From an uncultured Erysipelotrichaceae bacterium (GTDB lineage Bacteria; Bacillota_I; Bacilli_A; RFN20; CAG-826), in assembly GCA_902777015.1 (NCBI GenBank), contig CACYSA010000002.1:1-64000 (forward strand): 64,000 nucleotides of DNA. Reading direction: 5' to 3'. A program made the translations under genes and the position numbers. Below, one piece after another: positions 1-64,000 of this stretch. The notes below the pieces were generated by a model. That model saw only the letters and a program-made list of their open reading frames with translations. It did not search any database and was not told the origin of the DNA. Every line of letters begins with the position of its first letter. The first letter of the stretch is position 1.

Positions 1-14
1 ACTATTTAGATTAT

Positions 15-33
15 AAATCATTTTTTGATTTTT
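15..33 (+). terminator. possible weak AT-only terminator
   Basis: AAATCA (15-20) can pair with TGATTT (26-31) around a T loop and is followed by more T. It may end the gene upstream of the window. The stem is short and AT-rich, so this is a weak call. Confidence 0.25.
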
Positions 34-119
34 ACATAATTTGATAGTTGTTTTTGTCGTGGAATGAAGTTTTTGCTTGACTTTGCTTATCTAATTTTCG
101 TTTCAAAACAATCTTTGTT

Positions 120-149
120 TTGCAATTATATAAATATAAATCATAATAT
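120..149 (+). promoter_or_regulatory. promoter, apparently leaderless, for the P-type ATPase
   Basis: TTGCAA (120-125) followed after 18 nt by TAATAT (144-149), or after 16 nt by CATAAT (142-147). The expected start of transcription falls at about the ATG at 157, and there is no Shine-Dalgarno sequence before that ATG. The same arrangement recurs at several genes in this window. Confidence 0.45.
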
Positions 150-156
150 TATAGTA

Positions 157-2862
157 ATGAAAAAGTTAAACATCCGTCATAACGCTGATATCAAAAGATT
201 TAATCCCACTGTGGAACAAGGTTTAGATGATGAATCTATTAACTACATGAAAAGTGTAGGGAAAGTAAACATCGCTAAAAACCCCACGAATAAATCTTAT
301 GGAAGAATTATCTTTGATAATGTTTTTACATTCTTTAATATCCTAATGTTCGCTATCGCGGGCTTACTTTTATTAATTGTGGGTCCTCAAGTTGTGACCA
401 ACTTAATGTTCTTAGGCATTATCATTTGTAATTTATTAATTGGTACAATCCAAGAATGCAAATCTAAACACACAATTGAGAAATTAAAATTATTAAATGA
501 TAGTAAATGTAAAGTGAGACGTAATGGCAAAGTTGTTGAAGTTTTACCGAGTGAAATCGTTTTAGATGATGTTGTTATTTTATCTCCTGGTGATCAAATT
601 CCAGCGGATTGTGAAATATTAGAAGAAACAATATTAGAAGTTAATGAATCATTATTAACTGGTGAATCTATTCCAGTTAAGAAGAGTAAAGGTGAAATGG
701 TCTTTGCTGGATCATTTGTTGTTTCTGGTTCTTTAGCGGTACGCGTTGATAAGGTTGGTAATGATACTTATATTCAATCAATTGAAAACAAAGCTAAAGT
801 ATCTAAATCCCCTAAATCTAGATTAATGATTGCTATTAGGAAAATCATTAGAAACATGACACTTATTGCTATCCCGTTAGCGTTAATTGTCTTAATTAAC
901 GAAATGATTCACACCATTAATAATAACGTTGATGGTTTAAATTTATTCCCTCTATTTGATGGTTTTAAATGGGGTGATAGAACTATCTTCTCTGACGCTG
1001 TCTTCTATAGTGGTGTGACTATTGCTTATATGATTCCTTGTGGTATGGCTTTATTAGCTTCTGTTGCTATGGCTACAGGTGTAGTTAGACTAGCGCAAGA
1101 AAAGACTTTAGCCCAAGACTTATATTCCGTTGAATCATTATCTAGAGTTAATACTTTATGTTTAGATAAAACAGGCACACTAACTGATGGAACGATGACA
1201 TTAGAACAATCTATCATTCTTGATAATGAATATAACGATGAACAATTAGAACAATTAATGTCTTCATATTTAGGTGCTTTCAATAGTGTTAACCAAACAT
1301 CAACCGCTTTACTTAATAAATACGGTAAACTCGTTGAGAAAGTAGAAGACTATGGTCAACAAGCTTCTTCTAAAGCGTTATTTACCGCGTTTAGCTATAA
1401 GCATCAATTAAATGTTGTTAATAGAATTAACTTCTCCAGTGCGAGAAAGTATTCCGCAGTGGAATTTGAAAATATGGGTTGGTTTGTGATGGGCGCTCCT
1501 GAATACATCACTAAAGATCAATCTATCTTAGATAAAGTTAATGAATTCGCTCAATCTGGTTTACGTGTTATTTTATTAGCCAAAGTCGATGGCGTTGTTA
1601 AAGATGACGAACCATTACCTTCTTCTATGCATCATGTGGCCATGTTTGTTATCAGTGACACAATTAGACCAGAAGTTAAAGATACAATGTTATGGTTTAG
1701 AGAAAACGATGTTGATATTAAAGTTATCTCTGGTGATAACATCGGTACAGTTTCTTATATCGCTAAACAATCAGGTATCGCTAACTGGGATAAAGTTGTC
1801 GATATGTCTAAAATTACTCCAGAAGATGATTTAAATGAAATTGTTATGAATAACGCAATATTTGGTCGTGTTTCTCCTGATCAAAAAGCGGAAATCATTC
1901 AAATCTTAAAACAAAACGGTAGGGTTGTTGGTGTGACTGGTGATGGCCTTAATGACTTATTAGCCTTTAAACAAGCCGATTGTTCTATTGCCCTTGCTAA
2001 TGGCGCGGCCGCGACTAAAAACGTTGCTAACTTAGTCTTATTAGATTCTAACTTCTCAAATATGAAAGAAGCCGTCTTCCAAGGTAGACGTGTTGTTAAT
2101 AATATTCAAAGATCTTCATCCTTATTCGTCATGAAGGATTATCTCTGGTTATTCATTACCATCATGCCTATTTTGTTAGGTTTGCCACATATGATTCAAC
2201 CAACAGTCATGTCTGTTGTTAATATCTTCATTACTGGTATTGCTAGCTTATTCGTGGCCTTAGAACCTGATAAAACTAGAGTGACTGGTAACTTCTATAA
2301 GAACGTTACTAAACGGGCGATAATCGCCGGTTTCTATATGTTCCTACCAGTATTACTAATTACTTTATATGTTGTTATTTCACGTCAGTTCTTTATGGGT
2401 CAAAACTTAGATGGTGTTAGTAAAGAACTCGCTACTGAATTTGTCGGTGGTGAGATTACTAAGATTGGTTGGATTCCAGTGATGGCTCTATGTGTCACAA
2501 TATCTGGATTTATTATCTTCTTTAGAAACTGTCGTCCATTTACGACATTTAGAAAAATATTATTCTTTATTATCTTAGGTGTGGTCTTATTAGTGTTATT
2601 ACTCGCTCCTGAATTCTTCATTGTTTCAGGTACAGAAATGCTTAAACAAACGGGTGGCTTAATGAAGATATTCCCATACATCTTCTCTCATATCATACCT
2701 AATGCTTCATTAGCCTTATTTAGAACGATGACATTAGAACAAACCATATTCTTAGGAGCTTATGCATTAATCGCTATTCCATTATATCTATTAAACGAAA
2801 AAGTCTTCGGTTCATTAGTGGAATTCGCATTGTTCTCGAAGAGAGAATTTAAGGACGAATAG
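157..2862 (+). CDS. P-type cation-transporting ATPase, CtpE-like
   Basis: Membrane cation pump of the HAD-IC/E1-E2 family. The phosphorylation motif DKTGTLTDG has its Asp near residue 337. The actuator motif LTGESIPVKK, the hinge GDGLNDLLAFKQADCSIALA and about ten membrane segments are visible. The stretch before the phosphorylation site (IAYMIPCGMALLASVAMA) resembles CtpE-type ATPases, a family with a member known to import Ca2+; substrate here is inference. The ATG at 157 is chosen because the extra 31 residues from the ATG at 64 are hydrophobic, AT-rich and overlap the apparent promoter. Followed after 4 nt by the guanine deaminase gene, with no functional link known to me. Confidence 0.88.
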   Translation: MKKLNIRHNADIKRFNPTVEQGLDDESINYMKSVGKVNIAKNPTNKSYGRIIFDNVFTFFNILMFAIAGLLLLIVGPQVVTNLMFLGIIICNLLIGTIQECKSKHTIEKLKLLNDSKCKVRRNGKVVEVLPSEIVLDDVVILSPGDQIPADCEILEETILEVNESLLTGESIPVKKSKGEMVFAGSFVVSGSLAVRVDKVGNDTYIQSIENKAKVSKSPKSRLMIAIRKIIRNMTLIAIPLALIVLINEMIHTINNNVDGLNLFPLFDGFKWGDRTIFSDAVFYSGVTIAYMIPCGMALLASVAMATGVVRLAQEKTLAQDLYSVESLSRVNTLCLDKTGTLTDGTMTLEQSIILDNEYNDEQLEQLMSSYLGAFNSVNQTSTALLNKYGKLVEKVEDYGQQASSKALFTAFSYKHQLNVVNRINFSSARKYSAVEFENMGWFVMGAPEYITKDQSILDKVNEFAQSGLRVILLAKVDGVVKDDEPLPSSMHHVAMFVISDTIRPEVKDTMLWFRENDVDIKVISGDNIGTVSYIAKQSGIANWDKVVDMSKITPEDDLNEIVMNNAIFGRVSPDQKAEIIQILKQNGRVVGVTGDGLNDLLAFKQADCSIALANGAAATKNVANLVLLDSNFSNMKEAVFQGRRVVNNIQRSSSLFVMKDYLWLFITIMPILLGLPHMIQPTVMSVVNIFITGIASLFVALEPDKTRVTGNFYKNVTKRAIIAGFYMFLPVLLITLYVVISRQFFMGQNLDGVSKELATEFVGGEITKIGWIPVMALCVTISGFIIFFRNCRPFTTFRKILFFIILGVVLLVLLLAPEFFIVSGTEMLKQTGGLMKIFPYIFSHIIPNASLALFRTMTLEQTIFLGAYALIAIPLYLLNEKVFGSLVEFALFSKREFKDE

Positions 2863-2866
2863 AAAT

Positions 2867-4114
2867 ATGGAAATATATCGCGGTCACATTGTTTATTCAA
2901 AGAATAAAGATGAACTAGTGGAACTCACTAATGGCTACATCGTTGTGACTGACGGTATTATTCAAGGCGTTTATAAAGATTTACCAAAAGAATATATAGA
3001 TAACAAAGTTATCGATTTTGGTAATGGTGTAATCATTCCCGCTTTCTCTGATTTACATGTTCATGCTCCTCAATATCCAAATAGAGGAATAGCGATGGAT
3101 AAATTATTAAGCAACTGGCTTAATGATTATACTTTCCCATTAGAATCTAAGTACAAAGATCTAGAATTCGCTAAACAAGTTTATCAAGCGTTTGTTAATG
3201 ATTTAATTAAACACGGCACAATGCACGCAGTTATATTAGGAACAATCCATAATCCTGCGACTGACTTTTTAATGGACTTATTAGAGAATAAAGGTATTCA
3301 AGCATATGTTGGTAAAGTCAATATGGATAAAGATTCACCGTCCTATCTTATTGAAACAACAGATCAATCAATTAAAGATACAAAAGCATTTATCAAAAAA
3401 CATATTAATAACAAATACGCTAAGGCGATATTAACTCCAAGATTCGCTCCTACTTGTTCTTTCAAATTATTAAAAGAATTAGGTAAATTAGCTAAAGAGT
3501 ATAATGTTCCAACACAAACGCATATTGTTGAATCATTATGGGAAAAAGAAGAAGCTAAAAAATGCTTTGATGGTTGTAGATGTGATATGCAAATCTATGA
3601 TGAAACAGGCTTATTAAATGTTCAGCCCTTTATCGCTGCGCATTTCATCTTCCCAAGCGAAGAGGATATTAAATTATTAAAAGATCATAATGGCTACGCA
3701 GTGACTTGTCCTGACGCTACCACAAATGTTATCGCTGGTATTATGCCAACAGGTAAATTAATCGATACGGGCATCAATTTAGCCATCGGTAGTGATATAT
3801 CCGCAGGCTCATATTTAGGTATTTATCGACAAGTGGCGAGCGTTGTTAGATTATCCAAATTAAAACAATTTTATGAACCAGAGAATAGAACAGTCCATTT
3901 TAATGAAGCCTTTTATATGGCAACGAAAAGTGGTGGTAAAATCTTTGATAAAGTTGGTAGTTTAGAACTAGGCTATTATTTCGATGCATTAGTCATCGAT
4001 GGTTTAGAAGATAGCTTTATGAAATTATCACCAATCCAATTAGTGGAACGCTTCTGTTATGCAGGTGATTCCCACCATATCGTTCATAGATATTTAAGAG
4101 GTAAAGAGATCTAA
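2867..4114 (+). CDS. guaD: guanine deaminase
   Basis: Amidohydrolase of 415 aa converting guanine to xanthine and ammonia in purine salvage or catabolism; cytoplasmic. The metal-binding DLHVHAPQYPNRG at about residues 63-75 is characteristic of guanine deaminase within the amidohydrolase superfamily. Later come QTHIVES, AAHFIF and the metal Asp in IGSDISAG. The length is near the family norm of about 430-450. It begins 4 nt after the ATPase stop, so the two are probably co-transcribed, and a bidirectional terminator follows. The deaminase family assignment is firm; substrate preference is by motif. Confidence 0.88.
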   Translation: MEIYRGHIVYSKNKDELVELTNGYIVVTDGIIQGVYKDLPKEYIDNKVIDFGNGVIIPAFSDLHVHAPQYPNRGIAMDKLLSNWLNDYTFPLESKYKDLEFAKQVYQAFVNDLIKHGTMHAVILGTIHNPATDFLMDLLENKGIQAYVGKVNMDKDSPSYLIETTDQSIKDTKAFIKKHINNKYAKAILTPRFAPTCSFKLLKELGKLAKEYNVPTQTHIVESLWEKEEAKKCFDGCRCDMQIYDETGLLNVQPFIAAHFIFPSEEDIKLLKDHNGYAVTCPDATTNVIAGIMPTGKLIDTGINLAIGSDISAGSYLGIYRQVASVVRLSKLKQFYEPENRTVHFNEAFYMATKSGGKIFDKVGSLELGYYFDALVIDGLEDSFMKLSPIQLVERFCYAGDSHHIVHRYLRGKEI

Positions 4115-4146
4115 AAAAGCACTCCGTAATGGAGTGCCTTATTTCT
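4113..4146. terminator. bidirectional terminator between convergent genes
   Basis: GCACTCC (4119-4125) pairs with GGAGTGC (4131-4137). A run of A lies on the left and TTATTTCTT on the right, so it can end transcription of guaD and of the convergent esterase gene. Confidence 0.8.
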
Positions 4147-5051
4147 TACCCTAAGAATTTTTCGAATTGCTCTGCGAACAAATTACCGAGTAATACTTGT
4201 GATTCGGTATCATAATGAGCGGTATCGACGGTGTCGAATGGCTCTTGATTGGTGTGTAAACCCGCTTCAATAGTATCAATATAAATATTGTTTTCACTAT
4301 CGTTAGCGAATTGTTCTTTTGCTTCGTTCACTTTGCGGTAATATTGCCACTGTGGTGAGTTGTTTATACCAGCATCGATAAATGGCACATCTTTGTTACC
4401 AGCGAGTTCCTTAAGGTCTGTTCTTACATTACCAACAAATTCTTTTAGATTTTCGTAATATTCTTGGTAATAACCATCATAGGAATCACCTTCACCTTGC
4501 ATCCAACAAAATGCTTTGATTGTTGGCTCATAGCCTTGTTCTTTAAGATTGCCCATTTGTAGTTTCACATATTCAATGAAACGTCCATACATTGGTGAAT
4601 TACGTTTTGTCCAGTCATCTTTAAGATTCGAAGCACCACAGGCATATTTAATTAAGAATAATTTACCAGCGTATTTTTCATGCATTCTTTCAGCGATACC
4701 GATTTCAGGACCAAATGTCGCTTGGCTATTGCCTTGACCTAACATCACTTTAACAAAGTCATTATCTTTAGACTTATTTTGAGAGTAGAAATAGGAACTA
4801 TTATCTTCTCTAACATCTTTAGTCCAACAGTCATAGGCTATTTGGATATCTGGATACCCTTTCATATATTCAGATTCTTTTGCTGAACCCATACTTCTTT
4901 TTAAACATTTGATATGGGTACAACCAACCGCATTACTTTGACCAGAGATAACAACAACATCAACAGGCTTAGGTTCTTTAGGCGTGTTGTTACATCCCAT
5001 AGCGGAAAATGCTATTGGGGATAATAGGAATAATTTTATAAAGTTTTTCAT
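4146..5051 (-). CDS. SASA-family (sialate O-acetylesterase-like) carbohydrate esterase lipoprotein
   Basis: Exported lipoprotein of 301 aa: hydrophobic signal ending in SAMGC (Cys20). The catalytic block VISGQSNAVG at about residues 34-43 and CWMQGEGDS near 158 are hallmarks of the SASA/DUF303 esterases (CE6 and sialate O-acetylesterases). The C-terminal DTAHYD probably supplies the catalytic Asp/His. It probably removes acetyl groups from a plant or host glycan at the cell surface; whether sialate or xylan/mannan is the substrate cannot be decided. It is divergent from the next SGNH esterase gene, and the spacer holds two direct repeats that could co-regulate both. A TAATAT/TATATT box lies 5-8 nt upstream of its ATG. 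Confidence 0.82.
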   Translation of the reverse strand: MKNFIKLFLLSPIAFSAMGCNNTPKEPKPVDVVVISGQSNAVGCTHIKCLKRSMGSAKESEYMKGYPDIQIAYDCWTKDVREDNSSYFYSQNKSKDNDFVKVMLGQGNSQATFGPEIGIAERMHEKYAGKLFLIKYACGASNLKDDWTKRNSPMYGRFIEYVKLQMGNLKEQGYEPTIKAFCWMQGEGDSYDGYYQEYYENLKEFVGNVRTDLKELAGNKDVPFIDAGINNSPQWQYYRKVNEAKEQFANDSENNIYIDTIEAGLHTNQEPFDTVDTAHYDTESQVLLGNLFAEQFEKFLG

Positions 5052-5073
5052 ACATTAATATATTAATCCAATG

Positions 5074-5104
5074 TTTTAGTAAACTTTTATATATTTTAGT
5101 AAAC
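5074..5104. promoter_or_regulatory. two direct repeats TTTTAGTAAAC, 20 bp apart
   Basis: Identical 11-mers at 5074-5084 and 5094-5104 lie on the same face of the helix, inside the divergent promoter region of two esterase genes. Further copies of the GTAAAC core occur at 6146-6156 (inverted), 6245-6254 and 6265-6270 (inverted). They look like an operator for an unidentified regulator. Confidence 0.5.
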
Positions 5105-5118
5105 AACACTTATTAGAG

Positions 5119-5146
5119 TTGCTCTTTCTTCCTTACACGATACAAT
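5119..5146 (+). promoter_or_regulatory. promoter of the CE2-like esterase gene
   Basis: TTGCTC (5119-5124), 16-nt spacer, TACAAT (5141-5146). The ATG at 5145 overlaps the -10 box and so cannot be the start of this transcript. Transcription should begin at about 5153-5154, exactly at the next in-frame ATG. Confidence 0.5.
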
Positions 5147-5153
5147 GAATTTA

Positions 5154-6119
5154 ATGATAGATTTAGCGAATACTCATATTAACGGACGATATCTTTTTAA
5201 AGATAACATCATCTATCTCTATAATGGTGCCTCTTCCTTATCTTTTAAGATGGATGGAGATGCTTTTACTATCTATTTAGAGTGTATTCCTGCTCCAGGA
5301 TACTTCTATATCATCGTTGATAGAGACTACTCTAGCAAGATAAAAGTCTTAAATGAAAGTGGTGTCTATCAATATAAGTTCAAAGAAAAAAGTGTTCATT
5401 ATATCGATATTATTAAGGGTAATGAGGCTAATGATAACGCTTTAGCGATTAAGGATATTGTTGTACACGGTGAGCTTTATCGTTATGACCATGTCTATTA
5501 TAAAAAAGTTAAAGTTTATGGTGATTCTACAGTCGCTGGTTTTGGTATCTTAGGCCATAACGAATTTGCCTCCATCCATACTTCTGATTCCGTTAAAGAT
5601 TTTGTTTACCAAGCCTTATATGAATTAGATATGGAAATGGATATATTCTCCGCTTCTGGATGGGGTTTAACTTTCTCTAGTTATACTGATCCTAAGAATA
5701 TTGGCGTTATCGATTTTATTGATAAAGTCAAAGTAAATTCAAATGTTGATAATCAAGATGTCCTTAAAGAAGATATCTTAATTATTTCATTAGGCTGTAA
5801 TGATAATTCCTATATCCAAGAAGATAAAACCTTAAGAGATACAAGAATCAATTATTTCAAAAGACAATACCAAGCGCTTATTGATTATGAACTAAGAAAT
5901 AATAAAGATCTAAAAATACTAATGGTATATGGCACTTTAAAGGAAGAAAATGCCTACTATTTATATGAAGAAACATATGAATATTTAAAGCCTTTATATA
6001 AAAATTTATATATCCACAAATTTAATGGGGATAATACCGCAATTAGTAACCATGCTTATGTAACCGCTCATGAAAGAATGAGTGAAGAGCTAAAAACGGT
6101 TATTAAAGAGATTATCTAA
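5154..6119 (+). CDS. SGNH hydrolase with N-terminal jelly-roll, CE2-like acetyl esterase
   Basis: About 321 aa, no signal peptide, so probably cytoplasmic. Residues 1-115 look like a beta-sandwich (YLYNGASSLSFKMDGDAFTIYL); the rest is an SGNH hydrolase with VYGDSTVAGFG (nucleophile Ser), ISLGCNDNS and a C-terminal HAYVTAHERM block placing His near the end. This order matches CE2 acetyl esterases, which deacetylate mannan and xylan oligosaccharides. The start at 5154 rather than 5145 is chosen from the promoter geometry. It is divergent from the SASA esterase gene and shares the GTAAAC repeats with it. Confidence 0.75.
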   Translation: MIDLANTHINGRYLFKDNIIYLYNGASSLSFKMDGDAFTIYLECIPAPGYFYIIVDRDYSSKIKVLNESGVYQYKFKEKSVHYIDIIKGNEANDNALAIKDIVVHGELYRYDHVYYKKVKVYGDSTVAGFGILGHNEFASIHTSDSVKDFVYQALYELDMEMDIFSASGWGLTFSSYTDPKNIGVIDFIDKVKVNSNVDNQDVLKEDILIISLGCNDNSYIQEDKTLRDTRINYFKRQYQALIDYELRNNKDLKILMVYGTLKEENAYYLYEETYEYLKPLYKNLYIHKFNGDNTAISNHAYVTAHERMSEELKTVIKEII

Positions 6120-6168
6120 AGCCCTTAAATAAACACAAAAAACAAAAAGTTTACTATGGGCTTTTTAT
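6118..6168 (+). terminator. terminator after the CE2-like gene
   Basis: AAAGCCC (6118-6124) pairs with GGGCTTT (6158-6164), with an inner TAAAC/GTTTA stem (6130-6134 / 6149-6153) and TTTTTATTATT after it. The inner arm coincides with a TAGTAAAC motif (inverted), so the site may be dual use. Confidence 0.55.
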
Positions 6169-6244
6169 TATTCCTTAATTTAGATTAATTCTATTTATAT
6201 TTATTATTTATTTATTGTAATTAGATATATGATTGTTTATGAAA

Positions 6245-6270
6245 TTTAGTAAACATTTCAAAAAGTTTAC
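6245..6270. promoter_or_regulatory. inverted GTAAAC...GTTTAC pair
   Basis: TTTAGTAAAC (6245-6254) faces GTTTAC (6265-6270) across 10 nt, upstream of the large lipoprotein gene. The core is the same as in the repeats at 5074-5104, which suggests the esterases and the lipoprotein share a regulator. Confidence 0.4.
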
Positions 6271-6320
6271 AAAAAACATCCTAAAGTTTATCAGTTTTTA
6301 CTTTTTTATGTCTTTCATCG

Positions 6321-6378
6321 TGCATTATAATGCAATTGTCAAGGAGTCTAAAAAACTCTTACATATTGCATAATGCAA
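6321..6378. promoter_or_regulatory. two TGCAT...ATGCA palindromes at the lipoprotein promoter
   Basis: The perfect 14-bp palindrome TGCATTATAATGCA (6321-6334) contains a TATAAT -10 box (6326-6331). A second, TTGCATAATGCAA (6366-6378), lies just before the Shine-Dalgarno AGGAAG. Centres are about 45 bp apart. A repressor bound at both would cover the promoter and the ribosome site. Confidence 0.5.
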
Positions 6379-6391
6379 GAAAGGAAGTCTT

Positions 6392-9300
6392 ATGAACAAT
6401 AAGAAAAAATTGTCTTTTCTATCGCTTGCTCTTGCCTTGGGCATGATTTTAGGTGCTTGTAATAAACCAGCAGCCTCATCTCAAACCCCAGCAAGTTCAA
6501 ACGTGGGACCGGCTGAGTCTTCTCTTCCAAGTGGCAACTCGAGTGAACAAAGTGCTGCTCCAGTGAGTTCAAGTTCAGCCAAACCATCATCGTCTGCACA
6601 ACCTTCATCATCTCCTGCTAGCTCATCTAGTAGCAGTTCCAGCTCTGTTGCCCCAACTGCAGTTAGCATTTCCGTTAATCTTGAAAATGTTAAAACAGCT
6701 TATACTCGTGGCGAAGCCTTAAACTTAACCGGTATTGTGGTCAATGCTACTTTCTCTGACGGCACTAGTAGAGCGGTCCACAGCTACACAACCAATCCTG
6801 CTAATGGCACAGTCTTAGATCAAGTGGGCGAAAAAGAAGTCGTGGTCACTTATAAAGAAGTCACCACATCATTCAAAGTCACAGTGGCGGCCCAAAAGTT
6901 CACTGTTAAATTCGTTGTCGATAGTGCTGTAGTCCAAACTGGTGAAGTCGAAGAAGGTCAAACAGCTTCTTATACCGGTGAAACACCAACTAAAGCAGCT
7001 GACGCTAATGCAGTCAAGTACAGATTTAAAGGCTGGGATAAAGATTTAACTCAACCAATCACTGCCGATACAACATTCAACGCGGTCTTTGCAGAATACG
7101 CTGCTGAACAAGTTGTTGATAACTTCGAATCCTACGAAAGCAATAGTGATATGGCCGATGCTTGGAAAGTTGAAGCATACACAACTGCTTGGGGCGAAAC
7201 ATCTGCTGCCGTTTCTGTTGGCAGTAAAGCCGCTCAAGGTAATAAAGCTCTTAGATTCGATGGTTGGGAAAATGGCACAGGTTTCAGATTCCTTAAACAT
7301 AACGAAGTCGGTGCGTTCGCAAAATCCGCTAATGCTATTAAATTCAATTTACAAATTCCATCAATCAATACTGTGAAGGTCATCTTAAAAGGTAAGGCCA
7401 CAATCATGGGCCAAGTCCAAGAACCATCCTTCACATATGAATTCCATCCAACAACAAGTGAATATGTTGAATACACAATTCCACTTGCTGCTAGTGAATG
7501 GCAATTATGGGGCGAAGCTGGCAAAACCATTAAAACAGCCGCTGACATGATTGGTGCTCACGTTGATGACATTGTTAATTACATCACTGACGTTGGCTTC
7601 TTTGTCCAAGGTAAGAATGATGGCAATCTTCCATACTTCGCTTTCGCCGATAATATCCGCTTCGTCACAATTGATGAACCAGCGGCTAAATCCGAAGTCG
7701 AAACAATGGGTCAATACACAAGATATACCGGCTTATTAAATAATGGCTACACAGTCAAAGTTGAATTAGGCGCTAATGGTGCAGCAACAGCCACAGTTAT
7801 CGATATGGAAACACCACAACAAATTCCAGGTAACGTTGCAATTGACGCTAACAAGAATATGACATTCACATCTGCTGATAGTGGTGCCACATTAGTTTAC
7901 AAAGCCCAATTAAAGAACGGTGGTCAATCCATGAAGTTCGTCGAAGCTGGTGGTGCTTTCGCAGAAGCAGTTACTGGTGTTGATCTCAACGCTGTTCAAG
8001 TCGTTGATAATTACGAACAATATACATCCGATGGTCAAGCCTATTATCAAAGCAAACCAGCAGAAGAAAGAAGTGGATGCCGTGGTGCATACTTCTCTGA
8101 ATACTATGCTGGTGGTTCAGCATCCTCTCCATGGGGTGGCAATGGCTGGTCATTATTAGGTGGCGACGGTAGTCAACTTAAATTAAAGCAAGACCAAGCT
8201 GGCGCTCACTCTGGTAAAAACTATCTCTGTTTGAAACATTCTAAGTCAGTTGCATTCAGATATATGCAATGGGGCTTATTCGATGGTACAGCAGAACAAA
8301 ATAACTTCCGTGGTTCTAAATTTAGCTTCTGGGCTAAGACAAATGGCTTTGTTAAATCATTCAAGGTTTCTATGTATTCACAATCAAAACCAACTCTTCA
8401 AACAAAAGATAACTATGTTAAAGTTCAAACATTTGAACAAACAGAAGCTATTGGTCAATGGAAACACTTCGAAATCGACCTCAATCCTGCTCTTACATAC
8501 TATGGATTCATGATCTTCACAGAAAAGAATACAAGTTTAAGTGCCAATGAAGCTTACTTATACATCGATGACGTTGAAGTTTATACCGCTAATCCATATG
8601 CAACATATGTTCCACCAGTTCCTCCAGTTGAAGACAAAGTCTTAACTCCTGGCATGACCTATATCGGTAAAGTTGCTGGCCTCATCAATGCCCAATTAAC
8701 AATTGGTAAAGATAATGCTGTTACATTAGCCGCTCCAGGTATGGCAATGAACATTAATGGTACATACACAATTGTCGAAGACGAAGTCACAATGACATTA
8801 GGTGATGTCCAATATGTCGGTACAATCGAAGACAACGCTATCAATTTCAAATCCGTTAATGGCACAGGTACTATTGCTGGTGCTCTTAACAATCTCAGCT
8901 TCAACATGATTGAATACGCTGATAACGCTGAAACATATGAATCCGATGGTAAGATGTATTACCAAGGTAATAAAGATCTCAGCCAAGTTAGTGGTGCTCG
9001 TGGTGCTTATCACTGTGACTATTACACAGGCGGTTCCTCAAACCTTTCCCCAATCGGTGGTAATGGTTGGTCCTTAATGGGTGGTAGTGGTGATCAATTA
9101 CAACTCGATAAGACAACAGCTGCTGATGGTAGCCAATCCCTTAAGATGAAGTTCTCCACAGCGGGTAGCATGAGATACTTACAATGGGGCTTAGCCGATG
9201 GTACAGCCGTTGGTCATAAAGGCTTCAATAAACTCGGTATCTACATGAAGAATACTACCGCCACAAACGTTAGCATTAAACTCTATGCCTATCACATTCA

Positions 9301-9814
9301 AAAAGTTGAACCATCAACTCAAGGCGATGCCAGCAGAAAATCTGTTGAACTCACAATTCCTGCTAATAGTGATTGGACATTATATACACTCAATTTAGAT
9401 GCCTCTAAGACATATTATGGCTATGGTATCTATATGGCGACCAAGTCCGCTACAGGTTTCCTCAATGTTGATAAAGCTTTCTACTATAACGATTACGAAA
9501 GTCCAGAAATGAACTACTTCGCTAAGAATGGCTTAGCCTTAAATGGCACAATCACCGCTGGTGCAGCAACCATGACCTTTGGTCAAAACGGTGTTGTCAC
9601 ATTACATAACGATATGTTAGGTGGAGACCTTCCTGGTACATATAAGATGGCAATGAGTGGAGCCAATCAATTAATGACAATTGAAACTGCTATGGGTAAC
9701 ATTACTGGTACCTACGCCGTTAATCCTATGGGCAAAGTCACATTTACAGTTACTGCTGTTGAAGGTGATTTAGTCGCTGGTGTTAATGTCGGTGCAGTCT
9801 TAAGCAATCAATAA
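6392..9814 (+). CDS. large modular surface lipoprotein with Ig-like, InlB-type and three carbohydrate-binding-like modules
   Basis: 1140 aa. The signal peptide ends LGAC (Cys23), followed by a Ser/Pro-rich wall-spanning linker to residue about 88. An Ig-like domain (about 90-168) and an InlB B-repeat-like domain (about 169-237, with RFKGWDKDL) follow. Then comes a thrice repeated pair of a jelly-roll-like domain opening VVDNFESYE, VVDNYEQYT or YADNAETYE (near residues 240, 538, 842) and an 80-100-aa beta-rich module. The second and third jelly-roll copies share GNGWSL(L/M)GG and MQWGLFDG or LQWGLADG. No catalytic motif is seen, so it probably binds polysaccharide on the cell surface. Base composition is more GC-rich and codon use more biased than in neighbours, suggesting high expression. 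Start fixed by AGGAAG at good spacing. Confidence 0.75.
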   Translation: MNNKKKLSFLSLALALGMILGACNKPAASSQTPASSNVGPAESSLPSGNSSEQSAAPVSSSSAKPSSSAQPSSSPASSSSSSSSSVAPTAVSISVNLENVKTAYTRGEALNLTGIVVNATFSDGTSRAVHSYTTNPANGTVLDQVGEKEVVVTYKEVTTSFKVTVAAQKFTVKFVVDSAVVQTGEVEEGQTASYTGETPTKAADANAVKYRFKGWDKDLTQPITADTTFNAVFAEYAAEQVVDNFESYESNSDMADAWKVEAYTTAWGETSAAVSVGSKAAQGNKALRFDGWENGTGFRFLKHNEVGAFAKSANAIKFNLQIPSINTVKVILKGKATIMGQVQEPSFTYEFHPTTSEYVEYTIPLAASEWQLWGEAGKTIKTAADMIGAHVDDIVNYITDVGFFVQGKNDGNLPYFAFADNIRFVTIDEPAAKSEVETMGQYTRYTGLLNNGYTVKVELGANGAATATVIDMETPQQIPGNVAIDANKNMTFTSADSGATLVYKAQLKNGGQSMKFVEAGGAFAEAVTGVDLNAVQVVDNYEQYTSDGQAYYQSKPAEERSGCRGAYFSEYYAGGSASSPWGGNGWSLLGGDGSQLKLKQDQAGAHSGKNYLCLKHSKSVAFRYMQWGLFDGTAEQNNFRGSKFSFWAKTNGFVKSFKVSMYSQSKPTLQTKDNYVKVQTFEQTEAIGQWKHFEIDLNPALTYYGFMIFTEKNTSLSANEAYLYIDDVEVYTANPYATYVPPVPPVEDKVLTPGMTYIGKVAGLINAQLTIGKDNAVTLAAPGMAMNINGTYTIVEDEVTMTLGDVQYVGTIEDNAINFKSVNGTGTIAGALNNLSFNMIEYADNAETYESDGKMYYQGNKDLSQVSGARGAYHCDYYTGGSSNLSPIGGNGWSLMGGSGDQLQLDKTTAADGSQSLKMKFSTAGSMRYLQWGLADGTAVGHKGFNKLGIYMKNTTATNVSIKLYAYHIQKVEPSTQGDASRKSVELTIPANSDWTLYTLNLDASKTYYGYGIYMATKSATGFLNVDKAFYYNDYESPEMNYFAKNGLALNGTITAGAATMTFGQNGVVTLHNDMLGGDLPGTYKMAMSGANQLMTIETAMGNITGTYAVNPMGKVTFTVTAVEGDLVAGVNVGAVLSNQ

Positions 9815-9817
9815 CAC

Positions 9818-9864
9818 GCTAAATGCGTAGAACGCGTATTTGGAGGGGTAATTATTACCCCTCC
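9818..9864 (+). terminator. two hairpins after the large lipoprotein gene
   Basis: A bulged stem AAATGCGT with ACGCgtATTT is followed by a perfect 11-bp stem, GGAGGGGTAAT (9842-9852) with ATTACCCCTCC (9854-9864). No T tract follows, so it may be a Rho-independent-like end, an mRNA stabiliser, or a protein-binding palindrome 45 nt upstream of the LacI gene. Confidence 0.45.
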
Positions 9865-9896
9865 TATACTCGTATATTAATTAATAATAAATTAAA

Positions 9897-9902
9897 GATA
9901 AT
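9897..9902 (+). promoter_or_regulatory. -10 box of the LacI gene, leaderless geometry
   Basis: GATAAT ends 6 nt before the ATG at 9909 and no Shine-Dalgarno is present, so transcription would start at the ATG. Confidence 0.4.
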
Positions 9903-9908
9903 TAGAAT

Positions 9909-10883
9909 ATGAAAAAACCAACTTTAGAACAAATTGCTATAGAGTGTGGTGTGACCAAGGGTTTAGTCTCTAGAGCGTTAGGCGGTAAGAATAATGTTTC
10001 TGACACTACTAGAGAGAAAATCATTAGAAAAGCCACAGAACTCGGCTATGACACATCTAAATTAAAAGTCCATAAGGTTGCTTCTAATCGTGTCCTTTTA
10101 ATTGGCTCTAGCCGTATTTTGTTCAAGGAAGATTTCTGGCAACCCATTATTACCGCTATATCTTCCACTTTATCTAGAAGCAATTTAGATGATGGCCTTC
10201 TTAAAAAGTTAAAAGAATCATCCGTTAGTGCTTTTATCATCATCCATGTTGCCCCAAAACAAATCATGGAAACATTAGTGGCTAAAGGTAAACCAATCGT
10301 TATTGTGGATCCTAAAACATTCCATAGTGAAGCCACTCAGTTTAAGTTCTCTAACTATGATTCCTCTTATTTAGCGGTGCAACGCTTAATCCAACAAGGG
10401 CATACCAATATTGCCTTCTATGGTAGTGATTCCCATAGCCTATCCTTTAGAGAAAGACATGAAGGCTATATGGCATGTATGGAAAATCACAATAAAGAAG
10501 TCAATAAACCATGTTCAATTATCTTTAATAATGACAAAAAGAATTACGCTGATGAGCAAATGCTCATTGATGCATTAAATAATCAACCAATTACTGCGAT
10601 AGTGTGCGCGAACGATATCATCGCGTTAAACGCTATTAAAACAATTAATAGATTAGGTAAAAAGGTGCCTGAAGATATCTCTGTTATCGGCTTCGATAAC
10701 ATCAGGACTGGAGATTTTGTGACTCCAAGATTATCAACATTTAACATTCCACGCCAAGAGATTGGTGAGGAAGTAGCGAGATACGTGGCTAATTCAATTA
10801 AGTCACACCAAATCCCTTATTCTCAAATCATCATTAGATGTGACTTTATTGAAAGAGAATCTAACGTAGAAATTAAAAAGTAG
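9909..10883 (+). CDS. LacI-family transcriptional regulator of the glycan locus
   Basis: 324 aa. The N-terminal HTH (TLEQIAIECGVTKGLVSRAL) and hinge helix are followed by a periplasmic-binding-like sensor with GHTNIAFYG, FRERHEGY and VPEDISVIGFDN, all typical. It is the first gene of the sugar locus and 9 nt upstream of a GH130 gene, so it probably represses or activates the locus in response to a sugar. The first part of the sensor is short: after AISSTLSRSN the chain jumps to LDDGLLKKLKESSVSAFIII, lacking about 15 residues usually present there, which may reflect an in-frame deletion. Regulation of the downstream genes is inference. Confidence 0.85.
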   Translation: MKKPTLEQIAIECGVTKGLVSRALGGKNNVSDTTREKIIRKATELGYDTSKLKVHKVASNRVLLIGSSRILFKEDFWQPIITAISSTLSRSNLDDGLLKKLKESSVSAFIIIHVAPKQIMETLVAKGKPIVIVDPKTFHSEATQFKFSNYDSSYLAVQRLIQQGHTNIAFYGSDSHSLSFRERHEGYMACMENHNKEVNKPCSIIFNNDKKNYADEQMLIDALNNQPITAIVCANDIIALNAIKTINRLGKKVPEDISVIGFDNIRTGDFVTPRLSTFNIPRQEIGEEVARYVANSIKSHQIPYSQIIIRCDFIERESNVEIKK

Positions 10884-10892
10884 GTATTAATT

Positions 10893-11876
10893 ATGAAACA
10901 TCAAATCTATGGCAAAGAATTAGTTAATATGCCTTATGAGAAACGTCCAGAAGGATGTGATTCTCCTTTATGGAGATATTCTCAAAATCCTATTATCTCA
11001 ATGAATCCATTTCCAAATGCTTCTAGAGTCTTTAATAGTGCAGTCATGGCATATAAAGATGAATTCATTGGTGTCTTTAGAGCGGACACGAAAAACGGTA
11101 TCCCATTCTTATTCGTGGGACATTCTAAAGATGGCATCCATTTCGATTTTGAAATAGATCCAATTGTTTTCCATGATAAAGAAGGAAAACCAATTAAATT
11201 AGAATATGCTTATGATCCAAGACTCGTGGAATTAGAAGGCACATACTATATCATCTTCTGTACTTCTAACCATGGTCCAACATTAGGCATTGGTAAAACA
11301 AAAGATTTTAAAGACTTTGAACTAGTAGATAATCCATTCCTTCCATTTAATAGAAATGGTGTCTTATTCCCAAGAAAGATTAACGGGGAATATGCGATGT
11401 TCTCTCGTCCAAGTGACTCTGGTCATACACAGTTTGGTGATATCTTCCTATCTTATTCAAAAGATATGGAATATTGGGGCAAACATAGACATGTCATGGA
11501 AAGAGGATATGAATGGTGGTGCGGCACTAAGATTGGTGCGGGACCAACACCTATCGAATGTGATTTAGGTTGGTTAGTGTTCTTCCATGGCGCTAATCTC
11601 ACTTGCTCAGGTTTAGTTTATTCCATCGGTGCGGCGATTGTTGATAGAGACGATCCAAGCAAAGTATTACATAGATGCGGTAATTTCTTACTCGCTCCAG
11701 AAAAGATTTATGAAACAAGTGGTTACGTCCCAAATGTCTTGTTCCCTGTTTCATGCTTAACCGACGCTAAAACTGGACGTATCGCTATCTATGCCGGTGG
11801 TGCGGATACAGTCACAGAATTATTATTCACTGATATTGATACAGTGATTGATTACATTCTCAAATACGAAAGATAA
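10893..11876 (+). CDS. GH130 beta-mannoside phosphorylase
   Basis: 327 aa, cytoplasmic, no signal peptide. Five-bladed propeller signatures of GH130: YAYDPRLV with the probable general-acid Asp near residue 108, FPRKINGEYAMFSRPSD, and the phosphate-side KIGAGPTPIE block. GH130 enzymes split beta-mannosides with phosphate to give mannose-1-phosphate. Linkage specificity (beta-1,4 to Glc or Man, or beta-1,2) cannot be read from the sequence. It lies between lacI and the permease genes (5-nt gap), and a second GH130 gene is at 19527. Confidence 0.85.
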   Translation: MKHQIYGKELVNMPYEKRPEGCDSPLWRYSQNPIISMNPFPNASRVFNSAVMAYKDEFIGVFRADTKNGIPFLFVGHSKDGIHFDFEIDPIVFHDKEGKPIKLEYAYDPRLVELEGTYYIIFCTSNHGPTLGIGKTKDFKDFELVDNPFLPFNRNGVLFPRKINGEYAMFSRPSDSGHTQFGDIFLSYSKDMEYWGKHRHVMERGYEWWCGTKIGAGPTPIECDLGWLVFFHGANLTCSGLVYSIGAAIVDRDDPSKVLHRCGNFLLAPEKIYETSGYVPNVLFPVSCLTDAKTGRIAIYAGGADTVTELLFTDIDTVIDYILKYER

Positions 11877-11881
11877 CGATT

Positions 11882-12823
11882 ATGGAATTAACAACGATTG
11901 CGGTACGTAACAATCCATTTAGAAAACTAGGTGGCAGATTAAATAGAAGCAAATATTTAATCATGATGATTATCCCTGCCATTATTTTCTATATTGTTTT
12001 CTGTTATGTCCCAATGTATGGCGTCTTAATGGCGTTCCAAAAATTTAATCCTAAAGTCGGTATCTTTGGTTCATCATTCGTTGGCTTTGATAACTTCTTA
12101 GCCGTTTTTGAAGAACCTAAATTCTGGTTAGCTTTCAGAAATACATTAATCATTGGTTCAGTGAAGATTGTCATCTCCTTCTTAGGAGCGGTCATCATTG
12201 CTTTATTACTTAATGAATTAAGAATGATTAAAGCTAAGAAGACTATTCAAACCATTGTTACATTCCCACACTTCTTATCATGGGTTGTTGTCTCTGGTTT
12301 CGTCTTCTCCTTATTTGCCTATAATGGTGCGGTTAACTCTTTAGTGGAGGCTATGGGAGGTAGTAGAACTAACTTCCTATTAGATAAAGGCTTCTTCTTT
12401 GGCATGATATTCGCCTCTGATATATGGAAAGAAGCTGGATGGGGTAGCATTATCTATTTGGCCACTATGGCGGGTATCCCTCAAGATCAATATGAAGCTG
12501 CGGATATCGATGGCGCCACGCGTTTACAAAAGATATGGCATATTACCTTACCTGGTATTAAACCAACCGCTATCTTGCTATTAATCATGTCTGTTGGTGG
12601 TGTTCTTTCCGCTGGTTTTGATCAAATCTTAAACTTAGGTAATGATGTCTTAAGAGAAGATGTCAATATTATCGATACATATATTTATTATCACTACGTA
12701 AGTGGTTCTGGTAACGCTGGTATTGGTACAGCGATTGGCTTATTTAAATCAGTCATTTCATTCGCTTTAGTTATCAGTGTTGATAGAATCGCTAAAGCAT
12801 GTGGCGAAAGGGGTATTATCTAA
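11882..12823 (+). CDS. ABC sugar transporter permease, LplB/CUT1 type
   Basis: 313 aa with six membrane segments. The binding-protein-dependent permease EAA loop reads YEAADIDGATRLQKIWHITLPG, placed near residue 205. The opening YFIVFCYVPMYGVLMAFQKF-like segment is typical of LplB permeases that work with a long solute-binding lipoprotein. It overlaps the next permease gene by one base (TAATG). Together with the following permease, the solute-binding protein and probably the MsmX-like ATPase it forms an oligosaccharide importer. Confidence 0.88.
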   Translation: MELTTIAVRNNPFRKLGGRLNRSKYLIMMIIPAIIFYIVFCYVPMYGVLMAFQKFNPKVGIFGSSFVGFDNFLAVFEEPKFWLAFRNTLIIGSVKIVISFLGAVIIALLLNELRMIKAKKTIQTIVTFPHFLSWVVVSGFVFSLFAYNGAVNSLVEAMGGSRTNFLLDKGFFFGMIFASDIWKEAGWGSIIYLATMAGIPQDQYEAADIDGATRLQKIWHITLPGIKPTAILLLIMSVGGVLSAGFDQILNLGNDVLREDVNIIDTYIYYHYVSGSGNAGIGTAIGLFKSVISFALVISVDRIAKACGERGII

Positions 12824-13734
12824 TGAAAAGAGAAACTGAATTAGCTAGACTCCCACTTCGTCCAAGAGGTTCTTCTAGAGATAGAAAGATTCAAGGCTTA
12901 GATATCGTAATATTTGTTATTTTAGCGATTTACGCTATCTTGATTATCTTCCCATTTTGGAATGCTTTCGTTATTTCTATTTCTAGTGAAGCATCTTATT
13001 TAAAGAGCAATCTCTTATTATGGCCAACTGAATTAGATTTAAGTGCTTATCAACAAGTGTTCACTAATAATCAATTATGGTCTGGTTTTGGTATCACGAT
13101 GATTCTTTTAATCGGTGGTACTTTATATCAATTATTCTTTACAGTCATTACAGGCTATGCGATGAGTAGAAATAAATGGTTTGGTAAGAACTTTGTGATG
13201 AATATGATTTTAGTCACTATGTTCTTCGGTGGTGGTATGGTTCCTTACTATTACTTAATTAAATCATTAGGGATGATGAACACCATTTGGGTCATGATTA
13301 TCCCAGGTGCAATTGATACATTTAACATGTTACTCATGCGTAACTATTTCGCTTCCTTGCCAGCGGAAATGGAAGAAAGCGCGAAAATCGATGGTGCGAA
13401 TGACTTGGTCATCTTTGTCAAGATCTTCTTACCATTATCTCTACCAATGTTAGCGACAATTGGTTTATTCTTCGCAGTTGGTAACTGGAACTCATGGTAT
13501 AACGCGATGCTATTCATTCCAGATAGAACGGAAATTTGGCCATTACAAATGGTCTTAAGAAATATGATTGCTACTGTCTCCTCTAATATCGAAAACCCAG
13601 AAGCAGTAGATGGATTCTCACAAGGTTTAACAATGGCGAGCATCTTCTTCACTATTGTGCCTATGATGTGTTTCTATCCATTCTTACAAAGATTCTTCGT
13701 TAAAGGTATTGTCGTAGGCGCAATCAAAGGATAA
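12823..13734 (+). CDS. ABC sugar transporter permease, YtcP/CUT1 type
   Basis: 303 aa from the ATG at 12823, which overlaps the preceding stop. Six membrane segments, EAA loop MEESAKIDGANDLVIFVKIF near residue 185, and the family-typical C-terminus ending RFFVKGIVVGAIKG. Partner of the LplB-type permease. A strong Shine-Dalgarno (AGGAGG) for the solute-binding protein gene follows. Confidence 0.88.
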   Translation: MKRETELARLPLRPRGSSRDRKIQGLDIVIFVILAIYAILIIFPFWNAFVISISSEASYLKSNLLLWPTELDLSAYQQVFTNNQLWSGFGITMILLIGGTLYQLFFTVITGYAMSRNKWFGKNFVMNMILVTMFFGGGMVPYYYLIKSLGMMNTIWVMIIPGAIDTFNMLLMRNYFASLPAEMEESAKIDGANDLVIFVKIFLPLSLPMLATIGLFFAVGNWNSWYNAMLFIPDRTEIWPLQMVLRNMIATVSSNIENPEAVDGFSQGLTMASIFFTIVPMMCFYPFLQRFFVKGIVVGAIKG

Positions 13735-13756
13735 CTATAGGAGGTTATTTATAATT

Positions 13757-14917
13757 ATGAAAAACAAAAAACTCATCTATGGAGCAGTATTAACCGCTTT
13801 AATGAGCTTCAGTGCTCTTACAGGCTGTGGCAATAAAGGCGGTGAAGACAAATATGATAAAGACGGGCGTCTTATCTTAAACCTTAAAAACGTTTATTTC
13901 GACCAATGGCAAGGTGAAGATATGTACACCGATATCATTAATGAAAAGTTCGGTGTCAAAATCAACGCTAGTAACTATGCTTATGAAGACTGGGATACCA
14001 TGGTTAATACCGCGATTAATGGTAATAACTTAACCGATACCATTCAATTTAACTTAAAAGCCTATAACTTTGGTTCTACTTATGAATCATGGGTGGACTT
14101 CGGTATGTTAAAGCCATTACCTGACAATATGTCCAAATGGCCAGAACTTAAAAAGATGTTAGACGGTATATCAAATATCGACGCTTTAAAGATTGATGGT
14201 AAGTTATATGGCATTCCTATCGCTAATGATATTAATAATCCACAAAAGGACTTCTCAAACTTCACTTATGTCTATAGAAGAGACTGGGCGAAGAAGATTG
14301 ATGAAATGTATCCAGATAGAGAACCTGTCTATAGAGAAGGTGATGTCTATACATGGGATGAATTCAATAGATTATGTGATGCCTTAAATACCAACCTTAA
14401 GGCATTATCCGGTATGAACCAAGGTAGTGTTCTTGTTGATGAAGAATGGGCCTTCCCAAGTGTTACTAACTTCTATAAAGATGCTCCTCACTGCTACGCA
14501 AAAGATGACAGTGGTAAAGCCATTGCAAACTTCGCTGGAGAAAAGTATCTTGCTGGTTTAGATGTTGCTAAAGATTTAGTGAGTAATAAGAAAGTTTATT
14601 CACAAGACCAATACAACTTTGCACCAAATAAAGCGAACCAATTATATTTAGGCGGACAAGCAGCAATTCTATATGATAACTATTCCTTAGCCAACTACAT
14701 TAAACTAAGAAAGTTATTCAAGGCTTCACAAAAGTATGTTGATTTAGATGATGGTACAGCGTTCTTAAAGATTAAAGGACCAGATGGTAAGTTTGCTTTA
14801 GAAGGCACAGAAAACTGGTTCTCTATGACCATGTTTAACGCTGATATCTCTGATAAGAAACAAGAAAAGATTTTAGATATCTTAGATTACTTATTAACTG
14901 AAGAAGGGACTCCATGA
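13757..14917 (+). CDS. extracellular solute-binding lipoprotein, N-terminal part (frameshifted gene)
   Basis: 386 aa with the signal peptide ending LTGC (Cys24). This is the N-terminal three quarters of an LplA-type solute-binding protein: it catches oligosaccharide outside the membrane for the two permeases upstream. The frame ends abruptly at LLTEEGTP then TGA, in the conserved TEEG motif where such proteins normally continue for another ~120 residues. Those residues are present in the next frame (14914-15285). A single missing base near 14905-14915 explains the split. Together the parts give about 509 aa, the family length. Confidence 0.8.
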   Translation: MKNKKLIYGAVLTALMSFSALTGCGNKGGEDKYDKDGRLILNLKNVYFDQWQGEDMYTDIINEKFGVKINASNYAYEDWDTMVNTAINGNNLTDTIQFNLKAYNFGSTYESWVDFGMLKPLPDNMSKWPELKKMLDGISNIDALKIDGKLYGIPIANDINNPQKDFSNFTYVYRRDWAKKIDEMYPDREPVYREGDVYTWDEFNRLCDALNTNLKALSGMNQGSVLVDEEWAFPSVTNFYKDAPHCYAKDDSGKAIANFAGEKYLAGLDVAKDLVSNKKVYSQDQYNFAPNKANQLYLGGQAAILYDNYSLANYIKLRKLFKASQKYVDLDDGTAFLKIKGPDGKFALEGTENWFSMTMFNADISDKKQEKILDILDYLLTEEGTP

Positions 14918-15285
14918 CAGGTCAATACGCCACTAAAACTAATGGTGCTAAATATTTAAGATATATGGCGACCTTAGGTAACGATACAAAGAGTTTTGAT
15001 CCATTTACTGAACAAGATGCTTATCAATTACTTACTAAATGGCAAGAAGAAATGAAAACCGCAAAAGCAGCTGGTAACTTACGTGTCGTTAAAGAACCAG
15101 CCGATATATCTTGGATGTCTACTCCTACAAAGAACGATAAGACAGAAGGTTTATTAAACGACGCTAATACCGCGGTCTTAAAATATTGCTTCGATAAGAT
15201 CTCTCTTGATGCTTATAAGAAGGAATTTGAAAACAATAACTGGAAGAAAGTTTTAGACGAAATTAACGCTAAGTTAGGAAAATAA
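14914..15285 (+). CDS. solute-binding protein, C-terminal part in a shifted frame
   Basis: 123 aa that starts with an ATG overlapping the stop of the first part (ATGA). It has no signal peptide and looks like the C-terminal lobe of the LplA-type binding protein (TKWQEEMKTAKAAGNL, ending DEINAKLGK). There is no Shine-Dalgarno and no slippery heptamer at the junction, so a one-base deletion or sequencing error is more likely than programmed frameshifting. If the lesion is real, the importer may lack a working binding protein unless the halves reassociate. Confidence 0.7.
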   Translation: MTGQYATKTNGAKYLRYMATLGNDTKSFDPFTEQDAYQLLTKWQEEMKTAKAAGNLRVVKEPADISWMSTPTKNDKTEGLLNDANTAVLKYCFDKISLDAYKKEFENNNWKKVLDEINAKLGK

Positions 15286-15288
15286 ACT

Positions 15289-16842
15289 ATGAAACAAAGG
15301 ACTAAGAAAATTGTCTCCCTTCTATTGTTGTCCTCTTCCATTATCGCTATGGCGGGATGTAATCAATCTAAAGGCAAGGTCAATAAAGATAACCTTGTCT
15401 TCGATAAAGAACATATCGTCCTCGATAATTTTGAAGGCTTAGGTGTGGAATGGGGTACCTATGAGGACCCTGATAAACTTTCTAGTGGCTCTTGGGAAAG
15501 ATCCTTAAAAATTATGGATCGACTTAATCCTCAAGTGACTAGATGCATGCTTAACTATGACTGGTTTATCACTAATTTTGATGATAAATACGATAGCGAC
15601 ACATCTAACGATACATGGGAGTATAACTTCAGCAACAAGCTGATGAATAACACCATTGATGTCTTAAGATATTGTGATGATCACGATATTGACGTCGCTT
15701 TTGGCTGCTGGAACGTTCCTGGTAGTTTAGGTAAAGACGAATACAATATGTTTACCAAAGTTACTAGTGATCCAAGATGGGCCACGATGACCGCGGATAT
15801 CTTAGAATATCTCATTAAGTTCCAAGGCATTAAATGTATTAAATACTTCGTTAATTCTAACGAACCAAACTATTCCGGTGTCGAAGGTAAATCTAAAAAC
15901 TATAACAATACCTTTGATATCTGGGCACAAGGCGTTAAAAACGTTAGAAAGGCTCTAGATGATAGAGGCTTTAATAACATCAAAATTATCGGTGGTGATA
16001 CCACTGGTTTTGAAGGCACAACTGAATACTTTAATGGTATTTCCACGAACGATGAATTAAAAGAAGCGGTGGGCGATTATGGTTTCCACGTTTACTGCCC
16101 AAATATGATTATTGATACTGGTGATCTCGCTGTTCGTATAAGAGATATTTACGACAAAGTTAAAAAGAATGATAAGGAATTAGGCGTGAAACGTATCCCA
16201 CATATTTGGGAAGCTGGTTTATATGATGGTAAAAACGCTGAAACCGATAGCAACGCTTATATTGCTAACTATTCATATGGTCTTAGAATGGCGGACTACA
16301 CTTTACAGTGTGCTATCGCGGGTGTTAACTCAATTGTCTATTGGGACTTTGATGATGGCATGCACTTTATGTATAACGCGGATGGCACAATGACGTCTAA
16401 AGGTTGGGGCATGTTCTCTTCCTTATCTACTGATAGTGCCATGAAACAAAGATTAAGGCCTTGGTACCATAGTAGTGTTCTTCTCACTAACTTAATGAGA
16501 AAAGGTAGCAAGATTATTGATAACCCTGCTAATGATCCAGAAATCGATAATACATTTAGAAGTATGGCGGTAGTAGGTGAAGATAATACTTACGCTGGTG
16601 TTGTGGCTATTAATAGAGGCATATTACCAGTCACTAAGACATTTAGAGTGGCGGAAGAATTCTTAAGTAACGCTACTACACCAAATAAGATTTATGTTTA
16701 TATCTACAATGAAAGTGATTTAAAGATTGGTGAAGATGGCTTTGTCAAAGAGAACCAAGTTTTAGATTTATCATTAAAAGATGAAATCGAAATCAGCGTT
16801 CCACAAAACTCTATGGTCATTCTTTCCTCTAAGGAGCTATAA
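15289..16842 (+). CDS. clan GH-A glycoside hydrolase lipoprotein
   Basis: 517 aa. Lipoprotein signal ends MAGC (Cys24). A TIM-barrel glycosidase: VNSNEPN gives the acid/base Glu near residue 192 at the end of strand 4, and HIWEAGLYDG gives a nucleophile candidate Glu near 308 (strand 7). The opening DNFEGLGVEWG and a C-terminal beta-sandwich (about 420-517) resemble GH30/GH39-like enzymes. I cannot name the family. In this locus it is the best candidate for the surface enzyme that cuts the polysaccharide before import. It begins 3 nt after the solute-binding gene. Confidence 0.72.
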   Translation: MKQRTKKIVSLLLLSSSIIAMAGCNQSKGKVNKDNLVFDKEHIVLDNFEGLGVEWGTYEDPDKLSSGSWERSLKIMDRLNPQVTRCMLNYDWFITNFDDKYDSDTSNDTWEYNFSNKLMNNTIDVLRYCDDHDIDVAFGCWNVPGSLGKDEYNMFTKVTSDPRWATMTADILEYLIKFQGIKCIKYFVNSNEPNYSGVEGKSKNYNNTFDIWAQGVKNVRKALDDRGFNNIKIIGGDTTGFEGTTEYFNGISTNDELKEAVGDYGFHVYCPNMIIDTGDLAVRIRDIYDKVKKNDKELGVKRIPHIWEAGLYDGKNAETDSNAYIANYSYGLRMADYTLQCAIAGVNSIVYWDFDDGMHFMYNADGTMTSKGWGMFSSLSTDSAMKQRLRPWYHSSVLLTNLMRKGSKIIDNPANDPEIDNTFRSMAVVGEDNTYAGVVAINRGILPVTKTFRVAEEFLSNATTPNKIYVYIYNESDLKIGEDGFVKENQVLDLSLKDEIEISVPQNSMVILSSKEL

Positions 16843-16845
16843 ACT

Positions 16846-19515
16846 ATGAAGAAAAGATTTTTAAGTTTATTGCTCTTACCTTTAATGCTTATTGGATGCA
16901 CAAATAACAATCCAAATAGTGATAAAGGTAGTTATGAACATAATTCCATTAGTAAAGCCGTTCATACTGGTGAAATCGGTGACTTTAAGTTAACTGGTCC
17001 AGAAGATGGGTTTATTACTGATACTGGTTTTACATTTACTTGGGAAGAGGCTAATAACGCGGATAATTATCAAATTGAAATTGCTAGTACTTTATCATTC
17101 GTTACTGATGATGAAGATGAAGTCTATGTGAAAGAAAATAACTTATCTAGTAATCAATACGCCCTTAACTTTAATCTTCCTAAGAAAGATATTCTTTATT
17201 ATTGGAGAGTGACCGCGGTCAATGTTGACCACACTAAAAAGTCAGATGTTGGTAACTTCTATGTTGCTTCTCCTAAGATTGATGAAATACCAATCAAAAT
17301 TGAAGATGAACAAGACTGGGTTTTACATAAAGAAGGTAGTTATGCTGATATCAAGATTGATAGAAGTGACTTCTTTGGTACTGGTCATGATTCCTTAGCG
17401 ATTGTCTTCGATAAGGAACATACCTTACAAGGTAAACCAAGTAGTGATGGTTGGATTGTCATCACTAAGAGTGAAGACCGTGAATTATATGGTACTGACT
17501 CTTTCTATTTCAATTTCTATTACTCTGGCCATGATGCCTCTGTTTTAGTCCGTGTTTTGGACTATGATGGTGAGTACTGGCATAAACAAGTTCAAATATC
17601 TAATAACGCTAAGCAAACAGTCTTAATGCGTTATGAAGACTTTGAATTAAGAACTGCTGGCACAAATATCTTCAATAGAAAATTTGACTGGCAGCACATT
17701 AGATACTTTGAAATCGTCTTTGAAAGAACATTTGGTGATGGAATTTGTTTATTCTCTAACATCAAAGCGGTCAAATTTAATGACTATAAGAATATGTTCA
17801 TGGATAAGATGGACTTTAGAAGTACTGATCCAAAAGATTGGACATTTGAAAACTATGACTTTAGAAATGAAATGGTTATTTCTGAAGATGGTAGTGAACT
17901 AACTCTTAACTTCACTGCGAAGAACGCAGAAACAAATCCAAATGGTTTCTCTGGTTATGGTTTCCAAAACGTTAATGTTTATAAATACTTCATCGAAGGC
18001 GATGCAGTGAGAATGAAAGTTAAATATACTGGCGCCTCATCTAATTCAAACTTCTACTTTAGAATACTAGAAGAAGATAATGATAGGTGGCAGTTTAAAC
18101 TATCATTTAACTATTTAATTAGAGATGACTATAAAGAATTAGTTATTCCTCTTAAAGCTTTCCAAAGAACCGATTATATGACTGGGGACGGCGCTAAACA
18201 GTTCTATTACATCCAGAAATTTAATATCGGTTTAGCGGATAACTATAGTACAGGTAGCTTATCTATTAAAGACTTAGAAGTTATCAAGATTGATGACATC
18301 GTCGAAAACCGTAAACGTATTGTGTCTAACGATGGCTGCATTGATAACTTTAATGATTATGGTATTTATACTGAAATGTATTACTACTGGGATCAAAGTG
18401 TCGTTAATAAAGATGAAGCGATGAAATTAGATACCATTCATAAAGCGGGTGGCTCCACGAATACATATTGCGCAGAATTCGACTATAAAGCGGATATGGA
18501 AATGGCAACATATCAAATCTACTTAGACACTAAGAATGTTGATCCAAACTTAAACGCTTTCTCTATCTGGCTTAAAGATGCTTCCGTGAAGTTTGATGAT
18601 CCAGCGGTCGCCTATCTTGATGAAAAAGATATCGCCGCTGAAATGACCATTCAATTAACAATGGATACAGGTGAATGGTATAGATATGTCATCGATAAAG
18701 TCGAAAAAGAATGGCATAAGTACACAATTAAGTTTGATGACTTTACATTGAATAATGGTGATCAATTATTTGATAAACCAAATCCATTAGATGTTAACCA
18801 CATCATTCATATGGCCTTTGGCTTTAAGTATCTCTACTATGACCAACAAGGTAATCATCATCCAACATATGCGATCGCTAACCCTGTCTATTTAGATGAA
18901 ATCTACTTTAAGAACGCGACTGAGACATCAATCGTAGAAATCAGTGGCACGATTAAAGAAGATACTGATAATCCAAATAGAATTACCATTGAAACAATGG
19001 AAGGCTATGCGAATAACGCTGATATCTTTGAATATTGGAGCTACGCAACTGAAAGAGATTATAACGAAATGGCATTAGCCACAGATGTCTCTTCTATCGG
19101 TGGCGCTAAATCATTAAGAATGCACTATAAGGGTTATGAATCCATCTCATACTCTAGAGCGACACAATTCGCTAATACAATTACGGCGAAAGGTTTCTCT
19201 ATTGATGTTAAGGGTGATGGTAAGGCCACAGTCTACCTCAACCTCAACTGGAGAAGTGGTACAACCTTAATGAAGATGAGATTTACATTAAGTAATCTTC
19301 CAACTACTTGGACACATTACGAAATCGGTTTCGAATTATTTAAAGATGTTAACGGTAGTAGTAAGACTATTTCCGCTAACTATGCAAAGAATATCGAATC
19401 CGTGTCCTTTGGTATCGTGAATAACGATTACAGTGCTAGTGATATTTATGTCGATAACTTAAGACTCCTTAAAGATATCGGCTATACAACAAACACAAAA
19501 ACAGCAATCGACTAG
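16846..19515 (+). CDS. multidomain carbohydrate-binding-like surface lipoprotein
   Basis: 889 aa with a short lipoprotein signal ending LIGC (Cys18). Residues about 45-145 form a fibronectin-III-like domain (FTFTWEEANNADNYQIEIA). Then follow at least four jelly-roll-like modules, each with an aromatic-rich core and conserved closing strands such as FSNIKAVKF, LSIKDLEVIKI, YLDEIYFKN and YVDNLRLL. These closings are typical of CBM11/CIA30-like domains. No catalytic residues are recognisable. It probably tethers polysaccharide to the cell for the co-encoded hydrolase. The gap to its neighbour is 3 nt. Confidence 0.68.
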   Translation: MKKRFLSLLLLPLMLIGCTNNNPNSDKGSYEHNSISKAVHTGEIGDFKLTGPEDGFITDTGFTFTWEEANNADNYQIEIASTLSFVTDDEDEVYVKENNLSSNQYALNFNLPKKDILYYWRVTAVNVDHTKKSDVGNFYVASPKIDEIPIKIEDEQDWVLHKEGSYADIKIDRSDFFGTGHDSLAIVFDKEHTLQGKPSSDGWIVITKSEDRELYGTDSFYFNFYYSGHDASVLVRVLDYDGEYWHKQVQISNNAKQTVLMRYEDFELRTAGTNIFNRKFDWQHIRYFEIVFERTFGDGICLFSNIKAVKFNDYKNMFMDKMDFRSTDPKDWTFENYDFRNEMVISEDGSELTLNFTAKNAETNPNGFSGYGFQNVNVYKYFIEGDAVRMKVKYTGASSNSNFYFRILEEDNDRWQFKLSFNYLIRDDYKELVIPLKAFQRTDYMTGDGAKQFYYIQKFNIGLADNYSTGSLSIKDLEVIKIDDIVENRKRIVSNDGCIDNFNDYGIYTEMYYYWDQSVVNKDEAMKLDTIHKAGGSTNTYCAEFDYKADMEMATYQIYLDTKNVDPNLNAFSIWLKDASVKFDDPAVAYLDEKDIAAEMTIQLTMDTGEWYRYVIDKVEKEWHKYTIKFDDFTLNNGDQLFDKPNPLDVNHIIHMAFGFKYLYYDQQGNHHPTYAIANPVYLDEIYFKNATETSIVEISGTIKEDTDNPNRITIETMEGYANNADIFEYWSYATERDYNEMALATDVSSIGGAKSLRMHYKGYESISYSRATQFANTITAKGFSIDVKGDGKATVYLNLNWRSGTTLMKMRFTLSNLPTTWTHYEIGFELFKDVNGSSKTISANYAKNIESVSFGIVNNDYSASDIYVDNLRLLKDIGYTTNTKTAID

Positions 19516-19526
19516 AGGTGACCATC

Positions 19527-20543
19527 ATGAAATTTACTAAATATAAAAAAAATCCAATTTTAAAACCAAACGCTAAAAACCAATGGGAAGAATTATGTGT
19601 TCTTAATCCAGCGGCTATCTATAACGAAGAAGATCAAACATTCTATATGGTTTATAGAGCGGCAGGTAATGATAAGACGCATCTTATTCACCTTGGTTTA
19701 GCGGTTAGTAAAGATGGTATTAATTTCACTAGATGTAGTGATAAACCTTTATTAAGTGGAGATCCAAATGGCTTAGACGCTGGGGGCTGTGAAGACCCAC
19801 GTCTAGTTAAGATGGGAGACTACTTCTATCTAACATATGCCTCCCGTCCATTTCCTCCAGGCCAATATTGGAGAGAAGATAAAGAATATTTTGGTTTCCA
19901 ACCAGAATATGGTCCAAAAGTTTTAGTGTATAACAACACATTAACTCATTTAGCTATTTCTAAAGACTTAAAGAGTTGGAAGAAATTAGGACCTATTACT
20001 GATAGCCACTTTGATGATAGAGATGTATTCATCTTCCCAGAAACAATTAACGGCAAGTTCTATATGCTTTCTAGAGCGATGGAAAGATGTGGTGAAGGCT
20101 ATCCTAATAAGAATCCCGCGATCTGGTTAAGTGAAAGTGATGACTTATTACACTGGGATAATTACACCTTATTAATGCAAGGTGAAACCGATTGGGAAGA
20201 TAAAAAGATTGGTGCGGGTACCCCTCCTATTAAAACTAAAGATGGTTGGCTCGTCCTCTATCATGGTGTATCCACTAAAGATGATGCCTATCGAGTGGGC
20301 GCAATTCTCTTAGATTTAAATAATCCATATAAGATCATCGCTAGAACTAAAGATTTCTTAATGGAACCTGAAGAAGAATATGAAACCAATGGCTATTACA
20401 ATGGCTGCGTATTTCCGACCGCAGTTGTGCCACATAATGGTACCCTTTACATCTATTATGGTGCGGGTGATAAAGTCATCTGTTTAGCCACAGTTAATGA
20501 AGTAGAACTTCTTAAATATTTAAAGGAGGAATGTCATGTCTAA
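19527..20543 (+). CDS. GH130 glycoside phosphorylase, second copy
   Basis: 338 aa from the ATG at 19527, preceded by AGAGGTGA. No signal peptide. GH130 motifs: CEDPRLV with the general-acid Asp near residue 90, VFIFPETINGKFYMLSR, and KIGAGTPPIKT. It is clearly diverged from the GH130 at 10893, and the longer segment around YWREDKEYFGFQPEYG indicates a different subfamily and perhaps a different linkage or chain length. Products would include mannose-1-phosphate. It overlaps the next gene by 8 nt. Confidence 0.84.
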   Translation: MKFTKYKKNPILKPNAKNQWEELCVLNPAAIYNEEDQTFYMVYRAAGNDKTHLIHLGLAVSKDGINFTRCSDKPLLSGDPNGLDAGGCEDPRLVKMGDYFYLTYASRPFPPGQYWREDKEYFGFQPEYGPKVLVYNNTLTHLAISKDLKSWKKLGPITDSHFDDRDVFIFPETINGKFYMLSRAMERCGEGYPNKNPAIWLSESDDLLHWDNYTLLMQGETDWEDKKIGAGTPPIKTKDGWLVLYHGVSTKDDAYRVGAILLDLNNPYKIIARTKDFLMEPEEEYETNGYYNGCVFPTAVVPHNGTLYIYYGAGDKVICLATVNEVELLKYLKEECHV

Positions 20544-21813
20544 AAAATTATTATTACCAGTAATTGGTTTAGCGTTATGTTCCGCGGTAGCCACAGGCGT
20601 AAGCCACGCTGTATACGCTACTCAGCCACAAGCGAAAACTTATCAAGTTGACTTCTTTAATAACTATCAAAGAGAAGAATTCACATTAAGCAATGGCACT
20701 AAGGGTAAAGGCAATAACTTACTCTATAAGAGTGTTGAAGCTTTAGGTGGTAGCTTATTAACAAAACCAGAAGATCCTACTAGAAGTAGATATGATTTCC
20801 AAGGTTGGTATTTAGAAACCACTTGTGAAACTGTTTGGAACTTTGAAAGTGATAAAGTTTCTGGAAATATGAGATTATTCGCTAAATGGGGCATTTCTCA
20901 AGAAGATCAAGGAAATGAACCAGCCTATAATCCTCCAAGTACAGTCTTACCAGAAAGCGCTAGTGTTAACTATGAATTAGATAGCATCATGTACTTCAAG
21001 ATTACTAATAACGTGGTTAACTTACCAACCGCAGCGTTAACTAAATTAGAGGCTAATAAGACTAACGTATTACCTTTAATGGAATATCGCGCTAAAGCAA
21101 GCAAACCAATCACCGCCACATATGAAAACTTTAAAATCACTATTAACTGTGGTGGTGATACAAGAGTCATTACTGTCAAAGATGATTCCATTAATCTATC
21201 AATGAATAACGTTAACTATGAAAATAAGGCTAAGAAATATGAAGCTAAAGCTTTAGAAGAAGATAGTCATCACGTTATGTTAGCGGGTTCATCCTCTATT
21301 GAGTTCTGGGAATCATCTAAAGAAGACTTAGAACCAATCGTTAGTTATAACCATGGTATCGGTGGCACCACAATTGAAGAATGGGACAGTAAACTTAATC
21401 AAAGATTAGTGTTCCCATATAAGCCAAAAATGGTGGTCTACTATGTCGGTATTAATAACGTCATTAATTCTAAGCAAGATCCAGATACCATTTGGAATAA
21501 CTTAAAGAGTTTCTTTGATCACACACATGAAGCTTTACCAGATACAAAAGTGCAATATATCATGATGAACCTTATTCCAGGTTATAAAGGTTATTTCGAC
21601 ACAATTAATGCGGTAAACGCTAATGTGGTCAATTATCAAAAGAGCAATACTTGGTTAACTCTTATTAATCCAGGTACCGCTTTACTTAAAGAAAACGGTG
21701 AACCAAACGCTGCCTACTTTAGAACAGATGGCTTGCATCTCTCTTATTATGGCTATGTCGTTTGGGGAGATATTATCAAACAATCAATCGTTAACGGATT
21801 AGAAAATAATTAA
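20536..21813 (+). CDS. exported SGNH/GDSL esterase with InlB-type repeat
   Basis: 425 aa. Sec signal peptide (SHAVYATQ, probable cleavage near residue 29) without a lipobox. An InlB B-repeat-like domain at about 35-118 (YDFQGWYLE, RLFAKWG) and a beta-rich spacer precede an SGNH hydrolase from about 250: MLAGSSSIEFW (nucleophile Ser), GIGGTT, VVYYVGINN and the closing DGLHLSYYGY (Asp-His). It is probably an extracellular deacetylase for the glycan handled here. Start supported by AGGAGG 8 nt upstream. Confidence 0.78.
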   Translation: MSKKLLLPVIGLALCSAVATGVSHAVYATQPQAKTYQVDFFNNYQREEFTLSNGTKGKGNNLLYKSVEALGGSLLTKPEDPTRSRYDFQGWYLETTCETVWNFESDKVSGNMRLFAKWGISQEDQGNEPAYNPPSTVLPESASVNYELDSIMYFKITNNVVNLPTAALTKLEANKTNVLPLMEYRAKASKPITATYENFKITINCGGDTRVITVKDDSINLSMNNVNYENKAKKYEAKALEEDSHHVMLAGSSSIEFWESSKEDLEPIVSYNHGIGGTTIEEWDSKLNQRLVFPYKPKMVVYYVGINNVINSKQDPDTIWNNLKSFFDHTHEALPDTKVQYIMMNLIPGYKGYFDTINAVNANVVNYQKSNTWLTLINPGTALLKENGEPNAAYFRTDGLHLSYYGYVVWGDIIKQSIVNGLENN

Positions 21814-21818
21814 TCTTT

Positions 21819-22313
21819 ATGAATTACCAATTAGACATCAGCAGAGAATATCAAAATGCGAGAAAAAAAGTGACACTCCTCTCTTTAGCTTTCTCACTAA
21901 TTTTCTCCCTCATTCTTATTGCTGATGTCCTATTGGTAATATTCGCTAACGAGGATTATAAACTTAATCTTATTATCACTATTATCATTTCCATCCTCTT
22001 TGCGTGGGGAGCAATATTCTTCTTCCCTAACTTCTATAACGAAATTTTTCAAAAATACTTATTCTATAAGGGCTATGAAAGCGGACTTAAAGAAACTGCG
22101 GAAGTGGAATTTGATAAAGAGATAGATGAACCAGTCAATAGAGATAAAAACGGCCTATATCTCTATCCTGTACATGTCACTTATATTGATGGTCTAACTA
22201 AAACCAATAAAGTGATATATGCCTTAGAAAAGAATCTTGGTTTTAAAAAAGGTGATAAGTTAACCATTACCACCTATCAAAGAATCATTATTAAAGCGGA
22301 GCTTCATTTATGA
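21819..22313 (+). CDS. membrane protein of unknown function
   Basis: 164 aa with two adjacent membrane segments at about 18-65 and a soluble, charged C-terminal half with a beta-rich pattern (LYLYPVHVTYIDGLTK). I do not recognise the family. It begins 5 nt after the esterase gene and overlaps the next gene (ATGA), so it belongs to the locus. Possible roles are accessory to surface glycan handling, but none is shown. Confidence 0.6.
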   Translation: MNYQLDISREYQNARKKVTLLSLAFSLIFSLILIADVLLVIFANEDYKLNLIITIIISILFAWGAIFFFPNFYNEIFQKYLFYKGYESGLKETAEVEFDKEIDEPVNRDKNGLYLYPVHVTYIDGLTKTNKVIYALEKNLGFKKGDKLTITTYQRIIIKAELHL

Positions 22314-22909
22314 ATCAATTAAGTAAAGACCGCTTAAGTAATCATATTAGATATGTTTGGCCAGCATATGTGATCAGCGCCTTACTCATCGCTGGTGGAC
22401 TCTCATTTATATTCCAAGCAGTCCACAAATTACCAGAGTATAAAACATTAACAATCTTTGTCTCAGGTAAAGTTACTGATGGTAAAACTTTAAAAGAAGA
22501 TTTACTAAATACTTATCAAGATAAAGAACTTAAAAGTGTCAGCACGATATCCGCTGACCCAAATGAAGGACACTATAATACTAAACTTACGATACCTGGT
22601 TATAGTTCCGCGGATGTACTTATCATCCCAGTATCTAAATTAGAAAATCTAGATCCTTCATACTTCGCTATCGATTTAAAAGAAGAATTAATTACTACTT
22701 TCTACAGTGGTTATACCTTCTATAAACAAAAAGAAGTAAGTTATGGTATCAAAATCAACAAAGAAATAGTTAAGCCCTATATGAGCTTACCTAATGAAGA
22801 TTGCTACATGTTCCTTAATGGCAATAGCTATAACATTGGTGAATACGCTAATAAACCAGTTAAAGAACATGACTTAGCCTTACACCTAGTGAAACAGTGG
22901 GGAATGTAA
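22310..22909 (+). CDS. single-pass membrane protein of unknown function
   Basis: 199 aa. A short cytoplasmic start, one membrane segment at about 18-38 (YVISALLIAGGLSFIF), then an extracytoplasmic domain of about 160 residues rich in beta strands. No family recognised. It overlaps its upstream neighbour (ATGA) and its downstream neighbour (TAATG), so the three genes are translationally coupled and sit between the surface enzymes and the transporter ATPase. Confidence 0.6.
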   Translation: MNQLSKDRLSNHIRYVWPAYVISALLIAGGLSFIFQAVHKLPEYKTLTIFVSGKVTDGKTLKEDLLNTYQDKELKSVSTISADPNEGHYNTKLTIPGYSSADVLIIPVSKLENLDPSYFAIDLKEELITTFYSGYTFYKQKEVSYGIKINKEIVKPYMSLPNEDCYMFLNGNSYNIGEYANKPVKEHDLALHLVKQWGM

Positions 22910-23766
22910 TGAAAAAACAAGAAAGACACATTACTGATGAAGATGTAAAGCAAAGTCTCCCTAGAAATAGGAAGGAAGTCTTTTTCGATTTGCTTAAGAA
23001 TCGTAAGATGACTCTTTTTGCTTTCTCTTGTTATACTTTCCTCTTCTTTATCCCATTAGCGGTCGACCTTTTCTATTTCAATTTCTTAGAAAGTGCAGCT
23101 ATCGCTAGTGAAAAGAGTGAGCAATTATTCTCCTTAGTATTCTATTCAATGTTAATCATGCTTCCATGTATGTTGATTGGTTTTATCGGTTTAGCGGGTG
23201 CTTTCTACACCGCGAAGAAGATGGTCTGGCAAGAAGGTATCTCACTAGCGAGTGATTTCTTTCAAGGCATTAAAGAGAACTGGAAACACGCTTTAATCAA
23301 TGGTGCAATATTTGGCTTAGCCTTATTTGGTTTAGTAATAGGAGGCACCTATTTAGCGTTATTTGCCCCTGTTCATGCAGTGGTGAAAGGTATTGGTCTA
23401 GGAGCGTTAATCCTATTTTTCATATTATTTGGCATGGTGGTGACTCTTAATTTCACGCAGTGTGTCTATTATGAGAATGGTTACGCCGTCACATTAAGAA
23501 ACTCATTCTCTTTCTTAGGATTACTTAACTGGAGAATCTTACTTATTTACTTATTAAGTACAGGTACAGTCGTAGTCTTAGGTTTATTTAACTTAATTAC
23601 CTTAACGATTGGTTTATTATTATTCGCTATCTTCAACAGTGTGGTCATAATCTTATACACACTAATCTCACATTCAGCATTTGATAAATACATTAACAAA
23701 GAACATTACCCTCACATGGTCGGTAAGGGTTTATATAAAGAAAGTCAAGATGACAAGGAGGCCTAA
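22909..23766 (+). CDS. YesL/DUF624-like membrane protein
   Basis: 285 aa from ATG 22909, which overlaps the preceding stop. Six predicted membrane segments. The loop [20 protein letters not shown] is like the FFKAFKENFK loop of YesL/DUF624 proteins, which are commonly found with CUT1 oligosaccharide ABC transporters. It ends at a Shine-Dalgarno for the MsmX-like gene. The molecular role of the family is unknown. Confidence 0.6.
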
Positions 23767-23770
23767 TATT

Positions 23771-25564
23771 ATGGCAGATGTAACACTTAGACACGTTTAC
23801 AAAGTTTATGATGGTGGAGTGCGCGCGGTTAACGACTTTGACTTAGAAATCAAAGACAAAGAATTCGTCGTTTTCGTCGGTCCTTCAGGATGTGGTAAAT
23901 CCACAACTTTAAGAATGATTGCTGGTTTAGAAGAAATAACCGCTGGTCAGCTCTATATCGATGGTGAATTAATGAACGAAGTTGAACCGAAGAATAGAGA
24001 TATCGCAATGGTTTTCCAAAGCTACGCTCTATATCCACATATGACCGTTTATGAATTAACTAGAAAACCAAAAGCGTTATCTGGTGGTCAAAGACAACGT
24101 GTGGCCTTAGGCAGAACAATTGTTAGAGATCCAAAAGCTTTCTTACTTGATGAACCTTTATCAAACTTAGACGCTAAATTACGTGTTTCTATGAGAAGTG
24201 AAATTACTAAACTTCATGAAAAATTAGAAACAACATTTATCTATGTTACACACGACCAAACCGAAGCGATGACTATGGGTAATAGAATTGTTGTTATGAA
24301 AGATGGCTTCATTCAACAAGCTGATACTCCTATTACCTTATTTGAAGACCCATGTAACTTATTCGTCGCAACATTCTTAGGTTCTCCTCAAATGAATATC
24401 GTTGAGGCGGAATTATTCATGGATGATAAAACACTCAAAGCCAAGCTAAATGATAACGAAGCTATGGTGGTTTCTTTCCCAGAAATCAAAGCCAAACAAC
24501 TCGCTAGTAAGAAATACATCGGTCAAAAAGTATTGCTTGGTATTAGACCAGAACACGTGAGACCAAATAGAGGTGACTTAAAAGCCTTTATCGAAGTCGT
24601 TGAACATTTAGGGGATGAATCTATTCTTTACTGCAAGATGGATAATAGAAAAGATCCATTCATTATTAAGATTCCATTTAATAGCAAGATTCACGCTAAC
24701 GAGGAAGTAAATATTGAATTCGATATGGAACATGTCTACTTATTTGATGTGGAATCACATAAAGCGATTATGGGCATTCCTCATGAAGATGAGATTCCAG
24801 TGCAAATTAACGATAATGTTTTACATATCGGCGAACAAGCAGTGGTGTTAGAACAATCATTCTTAGAACACTTGCTTGATGATGCTTTTGATAAAGATAT
24901 TAAGCTCGCTATTAAGCCTGATTATATTTCATTAGAAAAACCAGAAGACGATTCTATCGCTCTTAAAGGTAAATTCGAATTCGTGGAACAAAAGACAGAC
25001 TATCAAGCAGTTTACTTCTCCTTAAACGGTGTGGAAGGTTACTTTGCTATTAAAGTCGCTAATGGTGAAAAGATTAATATCGGTAAAGAAGTTGATTTGT
25101 ATTTACCATATCGTCGTATCAAGCTTTATGACGAAAACCATAACAAGATTAATTCCCGTGAAGTTGTTCATGAAAATAAGGGTGTGGTGACACTTAAGAA
25201 CGCTAACGGCATGATGAAAATCAATGTCGGTGGTTGTCTCTTAGTGTATCCAAACAAAAAGAACTATGGTGATGGACAATATGAAATCACCTTTAAGCAA
25301 GATAAGTTAATGCCTATCTACTCTAAAAAGATGATGAAGAAAAACGATCAAATTAAAAATCCTGAAATGGCATTACCAAACAAGATTAAAGTATCCGCTT
25401 ATGATGAAGATGTCTTAGGTGATAAGTTATTAATCTATGTCCAAGTTCCTGGATTTAACACATATTCTTCATTTATTGTCAACAATAACTTCTCAGTTTA
25501 TAAAATGCCTAAGTTCGAAATGTACGTCCCTGAAGATGCTTTCGAGTTAAAAGCTATTAAATAA
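23771..25564 (+). CDS. MsmX-type sugar ABC transporter ATPase, with an internal deletion and long C-terminal extension
   Basis: 597 aa from ATG 23771 (Shine-Dalgarno AAGGAGG). Walker [10 protein letters not shown] (about 36-44), Q-loop [13 protein letters not shown], signature [13 protein letters not shown], Walker [16 protein letters not shown]-loop VTHDQTEAM and a TOBE region (IRPEHVRPN) mark the energising subunit of CUT1 importers. Between the Q-loop and the signature (near residue 93) the usual ~40-45 residues of the helical subdomain are missing: MTVYEL runs straight into [11 protein letters not shown]. After the normal end ([12 protein letters not shown], about 330) there are some 265 further residues holding what look like extra TOBE-like beta domains. 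The ATPase family is certain; whether this copy can dock to permeases is doubtful. Confidence 0.85.
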
Positions 25565-25594
25565 TTTACTATTATTAAATATGAGGGAATTTTT

Positions 25595-27274
25595 ATGAGA
25601 GATTACAGCAAGATATATGAATCATGGCTTAATTCGTCTTTATTAAACCAAGATGAAAAAGATGAATTATTAGCAATTAAAGATAATGATGAACTAATTA
25701 AAGATAGATTCTACCGTGACCTTGCTTTTGGCACCGGTGGTTTACGTGGTGTCATGGAAGTGGGCACAAACAGAATGAACCGTTTCATCATTAGAAGAGC
25801 CACTCAAGGTTTGGCTAATTATTTGAATAAAAAGACTATCAATCCAAGTGTTGCTATCGCCTATGACAGCAGAAATCATAGCGATGAATTCGCTAGAGAA
25901 ACTGCCTCAACCTTAGCGGCAAATGGTGTGAAAGTGTATCTTTATCAAGAATTAATGCCAACGCCATCTTTATCTTTTGCGGTTCGTTATTTTAAATGTG
26001 ATGCTGGTGTTGTTGTCACTGCTTCTCATAATCCTAAAATTTATAACGGCTATAAAGTGTATGGCCCAGATGGTTGCCAATGTACTGACAAACTCGCTAA
26101 TGCGGTATTAGAAGAAATACTTGCTTTAGATATGTTTAATGATGTCAAAGTTGGTGATTATGAAAAATTAGTTAAAGAGAATAAAATCATCCTCATCAAT
26201 GAAGATTGCTTTGAAGCTTATATAGAGAGCACTTTAAAACAATCTATTTATCAAGAAAAAAGAAAACTCGCTGTTGTTTATACTCCACTTAATGGTGCAG
26301 GGCGTCGTTGTGTAACTACAATCTTAGATAGAGATGGTTTTAAAAATGTCTCAATTGTTAAAGAACAAGAAATGCCTAATGGTAATTTCCCAACATGTCC
26401 ATATCCAAATCCAGAAATCCATGAAGCTTTAAAATTAGGTATTGAACAATTAATAAATGAAACCGCTGACATTTTAGTGGCTACTGATCCAGATAGCGAT
26501 AGATGTGGTGTTGTGGTTAATGATAACGGTCAACCACATATCTTAACAGGCAATGAAGTAGGCTTAATTCTATTTGATGCGGTATATCACGCTAAAAAGG
26601 AACAAGATTTATTACCACATAATCCGGTCTTAGTTAAGACTATCGTCAGTAGTGATATGGCGACCTTAATGGCAAAAGACTTTAAAGTCGCTGTTAAAGA
26701 GGTTTTAACGGGCTTTAAATATATTGGCGAACAAATACTCTTCCTTGAGCAAAAAGGCATCCAGGATGACTATTTATTCGGTTTTGAAGAGTCATGTGGC
26801 TATCTCACCAACACTGATGTCAGAGATAAAGACGCTGTTAATGCCGTTATGCTTGTTTGTGAAGTGGCAAACCACTTAAAATCACAAGGCCTAACAATGC
26901 TTGATCGATTGAATGAATTATATAAGAAATATGGCGATTATAAGACTGCCTTATTAACTTATGAATTCCCAGGCGTTGAAGGCATGAATAAAATTAAATC
27001 TTTAATGTCTTTCTTTAGGAGCGATAAAGTTAAGGAAAGTATTAAAGATATTGATCATATTGGTGATTATCAACTCGGTTACATCTTTTATGAAGATAAA
27101 AAAGAACCCACAAATTTGCCAACAAGCGATGTGGTGAAATTCTTCTTAAAAGATCATGCCACAATTACGATTAGACCAAGTGGTACAGAACCTAAATTAA
27201 AGATCTATGTTTTCGCTAATGGTGAGCAAAGATTAGAGCAATTAAAAGCTCTATTCAATGATTTTGTGAAATAG
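25595..27274 (+). CDS. pgcA: phosphoglucomutase/phosphomannomutase
   Basis: 559 aa alpha-D-phosphohexomutase. The phosphoserine loop VVTASHNPKIYNGYK (Ser near 145), metal loop ATDPDSDRCG (about 300), sugar loop FEESCGY and phosphate loop RPSGTEPKLKIY are all intact and in order. It interconverts hexose-1- and hexose-6-phosphates. Placed between the GH130/ABC locus and manA, it should turn mannose-1-phosphate released by GH130 into mannose-6-phosphate; family members often accept both glucose and mannose. GAGGGA precedes the start. Confidence 0.92.
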   Translation: MRDYSKIYESWLNSSLLNQDEKDELLAIKDNDELIKDRFYRDLAFGTGGLRGVMEVGTNRMNRFIIRRATQGLANYLNKKTINPSVAIAYDSRNHSDEFARETASTLAANGVKVYLYQELMPTPSLSFAVRYFKCDAGVVVTASHNPKIYNGYKVYGPDGCQCTDKLANAVLEEILALDMFNDVKVGDYEKLVKENKIILINEDCFEAYIESTLKQSIYQEKRKLAVVYTPLNGAGRRCVTTILDRDGFKNVSIVKEQEMPNGNFPTCPYPNPEIHEALKLGIEQLINETADILVATDPDSDRCGVVVNDNGQPHILTGNEVGLILFDAVYHAKKEQDLLPHNPVLVKTIVSSDMATLMAKDFKVAVKEVLTGFKYIGEQILFLEQKGIQDDYLFGFEESCGYLTNTDVRDKDAVNAVMLVCEVANHLKSQGLTMLDRLNELYKKYGDYKTALLTYEFPGVEGMNKIKSLMSFFRSDKVKESIKDIDHIGDYQLGYIFYEDKKEPTNLPTSDVVKFFLKDHATITIRPSGTEPKLKIYVFANGEQRLEQLKALFNDFVK

Positions 27275-27277
27275 TTT

Positions 27278-28183
27278 ATGGAATTAGTAAAATTGGTGCC
27301 TGCGGTTAAAGATTATATCTGGGGTGGAACTTATTTTAAAAAATATAACAAAGGTCTCTTATTTGAACGCGTGAGCGAATGTTGGGAGCTCTCTATGAGA
27401 GAAGACGCTCCTTCTATTATTGTCTCAGGCAGATATTTAGGTAAACCTTTATATGAAATAGTTTCTAAAGAAGATATCGGTCCAGTAATGGATAGATTTC
27501 CTTATTTTCCATTACTCATTAAATTAATTGATGCGAAAGATAATCTTTCAGTGCAAGTGCATCCAAGTGATGAATACGCATTAAAAAATGAAAATTCCTT
27601 TGGTAAAAGTGAAATGTGGCACATCATCTCCGCGGATGAAGATAGTGGTCTATATGTCGGCTTAAATAATGACTACACGAAAGAAGATATCGAGAAAGCT
27701 TTAAAAGAAGGCAATATCTTAAATTATCTAAACTTCTATAAAGTTAAACCAGGCGAAACATATGTCATTAAGCCAGGCACCATACATGCGATTGGTAAAG
27801 GTGTCCGTTTAATTGAAATCCAACAAAACTCTAATTTAACTTATCGTTTGTATGATTATAATCGTCTTGATAAAAATGGTCATCCAAGAGAGCTACACAT
27901 TAAAAAGGCCTTAGACGTCATCGATTATCATCAATATCAACCAGATCTTTCTCAAAAAGAATTACTTGCAGATAATAAATATTTTACTGTTAAAAGAATT
28001 GAATTCGATAAAGAGCTAACCCTCCAAGCTAACAATCAAGCTTTCTTATCTTTCACATTCTTAGAAGGTGAAGGATTAGTCAATGAAATTAATTACAAAA
28101 AATACGATACATTCTTCTTACCTTATAAAAAGGAATGTCATATCAAAGGTCGAGGTGTTGTTATTGTTTCAACGGTTAAATGA
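27278..28183 (+). CDS. manA: mannose-6-phosphate isomerase, type I
   Basis: 301 aa cupin enzyme that interconverts mannose-6-P and fructose-6-P. Zn ligands appear in LSVQVHPSDEYA (Gln/His near 92-94), KSEMWHI (Glu) and TIHAIGKGVRLIEIQQ. Length fits the short Bacillus-type ManA. It lies 3 nt after the mutase, completing the path from GH130 product to glycolysis. Confidence 0.9.
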   Translation: MELVKLVPAVKDYIWGGTYFKKYNKGLLFERVSECWELSMREDAPSIIVSGRYLGKPLYEIVSKEDIGPVMDRFPYFPLLIKLIDAKDNLSVQVHPSDEYALKNENSFGKSEMWHIISADEDSGLYVGLNNDYTKEDIEKALKEGNILNYLNFYKVKPGETYVIKPGTIHAIGKGVRLIEIQQNSNLTYRLYDYNRLDKNGHPRELHIKKALDVIDYHQYQPDLSQKELLADNKYFTVKRIEFDKELTLQANNQAFLSFTFLEGEGLVNEINYKKYDTFFLPYKKECHIKGRGVVIVSTVK

Positions 28184-28650
28184 TTATGCAAGAAGATTAT
28201 ATTAGTAAAATTAGAAAACATCTTGGTCACGAACCAATACTCATTCCTCACGCTGTCGCTATTGTTTTTAATGAACAAAATGATGTATTAATTGAAGTCA
28301 GACAAGATGATGGTTTTTTTGATTTTCCTGGTGGCGCTATTGATATTGCCGAAGAAGTTGAAGATGCTTTGAAAAGAGAATTATTTGAAGAAACAGGTTT
28401 AATTGCTGATGAGATTGAATTATTCAAAATCTACAGTGGTGAATTAACTAGATATAAATATATGAACGGGGATGTCATCTATGGAGTTGATATCTTTTAT
28501 ATTGTTAAGAAATATCATGGTCAATTAAAGGCTCAAGAAAGCGAAGTCAAAGAACTTAAATTCATGAAATTAGAAGATATAAATAGACCAGTTTCTTCAA
28601 GAAATAAGCAAGTTGTTCAAGATCTAAGAGAATATGTTAAAAGAAGTTAA
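28180..28650 (+). CDS. NUDIX hydrolase
   Basis: 156 aa. The complete Nudix box reads GGAIDIAEEVEDALKRELFEETG at about 45-67 (given as its start GGAIDIAEE and end RELFEETG), with the REL..EE metal ligands intact. The N-terminal part LIPHAVAIVFNEQNDVLIEVR is the usual first strand. It would hydrolyse a nucleoside diphosphate linked to an unknown moiety, possibly a housecleaning role. The start overlaps the manA stop (ATGA); ATG 28186 is an alternative. It overlaps the next gene by 17 nt. Confidence 0.85.
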   Translation: MIMQEDYISKIRKHLGHEPILIPHAVAIVFNEQNDVLIEVRQDDGFFDFPGGAIDIAEEVEDALKRELFEETGLIADEIELFKIYSGELTRYKYMNGDVIYGVDIFYIVKKYHGQLKAQESEVKELKFMKLEDINRPVSSRNKQVVQDLREYVKRS

Positions 28651-29374
28651 AAACATTAATTATTATCAAAATCTTTACATGGACTTGTTTTTACCAGAAC
28701 AAGAACAATTTTTTACGATTGTATATTTTCATGGTGGTGGCCTTGTCGAAGGTGATAAAGGTGATAGTCATCAATTTGTTAAACACCTAACTAAATTAGG
28801 ATTTGCCGTTAGTACCGCTAATTATTCATTAATAACGGAAAAGAGATTTCCGGAATGCGTTAAAGATGCCGCTAGAGCGGTCAAATATATCAAAGATAAC
28901 ATTGCTAAGTACGGTCAATCTAAAGGCTTAATAGTTATGGGACAATCCTCTGGAGCGTATTTAACTTTAATGCTTTGTTTAAATAAAAAATATTTATTAG
29001 AACTAGGTATTGATAATGATGAAATAATTGGTTGGATTAGCGATGCTGGTCAACCAACAACACATTTTAATATTTTAAAATATGAAAGAGGCCTCAATCC
29101 GCTTCTTCAAAGAATTGATGAAGCCGCTCCTTTGTACTTTGCTGATCAAAACACTAATTTTTCTCATCTATTATTAATCGTCTATGAAAACGATTTGCCT
29201 AATAGATTAGAGCAGAATCAATTACTTCTTAAAACGATCAAAACATTTAATAAAGATATAGATGTTGAATTAAAAATATTACAGGGCGAACACTGCCATG
29301 GAAGTGGGCAACTTGACGAAGATAACGAATACGGTGCTGTTAAACTAGTCAAGGAATGGATGAAAAGATTATGA
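28634..29374 (+). CDS. alpha/beta-hydrolase (esterase/lipase-like)
   Basis: 246 aa, no signal peptide. Oxyanion motif YFHGGGLVEGD at about 31-41 and nucleophile elbow VMGQSSGAYL near 97-106. The catalytic His probably lies in GEHCHGSG near the C-terminus. This is the pattern of hormone-sensitive-lipase-like carboxylesterases. Overlapping neighbours on both sides suggest co-translation with the NUDIX and SGNH proteins. A role in deacylating imported oligosaccharides is possible but not shown. Confidence 0.78.
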   Translation: MLKEVKNINYYQNLYMDLFLPEQEQFFTIVYFHGGGLVEGDKGDSHQFVKHLTKLGFAVSTANYSLITEKRFPECVKDAARAVKYIKDNIAKYGQSKGLIVMGQSSGAYLTLMLCLNKKYLLELGIDNDEIIGWISDAGQPTTHFNILKYERGLNPLLQRIDEAAPLYFADQNTNFSHLLLIVYENDLPNRLEQNQLLLKTIKTFNKDIDVELKILQGEHCHGSGQLDEDNEYGAVKLVKEWMKRL

Positions 29375-30096
29375 AAACTATTAACATTTTGATGATTGGA
29401 AATTCTTTCAGCGTTGATGCTGCTAGATATACTCATGAACTCTCTTTAGGGGGAGACACAGTTATTGAATTAGGTGTTCTTTATGTCGGTGGTTGTTCTT
29501 TAGAGCAGCACATCGGTTTTATTAAAGAAGGATCTTCTCCATATGAATGGTTTATCAATGGTGAATCAACTGGTAAATATATCTCTTTAAAAGACGCTTT
29601 ATTAATGAAGAAATGGGATTATATCACCTTACAACAAGTCAGTGTCTTTTCTGGTTTGAAAGACACTTTCTATCCATATATCAATGAGCTTATTGATTAT
29701 GTTAGAGAATATCAAAAGACCGCTACTTTGGTACTACATAAGACCTGGGCGTATGAAGAGAATTTTGATAATGAAAACTTTAAATGGTATCACTATAACA
29801 AAGATGAAATGTATGAATGCATATGTAAAACATATGATTATGTACAAAAAGATTTAAATATCAAAGTGATCATTAGAAGTGGTGACGCTATTTATGAAGC
29901 GATTAATAAATATGGTTCTAGATTCCATAAAGATGGCTTTCATCTGAATGATGAAGGCCGCTATATCGCAGCGTTAACTTTTGTTCATACTTTTAACAAT
30001 AATCAAATGCTTGAACGCCTTTATATTCCAGAAGGATTTGACAAAAACCAGTGTTTTGAATACGAGAAACTAGTTTCTAATATGCTTAGCAAGTGA
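29371..30096 (+). CDS. DUF4886-like SGNH-fold protein
   Basis: About 241 aa from ATG 29371, which overlaps the previous stop (ATGA). The first block ILMIGNSFSVDAARYTHEL has the Ser of an SGNH nucleophile; VLYVGGCSLEQH, DYITLQQVS and the closing FHKDGFHLNDEGRYIAAL (Asp/His) complete the DUF4886 pattern. This family is common near glycan-degradation genes. Catalysis is likely; substrate unknown. Confidence 0.75.
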   Translation: MKTINILMIGNSFSVDAARYTHELSLGGDTVIELGVLYVGGCSLEQHIGFIKEGSSPYEWFINGESTGKYISLKDALLMKKWDYITLQQVSVFSGLKDTFYPYINELIDYVREYQKTATLVLHKTWAYEENFDNENFKWYHYNKDEMYECICKTYDYVQKDLNIKVIIRSGDAIYEAINKYGSRFHKDGFHLNDEGRYIAALTFVHTFNNNQMLERLYIPEGFDKNQCFEYEKLVSNMLSK

Positions 30097-30116
30097 ATCT
30101 TGCTATAGTTAATATT

Positions 30117-30755
30117 ATGAAACCAACATTTATTTGGGACTTAGATGGAACACTATTTGATTCATACGATGTTATCGTTGATAGCCTTTGTGATGTCTAT
30201 AAAGAAAAACTTAATATTGATTTAGATAAAGAAGAAGTAAGACAAGAAGCTATTAGATATTCTGTTGGCCACTTTTTAGCGAGAATGGAAAAAGAAACGG
30301 GCGTTTTGTTTAAAGAACTAAAAGAGCGTTATTCCACGATAAGTGGTGAGCGTAAATTAAATATCAAACCAATGAAACACTCTATTGAGTTATTAGATTA
30401 TTTAAAAGAACAAGGTATTCATAGTTATGTCTTTACACATCGTGGTACATCCACTGAGCCAGTATTAAGAAATATTAATATGTATGACTACTTTGATGAA
30501 ATCATCACTAGTGTACAACCGTTTAAAAGAAAACCAGCACCAGATGCGATTAACTATCTAGTGGATAAATACCATTTAGATAAAGAACATACTTATTATG
30601 TCGGTGATAGAAGTATGGATATGGAATGTGCGAAAAGCGCTGGTATCAAAGGTATCATGTATCTTCCTAAAGATGGCTATGGTTTAAAGACCGGTAAAGA
30701 AGACTATATTATCGAAGATCTTTTAGAAATTAAGGATATTATTGATAAGTTATGA
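30117..30755 (+). CDS. HAD-superfamily phosphatase
   Basis: About 212 aa. Motif I FIWDLDGTLFDSYD at the N-terminus, motif II YVFTHRG, a Lys in KRKPAPDAI, and motif IV YVGDRSMDMECAKSAGIKG match phosphoglycolate-phosphatase-like HAD hydrolases. Start at ATG 30117 is preferred over GTG 30093 because motif I normally lies near the N-terminus, and TATAGT (30104-30109) sits 7 nt before it. Substrate unknown. Confidence 0.8.
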   Translation: MKPTFIWDLDGTLFDSYDVIVDSLCDVYKEKLNIDLDKEEVRQEAIRYSVGHFLARMEKETGVLFKELKERYSTISGERKLNIKPMKHSIELLDYLKEQGIHSYVFTHRGTSTEPVLRNINMYDYFDEIITSVQPFKRKPAPDAINYLVDKYHLDKEHTYYVGDRSMDMECAKSAGIKGIMYLPKDGYGLKTGKEDYIIEDLLEIKDIIDKL

Positions 30756-30937
30756 AAGCAAAAGCACAAAAATGTTCAAAAGAAACAAATGGTGTAGAAG
30801 AACTTGCTTATATTATCAATTATACTGGTGGTAGTGAACCTTCATTAGAAGCCAAAAAGATTATACATTCGTACACTATTGGAGAAATTGACTACGAAAC
30901 CGCTAAAGAAGCTATTTTAAAGATTGTCAAAAAATAA
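30752..30937 (+). CDS. VbhA-like antitoxin domain protein, orphan
   Basis: 61 aa, overlapping the HAD gene (ATGA). The pattern EELAYIINYTGGSEPSLEAKK, then GEIDYETAKEAILKIV (two amphipathic helices), resembles the VbhA antitoxin domain that blocks Fic AMP-transferases. No Fic gene (HxFxDGNGR) lies nearby, so either the partner is elsewhere or the domain does another job. Family call is by pattern only. Confidence 0.5.
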   Translation: MKAKAQKCSKETNGVEELAYIINYTGGSEPSLEAKKIIHSYTIGEIDYETAKEAILKIVKK

Positions 30938-30947
30938 AAATATCTTG

Positions 30948-30976
30948 TTGTGTGATTACGACATTTTTTGAATAAT
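30948..30976 (+). promoter_or_regulatory. promoter of the broken phosphatase gene, leaderless geometry
   Basis: TTGTGT (30948-30953), 17-nt spacer, AATAAT (30971-30976). Transcription should begin at about 30983-30984, at the ATG itself. Confidence 0.45.
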
Positions 30977-30983
30977 AGTGTAT

Positions 30984-31592
30984 ATGGGTTCACATAATTC
31001 AACTTCAATACTTAGATCAACATTCAACACTAGATACGTTCCTACAGGTGACAAAAGATATTTAAGAAGTGATTGCCCTTCTGAATTAACTGATGAAGAA
31101 GTTAAATGGCTTAAAGATAATAACTATCTTACTGTAGTGGATTTCAGAAACCCTGAAGAATGCGAACTGAAACCTTGTAGATTAGAACATGAAGAAGGAT
31201 TTACATATTTACATATGCCTTTTACTGGTGAATGGTATGTTCCTAATCCTCCAACGTTAGAACAAATCATTAAATCATATGAAGAAATGGTTAATGATAA
31301 TACATTCAAAATAGTGGATACGATTATGAACGCACCTACGAGAGTGTTATATTTCTGCGCTGCTGGTAAAGATTGAACAGGTATAGTTTCCGCGATTATC
31401 TTATATAGATTAGGTTTTGATGAAGAAACAATAATCAAAGATTATATGGAAAGTAGAAATAATTCATTAGCCTATGTAAAAGCCTATATGGAGAAATATC
31501 ATCCAGATGAAGATATAAAACCAGTCTTATCTGATGAACGCTACCTCAAAGCGGCCCTAGAATTAGTTAAACAAAGAGAACCTCAAAAATAA
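30984..31592 (+). pseudogene. tyrosine-protein phosphatase interrupted by TGA at the catalytic Arg
   Basis: 202 codons. N-terminal blocks (STFNTRYVPTGDKRYLRSDC, VVDFRNPEECE) match the IphP/Siw14-like tyrosine phosphatase family. The signature C-x5-R loop reads YFCAAGKD, then TGA, then TGIVSAIILYRLGF in the same frame, so the stop replaces the invariant Arg of GKDRTG. The remainder to 31592 is intact (DEETIIKDYMESRNN and onward). One C-to-T change of CGA would give this. The truncated 131-aa product lacks the catalytic Arg and cannot be active. Confidence 0.75.
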
Positions 31593-31597
31593 TTTAA

Positions 31598-31632
31598 AAG
31601 CACGTTGATTGTTATCAATGTGTCTTTTATTA
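31598..31632 (+). terminator. terminator after the phosphatase pseudogene
   Basis: AGCAC-g-TTGAT pairs with ATCAA-t-GTGTC across a TGTT loop, followed by TTTTATTATATT. Confidence 0.55.
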
Positions 31633-31658
31633 TATTCTCATTACAAGAGGACAAATTT

Positions 31659-32069
31659 ATGAAAATTTACACTCATAAAGTGCAGTATTACGAAACTGAT
31701 AAGATGGGTATTACTCATCATTCAAATTATATCAGGATGATGGAAGAAGCGCGTGTCGATTTCTTTGATTTTATTGGTCTTAGATATGATGAATGTGAAA
31801 AGATGGGTATCATGTCACCTGTTTTGAGTGTTAACTGCAAATATAAGAAACCAACTTCATTCCCTGATGAAATAACAATCGAAACATTCGTTAGTGACTA
31901 TTCAGGCTTTAAATTAACAATCGGTTACATATTCAAAAAAGATGATGTAGTTGTGTGTGAAGCTAGTTCAGAACACTGCTTTGTCAGTAGAGATATGAAG
32001 ATTGTCCTTCTTAAAAATAAATATCCAGAATTAGATCAAAGACTATATTCCCTCGTGGAAAAGAATTAG
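31659..32069 (+). CDS. acyl-CoA thioesterase, YbgC/4HBT hotdog fold
   Basis: 136 aa from ATG 31659 with AGAGGA upstream. The N-terminal YYETDKMGITHHSNYIRMMEEAR carries the Asp of the 4-hydroxybenzoyl-CoA thioesterase active site, and FDFIGL follows as usual. Single hotdog domain, cytoplasmic. It hydrolyses acyl-CoA thioesters; the acyl group cannot be told. Thirteen nt before the aldolase-like gene. Confidence 0.82.
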   Translation: MKIYTHKVQYYETDKMGITHHSNYIRMMEEARVDFFDFIGLRYDECEKMGIMSPVLSVNCKYKKPTSFPDEITIETFVSDYSGFKLTIGYIFKKDDVVVCEASSEHCFVSRDMKIVLLKNKYPELDQRLYSLVEKN

Positions 32070-32082
32070 AGGTAACCTTACT

Positions 32083-33084
32083 ATGTATCAATTTACTAAT
32101 GACTATTCATATTTAGCCCATCCTCGCATCATAAAAGCCTTAGAAAAGTATTCTAATGAGCATAATATTGCTTATGGCTTAGATAAGCATTCTTTTAGTG
32201 CTTCTAATTATATTAAAGACATCTTTGATGTACCTAATGCCTCTATTCACTATTTAGCGGGCGGCACACAAACAAATATGGTCCTTATTTCTAGTGCGAT
32301 TAAACACTATGAAGGCGTCATTGCCGCGAATTCTGGTCATATTAATGTCCATGAAACTGCCGCTATTGAAGGAAGCGGACATAAAATCATTACTGTTAAT
32401 GGTAAAGATGGTAAAGTCTATCCTAACGATATTAAAGAAGTGATGGAATTAAATAACAATGAGCACATGGTTAAACCCGCTTTGGTGTTTATTTCTAATT
32501 CCACTGAAATCGGTACTATTTATACTAGAAAAGAATTATTAGATTTACGAGAAGTCTGTGATGAATATGGTTTATACCTTTATATGGATGGTGCTAGATT
32601 AGGTAGCGCTCTGACATCTAAAGAATGTGACTATGAACCTAGTTTTCTAGGCCACGTCCTCGATGCTTTCTATATCGGTGGCACTAAAAATGGTTTCCTT
32701 TTTGGTGAAGCATTAGTGATCGTTAACAAACAATTACAAAAAGACTTTAGATATGCGATTAAAAACAAAGGTGCAATGCTCGCTAAAGGATATGCTGTTG
32801 GCATTCAATTTGAAGAAGCGTTTAAAGATGGCTTATATTTTGATATCGCAAAAGCCACTAATGAAGTCGCTGATTATCTAAAAGATAAATTAGCTATCTC
32901 TTCTAAAGAACAACCAACAAATCAAATATTTATTAAATTAGAAAATAAAAAAGCTCAAGAAGTCATTAATAAATTCGGCACTGAAATGTGGAATAAAGGA
33001 AAAAACGAATCTGAAATTAGAATAGTTATTTCCTTCATGACCGCAAAGAAAGATGTCGACGAATTAATCGAATTTCTTAAGTAG
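32083..33084 (+). CDS. threonine aldolase-family PLP enzyme (beta-eliminating lyase)
   Basis: 333 aa fold-type I PLP enzyme. FTNDYSYLAHPRIIKAL, GGTQTNMVLISSAI, NSGHINVHETAAIEGSGHK and the Lys-containing YIGGTKNGFLFGEA follow the low-specificity L-threonine aldolase pattern. LYMDGARLGSAL holds the PLP-binding Asp. It would cleave L-threonine or allo-threonine to glycine and acetaldehyde; related beta-eliminating lyases act on other substrates. AGAGG precedes the start. Confidence 0.82.
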   Translation: MYQFTNDYSYLAHPRIIKALEKYSNEHNIAYGLDKHSFSASNYIKDIFDVPNASIHYLAGGTQTNMVLISSAIKHYEGVIAANSGHINVHETAAIEGSGHKIITVNGKDGKVYPNDIKEVMELNNNEHMVKPALVFISNSTEIGTIYTRKELLDLREVCDEYGLYLYMDGARLGSALTSKECDYEPSFLGHVLDAFYIGGTKNGFLFGEALVIVNKQLQKDFRYAIKNKGAMLAKGYAVGIQFEEAFKDGLYFDIAKATNEVADYLKDKLAISSKEQPTNQIFIKLENKKAQEVINKFGTEMWNKGKNESEIRIVISFMTAKKDVDELIEFLK

Positions 33085-33152
33085 TACTAATAATAAGATA
33101 GATAACCCAACAAAATCTTTGTAAAATAGATTTGTTGAAGGAACATATCTCT

Positions 33153-34859
33153 ATGAAAACTAAAAAGCTTTTATATGCGGCTATTCCCGCTTTAACAATC
33201 TCTTTACTTGTGGGTTGTAATAAACCTAAAGAAGTTATTCCAGATAGTAGAGAAAGAGAACCCGCTACTGAGATTGGTGATATCATCAATGCTTGGACTG
33301 ATAAATTAGATTCTAAGGAATTACCATTAGGTTTAAGTAATGCCTATAGCCATGGTGAAATTATTGAAGATTTTGGTAATGAAGATAATCAATCTTTATA
33401 TTACGAAGTACAAAATCTCGCTAAAAAGAATTATCTAGGTAGTGATTTAGTTAGTAACATCTATTTCAAGGATGATGATGCCGGTAATGGTGATATTGTT
33501 TCTTTATGTGCTTATGTTCCTAGTGACGGTAATATCGCTTCATTACAACTTGAAGTATTAACAAGTGGCATGTCCACTAGCTTTAAAAGCGATGTATTAA
33601 ATATTGATGAAAGCAATAGTGACCAATGGAATCGTTTAGTGGTTACTTTTGATACATTAGAAACATTAGGGGCAATTAGACTTAATTACAAATTAGTGGA
33701 TGAAGCATATTTAGCCTCTTTCTATGTTGATGATATTGAAACTATCTTAGGTGAAGAAACAGTTAAAACAGATTATGTTTCTAACGATGAAAGTTTATAT
33801 CAAGCATATGAGCAATTCTTTAAAGTGGGCACATGTATGCCTTCTAGGCTCTTTAACAATTCAATGATTAGAAGAATCATTAAAGAAAACTTCAATTCTG
33901 TGACTGCAGAAAATGAAGCTAAACCAGAAAGAGTTTTAGTGCAAGAAAGCTCTCAAAGATTAGAAAAAGATGAAGAATTAAATGAAATTACTGATTGCTC
34001 TATTACCATTAAACCATTTGAAAAAGTCTATGATTGGTGTGAAGCCCATCATATCGGTGTAAGACATCATACATTTGTTTGGTTTGATCAAACTCCAGGT
34101 TGGTTCTTTAAAAAAGGCTATAAAGATAACGCTGATTACGTTAGTAAAGAAGTAATGATTAAACGTATGGAAAACTTCATTAGAAAATCATTAGAAGTGG
34201 TGAACGCTAGATGGCCAGGTTTAGTCTACGCAATCGATGTGGCAAACGAAGCTATTCAAAATGGTAACGTTAGAACAAAAGATAACAATAACCAAAATCC
34301 AAATAATTGGTATCAAACAATTGGTAAAGACTTTGTTTATTACGCCTTTAAATTTGCTAGACAATATGCCAAAGAAGGACAAAAACTTTACTATAATGAT
34401 TATTCTTATGACTATGACACTAATAACTGCAAATACGCTGTTAACACATTATTAAAACAAGCTATCGCAGAACAATTAATCGATGGTGTTGGTATTCAAG
34501 GTCATACTGATAGCGATCAAAATATGAGTGCTTTTATTACTAACGCTAAGATGATTAAGCAAAAAGGTTTAGAATGCCAAATTACAGAATTAGACATTAC
34601 AATTAATGGCACTTCCACAAGTGAATATAATAAGCAAAAGAAAGCTTATAACACCTTATTAACCAAAGTTTTACAAAACAATATTAGTGGTGCAACTAAC
34701 ATTACTGCGGTTGTTGTTTGGGGTGTTGTGGATGATGCCTCTTGGAAGAGCAGCCAAAACCCATTATTATTTACTAAGAACTATGGTAAGAAACCAGCTT
34801 ATTATGGATTCTTAGAAGCAGTTCAACCATATTTAGGGCAAGACGAGGCAGTTGAATAG
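33153..34859 (+). CDS. GH10 endo-beta-1,4-xylanase lipoprotein
   Basis: 568 aa from ATG 33153, Shine-Dalgarno GAAGGA. The lipoprotein signal ends LLVGC (Cys22). Residues about 60-205 form a CBM22/CBM4-like jelly-roll. The GH10 barrel runs from about 220: SVTAENEAKPE, VRHHTFVWFDQTP, AIDVANEAIQNG with acid/base Glu near 366, GIQGHTD, and QITELDITI with nucleophile Glu near 479. All catalytic residues are present. It cuts xylan at the cell surface, separate from the mannoside locus. The next gene starts one base after its stop. Confidence 0.93.
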   Translation: MKTKKLLYAAIPALTISLLVGCNKPKEVIPDSREREPATEIGDIINAWTDKLDSKELPLGLSNAYSHGEIIEDFGNEDNQSLYYEVQNLAKKNYLGSDLVSNIYFKDDDAGNGDIVSLCAYVPSDGNIASLQLEVLTSGMSTSFKSDVLNIDESNSDQWNRLVVTFDTLETLGAIRLNYKLVDEAYLASFYVDDIETILGEETVKTDYVSNDESLYQAYEQFFKVGTCMPSRLFNNSMIRRIIKENFNSVTAENEAKPERVLVQESSQRLEKDEELNEITDCSITIKPFEKVYDWCEAHHIGVRHHTFVWFDQTPGWFFKKGYKDNADYVSKEVMIKRMENFIRKSLEVVNARWPGLVYAIDVANEAIQNGNVRTKDNNNQNPNNWYQTIGKDFVYYAFKFARQYAKEGQKLYYNDYSYDYDTNNCKYAVNTLLKQAIAEQLIDGVGIQGHTDSDQNMSAFITNAKMIKQKGLECQITELDITINGTSTSEYNKQKKAYNTLLTKVLQNNISGATNITAVVVWGVVDDASWKSSQNPLLFTKNYGKKPAYYGFLEAVQPYLGQDEAVE

Positions 34860-34860
34860 A

Positions 34861-35985
34861 ATGGAATTTAAATATCATTTACCAACATCATTATCCTTTG
34901 ATAATCATTTAGAATTTGAAAAAGAACTATTAATTGTTATTGGTGAACAACCAGTTGATCATCTTATTTTAGATGCTGAAAACACCAAATATATTTCTAG
35001 TGCGGGATTACGTGTCTTGTTAACTTTCAAAAATAAATATGGAAATGTGGAAGTTATTAATACATCCACTGAGGTTTATGATGTCTTTGAAATGACAGGT
35101 TTTACTAATATCATCACTGTCTCTAAAGCCTTTAGAAAAGTATCCATAGAAGGATGCCCGTGTATCGGAAAGGGCGCACATGGTGCTGTTTATCGCTTAG
35201 CGCCAGATACAATCGTTAAAGTCTATTACGATGAACATACAACATTAGAAGACATTAAATGTGAAAGAGAATTATCAAAGAAAGCCTTCGTTATGGGCTT
35301 ACCCACTGCGATAGCGTTAGATATCGTTAAAGTTGGTGACATGTATGGTACTGTATTTGAACTATTAAACGCATCTTCTTGTTCTAAATATATTAATGAA
35401 AGCCAAGAAAATACTGATCACTTTATTGATAAAGCAGTGGAGATTCTTAAAAAAATCCATCATATAGCTTCCACTGATGGCGATTTGCCAGATATGAAGC
35501 AATGTACTTATGTCTATTTGGACAAAGTTAAAGAATTCTTTGATGAAGAAACATATAACAAAATTAAAGCATTAATCGATAGCATTCCAACCACGATGAC
35601 ATTGTTACATGGCGATTTCCATTTAAAAAATCAATTAATGGTGGGCCAAGAACTAATGCTTATTGATATGGATACTTTGTCAATCGGTGATCCTATCTTC
35701 GAATTAGCGTCAATTTGTAATTCATATTATGAATTTGCTCGTTTAGATAAACGTGCTGTTGAATCGTTCTTAGATATCTCAGTGGAAAAAGCGGAATATA
35801 TTTGGAAACAATTATCCAGGAAATATTATTCTGATTTAGATGATGAACAATATAATCACATGTGTAATAAGATCATGGTTCTTGGCTGTATGCGCGCACT
35901 TCACTTCTTTAGAAAACGTAATTACCCACAAGAACTATTTGATCACTGTTTAAGTGATTTAAAGAATGCGCTGTCACTAATATAG
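34861..35985 (+). CDS. STAS-domain / aminoglycoside-phosphotransferase-like kinase fusion, copy 1
   Basis: 374 aa. Residues 1-95 are a STAS (anti-sigma-factor-antagonist-like) domain with YISSAGLRVLL; Ser46/Ser47 correspond to the serine phosphorylated in SpoIIAA/RsbV. From about 98 a phosphotransferase fold follows: IGKGAHGAVYRL (P-loop-like), the Lys of IVKVYY, LLHGDFHLKN (catalytic Asp) and LMLIDMDTLSIGDP (metal Asp). It is a paralogue of the gene at 45094. It probably acts in a partner-switching pathway. Starting at ATG 34861, it follows the xylanase gene by one base, an unexpected partner. Confidence 0.78.
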   Translation: MEFKYHLPTSLSFDNHLEFEKELLIVIGEQPVDHLILDAENTKYISSAGLRVLLTFKNKYGNVEVINTSTEVYDVFEMTGFTNIITVSKAFRKVSIEGCPCIGKGAHGAVYRLAPDTIVKVYYDEHTTLEDIKCERELSKKAFVMGLPTAIALDIVKVGDMYGTVFELLNASSCSKYINESQENTDHFIDKAVEILKKIHHIASTDGDLPDMKQCTYVYLDKVKEFFDEETYNKIKALIDSIPTTMTLLHGDFHLKNQLMVGQELMLIDMDTLSIGDPIFELASICNSYYEFARLDKRAVESFLDISVEKAEYIWKQLSRKYYSDLDDEQYNHMCNKIMVLGCMRALHFFRKRNYPQELFDHCLSDLKNALSLI

Positions 35986-36071
35986 TGTGTATATAAAACA
36001 AACAAAAATATGTAATACAATACATAAAATTACCTACTTTATATACACAGAAACAATAATGGAGTAAAGGC

Positions 36072-36683
36072 ATGGCAATTGATTTGAACAAGTATCTGAT
36101 TGATGACGTTGAAAAGACCTTTTCTCGTCTTTTTGTTCTCGCTGTTCATCAATCTATGAATCTTTTCGCTTTTACTTATCTTCTTTCAAAGAGCAACTAT
36201 GTAGCTAAGCTTGAAGAAGGGGACATCGACGCTATTAGTAACTGGCCTATAGAAAAAGCTTATTTTGATGCCACCAAAGAAACTGTGAAAGATGACAGTT
36301 ATGGAATATATAACGATGCATATTGGAGTGGTTATTCATACTTTGAATTATTTCTTAAAACACATAAGCCATTCTCTTATTTGTTTTTGAAATTACCATT
36401 AGAGAAGATGCTCGATATATACGAAATCTTCCATGAGATGGATTTCACTTCCCTTCTTGAATATTTCAAAAAAAGAGAAACAGAAAATACCATTCTTGGA
36501 ATGTTATGTAAAAACAAAAAGTGCTCCTTAACAAAGTTAAAAGAAGCGACAGGTATAAGCGTTAATACATTAAGCAAGTATCGTTCTAGTGATGAAATAT
36601 TATATAAGGCATCATTCCAAAACATTTATAAACTAGCTAGATACTTCGAAGTTCCAATATCTTTGTTTGTTGATTCTCTATAA
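36072..36683 (+). CDS. uncharacterised protein with a C-terminal helix-turn-helix
   Basis: 203 aa. The first 130 residues are helical with no recognised family (aromatic-rich, FELFLKTHKPFSYLFLKL). Residues about 140-200 form an HTH: SLTKLKEATGISVNTLSKYR then FQNIYKLARYFEVPISLFVDSL, an Xre-like arrangement. It may be a DNA-binding regulator with a novel N-terminal sensor. Preceded by GGAGTAAAGG and followed by a strong terminator, so it is a single-gene unit. Confidence 0.55.
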   Translation: MAIDLNKYLIDDVEKTFSRLFVLAVHQSMNLFAFTYLLSKSNYVAKLEEGDIDAISNWPIEKAYFDATKETVKDDSYGIYNDAYWSGYSYFELFLKTHKPFSYLFLKLPLEKMLDIYEIFHEMDFTSLLEYFKKRETENTILGMLCKNKKCSLTKLKEATGISVNTLSKYRSSDEILYKASFQNIYKLARYFEVPISLFVDSL

Positions 36684-36706
36684 TTATAATCATAAATACA
36701 TAAAAT

Positions 36707-36730
36707 AAAGCGATTTTATCGCTTTTTTTG
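36707..36730 (+). terminator. intrinsic terminator
   Basis: AAAGCGAT (36707-36714) pairs perfectly with ATCGCTTT (36718-36725) across TTT, followed by TTTTG. Confidence 0.85.
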
Positions 36731-36770
36731 TTGTTATAATCAGTCAAAAGTGCGATTTTTCCGATTTTCA

Positions 36771-36799
36771 TTGTAAATAAATGTATAAATATGTATCAT
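36771..36799 (+). promoter_or_regulatory. promoter of the flotillin gene
   Basis: TTGTAA (36771-36776), 17-nt spacer, TATCAT (36794-36799). It gives a leader of about 70 nt ending in AGGAGG before ATG 36876, so this gene is not leaderless. Confidence 0.5.
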
Positions 36800-36875
36800 T
36801 GTGTTGAAAAGAGAATTAGCCGAGTTTATCGGAACAAATCTCTAATCAATCTACTATTTACAGGAGGAATGAATT

Positions 36876-38354
36876 ATGAAATGGTGGGTATTGTTAATTA
36901 TCTTAGGAGTGTTCTTAGCGATTTTCTTAGTTATTTTTATCGCTTGCTCCTACACAAAAGCAAGACCAGATGAAGCGATTATGATCTCTGGTTTAGGCAA
37001 AAGAAAAATACTAAGAGGAAAAGCAGGATGGAGAATCCCATTCTTACAAAGAAAGGACCGTTTATCATTAAAGGTTTTCCAGGTCGATATTAAGACGAGA
37101 GAACCAATTCCTACTCGCGAATTCATTAACATCAACGTTGATGGTGTCGCTAACTTAAAGATCTCTAGCGATCCAGAATTACTCGAAAGAGCCTTTGAAG
37201 CCACATTAGGTATGAACCAAGATGACTTAATTGAACAAGTTAAACAAGTTCTTGAAGGCAACATGAGAGAAATCGTTGGCACAGTTGGTATTCGTGAATT
37301 AGTGCAAGACCGTAAAGGTGTCGCTACAAAAGTGCAAGAAAATGTTATTCCAGATATGGGTAAACTAGGTATCGAACTAGTGAACTTCAATATTCAAAAC
37401 TTCTCAGATAGAAACAATGTTATTGAAAACTTAGGTATTGATAACATCTCTCAAATCTCTAAAGAAGCCGCGATCGCTAAAGCAAACGCTGAAAGAGATG
37501 TCAGCATTGCTAGAGCAAGAGCCGCTCAAGAAGCCAATGAAGCAGAAGTTAATTCCAAGACAGTCATTGTTCAAAAGAATACAGAATATGCTTTAAAAGA
37601 AGCAGAATTAAAGATCAAAACAGATACAGCGAAAGCTAATGCTGATGCTGCATATCGCATCCAAGAACAAAAAAGACAAGAAGAAATTAACATTGCCACA
37701 ACAAATGCTGAAATCTCTAAGAGAGAAAGAGAAGTTGAACTTGGTAATAAAGAAGTTGAACTTGCTGAAAAGAAATTAGCGGCAACCATTAATAAGAAAG
37801 CTGATGCTGAAAAATACGCCACAGAAAAAGCTGCTGAAGCTGAACTCTTCAAGAGAAAAACAGTCGCAGAAGCTGAACTTGTTGAAGCTCAAAGAAAAGC
37901 GGAAATCAAGAAAGTGGCCGCTGAAGCTGAAAAGACTGCTCGTGAACAAGCTGCTACAGCCGTTCGTATCGAAGCCGATGCTAATAAAGAAGCAGCCTTA
38001 ATGGAAGCTCAAGGTATCGAAGCTAAAGGAAAAGCGGAAGCCGACGCCATCAAAGCCAAAGCTGAAGCTATGGAACACTACAATGATGCTGCTAAATTGA
38101 AATTAATCTTAGAAAGCAATGTCTTACCAGAAACAGTCAGAGCTTACAGTGAACCAATCGCTGCCGCTCTTGCCCAAATCGATGGCATTACAATGTACGG
38201 TGAAGGTAATGAAGCTAAATTAGTTTCAGAAATTCAACAACATGGTGATCAAATCTTTGCCGGTCTTAATAAGACATTAGGCATCGACCTTAAATCAGTC
38301 TTGCTCGGTTACTTTGGTCAAAAAGTAATTAGCGATAAGAAAGAGAGCAAGTAG
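36876..38354 (+). CDS. flotillin / SPFH-domain membrane scaffold protein
   Basis: 492 aa. One N-terminal membrane segment (WWVLLIILGVFLAIFLVIF), an SPFH/band-7 domain at about 30-210 (ARPDEAIMISGLG, NFNIQNFSD) and a long Ala/Glu/Lys-rich coiled coil at about 215-420 (EAAIAKANAERDVSIARARA), ending with a flotillin C-terminal domain. It resembles YuaG/FloT and eukaryotic flotillins; it organises membrane microdomains as oligomers. No NfeD partner gene is adjacent. Confidence 0.9.
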   Translation: MKWWVLLIILGVFLAIFLVIFIACSYTKARPDEAIMISGLGKRKILRGKAGWRIPFLQRKDRLSLKVFQVDIKTREPIPTREFININVDGVANLKISSDPELLERAFEATLGMNQDDLIEQVKQVLEGNMREIVGTVGIRELVQDRKGVATKVQENVIPDMGKLGIELVNFNIQNFSDRNNVIENLGIDNISQISKEAAIAKANAERDVSIARARAAQEANEAEVNSKTVIVQKNTEYALKEAELKIKTDTAKANADAAYRIQEQKRQEEINIATTNAEISKREREVELGNKEVELAEKKLAATINKKADAEKYATEKAAEAELFKRKTVAEAELVEAQRKAEIKKVAAEAEKTAREQAATAVRIEADANKEAALMEAQGIEAKGKAEADAIKAKAEAMEHYNDAAKLKLILESNVLPETVRAYSEPIAAALAQIDGITMYGEGNEAKLVSEIQQHGDQIFAGLNKTLGIDLKSVLLGYFGQKVISDKKESK

Positions 38355-38364
38355 TTTCTCCACT

Positions 38365-38407
38365 GGGTGCCTAAGCTCAAATCGAAAAGAGTAAAGGCAC
38401 CCTTTCA
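38365..38407 (+). terminator. terminator after flotillin
   Basis: GGGTGCCT (38365-38372) pairs with AGGCACCC (38395-38402), followed by TTTC. The loop is 22 nt. Confidence 0.7.
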
Positions 38408-38437
38408 TTACCATCTTGATAGTGAGAAAATAATTAT

Positions 38438-38950
38438 ATGAATGTAAAAATAATTATGATGGACATTACCAAGATTGGTAAAAAAGCTGATGCGATTGTT
38501 AACGCCGCTAATACGTCTTTATTAGGCGGTGGTGGTGTTGATGGTGCAATTCATAGAGCCGCGGGTCCAGAGTTACTTAAAGAATGCATAACTTTACATG
38601 GCTGTGCTCCTGGAGACGCTAAAGTCACTAAAGCCTATAAATTAGATAACAAATATATCATCCATACTGTGGGGCCAATTTATGATCTAGATCCAACTCC
38701 AGCAAAAGTATTAGAAAGCTGCTATAAGAAATGTCTAAAACTCGCTGATGAATTAGGATTAGAATCAATTGCGTTTCCATCAATAGCGACAGGAGTTTAT
38801 GGTTATCCTGTTGAAGAAGCTAGTGAAATAGCAATAAAAACAATAACTCAATATCAACCAAAAAATCTAAAAATAGCCTATATGTGCATATATTATGATG
38901 AAGATGATTTGCGCGCATACAATAACGCGCTTACAAAATGTAACTCATAG
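38438..38950 (+). CDS. macrodomain protein (O-acetyl-ADP-ribose deacetylase type)
   Basis: 170 aa single macrodomain. [36 protein letters not shown] contains the NAAN and GGGVDGAIH loops, and [15 protein letters not shown] is the ribose-binding loop; these match YmdB-like macrodomains that hydrolyse O-acetyl-ADP-ribose or remove ADP-ribose. (Longer block shown here only by its key loops [12 protein letters not shown] and IATGVYGYP.) The next gene's promoter lies inside its end. Confidence 0.9.
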
Positions 38951-38959
38951 TGATATATT
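38931..38959 (+). promoter_or_regulatory. promoter of the ion channel gene, leaderless
   Basis: TTACAA (38931-38936), 17-nt spacer, TATATT (38954-38959), then 6 nt to ATG 38966. No Shine-Dalgarno. The -35 box is within the macrodomain gene. Confidence 0.55.
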
Positions 38960-38965
38960 ACTTAT

Positions 38966-39907
38966 ATGCCTAAAAAACACTCTAAAAGAAAAGACAAGGT
39001 AGATGAATTCTTCCAAAAGCCAGTGATCAGAATCGTGTTCACATTCTTGAGCACGATTATTTCCACTGTCGTTTTAGCCCTCTCCTCAATAACAATTATG
39101 GAGATCTATAAGAAGAGTTATGCTGACGCTCCTAAATATCTAGTTTGGATATTTATCTTCGTAGGATTAATGAGCATCATTGTCTTCCTTAAAGAAAGAA
39201 CAAAGCTAAATCTTATTAGATGTTTAATATTATTAGGTATTAATATCGCAATAGGTGTGACTACTTTATTTGCCGTGGATAATACATACCTATTCTCGCT
39301 TTCTACGGGATTATATTGCTTAACTATTATCGTTTCACGTATCTTTGATATCATCAAAAAGCATACGGTTAGAAATATTATTCTTAACGCTTTGATTATG
39401 ACATTTGTCACCTTCTTAGCGATTGGTATTCTTGAATCAAATAATTCAGAGGCATTTGAAGTAACAATAGTTATTACTATTGAATGTATCTTCATTGCTA
39501 TTGTGTCATTCTTTGAAGCCGCACGTATTGCCTTATCATCACTTAAAGTTAAAGTTTTAGCGAAAATTGTTGTTTCAACATTCTCGCTTGAAATCATCTT
39601 TGGCTTATTAACAATGATTGTTTGCTTCTCCATTGTCTTACACGCAGTGGAACCACCTGAAGCAGGATTTGCGACATTTGGTGATGCTTTATGGTATAGC
39701 TTCGCGGTTGTCACCACAATTGGCTTTGGTGATGTTGTCGCTACCACAGTCGTGGGTAGAGTAATTACGGTTATCTTAGGTTTATATGGCTTAATCGTCG
39801 TCGCAGTTATCACATCCATTATCGTTAACTTCTATAACGAAACCGCTGGTAAACGCGACTCCATTGAACTTAAACAAATTCATAAAGACGAAGAAAAGGA
39901 TAAATAA
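38966..39907 (+). CDS. potassium channel family protein
   Basis: 313 aa membrane protein. About six hydrophobic segments precede a pore loop ALWYSFAVVTTIGFGDVVA and a last segment GRVITVILGLYGLIVVAVIT. TIGFGD is a K+ selectivity filter of the two-TM/six-TM Ion_trans_2 type. The N-terminal segments are unlike a charged voltage sensor. Short cytoplasmic tails, no RCK domain. Probably followed in the same transcript by the small DUF4177-like gene 2 nt later. Confidence 0.85.
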   Translation: MPKKHSKRKDKVDEFFQKPVIRIVFTFLSTIISTVVLALSSITIMEIYKKSYADAPKYLVWIFIFVGLMSIIVFLKERTKLNLIRCLILLGINIAIGVTTLFAVDNTYLFSLSTGLYCLTIIVSRIFDIIKKHTVRNIILNALIMTFVTFLAIGILESNNSEAFEVTIVITIECIFIAIVSFFEAARIALSSLKVKVLAKIVVSTFSLEIIFGLLTMIVCFSIVLHAVEPPEAGFATFGDALWYSFAVVTTIGFGDVVATTVVGRVITVILGLYGLIVVAVITSIIVNFYNETAGKRDSIELKQIHKDEEKDK

Positions 39908-39909
39908 AT

Positions 39910-40068
39910 ATGAAATATGAGTATAAAGTAATAAAAACAAGCGTCAATAACGCAGAAAATGAAATGAATAATCTTGCCAAAGAAGGCTGGAGAGTCATCA
40001 CAGTTAGCCCAAATGTTGCCATGGGCATGGGTGTCATAATTACACTTGAAAAAGAGATTGAAGAATAA
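39910..40068 (+). CDS. small DUF4177-like protein
   Basis: 52 aa, starting 2 nt after the channel gene. The pattern MKYEYKVIKT, then MNNLAKEGWRVITVSP and a final strand VIITLEKE is that of DUF4177 proteins (a short beta-alpha-beta fold whose LNELGKEGWE core is widely conserved). Function unknown. Likely in one transcript with the channel and the zinc-ribbon membrane protein. Confidence 0.65.
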   Translation: MKYEYKVIKTSVNNAENEMNNLAKEGWRVITVSPNVAMGMGVIITLEKEIEE

Positions 40069-40102
40069 GAAAAGAAAGCTGAAATAATAGGAGGAAAAAA
40101 GT

Positions 40103-40687
40103 ATGGCTATGATAAAATGTCCCGAATGTGGGAAAGAAGTAAGTGATAAATCATTATTATGCATCCACTGCGGATGTCCTATAAAGAAAGATGATCAAGA
40201 TAATAAAAAATCTTTGGAATCACATGTGATTGCCTATAGAAGTAGTCCTGGATCTGTTGTTGCAATCTATATTGTAGGTTTGATACTTAGTCTAATTATT
40301 ATAATTGCCTATGTTATTCTGGGTATTGCTTTCGGTGAACCTGTATGGTTAGGAATGGTCTTCTTTACTTTGATTGCAGTATTTTTATTAGTGATGTGCA
40401 CATTTGGTGTCATAAGGGTAGGGGCTAATGCCGCGAATAAATCTCATTGCATTAGATATGATGCAACTAACTGTAAATTTGTCCTTTGCACTGTGTGGGG
40501 AAAAGAAATAATCATTGATCCAAGCGATTACGTTGAATTAAAAGATAATTTCTTTACCGATAATATGCTAATCTTCACATATAGACTTCCATCAGGAAGA
40601 CTAAAGAAAGTCAATCTAGGTCCATGTTTAGATAGAGATAGACTTAGAGCAAGAATTAGTAATGTAATCGATAATCTAGAAAAGTAA
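40103..40687 (+). CDS. zinc-ribbon membrane protein
   Basis: 194 aa. The N-terminal zinc ribbon IKCPECGKEVSDKSLLCIHCG has two CxxC pairs. Two membrane segments follow at about 50-110, and a C-terminal beta-rich domain (about 115-190) resembles a PH-like/bPH domain. Strong AGGAGG start. Function unknown; similar proteins are common, uncharacterised membrane proteins of Bacillota. Confidence 0.65.
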   Translation: MAMIKCPECGKEVSDKSLLCIHCGCPIKKDDQDNKKSLESHVIAYRSSPGSVVAIYIVGLILSLIIIIAYVILGIAFGEPVWLGMVFFTLIAVFLLVMCTFGVIRVGANAANKSHCIRYDATNCKFVLCTVWGKEIIIDPSDYVELKDNFFTDNMLIFTYRLPSGRLKKVNLGPCLDRDRLRARISNVIDNLEK

Positions 40688-40716
40688 TTAAATTATCTTT
40701 TATACGAAAAAGAATG

Positions 40717-40741
40717 ATCACCCTCGTGGTGATTTTCTTTT
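40717..40741. terminator. bidirectional terminator
   Basis: ATCACC (40717-40722) pairs with GGTGAT (40728-40733), with A-rich sequence to the left and TTTTCTTTT to the right, between convergent genes. Confidence 0.7.
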
Positions 40742-41057
40742 AGAAAAACATAATAAACGAACCATCACCATTAACGATTGATAAAACGTTGATGATGGAA
40801 ATAACAAATAATGTCACTGCGGAAGTAATACCAGAAGCGGACATTACAGTGGCGAATATCGCACTGACTCTAGTGTTTCTATATCTAATATTTCTAATTG
40901 CGTTAATAAGTGACCAAACACAAACACCTAAACATATTAATAAAGCCGCCCAAAGGATAAAAAAGTACTGCCATGGTATACCTTTAGACATACCGACATT
41001 AAATGCAGCATATAGAACATATTCAATGATAATAATTAGGAATGGTACAAGTGTCAT
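40740..41057 (-). CDS. small membrane protein of unknown function
   Basis: 105 aa with three predicted membrane segments (about 3-22, 28-50, 68-95) joined by a basic loop (NAIRNIRYRNTR). AAAGGAGC lies upstream of the ATG on this strand, which supports translation of the minus strand rather than of the similar-length frame opposite. No family recognised. Confidence 0.55.
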   Translation of the reverse strand: MTLVPFLIIIIEYVLYAAFNVGMSKGIPWQYFFILWAALLICLGVCVWSLINAIRNIRYRNTRVSAIFATVMSASGITSAVTLFVISIINVLSIVNGDGSFIMFF

Positions 41058-41192
41058 AGGGAGCTCCTTTTATTAGGCCTTTCATATTATTCCATTATTT
41101 TTTAATTTATACAAAGGTAAAGAACAAAGTTCTTCATAAAAGTCTTACTAAAGTGATAATATGTATTCAGACGTAAGACAAAATAATAATTT

Positions 41193-42383
41193 ATGGCTGA
41201 AGAAATTAAAGCAAACGTTGAAACCCCTAATGAAGTTAAAGAAGAACCAACTTTAACCAAAAAAGAATTAGCGGTTTTACGTAGAAACGAAAGACGTGAA
41301 AAAAGACACGAGAAGATAAGAAAGAAGTTTTTTAAGGACGATATTAAATACCAGGGTCCATTATCTTACCGTTATTTAAGGATATTAGGCTGGGTTGCTT
41401 TTGTGCTTGGTCAACTAGCCTTAATGAATTCTTTAACTTCTAATTATAACTGGGATCCATTAGGACCAGTTGTTCAAACGATATTTAACTATAGCTCAAC
41501 ATTGATGACACCATTTTTCATTATTGCTTCATTTGGCATGGTCTTAAGTGGTAACAGGGGATATCGTAATTTTATATTGCTTTATGGAGCGGCATTCCTC
41601 GCTATTGGATTAGGGGTAATGTTTGCATATTATCGCTATATTAACGGCTTATTTGTCGCCTCTAACATGGTTGAAGTTAGTACTTTACTGGAAAACTTTA
41701 TCGCTGATAAGATACATATCAATGTTTTCGCTGATTTATTTACTTTTACTTTGTTCCATTATTTTGTTAATTACACCCCTAAGAAATATTTCCAAGGTAA
41801 GAAGATATATATTTTCCGTTTATTCTCTTTATTGCCAATTATTTATGCTTTAGTATCTTATGTTCTTAAAACATCATATGCTTTAGGTGCATTAGGCAAT
41901 TTACCATTTGGCTTTTTCCCATTCATGACTACGAAGTCACCATTAGTGGTATCAATATTCGTTGTTATTTCTTTATGGATTAAGAATAGAGAAAAAGTCT
42001 TTATTAAAATTGGTTCCACTAAAGAACAATATAAGATTTATTTAAATAGCAGACGTAATTCATTATCATTCTCTATCGTATTAAGCGTTGTTATTGCAAT
42101 ATTCGCATTAATTGATTTAATCATGATGGTGGTATTGATGGCCATCTATACCTTCACTATGGATCCAGCGGTAATGGATGTAAATAACTTTATTAGTGCC
42201 TTTGGTGCGGGTCAAGCAATTATGTGTGTATTTGCTATCCCATTCCTCCTCTTATATTCATATACAAGAGATCATAAAAATACCCAAATCGATTTATTTA
42301 TCCCAGTCGCCGGTATTGGTGTAACCGCTTTAGTGTATGTTGAATTCTTCTTTAATTTCATCATCTTCATGTTGAAGAAATAA
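41193..42383 (+). CDS. polytopic membrane protein of unknown function
   Basis: 396 aa. A charged, Lys/Arg-rich cytoplasmic N-terminus of about 60 residues (RRNERREKRHEKIRKKFF) precedes eight or so membrane segments. The arrangement loosely recalls TraX-like acyltransferases but no catalytic motif is visible, so I leave it unnamed. It has GATAAT at 41155-41160 upstream and ends 44 nt before the DtxR-like gene. Confidence 0.55.
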   Translation: MAEEIKANVETPNEVKEEPTLTKKELAVLRRNERREKRHEKIRKKFFKDDIKYQGPLSYRYLRILGWVAFVLGQLALMNSLTSNYNWDPLGPVVQTIFNYSSTLMTPFFIIASFGMVLSGNRGYRNFILLYGAAFLAIGLGVMFAYYRYINGLFVASNMVEVSTLLENFIADKIHINVFADLFTFTLFHYFVNYTPKKYFQGKKIYIFRLFSLLPIIYALVSYVLKTSYALGALGNLPFGFFPFMTTKSPLVVSIFVVISLWIKNREKVFIKIGSTKEQYKIYLNSRRNSLSFSIVLSVVIAIFALIDLIMMVVLMAIYTFTMDPAVMDVNNFISAFGAGQAIMCVFAIPFLLLYSYTRDHKNTQIDLFIPVAGIGVTALVYVEFFFNFIIFMLKK

Positions 42384-42391
42384 GCACATTA

Positions 42392-42420
42392 TTAGCAAAT
42401 ATAATTAATGAGTATATAAT
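42392..42420 (+). promoter_or_regulatory. promoter of the DtxR-like gene, leaderless
   Basis: TTAGCA (42392-42397), 17-nt spacer, perfect TATAAT (42415-42420), then 7 nt to ATG 42428, with no Shine-Dalgarno. Confidence 0.6.
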
Positions 42421-42427
42421 AAGAAAC

Positions 42428-42793
42428 ATGAATAAGAAAGAATCACGTGAAGATTATTTAGAAGCGATACTTCAACTAACTGAAGAAGATAGACTACCTA
42501 AATCAATTGATGTCGCTAATAAGTTAGGGTTTTCTAAACCTAGTGTTTCTATTGCGATGAAAAAATTAAAACAAGAAGGTTTAATCATCGTTGAAGACGA
42601 TGGTGGACTTCATTTAACTGAACCAGGTAGAACAATAGCAAAAAACACATTAGAGAAACATGAATATTTAACTAATTTCTTTATTAAGATTGGTGTTGAT
42701 CCAATAAGCGCGGAAGACCAAGCTTGTGAAATCGAACATAGTATTAATGAAGAAACATTCCAAAAATTAAAAGAATATTTCTTGAAGAAATAA
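42428..42793 (+). CDS. DtxR/MntR-family metal-dependent regulator
   Basis: 121 aa. The opening SREDYLEAILQLTEEDRLPKS and the recognition region VANKLGFSKPSVSIAMKKLKQEGLI are the DtxR/MntR winged helix. The dimerisation part contains ACEIEHSINEETF, where Cys/Glu/His match the metal site of MntR-type repressors. There is no C-terminal SH3-like domain. It probably senses Mn2+ or Fe2+. No transporter gene is directly adjacent; targets unknown. Confidence 0.82.
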   Translation: MNKKESREDYLEAILQLTEEDRLPKSIDVANKLGFSKPSVSIAMKKLKQEGLIIVEDDGGLHLTEPGRTIAKNTLEKHEYLTNFFIKIGVDPISAEDQACEIEHSINEETFQKLKEYFLKK

Positions 42794-42820
42794 GACCACA
42801 TCGAAGTGGTCTCTTCTTTT
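42793..42820. terminator. bidirectional terminator
   Basis: AGACCAC (42793-42799) pairs with GTGGTCT (42806-42812), followed by CTTCTTTT; A-rich on the other side. It separates the DtxR-like gene from the convergent minus-strand cluster. Confidence 0.78.
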
Positions 42821-43826
42821 ATTCGTCAGCTTTATATTCAAATTCGTAAATATTAAATGGATTACCTAAAGAATACATCTTGCCTTCGTTATTAATGGCG
42901 ACATGTTCAAATTCTTCATAAACACCAAAGTCTTTGCCAAGGTTTTGATAATCTTTAATAATTTTATGTTCTTTTAAATCCACAACACGCATCTTAGGCA
43001 TTCTTAAAGGATCAGTTTCACTACCAAACGAGAATGTTTGATATAAATGGTTATGGCTGATGAAACCACCTTGTGTCGCGGTTTCACTTGCTAACTCAAA
43101 TGTATCAAGACTATCTTCAGTGTCTAATGAGAAATATTCAAGACGATAATCAGGCAAATTAAATGTGTAGAACTTTAATTTATTGCTATCTGATTTCATA
43201 TAGCTCTTTTCTGTATAACCACCATAATAGATATATTCTTCATCGTAGTCATAATAAGCATTAGGGAAATAGATAGTATCTGCTTCTTCACTAAAGCATA
43301 ATTCTAATGTTTGTACTTCTTTAGCGTAATAAGCATCCCCTAATTTCATTAATCTAAAGACCATGATGGAATGGACTGTTTCATGCTCCATAGAAACATA
43401 TAGAAGAGGGAATTTATCTCTAGAAGAGAAGAAGTCTTTACCAAAGAAGATTTGGTTACAGTGCCAGGTAGGCATATTATAGCCCGTGTTAACTGTATTG
43501 ACTAATTTCATATTCGTTGTGTCATAGATTAAAATGCTTTCAAAAGCGTCACAGCAGACAACATAATAATTTTGATAACACGCTCCTCCTTGATAAGAGA
43601 AGTTAGAAGATAGTTGTGTCACTTTACCAACTTTCTTAATACCAGTTAATTCAAATGTATCATCTTCAATATCTAACATTTCGCCATCATATAAATAGTT
43701 ATAGTGGAAATCAAAAGCACCAGACATCGCACTGAAAAATGAAACAGTCGCTGGAATAAAAAGGACCAAGGTGATAATGACAGGGAATTTAGTAAAGAAA
43801 GAAAGGAATCTATTTGGCTTCTTCAT
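42819..43826 (-). CDS. membrane-anchored extracytoplasmic protein, beta-propeller-like
   Basis: 335 aa. One N-terminal membrane anchor (FPVIITLVLFIPATVSFF) and a large, mostly beta outside domain with repeated short motifs (YYVVCCDAFESILIYDTT, LYVSMEHETVHSIMVF, YIYYGGYTEKSYMKS, MRVVDLKEHKII), which suggest a propeller. Several Cys residues (about 83, 95-96, 123, 177) may form disulphides. No family recognised. It overlaps the upstream membrane protein gene by 17 nt. Confidence 0.55.
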   Translation of the reverse strand: MKKPNRFLSFFTKFPVIITLVLFIPATVSFFSAMSGAFDFHYNYLYDGEMLDIEDDTFELTGIKKVGKVTQLSSNFSYQGGACYQNYYVVCCDAFESILIYDTTNMKLVNTVNTGYNMPTWHCNQIFFGKDFFSSRDKFPLLYVSMEHETVHSIMVFRLMKLGDAYYAKEVQTLELCFSEEADTIYFPNAYYDYDEEYIYYGGYTEKSYMKSDSNKLKFYTFNLPDYRLEYFSLDTEDSLDTFELASETATQGGFISHNHLYQTFSFGSETDPLRMPKMRVVDLKEHKIIKDYQNLGKDFGVYEEFEHVAINNEGKMYSLGNPFNIYEFEYKADE

Positions 43827-44457
43827 GATCTAAAGCCTCCTTTCTTCTTTTATTTAATCTAATGAATATAATCGTGGAAATAACCACTAAATAGACATAA
43901 GTAACAAAGTTAATAATCATTTGTCCAAAGGTCAATATTCTATTAGCGACGATATTAGCTTTAATACCGTTAAAGAACATTAAGAAAACTGATAATCTTT
44001 CTAAAAGGAATAAACTCACGAATATAATCGCGGCGATTTTAGATTTCTTACCAATTTCAGTGTGGCCTAAAGAAACAAAATATTTATAGCAGCCATAGAA
44101 GAAATAGAAATAGAACAAACATTTAAGCGCTTGATTGCTCCATTCTAATCCTTTAGCCCAGTTAATATAGAAATCATCTGTCGATGTATAACATACCGAT
44201 TGAAGGACAGAGACTCCTGCAAATATCAAACATGTGACAAGTGAATAGTAAAACTCTTTATTAATGCCACAACTAATAGCGATGCCTATAAACATAACGA
44301 CAAAGCCAATATAGCCAAAAATAGTTAAAAGGATTAACCAGCTTGGTAAGAATTTAAAACGTCCTTCAAAAGTAAAAAGAGACAAAAGAAAACATATTTG
44401 TCCGATCCAGAATAATGTGAATGATATTTTAAATTTCTTAAATTGACGTTCGTCCAT
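43810..44457 (-). CDS. polytopic membrane protein of unknown function
   Basis: 215 aa with about six membrane segments and a basic C-terminus (RLNKRRKEALDHEEAK). No family recognised. It shares a 17-nt overlap with the downstream propeller-like protein gene and lies 50 nt from another membrane protein gene, all on the minus strand: a probable three-gene unit. Confidence 0.55.
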   Translation of the reverse strand: MDERQFKKFKISFTLFWIGQICFLLSLFTFEGRFKFLPSWLILLTIFGYIGFVVMFIGIAISCGINKEFYYSLVTCLIFAGVSVLQSVCYTSTDDFYINWAKGLEWSNQALKCLFYFYFFYGCYKYFVSLGHTEIGKKSKIAAIIFVSLFLLERLSVFLMFFNGIKANIVANRILTFGQMIINFVTYVYLVVISTIIFIRLNKRRKEALDHEEAK

Positions 44458-44507
44458 AAGATAATTTTACTATCTTCTTTTTATTAAGAAAAAGATTTTT
44501 TGTTCTA

Positions 44508-44972
44508 CTATTGACCGTATTTTTCTTTTAGTTCTTTATTTCTCAAGAGTGAATCTAATAAATTCATTATAAAAGTCATAAACATCAAAGAGGCCACAAA
44601 GATACAAGAAGGAGTTACAGCTTTACTATCAGCTTGCATCAAAGGATTTAAGACACTAATTAAACCACCCACTAAAGCCAAAACAGTGGACAAGGTCATT
44701 AATTTATATGGTTTGAATTCCCTATAAATCATAATACCAACCATTGCGATTGTGATAACCGCTGATAATAGAGGTGTGAAATACGCATAGCCAATAGGAG
44801 TCAGACTGAAGAAATTATAACCAACATATGTTTTGCCAATTTCACCTGTTTCACTGACCACACTAAAACCCATAATGATGGAATTTGGTAAGAGTTCTAA
44901 TATAAGACAAATAACCATGAACGTTAATGACATGGAAATAGCAACACGACGATTTTTCAATGAATTATTCAT
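44508..44972 (-). CDS. four-TM membrane protein of unknown function
   Basis: 154 aa with four membrane segments and a short charged tail (RNKELKEKYGQ). The residues around SLTFMVICLILELLPNS resemble many small four-helix proteins without assigned role. First gene of the minus-strand unit; divergent from the STAS-kinase gene at 45094. Confidence 0.5.
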   Translation of the reverse strand: MNNSLKNRRVAISMSLTFMVICLILELLPNSIIMGFSVVSETGEIGKTYVGYNFFSLTPIGYAYFTPLLSAVITIAMVGIMIYREFKPYKLMTLSTVLALVGGLISVLNPLMQADSKAVTPSCIFVASLMFMTFIMNLLDSLLRNKELKEKYGQ

Positions 44973-45054
44973 GCTTTTATTGTAATGGTTTATTTATTAA
45001 TTTTCATTAATAATTACAAAATTATTCCTATAGCGGTCTATTGTCATTTTATTG

Positions 45055-45060
45055 TATAAT
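45055..45060 (+). promoter_or_regulatory. -10 box upstream of the STAS-kinase/phosphatase operon
   Basis: A perfect TATAAT 33 nt before ATG 45094; no good -35 at 17 nt. A Shine-Dalgarno (AGGGAGC) is present, so the transcript has a short leader. Confidence 0.4.
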
Positions 45061-45093
45061 AAACACATAGATATTTTCATATAGGGAGCAATT

Positions 45094-46248
45094 ATGAGAT
45101 CTGAACTTTATAAGAACATAATGACTTTATATTTTGTCGGCGAATTAAATTCCTATAACGCTGATGATATTGATAAAGAAATTGATGAAGCCTTTGCGGG
45201 CAAAACATTTGATACAGTTAATCTAGACTTCAGTGGATTAAAATACATCTCAAGTGCGGGTTTACGTGTCATCTTAAAAATTAAACAAAAATATCCTGAA
45301 ACTCACATTATTGAAGCGTCATTAGAAGTTTATGATGTTTTAAATATGACAGGCTTTACAAACATCATGGATGTTAAAAAAGCTTTAAAAGTCATTGATG
45401 TCAGTAATGCACAAGTGATTGGTGAAGGTTTCTTCTCCACAGTCTACCGCATTAATAAAGACACAATTGTTAAAGTCTTTAAGCGTACATCTGATGCTGG
45501 TCAAATCGAAAGAGAATTAAGATTAGCTAAACAAGCATTTGTCTTAGGTATTCCTACAGCGATCTCTTTTGATATCGTTAAAGCGGATGGTAAATTAGGT
45601 GTCCGTTTTGAAATGCTTGATTGTATTTCTTTAAAGAATGACTTTAAACAAAACCCAGATCAATATGACGCTCTATTAGAAAAATACGTACAATTATTAA
45701 AGAAGATTAATACAACAGATTGCATGGATTCTATCGTTCCTAATATCAAACAATTCTATTTAGAAAAAATAGAAGTTTGTAAACAAGCTCTTGAAGATAA
45801 ATATTATCAAAAGTGTTTAAAACTTCTTAATTCTATTCCTGAAAGAAACACATTCGTTCATGGTGATTGCCATTTCAAAAACATCATGGTTCAAGGGGAA
45901 GATTTCCTCTTGATTGATATGGATACATTATCACGTGGTCACCCAATTTTCGAATTGGCGGCTTTAAGAAGCCCATATGTTGCCTTTGAAGAAGATGAAC
46001 CAGGTAACTCTGAAAAGTTCTTAGATATGCCAGGTGAATTCTGCATGAAATTATATAACGATTTAGTTAATGGTTATTTTGGTAAAGACGATCCAATTGT
46101 TAAAGATAAGATTGCCATTATTTGTTACATCCACATGGTGTGGTGGACATTAACTAACCAAAAAGATAACGCTAAGAGACTCAATGGTTGTAAAGGTAGA
46201 TTAATCGCCCTCTTAGACCGTTATGATGATGTGGACATTGGTATTTAA
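45094..46248 (+). CDS. STAS-domain / phosphotransferase kinase fusion, copy 2
   Basis: 384 aa. The N-terminal STAS domain (about 1-100) has YISSAGLRVIL with Ser53/Ser54 as the likely phosphorylation site. The kinase-like part from about 105 has IGEGFFSTVYRI, IVKVFKR (Lys), FVHGDCHFKN (catalytic Asp) and LLIDMDTLSRGHP (metal Asp). It is collinear with the copy at 34861. The next gene, 2 nt downstream, encodes an RsbU-type phosphatase fused to an RsbW-type kinase, which supports a partner-switching role for the STAS part. Confidence 0.82.
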   Translation: MRSELYKNIMTLYFVGELNSYNADDIDKEIDEAFAGKTFDTVNLDFSGLKYISSAGLRVILKIKQKYPETHIIEASLEVYDVLNMTGFTNIMDVKKALKVIDVSNAQVIGEGFFSTVYRINKDTIVKVFKRTSDAGQIERELRLAKQAFVLGIPTAISFDIVKADGKLGVRFEMLDCISLKNDFKQNPDQYDALLEKYVQLLKKINTTDCMDSIVPNIKQFYLEKIEVCKQALEDKYYQKCLKLLNSIPERNTFVHGDCHFKNIMVQGEDFLLIDMDTLSRGHPIFELAALRSPYVAFEEDEPGNSEKFLDMPGEFCMKLYNDLVNGYFGKDDPIVKDKIAIICYIHMVWWTLTNQKDNAKRLNGCKGRLIALLDRYDDVDIGI

Positions 46249-46250
46249 TT

Positions 46251-48140
46251 ATGACTGAATTTGAACGCAATAAATATTTAGAAGCTTATTACGATAACGA
46301 AGCCGACGCTAATAAGCAGATGTCGTTTGCTAATGCTGCAGCGGCGGTCTATATGCTAGTCATTTGGATTTTTTATCTTTCTGGCTTCTTTAAAACTCAT
46401 AGTAACGTTACTGTTATTTTGATTAACATCTTCTTCCCACTTGGGATTCTAACTTTATTTACTCCTCTTCTTTACGCTTTTAAATTTAAACAAAAACTTA
46501 GAAAACCAGATTATAAATTCTTTGTTTTATTTTCATTTGTTTTTGTTATTGCGGTATTAAATGTCATTTTGCCTAAGCATTCCGCGATTGCGTGGGCATT
46601 ATGTATTTTAATGACTAACCATTATTACAATCCAAAGGTTGGTAAGGTAGTATTTGCTTCTGTTTTAATCGCTTCTTTAGGAGCGATGTTTGGTGGCATG
46701 TTTGTCGGTGAATTCGACGCTAACTTATTATTTGGCAACGAAGTTATGGAAAATATTAACACCCAAGAGATATTCGCTAATGGTCCAGCGGCTAGACTTG
46801 AGATGCTTAATAAACTATATGCCATGGGCAAAGGTTTCTTTGATTTAGACTATAACCGTTATTTAGGTAGTGTCGTGTTCTATTTCTTCCCACGTGCAGT
46901 CATTCTTGCCTTAGTTTATTTAGTTTCTAATGCTTTAAATAAACGTACACGTAAATTATTAGTTAGTGAAATTAATGTTAACAGTGAACAACAAAAAACT
47001 GCGACAGAATTAGATGTTGCTAAAGATATCCAATTAGCGACATTACCAACTGAAACAGTTACTTCTAAAGATATTGAAATTCAAGCTGAACTAAAAGCCG
47101 CTAAACAAGTCGGTGGTGACTTCTATGATTACTTTACTTTAGATGATAGCCACGTTGGTTTATTAATCGCTGACGTCTCTGGTAAAGGTATTCCAGCGGC
47201 GATGTTTATGATGAAAACAATTACATGTTTTAGAAATATCGCTAATATCAATAAGTCTCCAGCTGAAACTTTAAGAGAGGTCAATAGACTTATTAATAAA
47301 GGCAATGATAACAACATGTTTGTTACTGTCTTCTTTGCTATTGTGGACACTAAGAGTGGTTTAATGACATTCTCTAATGCTGGTCATAACCCTCCAATTA
47401 TTGGCCAACATCAACGTTATCAATTCTTAAAAACTAAACCAGGATTCGTTTTAGGACCAATGCCTGAAGCATTTGTGAGTGATGAACAATATCAATTACA
47501 AAATGGTGACACAATTACCTTATATACAGATGGTATTACTGAAGCGAGAAACGATAAGGGTGAATTCTATGGTGAAGAACGTTTAAAGCTCTTATTTAAT
47601 AAGCAAGAATATTCCTGCTTAGTGGAACTCCATCATTCCTTAAAAGATGATATTGAAAAGTTCGTCAACGGTGCCGATCAAGCGGATGATATGACATATC
47701 TTACTATGAAATATCATGGTGATAATTATCTATATGAAGAAAAGAGATTTAAAGGCACTAAAGAAAACCTCGCTCCAATGATTCAACTTATTTCTGATTT
47801 TGGTAAAAAGATGAATCTTGCGGATGCCTTTGTTAATAATCTCTGTGTTGTCGCTGATGAAATGTTATCTAACATTGTTAAATATGGTTACGCCGAATAT
47901 GTCGATGATATCTTTATTAGATTATTATTCAATGTTGATAAAAACGAATTTGTCTTAACTTTAATCGACCGTGGTGTGAAATTTAATCCATTTGAAGTTG
48001 ATAATAAACCAGTCAGTGGTGATGTCTCACAAATTAGAGAAGGTGGATTAGGTATCCTCATTGTTAAGCGCTTAATGACTGAATATGCTTATGACTATAT
48101 CAATCGTAAGAATATTGTCATACTTAAGAAAAAATTCTAA
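46251..48140 (+). CDS. membrane PP2C-type phosphatase (RsbU/SpoIIE) fused to anti-sigma-type ATPase (RsbW)
   Basis: 629 aa. Six membrane segments at about 25-235, a short coiled linker, then a PP2C/SpoIIE domain at about 255-455: QVGGDFYDYF and ADVSGKGIPAAMFM with metal Asp residues, AGHNPP, LYTDGITEARN and QADDMTYL. The last ~125 residues are a GHKL ATPase with VVADEMLSNIVKYGYAE (N box) and GGLGILIVKRLM (G box). The protein thus joins the dephosphorylating and phosphorylating arms of a STAS switch, with a membrane sensor. No sigma factor gene is near. Confidence 0.88.
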   Translation: MTEFERNKYLEAYYDNEADANKQMSFANAAAAVYMLVIWIFYLSGFFKTHSNVTVILINIFFPLGILTLFTPLLYAFKFKQKLRKPDYKFFVLFSFVFVIAVLNVILPKHSAIAWALCILMTNHYYNPKVGKVVFASVLIASLGAMFGGMFVGEFDANLLFGNEVMENINTQEIFANGPAARLEMLNKLYAMGKGFFDLDYNRYLGSVVFYFFPRAVILALVYLVSNALNKRTRKLLVSEINVNSEQQKTATELDVAKDIQLATLPTETVTSKDIEIQAELKAAKQVGGDFYDYFTLDDSHVGLLIADVSGKGIPAAMFMMKTITCFRNIANINKSPAETLREVNRLINKGNDNNMFVTVFFAIVDTKSGLMTFSNAGHNPPIIGQHQRYQFLKTKPGFVLGPMPEAFVSDEQYQLQNGDTITLYTDGITEARNDKGEFYGEERLKLLFNKQEYSCLVELHHSLKDDIEKFVNGADQADDMTYLTMKYHGDNYLYEEKRFKGTKENLAPMIQLISDFGKKMNLADAFVNNLCVVADEMLSNIVKYGYAEYVDDIFIRLLFNVDKNEFVLTLIDRGVKFNPFEVDNKPVSGDVSQIREGGLGILIVKRLMTEYAYDYINRKNIVILKKKF

Positions 48141-48161
48141 ATATTCGGACAAATGAGCATA

Positions 48162-48195
48162 AAGCCTCCTACTTAATATATAGGAGGTTTTTATT
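48162..48195 (+). terminator. intrinsic terminator
   Basis: AAGCCTCCTA (48162-48171) pairs with TAGGAGGTTT (48181-48190), followed by TTATTAT. Confidence 0.8.
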
Positions 48196-48206
48196 ATATG
48201 CGCATA

Positions 48207-48251
48207 TTGAAAAACATTAGAAATGTGTTTATAATGGTATCAATTGATACC
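48207..48251 (+). promoter_or_regulatory. promoter and palindromic operator of the toxin-antitoxin pair
   Basis: TTGAAA (48207-48212), 17-nt spacer, perfect TATAAT (48230-48235). The perfect 16-bp palindrome GGTATCAATTGATACC (48236-48251) lies directly after the -10 and covers the start of transcription, the expected place for autorepression by the HTH antitoxin. Confidence 0.7.
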
Positions 48252-48264
48252 TGTGATAGCTATT

Positions 48265-48600
48265 ATGAGTAATCGCAGATATTCTATCGAAGAAGTTTTG
48301 AAATTCTGCAAATCTAACGATATCTATATAGTCAATCGTAAAGATCGAAAGAACCAGCTATTCAAAGAAATGATGGGTCTAACTGAAGAAGATCTAATCA
48401 AAGAAATACGCAATTTGAGAAAAGAACATCTGTATAACGGGCCATTTCTTGATAGAGATGTTCCAAATAACTATCTTTACGAATTTCATAAGATGGTTCA
48501 TAACAAATGGTGTTATATCAAAATCACAATAGACGATAAAAGAATAGTGGTAGTTAGAGTCATTAGTTTTCATGAAAGTGAGGGAATCGCTTATGCTTGA
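48265..48600 (+). CDS. MqsR-like mRNA interferase toxin
   Basis: 111 aa from ATG 48265. Small single domain: RRYSIEEVLKFCKSNDIYIVNR, a central helix GLTEEDLIKEIRNL, then paired strands with WCYIKITIDDKRIVVVRVISFHES. Layout (toxin first, overlapping zinc/HTH antitoxin second) and the final strands are those of MqsR-type RelE-fold toxins that cut mRNA. The family call rests on context and pattern. Overlaps the antitoxin gene by 8 nt. Confidence 0.68.
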   Translation: MSNRRYSIEEVLKFCKSNDIYIVNRKDRKNQLFKEMMGLTEEDLIKEIRNLRKEHLYNGPFLDRDVPNNYLYEFHKMVHNKWCYIKITIDDKRIVVVRVISFHESEGIAYA

Positions 48601-49027
48601 TAAGAATAAAAAATATATTGGTTATTGTCCTAATGAAGGCGATTTTACTCCGGGAAAACTAGTTGAGGGTCTTTTAGAGCATCATGTTTGCGGCATAGAA
48701 GTTACCGCTACAACATATGATCTTGTTTGTGAAAACTGTGGTGCTCTTTTATCTTCACATGAGGTTGAACGGGAGAATGAAATAATTGTCTATGATTCAT
48801 ATAAAAAGATAGTGGGTTTATTGACTTCTATTGAAATAAAAAATATTCGAAACAAAAGAAAATGGAGTCAAAGACAATTAGCTAAGTTTCTTGATATTGG
48901 TGAAAAAGATATCACCCGTTACGAAAATGGCGCTATCCAAACTAGAAGCATAGATAACATGATACGTTTAGTTGATGATGACGTTACATTTGAGCGGATG
49001 TGTGTTTGCTTAAACAAAAACGTATAA
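48593..49027 (+). CDS. MqsA-like antitoxin with zinc-binding and Xre HTH domains
   Basis: 144 aa from ATG 48593, with GAGGGA upstream. The N-terminal half has a Cys pattern (YIGYCPNEGDF, HHVCGIEV, LVCENCGALL) suited to a structural zinc. The C-terminal HTH reads SIEIKNIRNKRKWSQRQLAKF then GEKDITRYENGAIQTRS, close to MqsA (the TRYENG segment follows its FSRYEKG). It neutralises the toxin and probably represses the pair through the palindrome at 48236-48251. Confidence 0.75.
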   Translation: MLDKNKKYIGYCPNEGDFTPGKLVEGLLEHHVCGIEVTATTYDLVCENCGALLSSHEVERENEIIVYDSYKKIVGLLTSIEIKNIRNKRKWSQRQLAKFLDIGEKDITRYENGAIQTRSIDNMIRLVDDDVTFERMCVCLNKNV

Positions 49028-49030
49028 AAT

Positions 49031-49049
49031 AAAGAGGCAGTGCCCCTTT
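49031..49049. terminator. weak hairpin between convergent genes
   Basis: AAAG-a-GGC pairs with GCC-c-CTTT around a short loop. It could end either transcript, but the stem is interrupted. Confidence 0.3.
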
Positions 49050-49071
49050 ATGATTGTTTGTTTACTATAAA

Positions 49072-51072
49072 TTATTCTTCTTTGAACATATCAGTGGATA
49101 AATATCTTTCACCAGTATCTGGTAATAAGACCACGATAGTTTTACCAGCGTTTTCTTTTCTTTGAGCGATAACAGTTGCCGCTTTAACGGCAGCGCCACT
49201 AGAGATACCGACTAATAAGCCTTCTTTTCTAGCTAATGTCTTACCTGTTTTGAAGGCATCTTCATTAGAAACGGTAATGATCTCATCGTAGATACTTGTA
49301 TCAAGAGTTTGAGGAACAAATCCCGCTCCGATACCTTGGATCTTATGTGGACCAGGTGTGCCTTTAGAAAGAACTGGAGAAGATTCTGGTTCAACGGCGA
49401 TAACTTTAATATCTGGATTTTGTTCTTTTAAATATTTACCAACACCAGATATTGTGCCACCAGTACCAACACCAGCCACGAAGATATCAACTCTACCACT
49501 TAATTGTTCAAAGATCTCTGGACCTGTTGTTAAGTAGTGGGCATTTGGATTAGCGGGGTTAGTGAATTGACTTGGAATCACGCTATTAGGATATTGTTTA
49601 TGTAATTCTTCCGCTTTAGCGATTGCCCCTTTCATACCTAATTTACCATCAGTTAAGACGAGCTCTGCGCCATAGGCTTTTAAAAGATTTCTTCTTTCAA
49701 TAGACATGGTTTCAGGCATGGTAATTATTAAGCGATAACCACGTGAAGCGGCCACCATTGATAAGCCAATGCCGGTATTACCACTTGTTGGTTCAATTAA
49801 GATTGTGTTCTTATTGATTAAGCCATCTTTTTCCGCTTTATCAATCATAGCTTTTGCGATTCTATCTTTGACAGAACCACCTGGATTGAAGGATTCTACT
49901 TTAGCGAGAATTCTTGCATCCAATTTTAAATCATTTTCGTAGTTTGTGAGCTCCACTAAAGGAGTTCTACCGACTGTTTCGTCGATGTGTTTATAAATCA
50001 TTTTCTTATGTGTCCTTTCAATGTCATTTAACTTGTTAACAAAACCATTTAATAATGGTTCAAACTTTGCACCGTACCAGTGATTCTTATCACTTTGGGT
50101 GTAGTTAATACATCGATAGACATAATCCGCTGCTAATTTAACGGATAAATATAAATCATGATTCTTCATGTATGAAGCAAGGAAGGAAGATGTGAAGATA
50201 TCACCTGTACCATGGATACCTTCGCCAATTTTATGGTGCTTATAATATTGGAAATGAATTCCATCATAGAAATAAACACCAGTTTGATTAGTCTTAAAAC
50301 TCACATCAGTTAAGATGATTTTTGCTTTGGTGTATTTATGTAATTCTTTTAATAATCTTTCAATATATTCTTTATCAAATTTATCAACATATTCGATACC
50401 TGTCATATAGCAGGCTTCTGTAATATTAGGTAAGATAATGTCCGCTTCTTTAATGAGGCTTCTCATTTTTAAAGCATAACTTTCATTGAAGACGGGATAT
50501 AGTTTGCCTTTATCGCCCATTGCTGGATCAACTACAATAAGAGTATTATCTTTTTTGCATTGACGTATGGCTTTAATAGTGAAATCGATTAAAGATTCAC
50601 TGCCTAAATAACCTGTATAAATAGCGTCGAATTTTAATTGTTCATTAAGCCAGTGCTTTAAGAATCTATCAAGTTCATCATCCATATCCTTAATTTGGAA
50701 ATTATTAAATCCAGATGTATGAGTGGATAAAATGGATGTTGGTAAAATCGCGGTTTCATAACCACAGGCACTTAAGATAGGTAATGCGACAGTAATAGAG
50801 CATTGACCAAAGCAAGAGATATCTTGAATAGTTAAAATCTTTTTATCTCTATTATCTAAACTTGGATGATCATTTGGTTCGAAGAATAATTCGTTAACAT
50901 TTAAAGCATATTTTTCCGCGAATAAAACAATCCTATCGTAGCTCATTTCTGATTCGCCTTTTTCAATTTTGCTAATCATTGATTTGTGCGTATAGCCTAA
51001 TGAGTCTGCGAGTTCTGATTGTGTGAGACCGTGTTTTAATCTGATTTTTTTAACTAGTGATCCAAATTTCAT
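49072..51072 (-). CDS. triple fusion: Xre HTH, pyridoxal kinase, cysteine synthase
   Basis: 666 aa from the ATG at 51072. Residues 1-65 are an Xre HTH ([20 protein letters not shown]). About 75-355 is a PdxK/PdxY-type pyridoxal/pyridoxamine kinase: [28 protein letters not shown] and the anion-hole [15 protein letters not shown] with catalytic Asp. From about 359 a complete O-acetylserine sulfhydrylase: [21 protein letters not shown] with the PLP Lys, [17 protein letters not shown] and VGISSGAAV. No stop or frame change interrupts the three. A PLP-making enzyme is thus joined to a PLP-dependent one under a DNA-binding domain. An SD-like AAAGGA lies 11 nt before the internal ATG at 50001, so cysteine synthase might also be made alone. 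Confidence 0.88.
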
Positions 51073-51078
51073 GGCTGC

Positions 51079-51110
51079 ATTATAATACAAAAGTTGAATG
51101 ATACTCAACT
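51079..51110 (-). promoter_or_regulatory. promoter and inverted repeat of the triple-fusion gene
   Basis: Reading the minus strand: TTGAGT (51108-51103), 18 nt, TATAAT (51084-51079), 6 nt, ATG at 51072; no Shine-Dalgarno. An inverted repeat AGTTGA (51092-51097) / TCAACT (51105-51110) overlaps the -35 and spacer, a likely autoregulatory site for the HTH domain. Confidence 0.6.
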
Positions 51111-51141
51111 AAAATGCTTAATAGTTTGTAATAATATATTT

Positions 51142-51157
51142 TTAATTCAAGAATTAA
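51142..51157. promoter_or_regulatory. inverted repeat TTAATTC-AA-GAATTAA
   Basis: Perfect 7-bp arms upstream of the ABC exporter genes, with TATTAT at 51163-51168 about 8 nt before ATG 51177. The site could bind a regulator of the exporter. Confidence 0.4.
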
Positions 51158-51176
51158 GTTGCTATTATGATTATTG

Positions 51177-52979
51177 ATGATTAAAAAGGTTACTGATTCT
51201 TATAAACATAACGCCTTAACAATCGTGTTAGGTCCTTTCATTAAGATTATTGAAGCGGTATTTGATTTATTAATACCTCTATTTATGAAAGCGATTATTG
51301 ATTTAAATCAATATAGTGAGCCATCTAATATTCCAAATAAGATTTCTTCTAGTGTCGCTAGTTTTATTAGAATATTTAATCCTTCAGGCAACAATTTAAC
51401 CGATGCTTTAATGGGTGGATTAATTATTTTAGTGATGGGTATTTTAGGCTATGTCATCACAATGGTTAGTCAATATTTAGCCGCTTGCAGTGCAGTTAAT
51501 GTTGGAACAGAAGTAAGAAGCGCATTATATTCCAAATTGTTATCTCTATCTAAAAAAGAAAGAGAAGAAATTGGTCCTGCTAAATTATTAACAGTTATTA
51601 ATTCTGATACATATCAATTACAACATGGTGTTTTATTAGTGACTAGATTAATCGTTAGAGCGCCTTTCATTCTTTTAGGATCATTAATATTCTCATTTGT
51701 CTTAGATTGGCGAGTGGGTTTAGCCTTCACTGCGATTGTTCCAATTCTTTTCTTAGTTAATTATTTAGTTCTTAGAAAATCATCAAAAGGCTATGTTGAA
51801 ATTCAAAATGATTTAGATGATTTATCAAATAAGACCAATGAAACAAGTGATGGCAGTAGAGTCATAAGAGCGGCTAATCAAGAACAATATGAAAATAATG
51901 TTTTCGCTAATAAGACAAACGCATATCAAGATAAGGCAATCAAAGTTAATAAAATTAATTCTTTAATCAATCCTTTAACATTCGCGGTTACTTCTATTGT
52001 CTTAATCGTTATTATTCTTTTATTACAAAAATCATTATTCAGCGCGGATAACACTCAAATAGCTTCAACGATTATCGCTGAGATGGCTTATCTATCACAA
52101 ATCTTCTTTGTGGTCGTGCAGTTCTCACAAGTCATCATTGAAGTCGTTAAAGCTCACGTTTCTAGAAAAAGAATCGATAGTGTTCTTTTAACTGAACCAC
52201 ATATTGTAAGTGGTAATCAAACATCCTCTAATAAAGATGTTCCATTAATCAAATTCAATCACGTGTCATTTGGTTTTGATGAAAATAAGCTATTCTTAAA
52301 AGATTTAGATTTCCAAATTAGAAAAGGTGAAACATTTGGCATTATCGGTGGTACCGGTAGTGGTAAATCAACATTAATTAATTTAATTGAAAGATTTTAT
52401 GATACGAACGAAGGAGAGATTCTTTATAAGGGTATTCCTATTAAACAATATGATTTAAATGCTTTAAGAAATGATATTGGTTTAGTTAATCAAAAATCAT
52501 CATTGTTTAAAGGCACTATTAAATCAAATTATTTGATGAGTAAACCTACCGCTAATGATGAAGATATCATCAATGCTTTAAAAGCTGCTGAAGCTTATGA
52601 ATTTGTTAGTAAATATGATGATGATATTAATCATGTAGTCAATGAAGGTGGCACTAATTTTTCTGGTGGTCAAAGACAAAGATTATGTATTGGTCGCGCC
52701 ATAATTAGAAAACCAGAATTATTAATCTTAGATGACGCTACTAGCGCTTTAGATTTATTAACCGATAAAAGAGTCAGAGAAACAATTAATTCTTATAAAG
52801 AAATGACTAAAGTTATTGTCTCTCAACGAGTGGCCACTATTCAAAATGCTGATTATATTTTGGTTTTAGAAGGTGGACAAGTCGTTGGTCAAGGTAAACA
52901 TCAGGACTTATTAAATAACTGTCCAATCTATAAAGAAATTTACGAAACACAAATAAGAAAGGAAGAGCATGAAAACTAA
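51177..52979 (+). CDS. ABC exporter half-transporter, first subunit
   Basis: 600 aa. Six-helix exporter membrane domain (about 1-320) and ATPase domain (about 340-590): Walker A IIGGTGSGKST, Q-loop GLVNQKSSLF, signature FSGGQRQRLCIGR, Walker B LLILDDATSALD. The Asp after Walker B (DD instead of DE) marks a degenerate catalytic site, typical of one half of heterodimeric exporters such as TM287/288 and BmrCD. Its partner gene overlaps by 11 nt. Substrate unknown (drug or lipid). Confidence 0.9.
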   Translation: MIKKVTDSYKHNALTIVLGPFIKIIEAVFDLLIPLFMKAIIDLNQYSEPSNIPNKISSSVASFIRIFNPSGNNLTDALMGGLIILVMGILGYVITMVSQYLAACSAVNVGTEVRSALYSKLLSLSKKEREEIGPAKLLTVINSDTYQLQHGVLLVTRLIVRAPFILLGSLIFSFVLDWRVGLAFTAIVPILFLVNYLVLRKSSKGYVEIQNDLDDLSNKTNETSDGSRVIRAANQEQYENNVFANKTNAYQDKAIKVNKINSLINPLTFAVTSIVLIVIILLLQKSLFSADNTQIASTIIAEMAYLSQIFFVVVQFSQVIIEVVKAHVSRKRIDSVLLTEPHIVSGNQTSSNKDVPLIKFNHVSFGFDENKLFLKDLDFQIRKGETFGIIGGTGSGKSTLINLIERFYDTNEGEILYKGIPIKQYDLNALRNDIGLVNQKSSLFKGTIKSNYLMSKPTANDEDIINALKAAEAYEFVSKYDDDINHVVNEGGTNFSGGQRQRLCIGRAIIRKPELLILDDATSALDLLTDKRVRETINSYKEMTKVIVSQRVATIQNADYILVLEGGQVVGQGKHQDLLNNCPIYKEIYETQIRKEEHEN

Positions 52980-54696
52980 GGAAAGGCTTTTTGCTTATTT
53001 AAAATGTGAAAGAAAATCATTAGCGATTGCTATTTTCTTCGCACTTTTATTCGTGCTTGCTCAAATATCTCAACCATTCTTATTAGGTAAAGCTCTTGAC
53101 GCTAGTAAAGATAGCAATGAACAAGCATTTAATATATTCGTATATGTTGCTTTAGGCTTAATCCTCATTGGTGTTTTCTGTGGTTATCTATTTGAAGTTA
53201 TTGTAATGAATGTCTCTCAAAGGATCATTAAGAAAGCCAGAGATGAAGTTTATCAAAAGATTAACGCCATATCTTTAAAAGATTTTGACAACAAAAGACA
53301 CGGAGATATTGTCTTACTTGAAATAAGAGACATGGAAAATTTTGCGAGTGGTCTTTTCGCAATCTTTAAAACATTATTACAAGGCATATTTACCGTTATC
53401 ATTACCATTATCATGATGGTGATGGTTAACTGGATCTTAGCAATTGGTGTGATTATCCTTACTCCATTAAGTATGATTATGGCTAGAATCGTATCAAGAT
53501 TCTCATATAAACATTATCGTAAACAAAGTGAACTACAAGCGGGTTTATCAACCTTATCTTTAGAAGCTTTAAATAATATTGATATAGTTCAATCGCTTAA
53601 TTATGAACAACAATCAATTAATCAATTTGAAAATATCAATAAATCACTTCAAAAAGAAGGACGTGTCGCCTTATTTAGTGCCTCTTGGGTTAATCCATCT
53701 ACTAGATTAGTTAATAACATCATCTATGTCATCATCGGTGTCGCGGGCATTATTATGCTCATGAATCATGATGCATTAGTGAGCCTATTCGCAGTCATGT
53801 CTATAGGGCGCTTATCATCATTTTTAAGTTACACAAATCAATATAGTAAACCATTTAATGAAATCAGTAATGTCACTAGTGAATATGAAAACGCGAAAGC
53901 GTCATTTAGAAGAATTAATGATTTCTTAAATATTGATAATGATATTGATAATGGAGATAAAGAAATCAATGACATTCAAACAATTGAATTTAAAGATATG
54001 TCATTTAGCTATGACCCTAATAGAAAATTAATCGAACACTTTAATTTAAAAATAAACAAAGGACAAAAAGTCGCGATTGTTGGTCCTACAGGCGCTGGTA
54101 AAACAACATTAATTAATTTATTAATGAGATTTTATGATCCAATATCTGGAGACATTCTAATTAATAATCAATCATATTTAGATATCAAAAAATCATCATT
54201 AAGAAATAATGTTGGTATGGTTCTTCAAGATACTTGGATCTATAGTGGCACAATCTTAGATAATATCCGTTATTACAAAAGAGACGCTAGTGAAGAAGAA
54301 GTTAAAGAAGCCGCGAAGAAAGCTCACGCTGATATATTTATTAATACTTTACCAAAAGGTTATATGACTAAAGTCAGCAATAAACACGGCTTATCTGAAG
54401 GTCAAAGACAAATGATAGCGATAGCAAGAGTAATGTTAACTAATCCAGAATTAGTGATATTAGATGAAGCCACAAGTAACATTGATACAAGAAGTGAAAT
54501 GTTAATTAATAATGCTTTTGATTTAATGATGAATGAAAAAACTTCAATCATTATCGCGCACCGTTTATCAACCATACAAAAAGCTGATGTCATCATTGTT
54601 ATGAAAGAAGGCGCAATCGTGGAAACTGGTAATCACAGTCAATTAATGAATAAAAAAGGTTTCTATTACTCTTTATATTCATCACAATATAGATAA
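52969..54696 (+). CDS. ABC exporter half-transporter, second subunit
   Basis: 575 aa. Six-helix membrane domain and ATPase domain: Walker A IVGPTGAGKTT, Q-loop GMVLQDTWIYSGTI, signature GLSEGQRQMIAIAR, Walker B LVILDEATSNID with the catalytic Glu present, H-loop IIAHRLSTI. The signature begins LSEGQ rather than LSGGQ. Together with the preceding subunit it should form an asymmetric heterodimer with one active ATP site. Confidence 0.9.
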   Translation: MKTKERLFAYLKCERKSLAIAIFFALLFVLAQISQPFLLGKALDASKDSNEQAFNIFVYVALGLILIGVFCGYLFEVIVMNVSQRIIKKARDEVYQKINAISLKDFDNKRHGDIVLLEIRDMENFASGLFAIFKTLLQGIFTVIITIIMMVMVNWILAIGVIILTPLSMIMARIVSRFSYKHYRKQSELQAGLSTLSLEALNNIDIVQSLNYEQQSINQFENINKSLQKEGRVALFSASWVNPSTRLVNNIIYVIIGVAGIIMLMNHDALVSLFAVMSIGRLSSFLSYTNQYSKPFNEISNVTSEYENAKASFRRINDFLNIDNDIDNGDKEINDIQTIEFKDMSFSYDPNRKLIEHFNLKINKGQKVAIVGPTGAGKTTLINLLMRFYDPISGDILINNQSYLDIKKSSLRNNVGMVLQDTWIYSGTILDNIRYYKRDASEEEVKEAAKKAHADIFINTLPKGYMTKVSNKHGLSEGQRQMIAIARVMLTNPELVILDEATSNIDTRSEMLINNAFDLMMNEKTSIIIAHRLSTIQKADVIIVMKEGAIVETGNHSQLMNKKGFYYSLYSSQYR

Positions 54697-54708
54697 TAAG
54701 GAAAATAT

Positions 54709-55386
54709 ATGGCTAAAGAGAAAAAGCAGAAAAAGAACAAAGTCATCGAGATTAAAGACAAATTAACCACTCCTAAAAAGATGGCCTTTTTCTCCATGAT
54801 TGTTACTTTAGTATCTTTCTTATATAAAATTGGTTTAGGTATTTATTCTTTTTCTATCATCTTAATGGTAGCGTCAATTTCCACATTCTTAGTTTTAGTT
54901 TGTAAATTCGTTTTTTATAAAAGGATGATGGGTGATAGAAAGCAAAAGAAGTTTGCTTATCTTATTATGATGGTCTCCGCTTTAGCGTTCGCTGTTTTAT
55001 TCTTATTGTTCGCTGTTTTAAAGGTTGGAGATATCGATATTCATAAAGAAAACAACTACACGGGTTGGCTAAGTTATGTTTTTATGGGCTTTATCATTGT
55101 GATGTTTGTCTTATCCGTTATAAAGCTTAGAGGCGCTCTTCAAAAGAATGATATTATGGTTATTGGTTTAAAAGAAATGATCTTCTTATCCGCTTTAACT
55201 GACGCAGTCATCATTGAAGAATTCTTGTATAAAACAGTTATTATTCCATTACATTTAGATGCCTTGGATTTACCATTTTTTCCAGTGCTCAAGTACACAA
55301 ATGCTTACTTCCCACTTATAACTGCTGTTATAATGTTAATTATTCCGTTAGTAATGTTTAATCGTTATCGTAAATATGAAGCATAA
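54709..55386 (+). CDS. polytopic membrane protein of unknown function
   Basis: 225 aa. A Lys-rich N-terminus (AKEKKQKKNKVIEIKDKL) and about six membrane segments. No family recognised. It lies 12 nt after the ABC exporter and 19 nt before the cardiolipin synthase gene, so it may serve either; a link with membrane lipid handling is only a guess. Confidence 0.5.
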   Translation: MAKEKKQKKNKVIEIKDKLTTPKKMAFFSMIVTLVSFLYKIGLGIYSFSIILMVASISTFLVLVCKFVFYKRMMGDRKQKKFAYLIMMVSALAFAVLFLLFAVLKVGDIDIHKENNYTGWLSYVFMGFIIVMFVLSVIKLRGALQKNDIMVIGLKEMIFLSALTDAVIIEEFLYKTVIIPLHLDALDLPFFPVLKYTNAYFPLITAVIMLIIPLVMFNRYRKYEA

Positions 55387-55405
55387 AAAAGGGAGGCTTT
55401 GATTT

Positions 55406-56800
55406 ATGAAGAAATTTTGGCGAAACATGTTATCTGGATATTTCCTAGTTTTATTAATTCTTTTAATTGAAATAGGTGTCCTCATATTCATTCAATTCTT
55501 TTTAGATGATGTCATCATCATGGTCGCGGGAGCGCAAAAAGAAGATGTCGCATTTATCATTTCGATAGTCTATCTCGTATTGAGAGCGATAATCTTTGTT
55601 ATTGCTGTTTTTATCTTCTTTAGAATCGTTAATAAACCAGAAGATCCAGAATTCAAGATTCCTTGGATTGTTGGCATGCTCCTATTACCATTATTTACTT
55701 CTATTATTTTCTTAATCTTTGGTAACCACGGTTTAAGAAAGAAAGATGGCTTAATTATGGAAGCCACAGTCGCAGCATATAACGCTCACTTCTTAATGGG
55801 CCAAGAACAAAGAGAACAAGTTAGTGATGACTTAGGTAGAGCGTACGGCGCTTTTAAATATATTAATAACATTACTAAATTAGGTGTTCATTCACATAAT
55901 AGATATACCTATTACAAAACAGGTGAAGAATTCTTCCCTGAATTTGTGGAATCACTTAAATTAGCTAAAGAATTTATCTTCATGGAATTCTTTATTATTA
56001 CCGACGGTAAATGGTGGAGCGCAGTTCAAGAAGTCTTAAAAGAAAAAGCCGCTGAAGGTGTTGATATCCGTATTGTTTATGATGATATGGGTTGTGGTGG
56101 CACTATCAGCGCTAAAACTCCTAAGATTTTAGCCAAATACGGCATTAAGTGTTATAAGTTCCATCCATTTAGACCAATTCTTTCTGGTGTTTATAATAAC
56201 CGTGATCATAGAAAGATTGTTGTTATTGACCATCAAATGGCCTTTACCGGTGGTATGAACTTAGCAGATGAATACGCTAATGACATTAAGAGATTTGGTT
56301 ATTGGAAAGATACAATGATTAAGATTGAAGGTAGTGCGATTAATAATCTTATCACTGTCTTCTTACAAAACTTAAACCTCGCTGTTGGTCATATTTCTGA
56401 CTACAACAAATGGCTCAACTTTAAATATGAACAATATGATGATGAAGGATACTCAATGCCATTTGGCGATGGTCCAGGCGACTATGACAGCGCTCTTATT
56501 GGTGAACAAACATATATCAATATCCTTAACTACGCGAAACATCGCGTGGATATCTCTACTCCATATTTGATTCCGACCTATGGTTTATTAGATGCTTTAA
56601 GAAATGCCGCGCTTAGAGGTGTGGAAGTTAACTTAATCGTTCCTGGTATCCCAGATAAACCACTTGCGTATTGGATGGCAAAATCTAACTTCAAATATTT
56701 ATTAGATGCCGGTGTTAATATCTATTTATACACTCCTGGCTTTAACCATATGAAATCCGCAATCGCTGATAATGAATTAGGGCGGTGTCCTACTTTATAA
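55406..56800 (+). CDS. cls: cardiolipin synthase, truncated by an internal deletion
   Basis: 464 aa as read. Two or three N-terminal membrane segments, PLDc domain 1 with the intact NNRDHRKIVVIDHQMAFTGGMNLADEY (HKD motif 1), then HKD motif 2 starting FNHMKSAIADNEL. Here the chain turns to GRCPTL and stops. Family members continue with the GT(I/S)N.D.RS half of motif 2 and about 60 more residues. The missing C-terminus exists downstream in another frame (56802-56939), so 70-80 bases have been lost inside the gene. As drawn the product lacks part of the second active-site half. Gene symbol by family only. Confidence 0.82.
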   Translation: MKKFWRNMLSGYFLVLLILLIEIGVLIFIQFFLDDVIIMVAGAQKEDVAFIISIVYLVLRAIIFVIAVFIFFRIVNKPEDPEFKIPWIVGMLLLPLFTSIIFLIFGNHGLRKKDGLIMEATVAAYNAHFLMGQEQREQVSDDLGRAYGAFKYINNITKLGVHSHNRYTYYKTGEEFFPEFVESLKLAKEFIFMEFFIITDGKWWSAVQEVLKEKAAEGVDIRIVYDDMGCGGTISAKTPKILAKYGIKCYKFHPFRPILSGVYNNRDHRKIVVIDHQMAFTGGMNLADEYANDIKRFGYWKDTMIKIEGSAINNLITVFLQNLNLAVGHISDYNKWLNFKYEQYDDEGYSMPFGDGPGDYDSALIGEQTYINILNYAKHRVDISTPYLIPTYGLLDALRNAALRGVEVNLIVPGIPDKPLAYWMAKSNFKYLLDAGVNIYLYTPGFNHMKSAIADNELGRCPTL

Positions 56801-56801
56801 A

Positions 56802-56939
56802 TGTAAATGTATGGATGAAATTAGCGAAGACTTTGAAGAAATGCTTAAAGTCAGTGAAAAAGTACCAAAGACATATCGCTTTAGAGGTATTAAAAAGAGC
56901 ATTTGCTCTGTTCTAAAGATTATCTCCGCTTTATTCTAA
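56802..56939 (+). pseudogene. out-of-frame C-terminal remnant of cardiolipin synthase
   Basis: The frame just after the cls stop reads CKCMDEISEDFEEMLKVSEK, then VPKTYRFRGIKKSICSVLKI and ends SALF, which is the typical cls tail. Going back in this frame the codons before it read GGVLLYK, expected after the FEC segment of HKD motif 2. The junction therefore lies near 56780-56784. Confidence 0.7.
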
Positions 56940-56942
56940 TAC

Positions 56943-56993
56943 TTAAGGTCTATTAGACCGTTTAAGGTTCATTTAAGGGATTGTTATTTATCT
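56943..56993 (+). promoter_or_regulatory. response-regulator boxes and promoter of the two-component operon
   Basis: TTTAAGG at 56961-56967 and 56972-56978 are direct repeats with an 11-bp period, the usual spacing of OmpR/PhoB-family sites. A third TTAAGG is at 56943-56948. TTATCT (56988-56993) lies 10 nt after the second TTTAAG and 7 nt before ATG 57001 (leaderless). A hairpin GGTCT-att-AGACC (56947-56959) sits between the boxes. Confidence 0.6.
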
Positions 56994-57000
56994 TATAGAT

Positions 57001-57678
57001 ATGAAATTATTATTAGTCGAAGATTCAATCCAATTAAATAAAGCATTATCCACAGTGCTTAAAAGAAACTCATTTGTCGTTGACAGTGCTTTTGATGGTG
57101 AAGAAGCAGAACTATTCTTAAAACAATATCAATATGATTGTGTCATCCTTGATATCATGCTTCCTAGAATAAACGGTTTAGATGTTTTAAAGTGGGCAAG
57201 ACTTAATAAGATTGATACACCTATTATCATGTTAACCGCCAAGTCCACAACTGAAGATAAAATTGCTGGTTTGGATTTAGGCGCTGATGATTATTTACCA
57301 AAACCATTCGTAGTGGATGAACTATTAGCGAGAATTCGCGCTTTATTACGTAGAAAGCCATCTTATGAAACTAAAGATAATTTAGTTTTTGGTGATTTAA
57401 CGTTGGATATTAATTCATTAGTGCTTTCAACTAAAGAAGATAAAGTTACTTTAATGAATAAAGAAATGCAAATCATGACTTTATTAATGAAGGCTAATGG
57501 TAATGTTGTTTCTTCGGAATTAATTACTAGAACTGCTTGGGATAGTGATGCTTATTCCACAAGTGAAAACGTTTGGGTATTCATTTGTTATATTAGAAAG
57601 AAGATTGAAAAGATCCATTCTAAAGTGAAGATTAAATCAATCCGTTATCAAGGCTATTATTTGGAGTATAAAGAATGA
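57001..57678 (+). CDS. OmpR/PhoB-family response regulator
   Basis: 225 aa. Receiver domain with acidic pocket LLVEDS, phospho-acceptor Asp51 in CVILDIMLP, MLTAKS (Thr/Lys) and DDYLPKPF. The C-terminal winged helix (about 130-225) includes LMNKEMQIMTLLMKANGNVVSSE and ENVWVFICYIRKKI. Probably autoregulated through the 11-bp repeats upstream. The kinase gene overlaps its stop (ATGA). Confidence 0.93.
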   Translation: MKLLLVEDSIQLNKALSTVLKRNSFVVDSAFDGEEAELFLKQYQYDCVILDIMLPRINGLDVLKWARLNKIDTPIIMLTAKSTTEDKIAGLDLGADDYLPKPFVVDELLARIRALLRRKPSYETKDNLVFGDLTLDINSLVLSTKEDKVTLMNKEMQIMTLLMKANGNVVSSELITRTAWDSDAYSTSENVWVFICYIRKKIEKIHSKVKIKSIRYQGYYLEYKE

Positions 57679-58979
57679 TTAAGAAGCTCAGATTACGTTT
57701 TATTATTGCCGCTTTGTTATCAATTCTTTTTGTTTTATCCGCGACAATTGCTGCGATTAATATTAATAATTATATTAAAACTGAAAATGAAAATACCTCT
57801 GCGATAAGAGAAATCATTGACCGTGAGCATTATAAAACTGAAAGCATGTTCAATGGTGGTGGTTATATAGGTGGTGGCATGCCTGGTGGTAACCCAACGC
57901 AACCAGGACAACCTCAACAACCAAATGATTATTCTAATAATGTCACTAATAGAGAGCATTATTTCATCGTTGTTTATAACGAAGATAGCTCTTTTAGATA
58001 TTCTAATTTTTCACATATTTTTACCATTACTGAAGAAGACGGTATGGAAATGGCGCAGAAGTTTTTTGAAAGCGGTAAATCATCTAAAAAAGAAGGTAAT
58101 TTAAGATATCATCAAGAAGTCAAAGTGGTGTATGCTCCTGGAAGCGCTATCTATTCTTTCCCTCCAATTGTATCAACTTATGTCGTTTGTTTAGATGCGC
58201 AAGATAGAATGCATTCTTTTGATAACTTTTTAATAAGTTCACTCGTAATCGCGGCGATTGCCTATACCTCTTTAGTGGCCTTAATTATTATCTCCTCTCA
58301 CTTTGTTTTTAAAACAAGCGAAGAATCATATCGTAAACAAAAAGCATTCGTCACTAATGCTTCTCATGAATTAAAGACTCCTTTAACTATTATTTCTACT
58401 GATTTAGAGCTTATTAAGATGGATCATGGGGATAATGAATGGATTGATTCTATTGATGATCAAGTCAGAAGATTAACTATTATGACTAAACAATTAGTGA
58501 CCCTTTCTAAATTGGATGAAAGTGATTTAAAGAACTTCCCATTCACTAATTTATCATTAAGTAAAATCGCTAATGAAAGTGTTTCTTCATTCTTACCTTT
58601 ATATGAAAAAAATAACTATAAATTTAATAGTGATATTGATGAAGATATTGAAATCAAAGGTAATAATAATTTAATTAATGAATTATTTTATATCTTCATG
58701 GATAATGCGAATAAATATGCTACCCCAAAAGGTGAAATAGGTTTAAGCATTAAAAAAGATAATAAGAATAAAATAAAAGTCATTTTTTATAACGATATTG
58801 AAGACGATGAAATTGATGTTAATCAGATGTTTGAAAGATTTTATAGAAGCCCTAATTCTAATAAAAAGGAAGGCTCTGGTATTGGTTTAAGTATCGCTAA
58901 AGAGATTATTGACTTACATAAAGGCAAAGTAAAAACATCATTAAAAGATAATAAAATCTATTTTGAAATTACTTTCTAA
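57675..58979 (+). CDS. sensor histidine kinase with a Gly/Pro-rich extracytoplasmic segment
   Basis: 434 aa. Membrane segments at about 8-30 and 185-212 flank an outside domain of ~150 residues opened by a low-complexity stretch (GGGYIGGGMPGGNPTQPGQP). The HisKA box reads TNASHELKTPLTI with His231. The GHKL ATPase has ELFYIFMDNANKYA (N box) and GSGIGLSIAKEII (G box). It pairs with the upstream response regulator and probably controls the VTC/DUF4956/surface-protein cluster behind it. Confidence 0.9.
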   Translation: MIKKLRLRFIIAALLSILFVLSATIAAININNYIKTENENTSAIREIIDREHYKTESMFNGGGYIGGGMPGGNPTQPGQPQQPNDYSNNVTNREHYFIVVYNEDSSFRYSNFSHIFTITEEDGMEMAQKFFESGKSSKKEGNLRYHQEVKVVYAPGSAIYSFPPIVSTYVVCLDAQDRMHSFDNFLISSLVIAAIAYTSLVALIIISSHFVFKTSEESYRKQKAFVTNASHELKTPLTIISTDLELIKMDHGDNEWIDSIDDQVRRLTIMTKQLVTLSKLDESDLKNFPFTNLSLSKIANESVSSFLPLYEKNNYKFNSDIDEDIEIKGNNNLINELFYIFMDNANKYATPKGEIGLSIKKDNKNKIKVIFYNDIEDDEIDVNQMFERFYRSPNSNKKEGSGIGLSIAKEIIDLHKGKVKTSLKDNKIYFEITF

Positions 58980-58981
58980 TT

Positions 58982-59014
58982 TTTAAGTTTATTTTAAGTT
59001 TTTATTTTTAGACT
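58982..59014 (+). promoter_or_regulatory. response-regulator boxes and promoter of the VTC cluster
   Basis: TTTAAG at 58982-58987 and 58993-58998, again with an 11-bp period, and TAGACT (59009-59014) 10 nt after the second box. The spacing is the same as at the two-component promoter, which suggests both are activated by the same regulator. Confidence 0.6.
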
Positions 59015-59045
59015 AGAGGCAGAAGATGGCTCTAGTTTTATTTTA
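59012..59045 (+). terminator. terminator of the two-component operon, overlapping the next promoter
   Basis: ACTAGAG (59012-59018) pairs with CTCTAGT (59030-59036), followed by TTTATTTTATT. The left arm overlaps the -10 box of the VTC promoter, so transcripts starting at about 59021 would lack that arm and escape termination. Confidence 0.6.
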
Positions 59046-59078
59046 TTAACCATCTAATTATCTAAGGAGGGAAACAAT

Positions 59079-59816
59079 ATGGAAGCAATCACAGTAATGA
59101 AACGTTATGAGATGAAATTCATCTTAAATAAAGCGCAACTTATTGCGTTTAAAAACGCCTTAGATGGTCATATGGTTATTGATGAATACGGTAAAACTTC
59201 TATTGCCTCTATCTACTATGACACACCTAATTATCAATTAATTAGGACATCATTAGAAAAACCAGCTTATAAAGAAAAGATTAGATTAAGAGGATATGGT
59301 TTATTAAATGAAGATGATGATTCCTTCTTAGAACTTAAAAGAAAAGTCGAAGGAGTTGTCTATAAACGCAGAATCAAAATTAAAGAAGAAAACGCGATTA
59401 ATTTTTTAAAAGGAAAAACTAATCATTTAGAAAGTTCTAATCAAATCTCTAAAGAATTAGTCTATTTCCGTAATTATTATCAGAAATTAGAACCTAAAAT
59501 CATGGTTATTTATGACCGCACTAGCTATAAGGAACTTAACGGCGATATCAGATTAACAATTGATGAATGTCCTAGATATCGTACTTATGATTTAAATCTT
59601 CATACATCAATGGATGGGGAATTATTGTTATCTCCAGGTGAGGCTATCTTAGAAATCAAAGTCCAACAAGATATGCCTTTATGGTTAGTTAATATTCTTT
59701 CCACTAATAAGATTTATAAATCTAGCTTTTCTAAAGTTGGAATGGCTTATCAATTAATGAATAAAAAACAATTATTACATTTAGAAAGGGGAAATCGTTA
59801 TGAAGTCACTATTTGA
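59079..59816 (+). CDS. VTC-domain polyphosphate polymerase-like protein
   Basis: 245 aa. The VTC/CYTH-like tunnel fold is seen from KRYEMKFILNKAQL, the YDTPNYQLIR strand, KIRLRGYG (basic), FLELKRKVEGVVYKRRI (basic), YDRTSYKE and ILEIKVQQDMPLWL (acidic/basic alternation). Bacterial VTC proteins are thought to make or bind polyphosphate. It starts after AAGGAGGG and overlaps the DUF4956 gene by 17 nt, the usual partner in Bacillota. Confidence 0.85.
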   Translation: MEAITVMKRYEMKFILNKAQLIAFKNALDGHMVIDEYGKTSIASIYYDTPNYQLIRTSLEKPAYKEKIRLRGYGLLNEDDDSFLELKRKVEGVVYKRRIKIKEENAINFLKGKTNHLESSNQISKELVYFRNYYQKLEPKIMVIYDRTSYKELNGDIRLTIDECPRYRTYDLNLHTSMDGELLLSPGEAILEIKVQQDMPLWLVNILSTNKIYKSSFSKVGMAYQLMNKKQLLHLERGNRYEVTI

Positions 59817-60498
59817 TTTATTAACAAATGTTGAAAGCGTTTATGTCGCTTTAATGATTATCGCTATTACTTTTATCATTAGTGTTCTATTCACTTACGC
59901 GATATCGTTTAAATTAAGAGCGAGCAAAAGCTTCTTTCTAACTTCTGCGATTATGCCAATGATTGTGGCCGCAGTGATATCAATGGTTTCTATCTTTTTA
60001 GATAATACTACTTCAGGAGCGGTTAGAATTGCCACAATCGCCGTAGCATTAGGCTTAATTAGATTTAGAAGCAATAACGCAAAAGCGGAAGAATTATTAC
60101 TTCTTTTCGCTGGTATCGCTACTGGCTTAATAAGTGGTTTAGGATATGTGGTATTCGCGCTTATATTCGCTACCGTTGTGGCTACATTCTATATCTTATT
60201 AAGCAATACTAAATTATTTACTAATAAGAAATTCGCTCAAGAAAAGACACTTAAAATCACTATTCCAGAATCACTTGAATATAGTGAAGTATTCGATGAT
60301 ACATTCCTCCGTTATTTAAAAGATAATGAATTAATGGAAGTTAAAACAACAGGCATGGGATCGTTATTCAAATTAACATATCGTGTTGTTTTAAAAGATA
60401 ACAAAAACGAAAAGGAATTCATCGATGAATTAAGAACTAAAAATGGAAATTTAGAAATATCTATTCTTCCATTTATAGGACAAGATAAAGGTTTATAG
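59800..60498 (+). CDS. DUF4956 membrane protein
   Basis: 232 aa. Three or four membrane segments in the first 140 residues with the conserved AVALGLIRFRSN and GLISGLGYVVFALIFA, then a cytoplasmic domain of ~85 residues. DUF4956 proteins are usually encoded with VTC proteins and are thought to be their membrane partners. AGGGG precedes the start. Confidence 0.85.
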   Translation: MKSLFDLLTNVESVYVALMIIAITFIISVLFTYAISFKLRASKSFFLTSAIMPMIVAAVISMVSIFLDNTTSGAVRIATIAVALGLIRFRSNNAKAEELLLLFAGIATGLISGLGYVVFALIFATVVATFYILLSNTKLFTNKKFAQEKTLKITIPESLEYSEVFDDTFLRYLKDNELMEVKTTGMGSLFKLTYRVVLKDNKNEKEFIDELRTKNGNLEISILPFIGQDKGL

Positions 60499-60525
60499 AT
60501 TTGTAAAAAAGGGAGACAAAACTAT

Positions 60526-62808
60526 ATGAAAAGCAATTTAAAAAAATCATTAACGTTATGTTCAGTCTTACTATTATTCGCTTTAGTGGGCTGTTCATCT
60601 AATAATCAAAGTTCACATCAACCAGCGGGTAATACATCAAACGGAGCACAACAAGCTTCATCCGTTATTACTGGTGATGATCCAGTTGATGGAGTTTATC
60701 TAAATTATGAATCATTAACAATGTATGTTGGTAAAAGCGCAACATTAACCGCGACTGTATCTCCAGAAACCGCGAGAAATAAAAATGTTTCTTGGACTTC
60801 AAGTAATACGACAGTAGCAACAGTCACTAATGGAACAGTTAAAGCTTTAAAAGAAGGTACATCAATTATTACAGTAACCACTAGTGAAGGTAACTATACC
60901 GCAACATGTGCATTAACAGGCATCGCGGAAGAAGATGCCACTCCATATGTGCCAGATGATACTGATTCTTCTATTTATCAAATTACTGAATCAACATTAT
61001 CTAAAGGAACATATGATTCCACGAATGATGAATATGCATTCGCTATTAGTCAAAACTATAAGCAAATCTATGTTAACGCTCCAGAAAAAACTATCATTTT
61101 AGAGCTTAATGGTGTGACTTTAGAAAACAACGCTAATTCACCAATCTATGTTGAAGATTGTGATGGCATTGAAATATCCGCTAAAAAGGGTACGACCAAT
61201 AACATAAAGGATACCCGTTCCGCTTATATTACTGATGAAGAAGGCCAAGGTAAAGGTGCTATCTTCGTTAATAACGGCGATCTAAAACTTAAAGGAACAG
61301 GGACATTAAATATCACTGCTAATTATCTAAATGGTATCCACGGCAAAGATGATGTTAAGATTCAAAAACAAACATTAAATATCACCGCGGTTAATCATGG
61401 TGTAAGAGGTAACGATAGTGTCACTATTGTCTCTGGCGATATCAATATCTCCTGTGGTGGTGATGGCTTACATACTGAAAATAGTGATATCTCTTCTAAA
61501 GGTAACCAAAGAGGTGATGTTACTGTTCAAGGTGGTAACTTAACGATCAATTCTTGGGGTGACGCTATTCAAGCAGCGCATGATGCGATTATTGAAGAAG
61601 CAGATGACACTGTACCAACAACATATGTTGCTAAAACAAATAAATATTCATCCTATAGTGGCACAACACCCACAACTAGTACATCTAATTTCTATCTCAA
61701 GATGAATTCATCTACCTATTCACAAGGTAATTATAGCTATGCTGCATTAATTGATGGAAATTGGTATCCAGCGACATATAAAGGTACACAATCTGGTGGT
61801 GGCGGTATGGGTGGCCCTGGTGGCGGCGGTGGCCCAGGTAGTAGTTCCACATATTATATCTATCAATTAGAAAAACCAGTAGGTGCATCAAGTTTCACCT
61901 TATATCGTTATCAAGGTAAGAGTGTGACTTCTTATTCCACTGAAACATATAACGCGAAGAGTGACGCTAAAGCATTCAACAGTGCTTATGATATGGTACA
62001 AATCTCTGTTAGTAGTTCTAAGATCAATTTCTCTAGCTGGAGCAATTATTCTTCTGGTAACACTAATGGAGCAGATGTTTCCGCTAAAGGTATCAAAGCG
62101 GAAAACGAAATCTACGTTAAAGCGGGTACTGTTAACATCAAAGCCTATGATGATGCTATCCACGCTAATAATGATGGCACATTAGAAAACGGTAGTTCCC
62201 CACTTGGTAATATCGTTATCAGTGATGGCGATCTCACCCTTGAAGCTAGTGATGATGCAGTCCATGCTGATAATCAATTAACAATCTCTGGTGGTAAAAC
62301 AAATATCGCCTCAGCATATGAAGGTTTAGAAGGCAATGTCATCAACGTCAGTGGCGGTGAAACATATGTCTACGCAACCGATGATGGTGTTAACGCTACA
62401 TCAGGTAAAGCAAGTCCTGCAATTAATGTCAGTGATGGCTTCTTAGATGTTGAAGTTCCTGCTAGTGGCGATACAGATGGTATCGATAGCAATGGTAACT
62501 ATACCCAAACTGGTGGTGTAGTCATTGTTAAAGGCCCAGGCAGTGCTTCTGGAGGTGGTGGCGGTGCCGCAGCTTTAGATACTGATGGTAGTGTCTCCTT
62601 AAAGAACTGCACATTAATTGTCTATGGTGGTATTGAAAGAACACCAAGTGCATCTGGTCTCACAAAGACTATTTGCTCATCTAATACGGTAAGTACTGGT
62701 TCACACACTGTTTCTTTCTCAGGTGGTACCAGTTATACAACAACACTAAAATCATCAACAAGAGGATGCCTAGTCTATAGTGCACTAGGAAATGCCACTC
62801 TTAAGTAA
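60526..62808 (+). CDS. carbohydrate-binding beta-helix surface lipoprotein (Cthe_2159-like)
   Basis: 760 aa. Signal ends LVGC (Cys23). A Big2 Ig-like domain (about 55-138: LTMYVGKSATLTATVSPETA) is followed by a right-handed beta-helix of the Cthe_2159 type with repeated acidic turns (GDGLHTENSDI, DDAIHANNDG, DDAVHADNQL, DGIDSNGNY). These likely bind calcium and acidic polysaccharide. A Gly-rich insertion (GGGGMGGPGGGGGPGSSS, about 425-442) interrupts the helix. It belongs to the VTC/DUF4956 cluster. Surface adhesion or polysaccharide binding is likely; enzyme activity is not indicated. Confidence 0.8.
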   Translation: MKSNLKKSLTLCSVLLLFALVGCSSNNQSSHQPAGNTSNGAQQASSVITGDDPVDGVYLNYESLTMYVGKSATLTATVSPETARNKNVSWTSSNTTVATVTNGTVKALKEGTSIITVTTSEGNYTATCALTGIAEEDATPYVPDDTDSSIYQITESTLSKGTYDSTNDEYAFAISQNYKQIYVNAPEKTIILELNGVTLENNANSPIYVEDCDGIEISAKKGTTNNIKDTRSAYITDEEGQGKGAIFVNNGDLKLKGTGTLNITANYLNGIHGKDDVKIQKQTLNITAVNHGVRGNDSVTIVSGDINISCGGDGLHTENSDISSKGNQRGDVTVQGGNLTINSWGDAIQAAHDAIIEEADDTVPTTYVAKTNKYSSYSGTTPTTSTSNFYLKMNSSTYSQGNYSYAALIDGNWYPATYKGTQSGGGGMGGPGGGGGPGSSSTYYIYQLEKPVGASSFTLYRYQGKSVTSYSTETYNAKSDAKAFNSAYDMVQISVSSSKINFSSWSNYSSGNTNGADVSAKGIKAENEIYVKAGTVNIKAYDDAIHANNDGTLENGSSPLGNIVISDGDLTLEASDDAVHADNQLTISGGKTNIASAYEGLEGNVINVSGGETYVYATDDGVNATSGKASPAINVSDGFLDVEVPASGDTDGIDSNGNYTQTGGVVIVKGPGSASGGGGGAAALDTDGSVSLKNCTLIVYGGIERTPSASGLTKTICSSNTVSTGSHTVSFSGGTSYTTTLKSSTRGCLVYSALGNATLK

Positions 62809-62840
62809 TGATCGTGTAAACAAATTCCTTTCTTCGGAAG

Positions 62841-62868
62841 AGGCTGAATTGTCAGCCTTTTCTTTTTT
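62841..62868 (+). terminator. intrinsic terminator of the VTC cluster
   Basis: AGGCTGA (62841-62847) pairs with TCAGCCT (62852-62858) across ATTG, followed by TTTCTTTTTT. Confidence 0.88.
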
Positions 62869-63197
62869 GTGTTTTTAATAAAAACCCTTATAAAAGCATT
62901 TTCGAAAACGGACTTTTATCTAAAGATAACTTTTAACAAACTTGACAACTATCTTGTTGTTAAAAAAATGAAGAAATACGATGTTCAAAAAATCTAATAT
63001 ATAAGAAAGGAGTGCGCCCGTCTAGGCGCACACACCCGCTCCTATGCACCCTCATACGTGCCTTAAATATATTTAATCGATATTAATGGTAAAAATACCT
63101 ATAAAAAGATCATAAAAACACTTTAATAATAAATATTTAAGAATCTACAAATATAAATATTTGTAAAAAAATAATTAAAAAATTTTTAAAAAAAGTA
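62869..63197. other. non-coding AT-rich spacer
   Basis: About 330 bases without a plausible gene. It holds a lone TTGACA (62942-62947) without a good -10 box, one GC-rich hairpin cluster (separate entry, 63005-63062), and otherwise runs of A and T. Confidence 0.6.
63005..63062. other. GC-rich hairpin cluster in an AT-rich spacer
   Basis: GTGCGCC (63012-63018) pairs perfectly with GGCGCAC (63025-63031). An outer AGGAG (63008-63012) can pair with CTCCT (63039-63043), and GCAC (63046-63049) with GTGC (63058-63061). There is no T tract, so it is not an ordinary terminator. It may be a small RNA, a processing site or a protein target. Confidence 0.5.
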
Positions 63198-63231
63198 TTG
63201 CAATAAAAATTAAATAAGCGCATACTATAAT
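63198..63231 (+). promoter_or_regulatory. promoter of the large structured RNA
   Basis: A perfect TATAAT (63226-63231) lies at the exact border between AT-only spacer and the structured region. TTGCAA (63198-63203) is upstream but 22 nt away; if TACTAT (63223-63228) is used the spacing is 19. Start of transcription expected near 63237. Confidence 0.55.
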
Positions 63232-63342
63232 AACCCACCCGGGAAACCGAGTGAGTGAGATAATAAGAATTGATAGATTCTTATATCTCAAGACCAGGTA
63301 AATCAGTCAACGCAGGCAGATAAGTTGATAACGCGTTTCTGA

Positions 63343-63647
63343 GATTAAAGAAAAAGCTCAGATTAATGATTGTACTGGCAGATTGGTACTTGTATCAATC
63401 AAGGGCAATTCCTCCCTGCTACAGTGGATGCTGAATTAGAGTTTGACAGCGTAAAGCCACCGCCCGACACGATCGAAGAGGAAGATGAAGGCCAATAACC
63501 CATCAAACACCCCACATTCAGGCTAAAGCAACTCAAAACCTGAAATAAGTTAACTGGTCAGTAATGGCACAGATAATGAATGGGCGAAAACTTAGCCTTA
63601 AAAATAAGACGATCACCACTAAAACGACGTTGATAGTAAGGCTCCAG
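63343..63647 (+). repeat. structured RNA unit 1
   Basis: Begins at the GATTAAAG loop (63343-63350) closed by CTGAG (63339-63343) / CTCAG (63357-63361). Contains core 63411-63470 with TTCCTC (63409-63414) / GAGGAA (63478-63483), GTGG (63424-63427) / CCAC (63457-63460), GCTG (63430-63433) / CAGC (63447-63450), and a further hairpin TTCAGG (63517-63522) / CCTGAA (63539-63544). AGGCTAA (63520-63526) could alternatively pair with TTAGCCT (63592-63598). Confidence 0.7.
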
Positions 63648-63960
63648 GATTAAAGATTCTGGTTAATGATCGCAAAAGGCTGGAAATCCGCAAGGAAATC
63701 CAAACGGCAAACCTCCCTGGTAACAGTGGTCGCTGAGTTAGAGCTTAACAGCGTAAAACCACCGCCGGACACAAAGACGAAGAGGGAAAAACAAAGCGAG
63801 TTAAAGAAAACTTAACCGCAAAGCCTAAATCGTATTACTCAACCTAACGTGCGATGATAACGGAGAGAACCCAGCAAGGAAATCCCGTGAAGAAAAGGCC
63901 TAGAGAGCTTAAGACTAGATAAGTCAACCATCTCCATTAACTGATTATGGAGTATCGAAG
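63648..63960 (+). repeat. structured RNA unit 2
   Basis: Begins at the second GATTAAAG (63648-63655) closed by CCAG (63644-63647) / CTGG (63659-63662). Core 63712-63772 with CCTC (63712-63715) / GAGG (63782-63785), GTGGT (63726-63730) / ACCAC (63758-63762) and CGCTG (63731-63735) / CAGCG (63749-63753). Near its end CTCCAT (63932-63937) pairs with ATGGAG (63947-63952). Confidence 0.7.
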
Positions 63961-64000
63961 GATTAAAGAGCCATCGTTAACTGGTTGCGCTAGCAAAGAA
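63961..64000 (+). repeat. structured RNA unit 3, cut by the window end
   Basis: The third GATTAAAG (63961-63968) lies in a hairpin CGAaGG (63955-63960) / CCaTCG (63971-63976) with one A-A mismatch, followed by GTTAACTGGTTGCG, matching GTTAATGATCGCA of unit 2 and GATTAATGATTGTA of unit 1. Confidence 0.6.

Follow-up and report, generated by a model that had tools for sequence, protein, structure and literature searches.

The window analysed here comprises positions 1–64,000 of contig CACYSA010000002.1 (contig C2 of its genome) from an uncultured Erysipelotrichaceae bacterium, and its last 765 bases make up the initial three-quarters of an RNA gene that ends some 276 bases further along the contig. 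In contig coordinates this RNA extends from approximately 63233 to 64276, that is over some 1,045 nt (about 1,050), without a reading frame. The initial annotation, made from the letters of the window alone, had described a non-coding region of at least 765 nt reaching position 64000, and the contig shows that this position truncates the feature. The TATAAT box that it had placed upstream is likewise present and overlaps the -10 element of a promoter (Table 1). In the alignment of 38 homologous loci described below, the TTG of the -35 element and the -10 box are kept, and many of the loci retain the 17-nt spacing to CATAMT. Downstream of the RNA, a GC hairpin followed by a T-tract forms an intrinsic terminator, and a terminator-like structure is found in 37 of the 38 homologues. 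Also in agreement with the initial annotation, a search for a reading frame in the 38 homologues returned longest stop-free runs that match those of shuffled sequence (medians of 86 vs 82 aa). A protein-coding or decayed gene was rejected on the grounds that no frame exceeds the shuffled length and that the bases covary as pairs, and a chance or simple repeat was rejected by the existence of homologues.

Table 1. Features of the RNA gene. Positions are those of the window, continued on the contig beyond 64,000; RNA position 1 corresponds to window position 63229.
Feature	Position	Strand	Remarks
Promoter	63198..63226	+	From sequence; -35 TTGCAA 63198-63203, 17-nt spacer, -10 CATACT 63221-63226
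TATAAT box	63226-63231	+	Overlaps -10 CATACT
RNA, part inside window	63233..64000	+	Remainder runs to ~64276 on contig
5' leader cap	63257..63289	+	GAGAT 63257-63261 pairs with ATCTC 63285-63289 (first entry strand) around P0b
Hairpin P0b	63265-63282	+	99.6% paired; both-side changes in 6/7 pairs
Domain A (module 1)	63285..63583	+	Module profiles, monophyletic A clade, helices
Domain B (module 2)	63588..63900	+	Module profiles, B clade, helices
Domain C (module 3), first third in window	63905..64000	+	Profiles, clade, helices; core outside window
Core of domain A, RF02946 cow-rumen-1	63421..63481	+	80.1 bits, E 1.9e-17
Core of domain B, RF02946 cow-rumen-1	63723..63785	+	79.1 bits, E 3.6e-17
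Core of domain C, RF02946 cow-rumen-1	64049-64108	+	72.5 bits; outside window
PK-A1 5' strand	63439..63444	+	Core loop of A; RNA positions 211-216
PK-A1 3' strand	63588..63593	+	Entry strand of B; RNA positions 360-365
PK-A2 5' strand	63741..63746	+	Core loop of B; RNA positions 513-518
PK-A2 3' strand	63905..63910	+	Entry strand of C; RNA positions 677-682
PK-A3	64067-64071 with 64205-64209	+	RNA positions 839-843 with 977-981; 3' tail closes last domain; outside window
PK-B1 5' strand	63323..63327	+	AGTTG; 96.3% paired, nearly invariant, little covariation in domain A
PK-B1 3' strand	63529..63533	+	CAACT; loop of hairpin P4 (63518-63543)
PK-B2 5' strand	63629..63633	+	GTTGA; 97.9% paired, zero double changes
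PK-B2 3' strand	63839..63843	+	TCAAC; loop of hairpin P4 (63830-63854)
PK-C1	63403..63406 with 63462-63465	+	GGGC with GCCC; crosses P2 (63410-63414 with 63478-63482)
PK-C2	63705..63708 with 63764-63767	+	CGGC with GCCG; domain B

Three segments of the RNA match the Rfam family RF02946 (cow-rumen-1), all of them with scores (72–80 bits) above the Rfam gathering score of 53.4. The initial annotation had reported a 60-nt core occurring twice, 301 nt apart; the two cores are there (starting at 63421 and 63723, 77% identical over 70 ungapped bases), with a corrected spacing of 302. It had also pointed to the loop sequence GATTAAAG, which does occur three times, at 63343, 63648 and 63961, the intervals being exactly the stated 305 and 313 nt. 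By itself this 8-mer is weak (13 matches in the window vs 5.2 expected); its register with the repeat is not due to chance, as cow-rumen-1 matches both cores with E ~1e-17 and a third core follows just past the window. Over the remaining ~860 nt, relaxing the cut-off to E <= 1 brought up no Rfam family other than an archaeal-type snoRNA model, whose sub-threshold match (18.7 bits) was rejected as chance, and neither a tRNA nor any other Rfam family was found. The Rfam model is 61 nt long, whereas the gene described here measures ~1,045 nt and holds three different cow-rumen-1 domains. The databases cover only a 61-nt piece of this RNA: its core is present in Rfam, but the repeat and the rest of the RNA are not known there.

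The structure was examined in an alignment of 38 three-unit RNAs of ~1,050 nt with a mean identity of 68%, two of which (L062 and L063) are incomplete at the 3' end. Under a tree-preserving null, a simplified version of that of R-scape, 28 column pairs lie above G = 40 where 0.2 are expected. A hand-curated model comprises 169 pairs in 34 helices, pseudoknots included; its pairs are formed in 97.1% of cells vs 27–41% when the partners are slid, a control that is somewhat flattering for this percentage because the model was partly derived from the same sequences. That derivation does not explain the double changes. Both sides change in 110 of the 169 pairs, as opposed to 59.6 in shuffles and 16–35 upon sliding by 1–3 columns; the covariation scores are 0.375 for the model, 0.163 for shuffles and at most 0.084 for slid partners. 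The folding energy of the single sequence is only modestly low (z -2.2). The large, internally repeated structured RNA that had been proposed from the window is supported by these homologues, both in its modelled pairs and in the covariation among them.

All units share one layout with a constant order of parts, in which an entry strand is followed by P1, P2, P3 and P4. P1 is an outer stem with a GTTGA-type internal strand, P2 pairs CCTC with GAGG and encloses the cow-rumen-1 hairpins (P3), and P4 is a hairpin with a TCAAC-type loop. These parts are further connected by three kinds of pseudoknot. PK-A is formed between the loop of one core and the entry strand of the following unit, and compensatory changes are seen at all three equivalent places. 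At PK-A1, columns 282/484 (RNA positions 213/363) are A-U in 24 and G-C in 14 of the 38 RNAs, with none unpaired, and columns 283/483 are C-G in 20, U-A in 16 and U-G in two; at PK-A2, columns 653/845 are G-C in 28, A-U in eight, and G-U and U-A in one each. Since no core precedes the first entry strand, the 5' leader takes the partner role there, and this pairing exceeds every one of 200 shuffles. In PK-B the loop of P4 pairs with the GTTGA-type strand inside its own unit. Its strands are nearly invariant in domains A and B, so that covariation is uninformative in these two, and in domain C (63939–63944 with 64160–64165) both sides change in three pairs. PK-C is a crossing of two core helices, across P2. 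All four of its pairs are formed in 33 of 38 RNAs in domain A, which is not clearly above shuffles (mean 28, maximum 34), and in 37 of 38 in domain B (shuffled maximum 32), where the variants CGGC/GCCG, AGGC/GCCT, GGGT/GCCC and CGGT/ACCG occur; in domain C this pseudoknot is nearly invariant.

The Rfam consensus stems GUGG/CCAC and GCUG/CAGC hold in this RNA. The three innermost base pairs by which Rfam extends the core hairpin, however, conflict with PK-A, which covaries better, and in domain C one of the three is a C-U mismatch in 34 of the 38 RNAs. Moreover, the cow-rumen-1 model does not include the upstream strands that complete helix P2 and PK-C. Besides the paired regions there are long invariant unpaired stretches, for example ATCGGTACG at RNA positions 791–799 and AAGAAGCATCACCAG at 955–969. 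Judging from the comparative evidence, the RNA almost certainly folds into three homologous, pseudoknotted domains of ~300 nt that are linked through PK-A.

The tandem units of ~305 nt described in the initial annotation stand as a three-fold repetition, but they are not free tandem copies; they are differentiated domains in the order A-B-C, or A-B-A-B-C in some genomes. Unit profiles classify all 38 three-domain RNAs as A, B and C in order. In a tree, the A, B and C units each fall into one clade (29, 30 and 27 units with support of 0.77, 0.99 and 1.0), from which it follows that the triplication is old and that the copies have not been homogenised. For five-unit RNAs from three genera (L072b, L056 and L048, the first unit of L048 being cut by the contig end) the profiles give A-B-A-B-C, and because the longer RNAs of all three genera run in this order we infer a domain grammar of (AB)nC with n = 1 or 2. 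The PK-A pairing extends to these longer forms: the inner A units of L072b and L056 carry the entry strand CTTAAGAC, with which the B core loop before it could pair, and the 5'-terminal A unit instead carries CTCAAGAC, which pairs with the leader. In the tree, the two B units of L048 are each other's closest relatives, while the first AB pair of L056 is closest to L078, from another genus, and the second to the kind found in the window (L003/L036). It seems that these five-unit forms had separate origins, and the mosaic composition of L056 suggests that different RNAs were joined rather than simply duplicated. Arrays of two or four units were not seen, bar contig-end cases or misses of the quick profile (in L052 the quick profile gave two units vs three by the Rfam model), and since repeat-rich genes break assemblies, the number of domains counted close to a contig end is a minimum.

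Five further loci of the family (L049, L050, L059, L069 and L080) carry one diverged core; in two of them, L050 and L069, the end of the contig is close, so that adjoining units could be missing. The PK-A pairing is compensated in these single-unit forms as well, with GGACT/AGTCC in L049, L059, L069 and L080 and GAGCT/AGCTC in L050. L059 and L069 lack both the GTTGA strand and the TCAAC hairpin, a joint absence as expected if the two strands of PK-B pair. Beside single-domain RNAs of three genera a basic conserved protein of 105–112 aa is encoded in convergent orientation (L080:3577-5303, L059:4293-4610, L049:1404-1628), and in L080 a TIR-domain gene lies on the other side of the RNA. This protein, which has no Pfam match, was rejected as a partner of the single-domain RNAs because homologues occur in 37 other genomes; among the loci fetched around its best matches, only three carry the RNA.

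Several loci depart from the one-gene arrangement. Two genomes hold two tandem RNA genes on one contig with one or a few genes between them (L072:4255-7960 and L079:4269-6757), and in another genome inverted copies of the RNA (L062 and L063) sit at both ends of one contig (G124:C2). In L063 the 3' tail is unlike that of every other copy, which may reflect a broken copy or an assembly join.

The RF02946 model matches 44 of the 224 genomes of the host's GTDB-style family, spread over 10 of its 35 genera and nearly always as three matches ~300 and 320 nt apart; among the good genomes of the family the RNA is present in 20 of 119. No match was found among 279 genomes of the other families of the order, nor among 395 genomes that sample the class evenly. 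A model of our own for the 138-nt core region recovered the identical 44 genomes and likewise gave no match outside the family in the order and the class sample. A scan of a wider collection returned 34 stretches, 31 from gut Bacilli assemblies and three from proteobacteria, the latter probably being chance matches. The named records are uncultured Bacilli or Erysipelotrichaceae assemblies, many labelled rumen, reticulum or omasum, with cattle relatives, goat, yak, deer and reindeer as hosts, and all genomes concerned are metagenome assemblies. Present in only this part of the family, the RNA must be dispensable. A phage or plasmid element was rejected in view of ordinary neighbours and because no viral match (IMG/VR pattern scans), phage-record match or plasmid match was obtained. 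With its matches limited to the family, it is a chromosomal RNA of accessory character that belongs to a single family of ruminant-gut Bacilli.

The nearest genes encode ordinary metabolic, transport or surface proteins, mostly of chromosomal kind, and synteny is conserved only within genera. Across genera no recurrent neighbour family was found, the downstream genes differing in family and strand, and neither phage nor defence families are enriched near the RNA loci. No tRNA lies within the window or in the downstream 8 kb. In RNA-negative members of the genus an empty site was not demonstrable, as those genomes do not retain the flanking genes side by side. The terminators and the ordinary neighbours that do not recur make this a stand-alone gene; comparison of the loci shows it with its own promoter and terminator, as would befit a discrete transcript unit. 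As its position reveals no genetic partner, a cis-regulatory leader becomes less likely and a trans-acting or structural RNA more so.

Some observations on the surroundings of the window's RNA may be recorded separately. A defence island was rejected, PADLOC matches being scattered single cases that include AbiE in the window's own genome. There, a type IV toxin–antitoxin pair (DUF6088/AbiEi and AbiEii) follows the RNA, and behind it stands a second copy of the last 69 nt of the RNA with its terminator, 94% identical (L003:3255-3323); the two together span L003:1619-3323, equal to contig C2 64418-66122. A near-identical relative, L038, is without both the AbiE pair and the second 3'-end copy, as if the 3' end of the RNA had served as a recombination site. 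Two related Cthe_2159-like carbohydrate-binding lipoproteins flank the RNA locus (window 60526-62808 and L003:6019-7833). A strong A-over-T skew at 37–38 kb, resembling the one in the RNA, is ordinary and stems from the gene of a flotillin-like coiled-coil protein (window 36876-38354).

On balance, we favour the reading that the locus encodes a free-standing, trans-acting structural RNA of ~1,050 nt composed of three homologous pseudoknotted domains of ~300 nt. The comparison of homologues shows that each core loop docks the entry strand of the next domain through PK-A and thereby links the domains head to tail. Both ends are capped, the first domain by the 5' leader, which stands in for the missing core loop, and the last by the 3' tail. 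The result could be a rigid directional chain or partial ring, its length set by the number of AB pairs. Such an RNA might act as a scaffold or RNA-based particle on which conserved single-stranded motifs (such as GACANGATCGAAGAGG) are displayed repeatedly to protein, RNA or a ligand, a role that we put forward tentatively. With similar reserve, it may be regarded as a repeat-domain RNA, the counterpart of a solenoid or repeat protein, with domains of ~300 nt, a fixed inter-domain helix, A and B domains in alternation, a cap at the 5' end, a capping C domain at the 3' end and growth by AB pairs, which would have been added in one genus by duplication within the RNA and in others, apparently, by combining different RNAs into a mosaic.

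In behaviour its closest counterparts are OLE, ROOL and GOLLD, which have been seen by cryo-EM as RNA-only oligomers held together by kissing loops and A-minor contacts, ROOL and GOLLD being located in phages or prophages near tRNA islands (PMC12286853). Like ROOL and GOLLD, the RNA described here is a very large, ornate non-coding RNA with pseudoknots and loop–loop contacts, and ROOL too is known from rumen samples; with OLE it shares being a large stand-alone structured RNA of Bacillota that is chromosomal and presumably has a transcript of its own. It is nevertheless unrelated to them in sequence, since no covariance model of ROOL, GOLLD or OLE matches at E <= 1 over the whole RNA locus, and HEARO and raiA likewise give no match at E <= 1. 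In addition, it is without the link to phage, prophage or tRNA arrays in the scans made, and to our knowledge neither ROOL nor GOLLD consists of homologous domains in tandem. In OLE, which is not known to contain internal repeats, the gene neighbourhood with OapA is conserved, whereas no neighbour recurs here.

These analogues invite the view that the RNA forms an RNA-only homo-oligomer of their kind, in which several 1-kb chains, held by kissing loops, build a cage or dimer; the tandem domains would then be a covalent version of what OLE, ROOL and GOLLD achieve between chains. Comparable size and ornateness, the lack of an obvious protein partner and the PK-A contacts between domains would be consistent with it. 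We consider this unlikely, however, for all recurrent long-range pairs are satisfied within one chain, the leader and tail close both ends so that no obvious sticky end is left, and the RNA has neither a sequence relation to these families nor the phage link of ROOL and GOLLD.

Somewhat less probable still is a multivalent protein-binding RNA, a sponge or regulator that holds one protein copy per core in the manner of CsrB or the type III antitoxin RNAs. The highly conserved core, repeated with invariant unpaired bases, and the variable number of units, three or five, could be understood in this way, and ToxI and its relatives also consist of tandem pseudoknotted units in one transcript. ToxI units, however, measure ~36 nt and lie upstream of toxN, whereas the units here are ~300 nt, multi-pseudoknot domains that far exceed known sponge repeats, and no ToxN-type or other toxin family, nor any other protein gene, recurs beside the RNA. 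The units are furthermore differentiated and strictly ordered and never form a plain array.

Ribozyme activity or ligand binding by three related active domains might account for the long invariant unpaired stretches, but such invariance fits tertiary packing too, and as the RNA is without a cleavage or splicing layout and has no exon-like or metabolic gene theme nearby, we regard this explanation as improbable. Finally, that it serves as a cis-regulatory, riboswitch-like leader, as its position upstream of a gene in some loci could imply, is very hard to sustain given an intrinsic terminator after the RNA in 37 of 38 loci and next genes that are unrelated and differ in family and strand.

Taken together, the free-standing structural RNA that we favour would enlarge a group of which only few members have been described, as large ornate bacterial RNAs are few and mostly without an assigned function, and we know of no other bacterial RNA with a modular grammar of the form (AB)nC. 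What had been a 61-nt database orphan turns out to be one building block of an RNA of ~1 kb. Its one-, three- and five-domain forms in these ruminant-gut bacteria constitute a natural series on the evolution of large RNAs by domain duplication, the same series bears on whether the docking of domains via loop pairing builds defined RNA architectures, and the inter-domain helices are open to direct tests by compensatory mutation.
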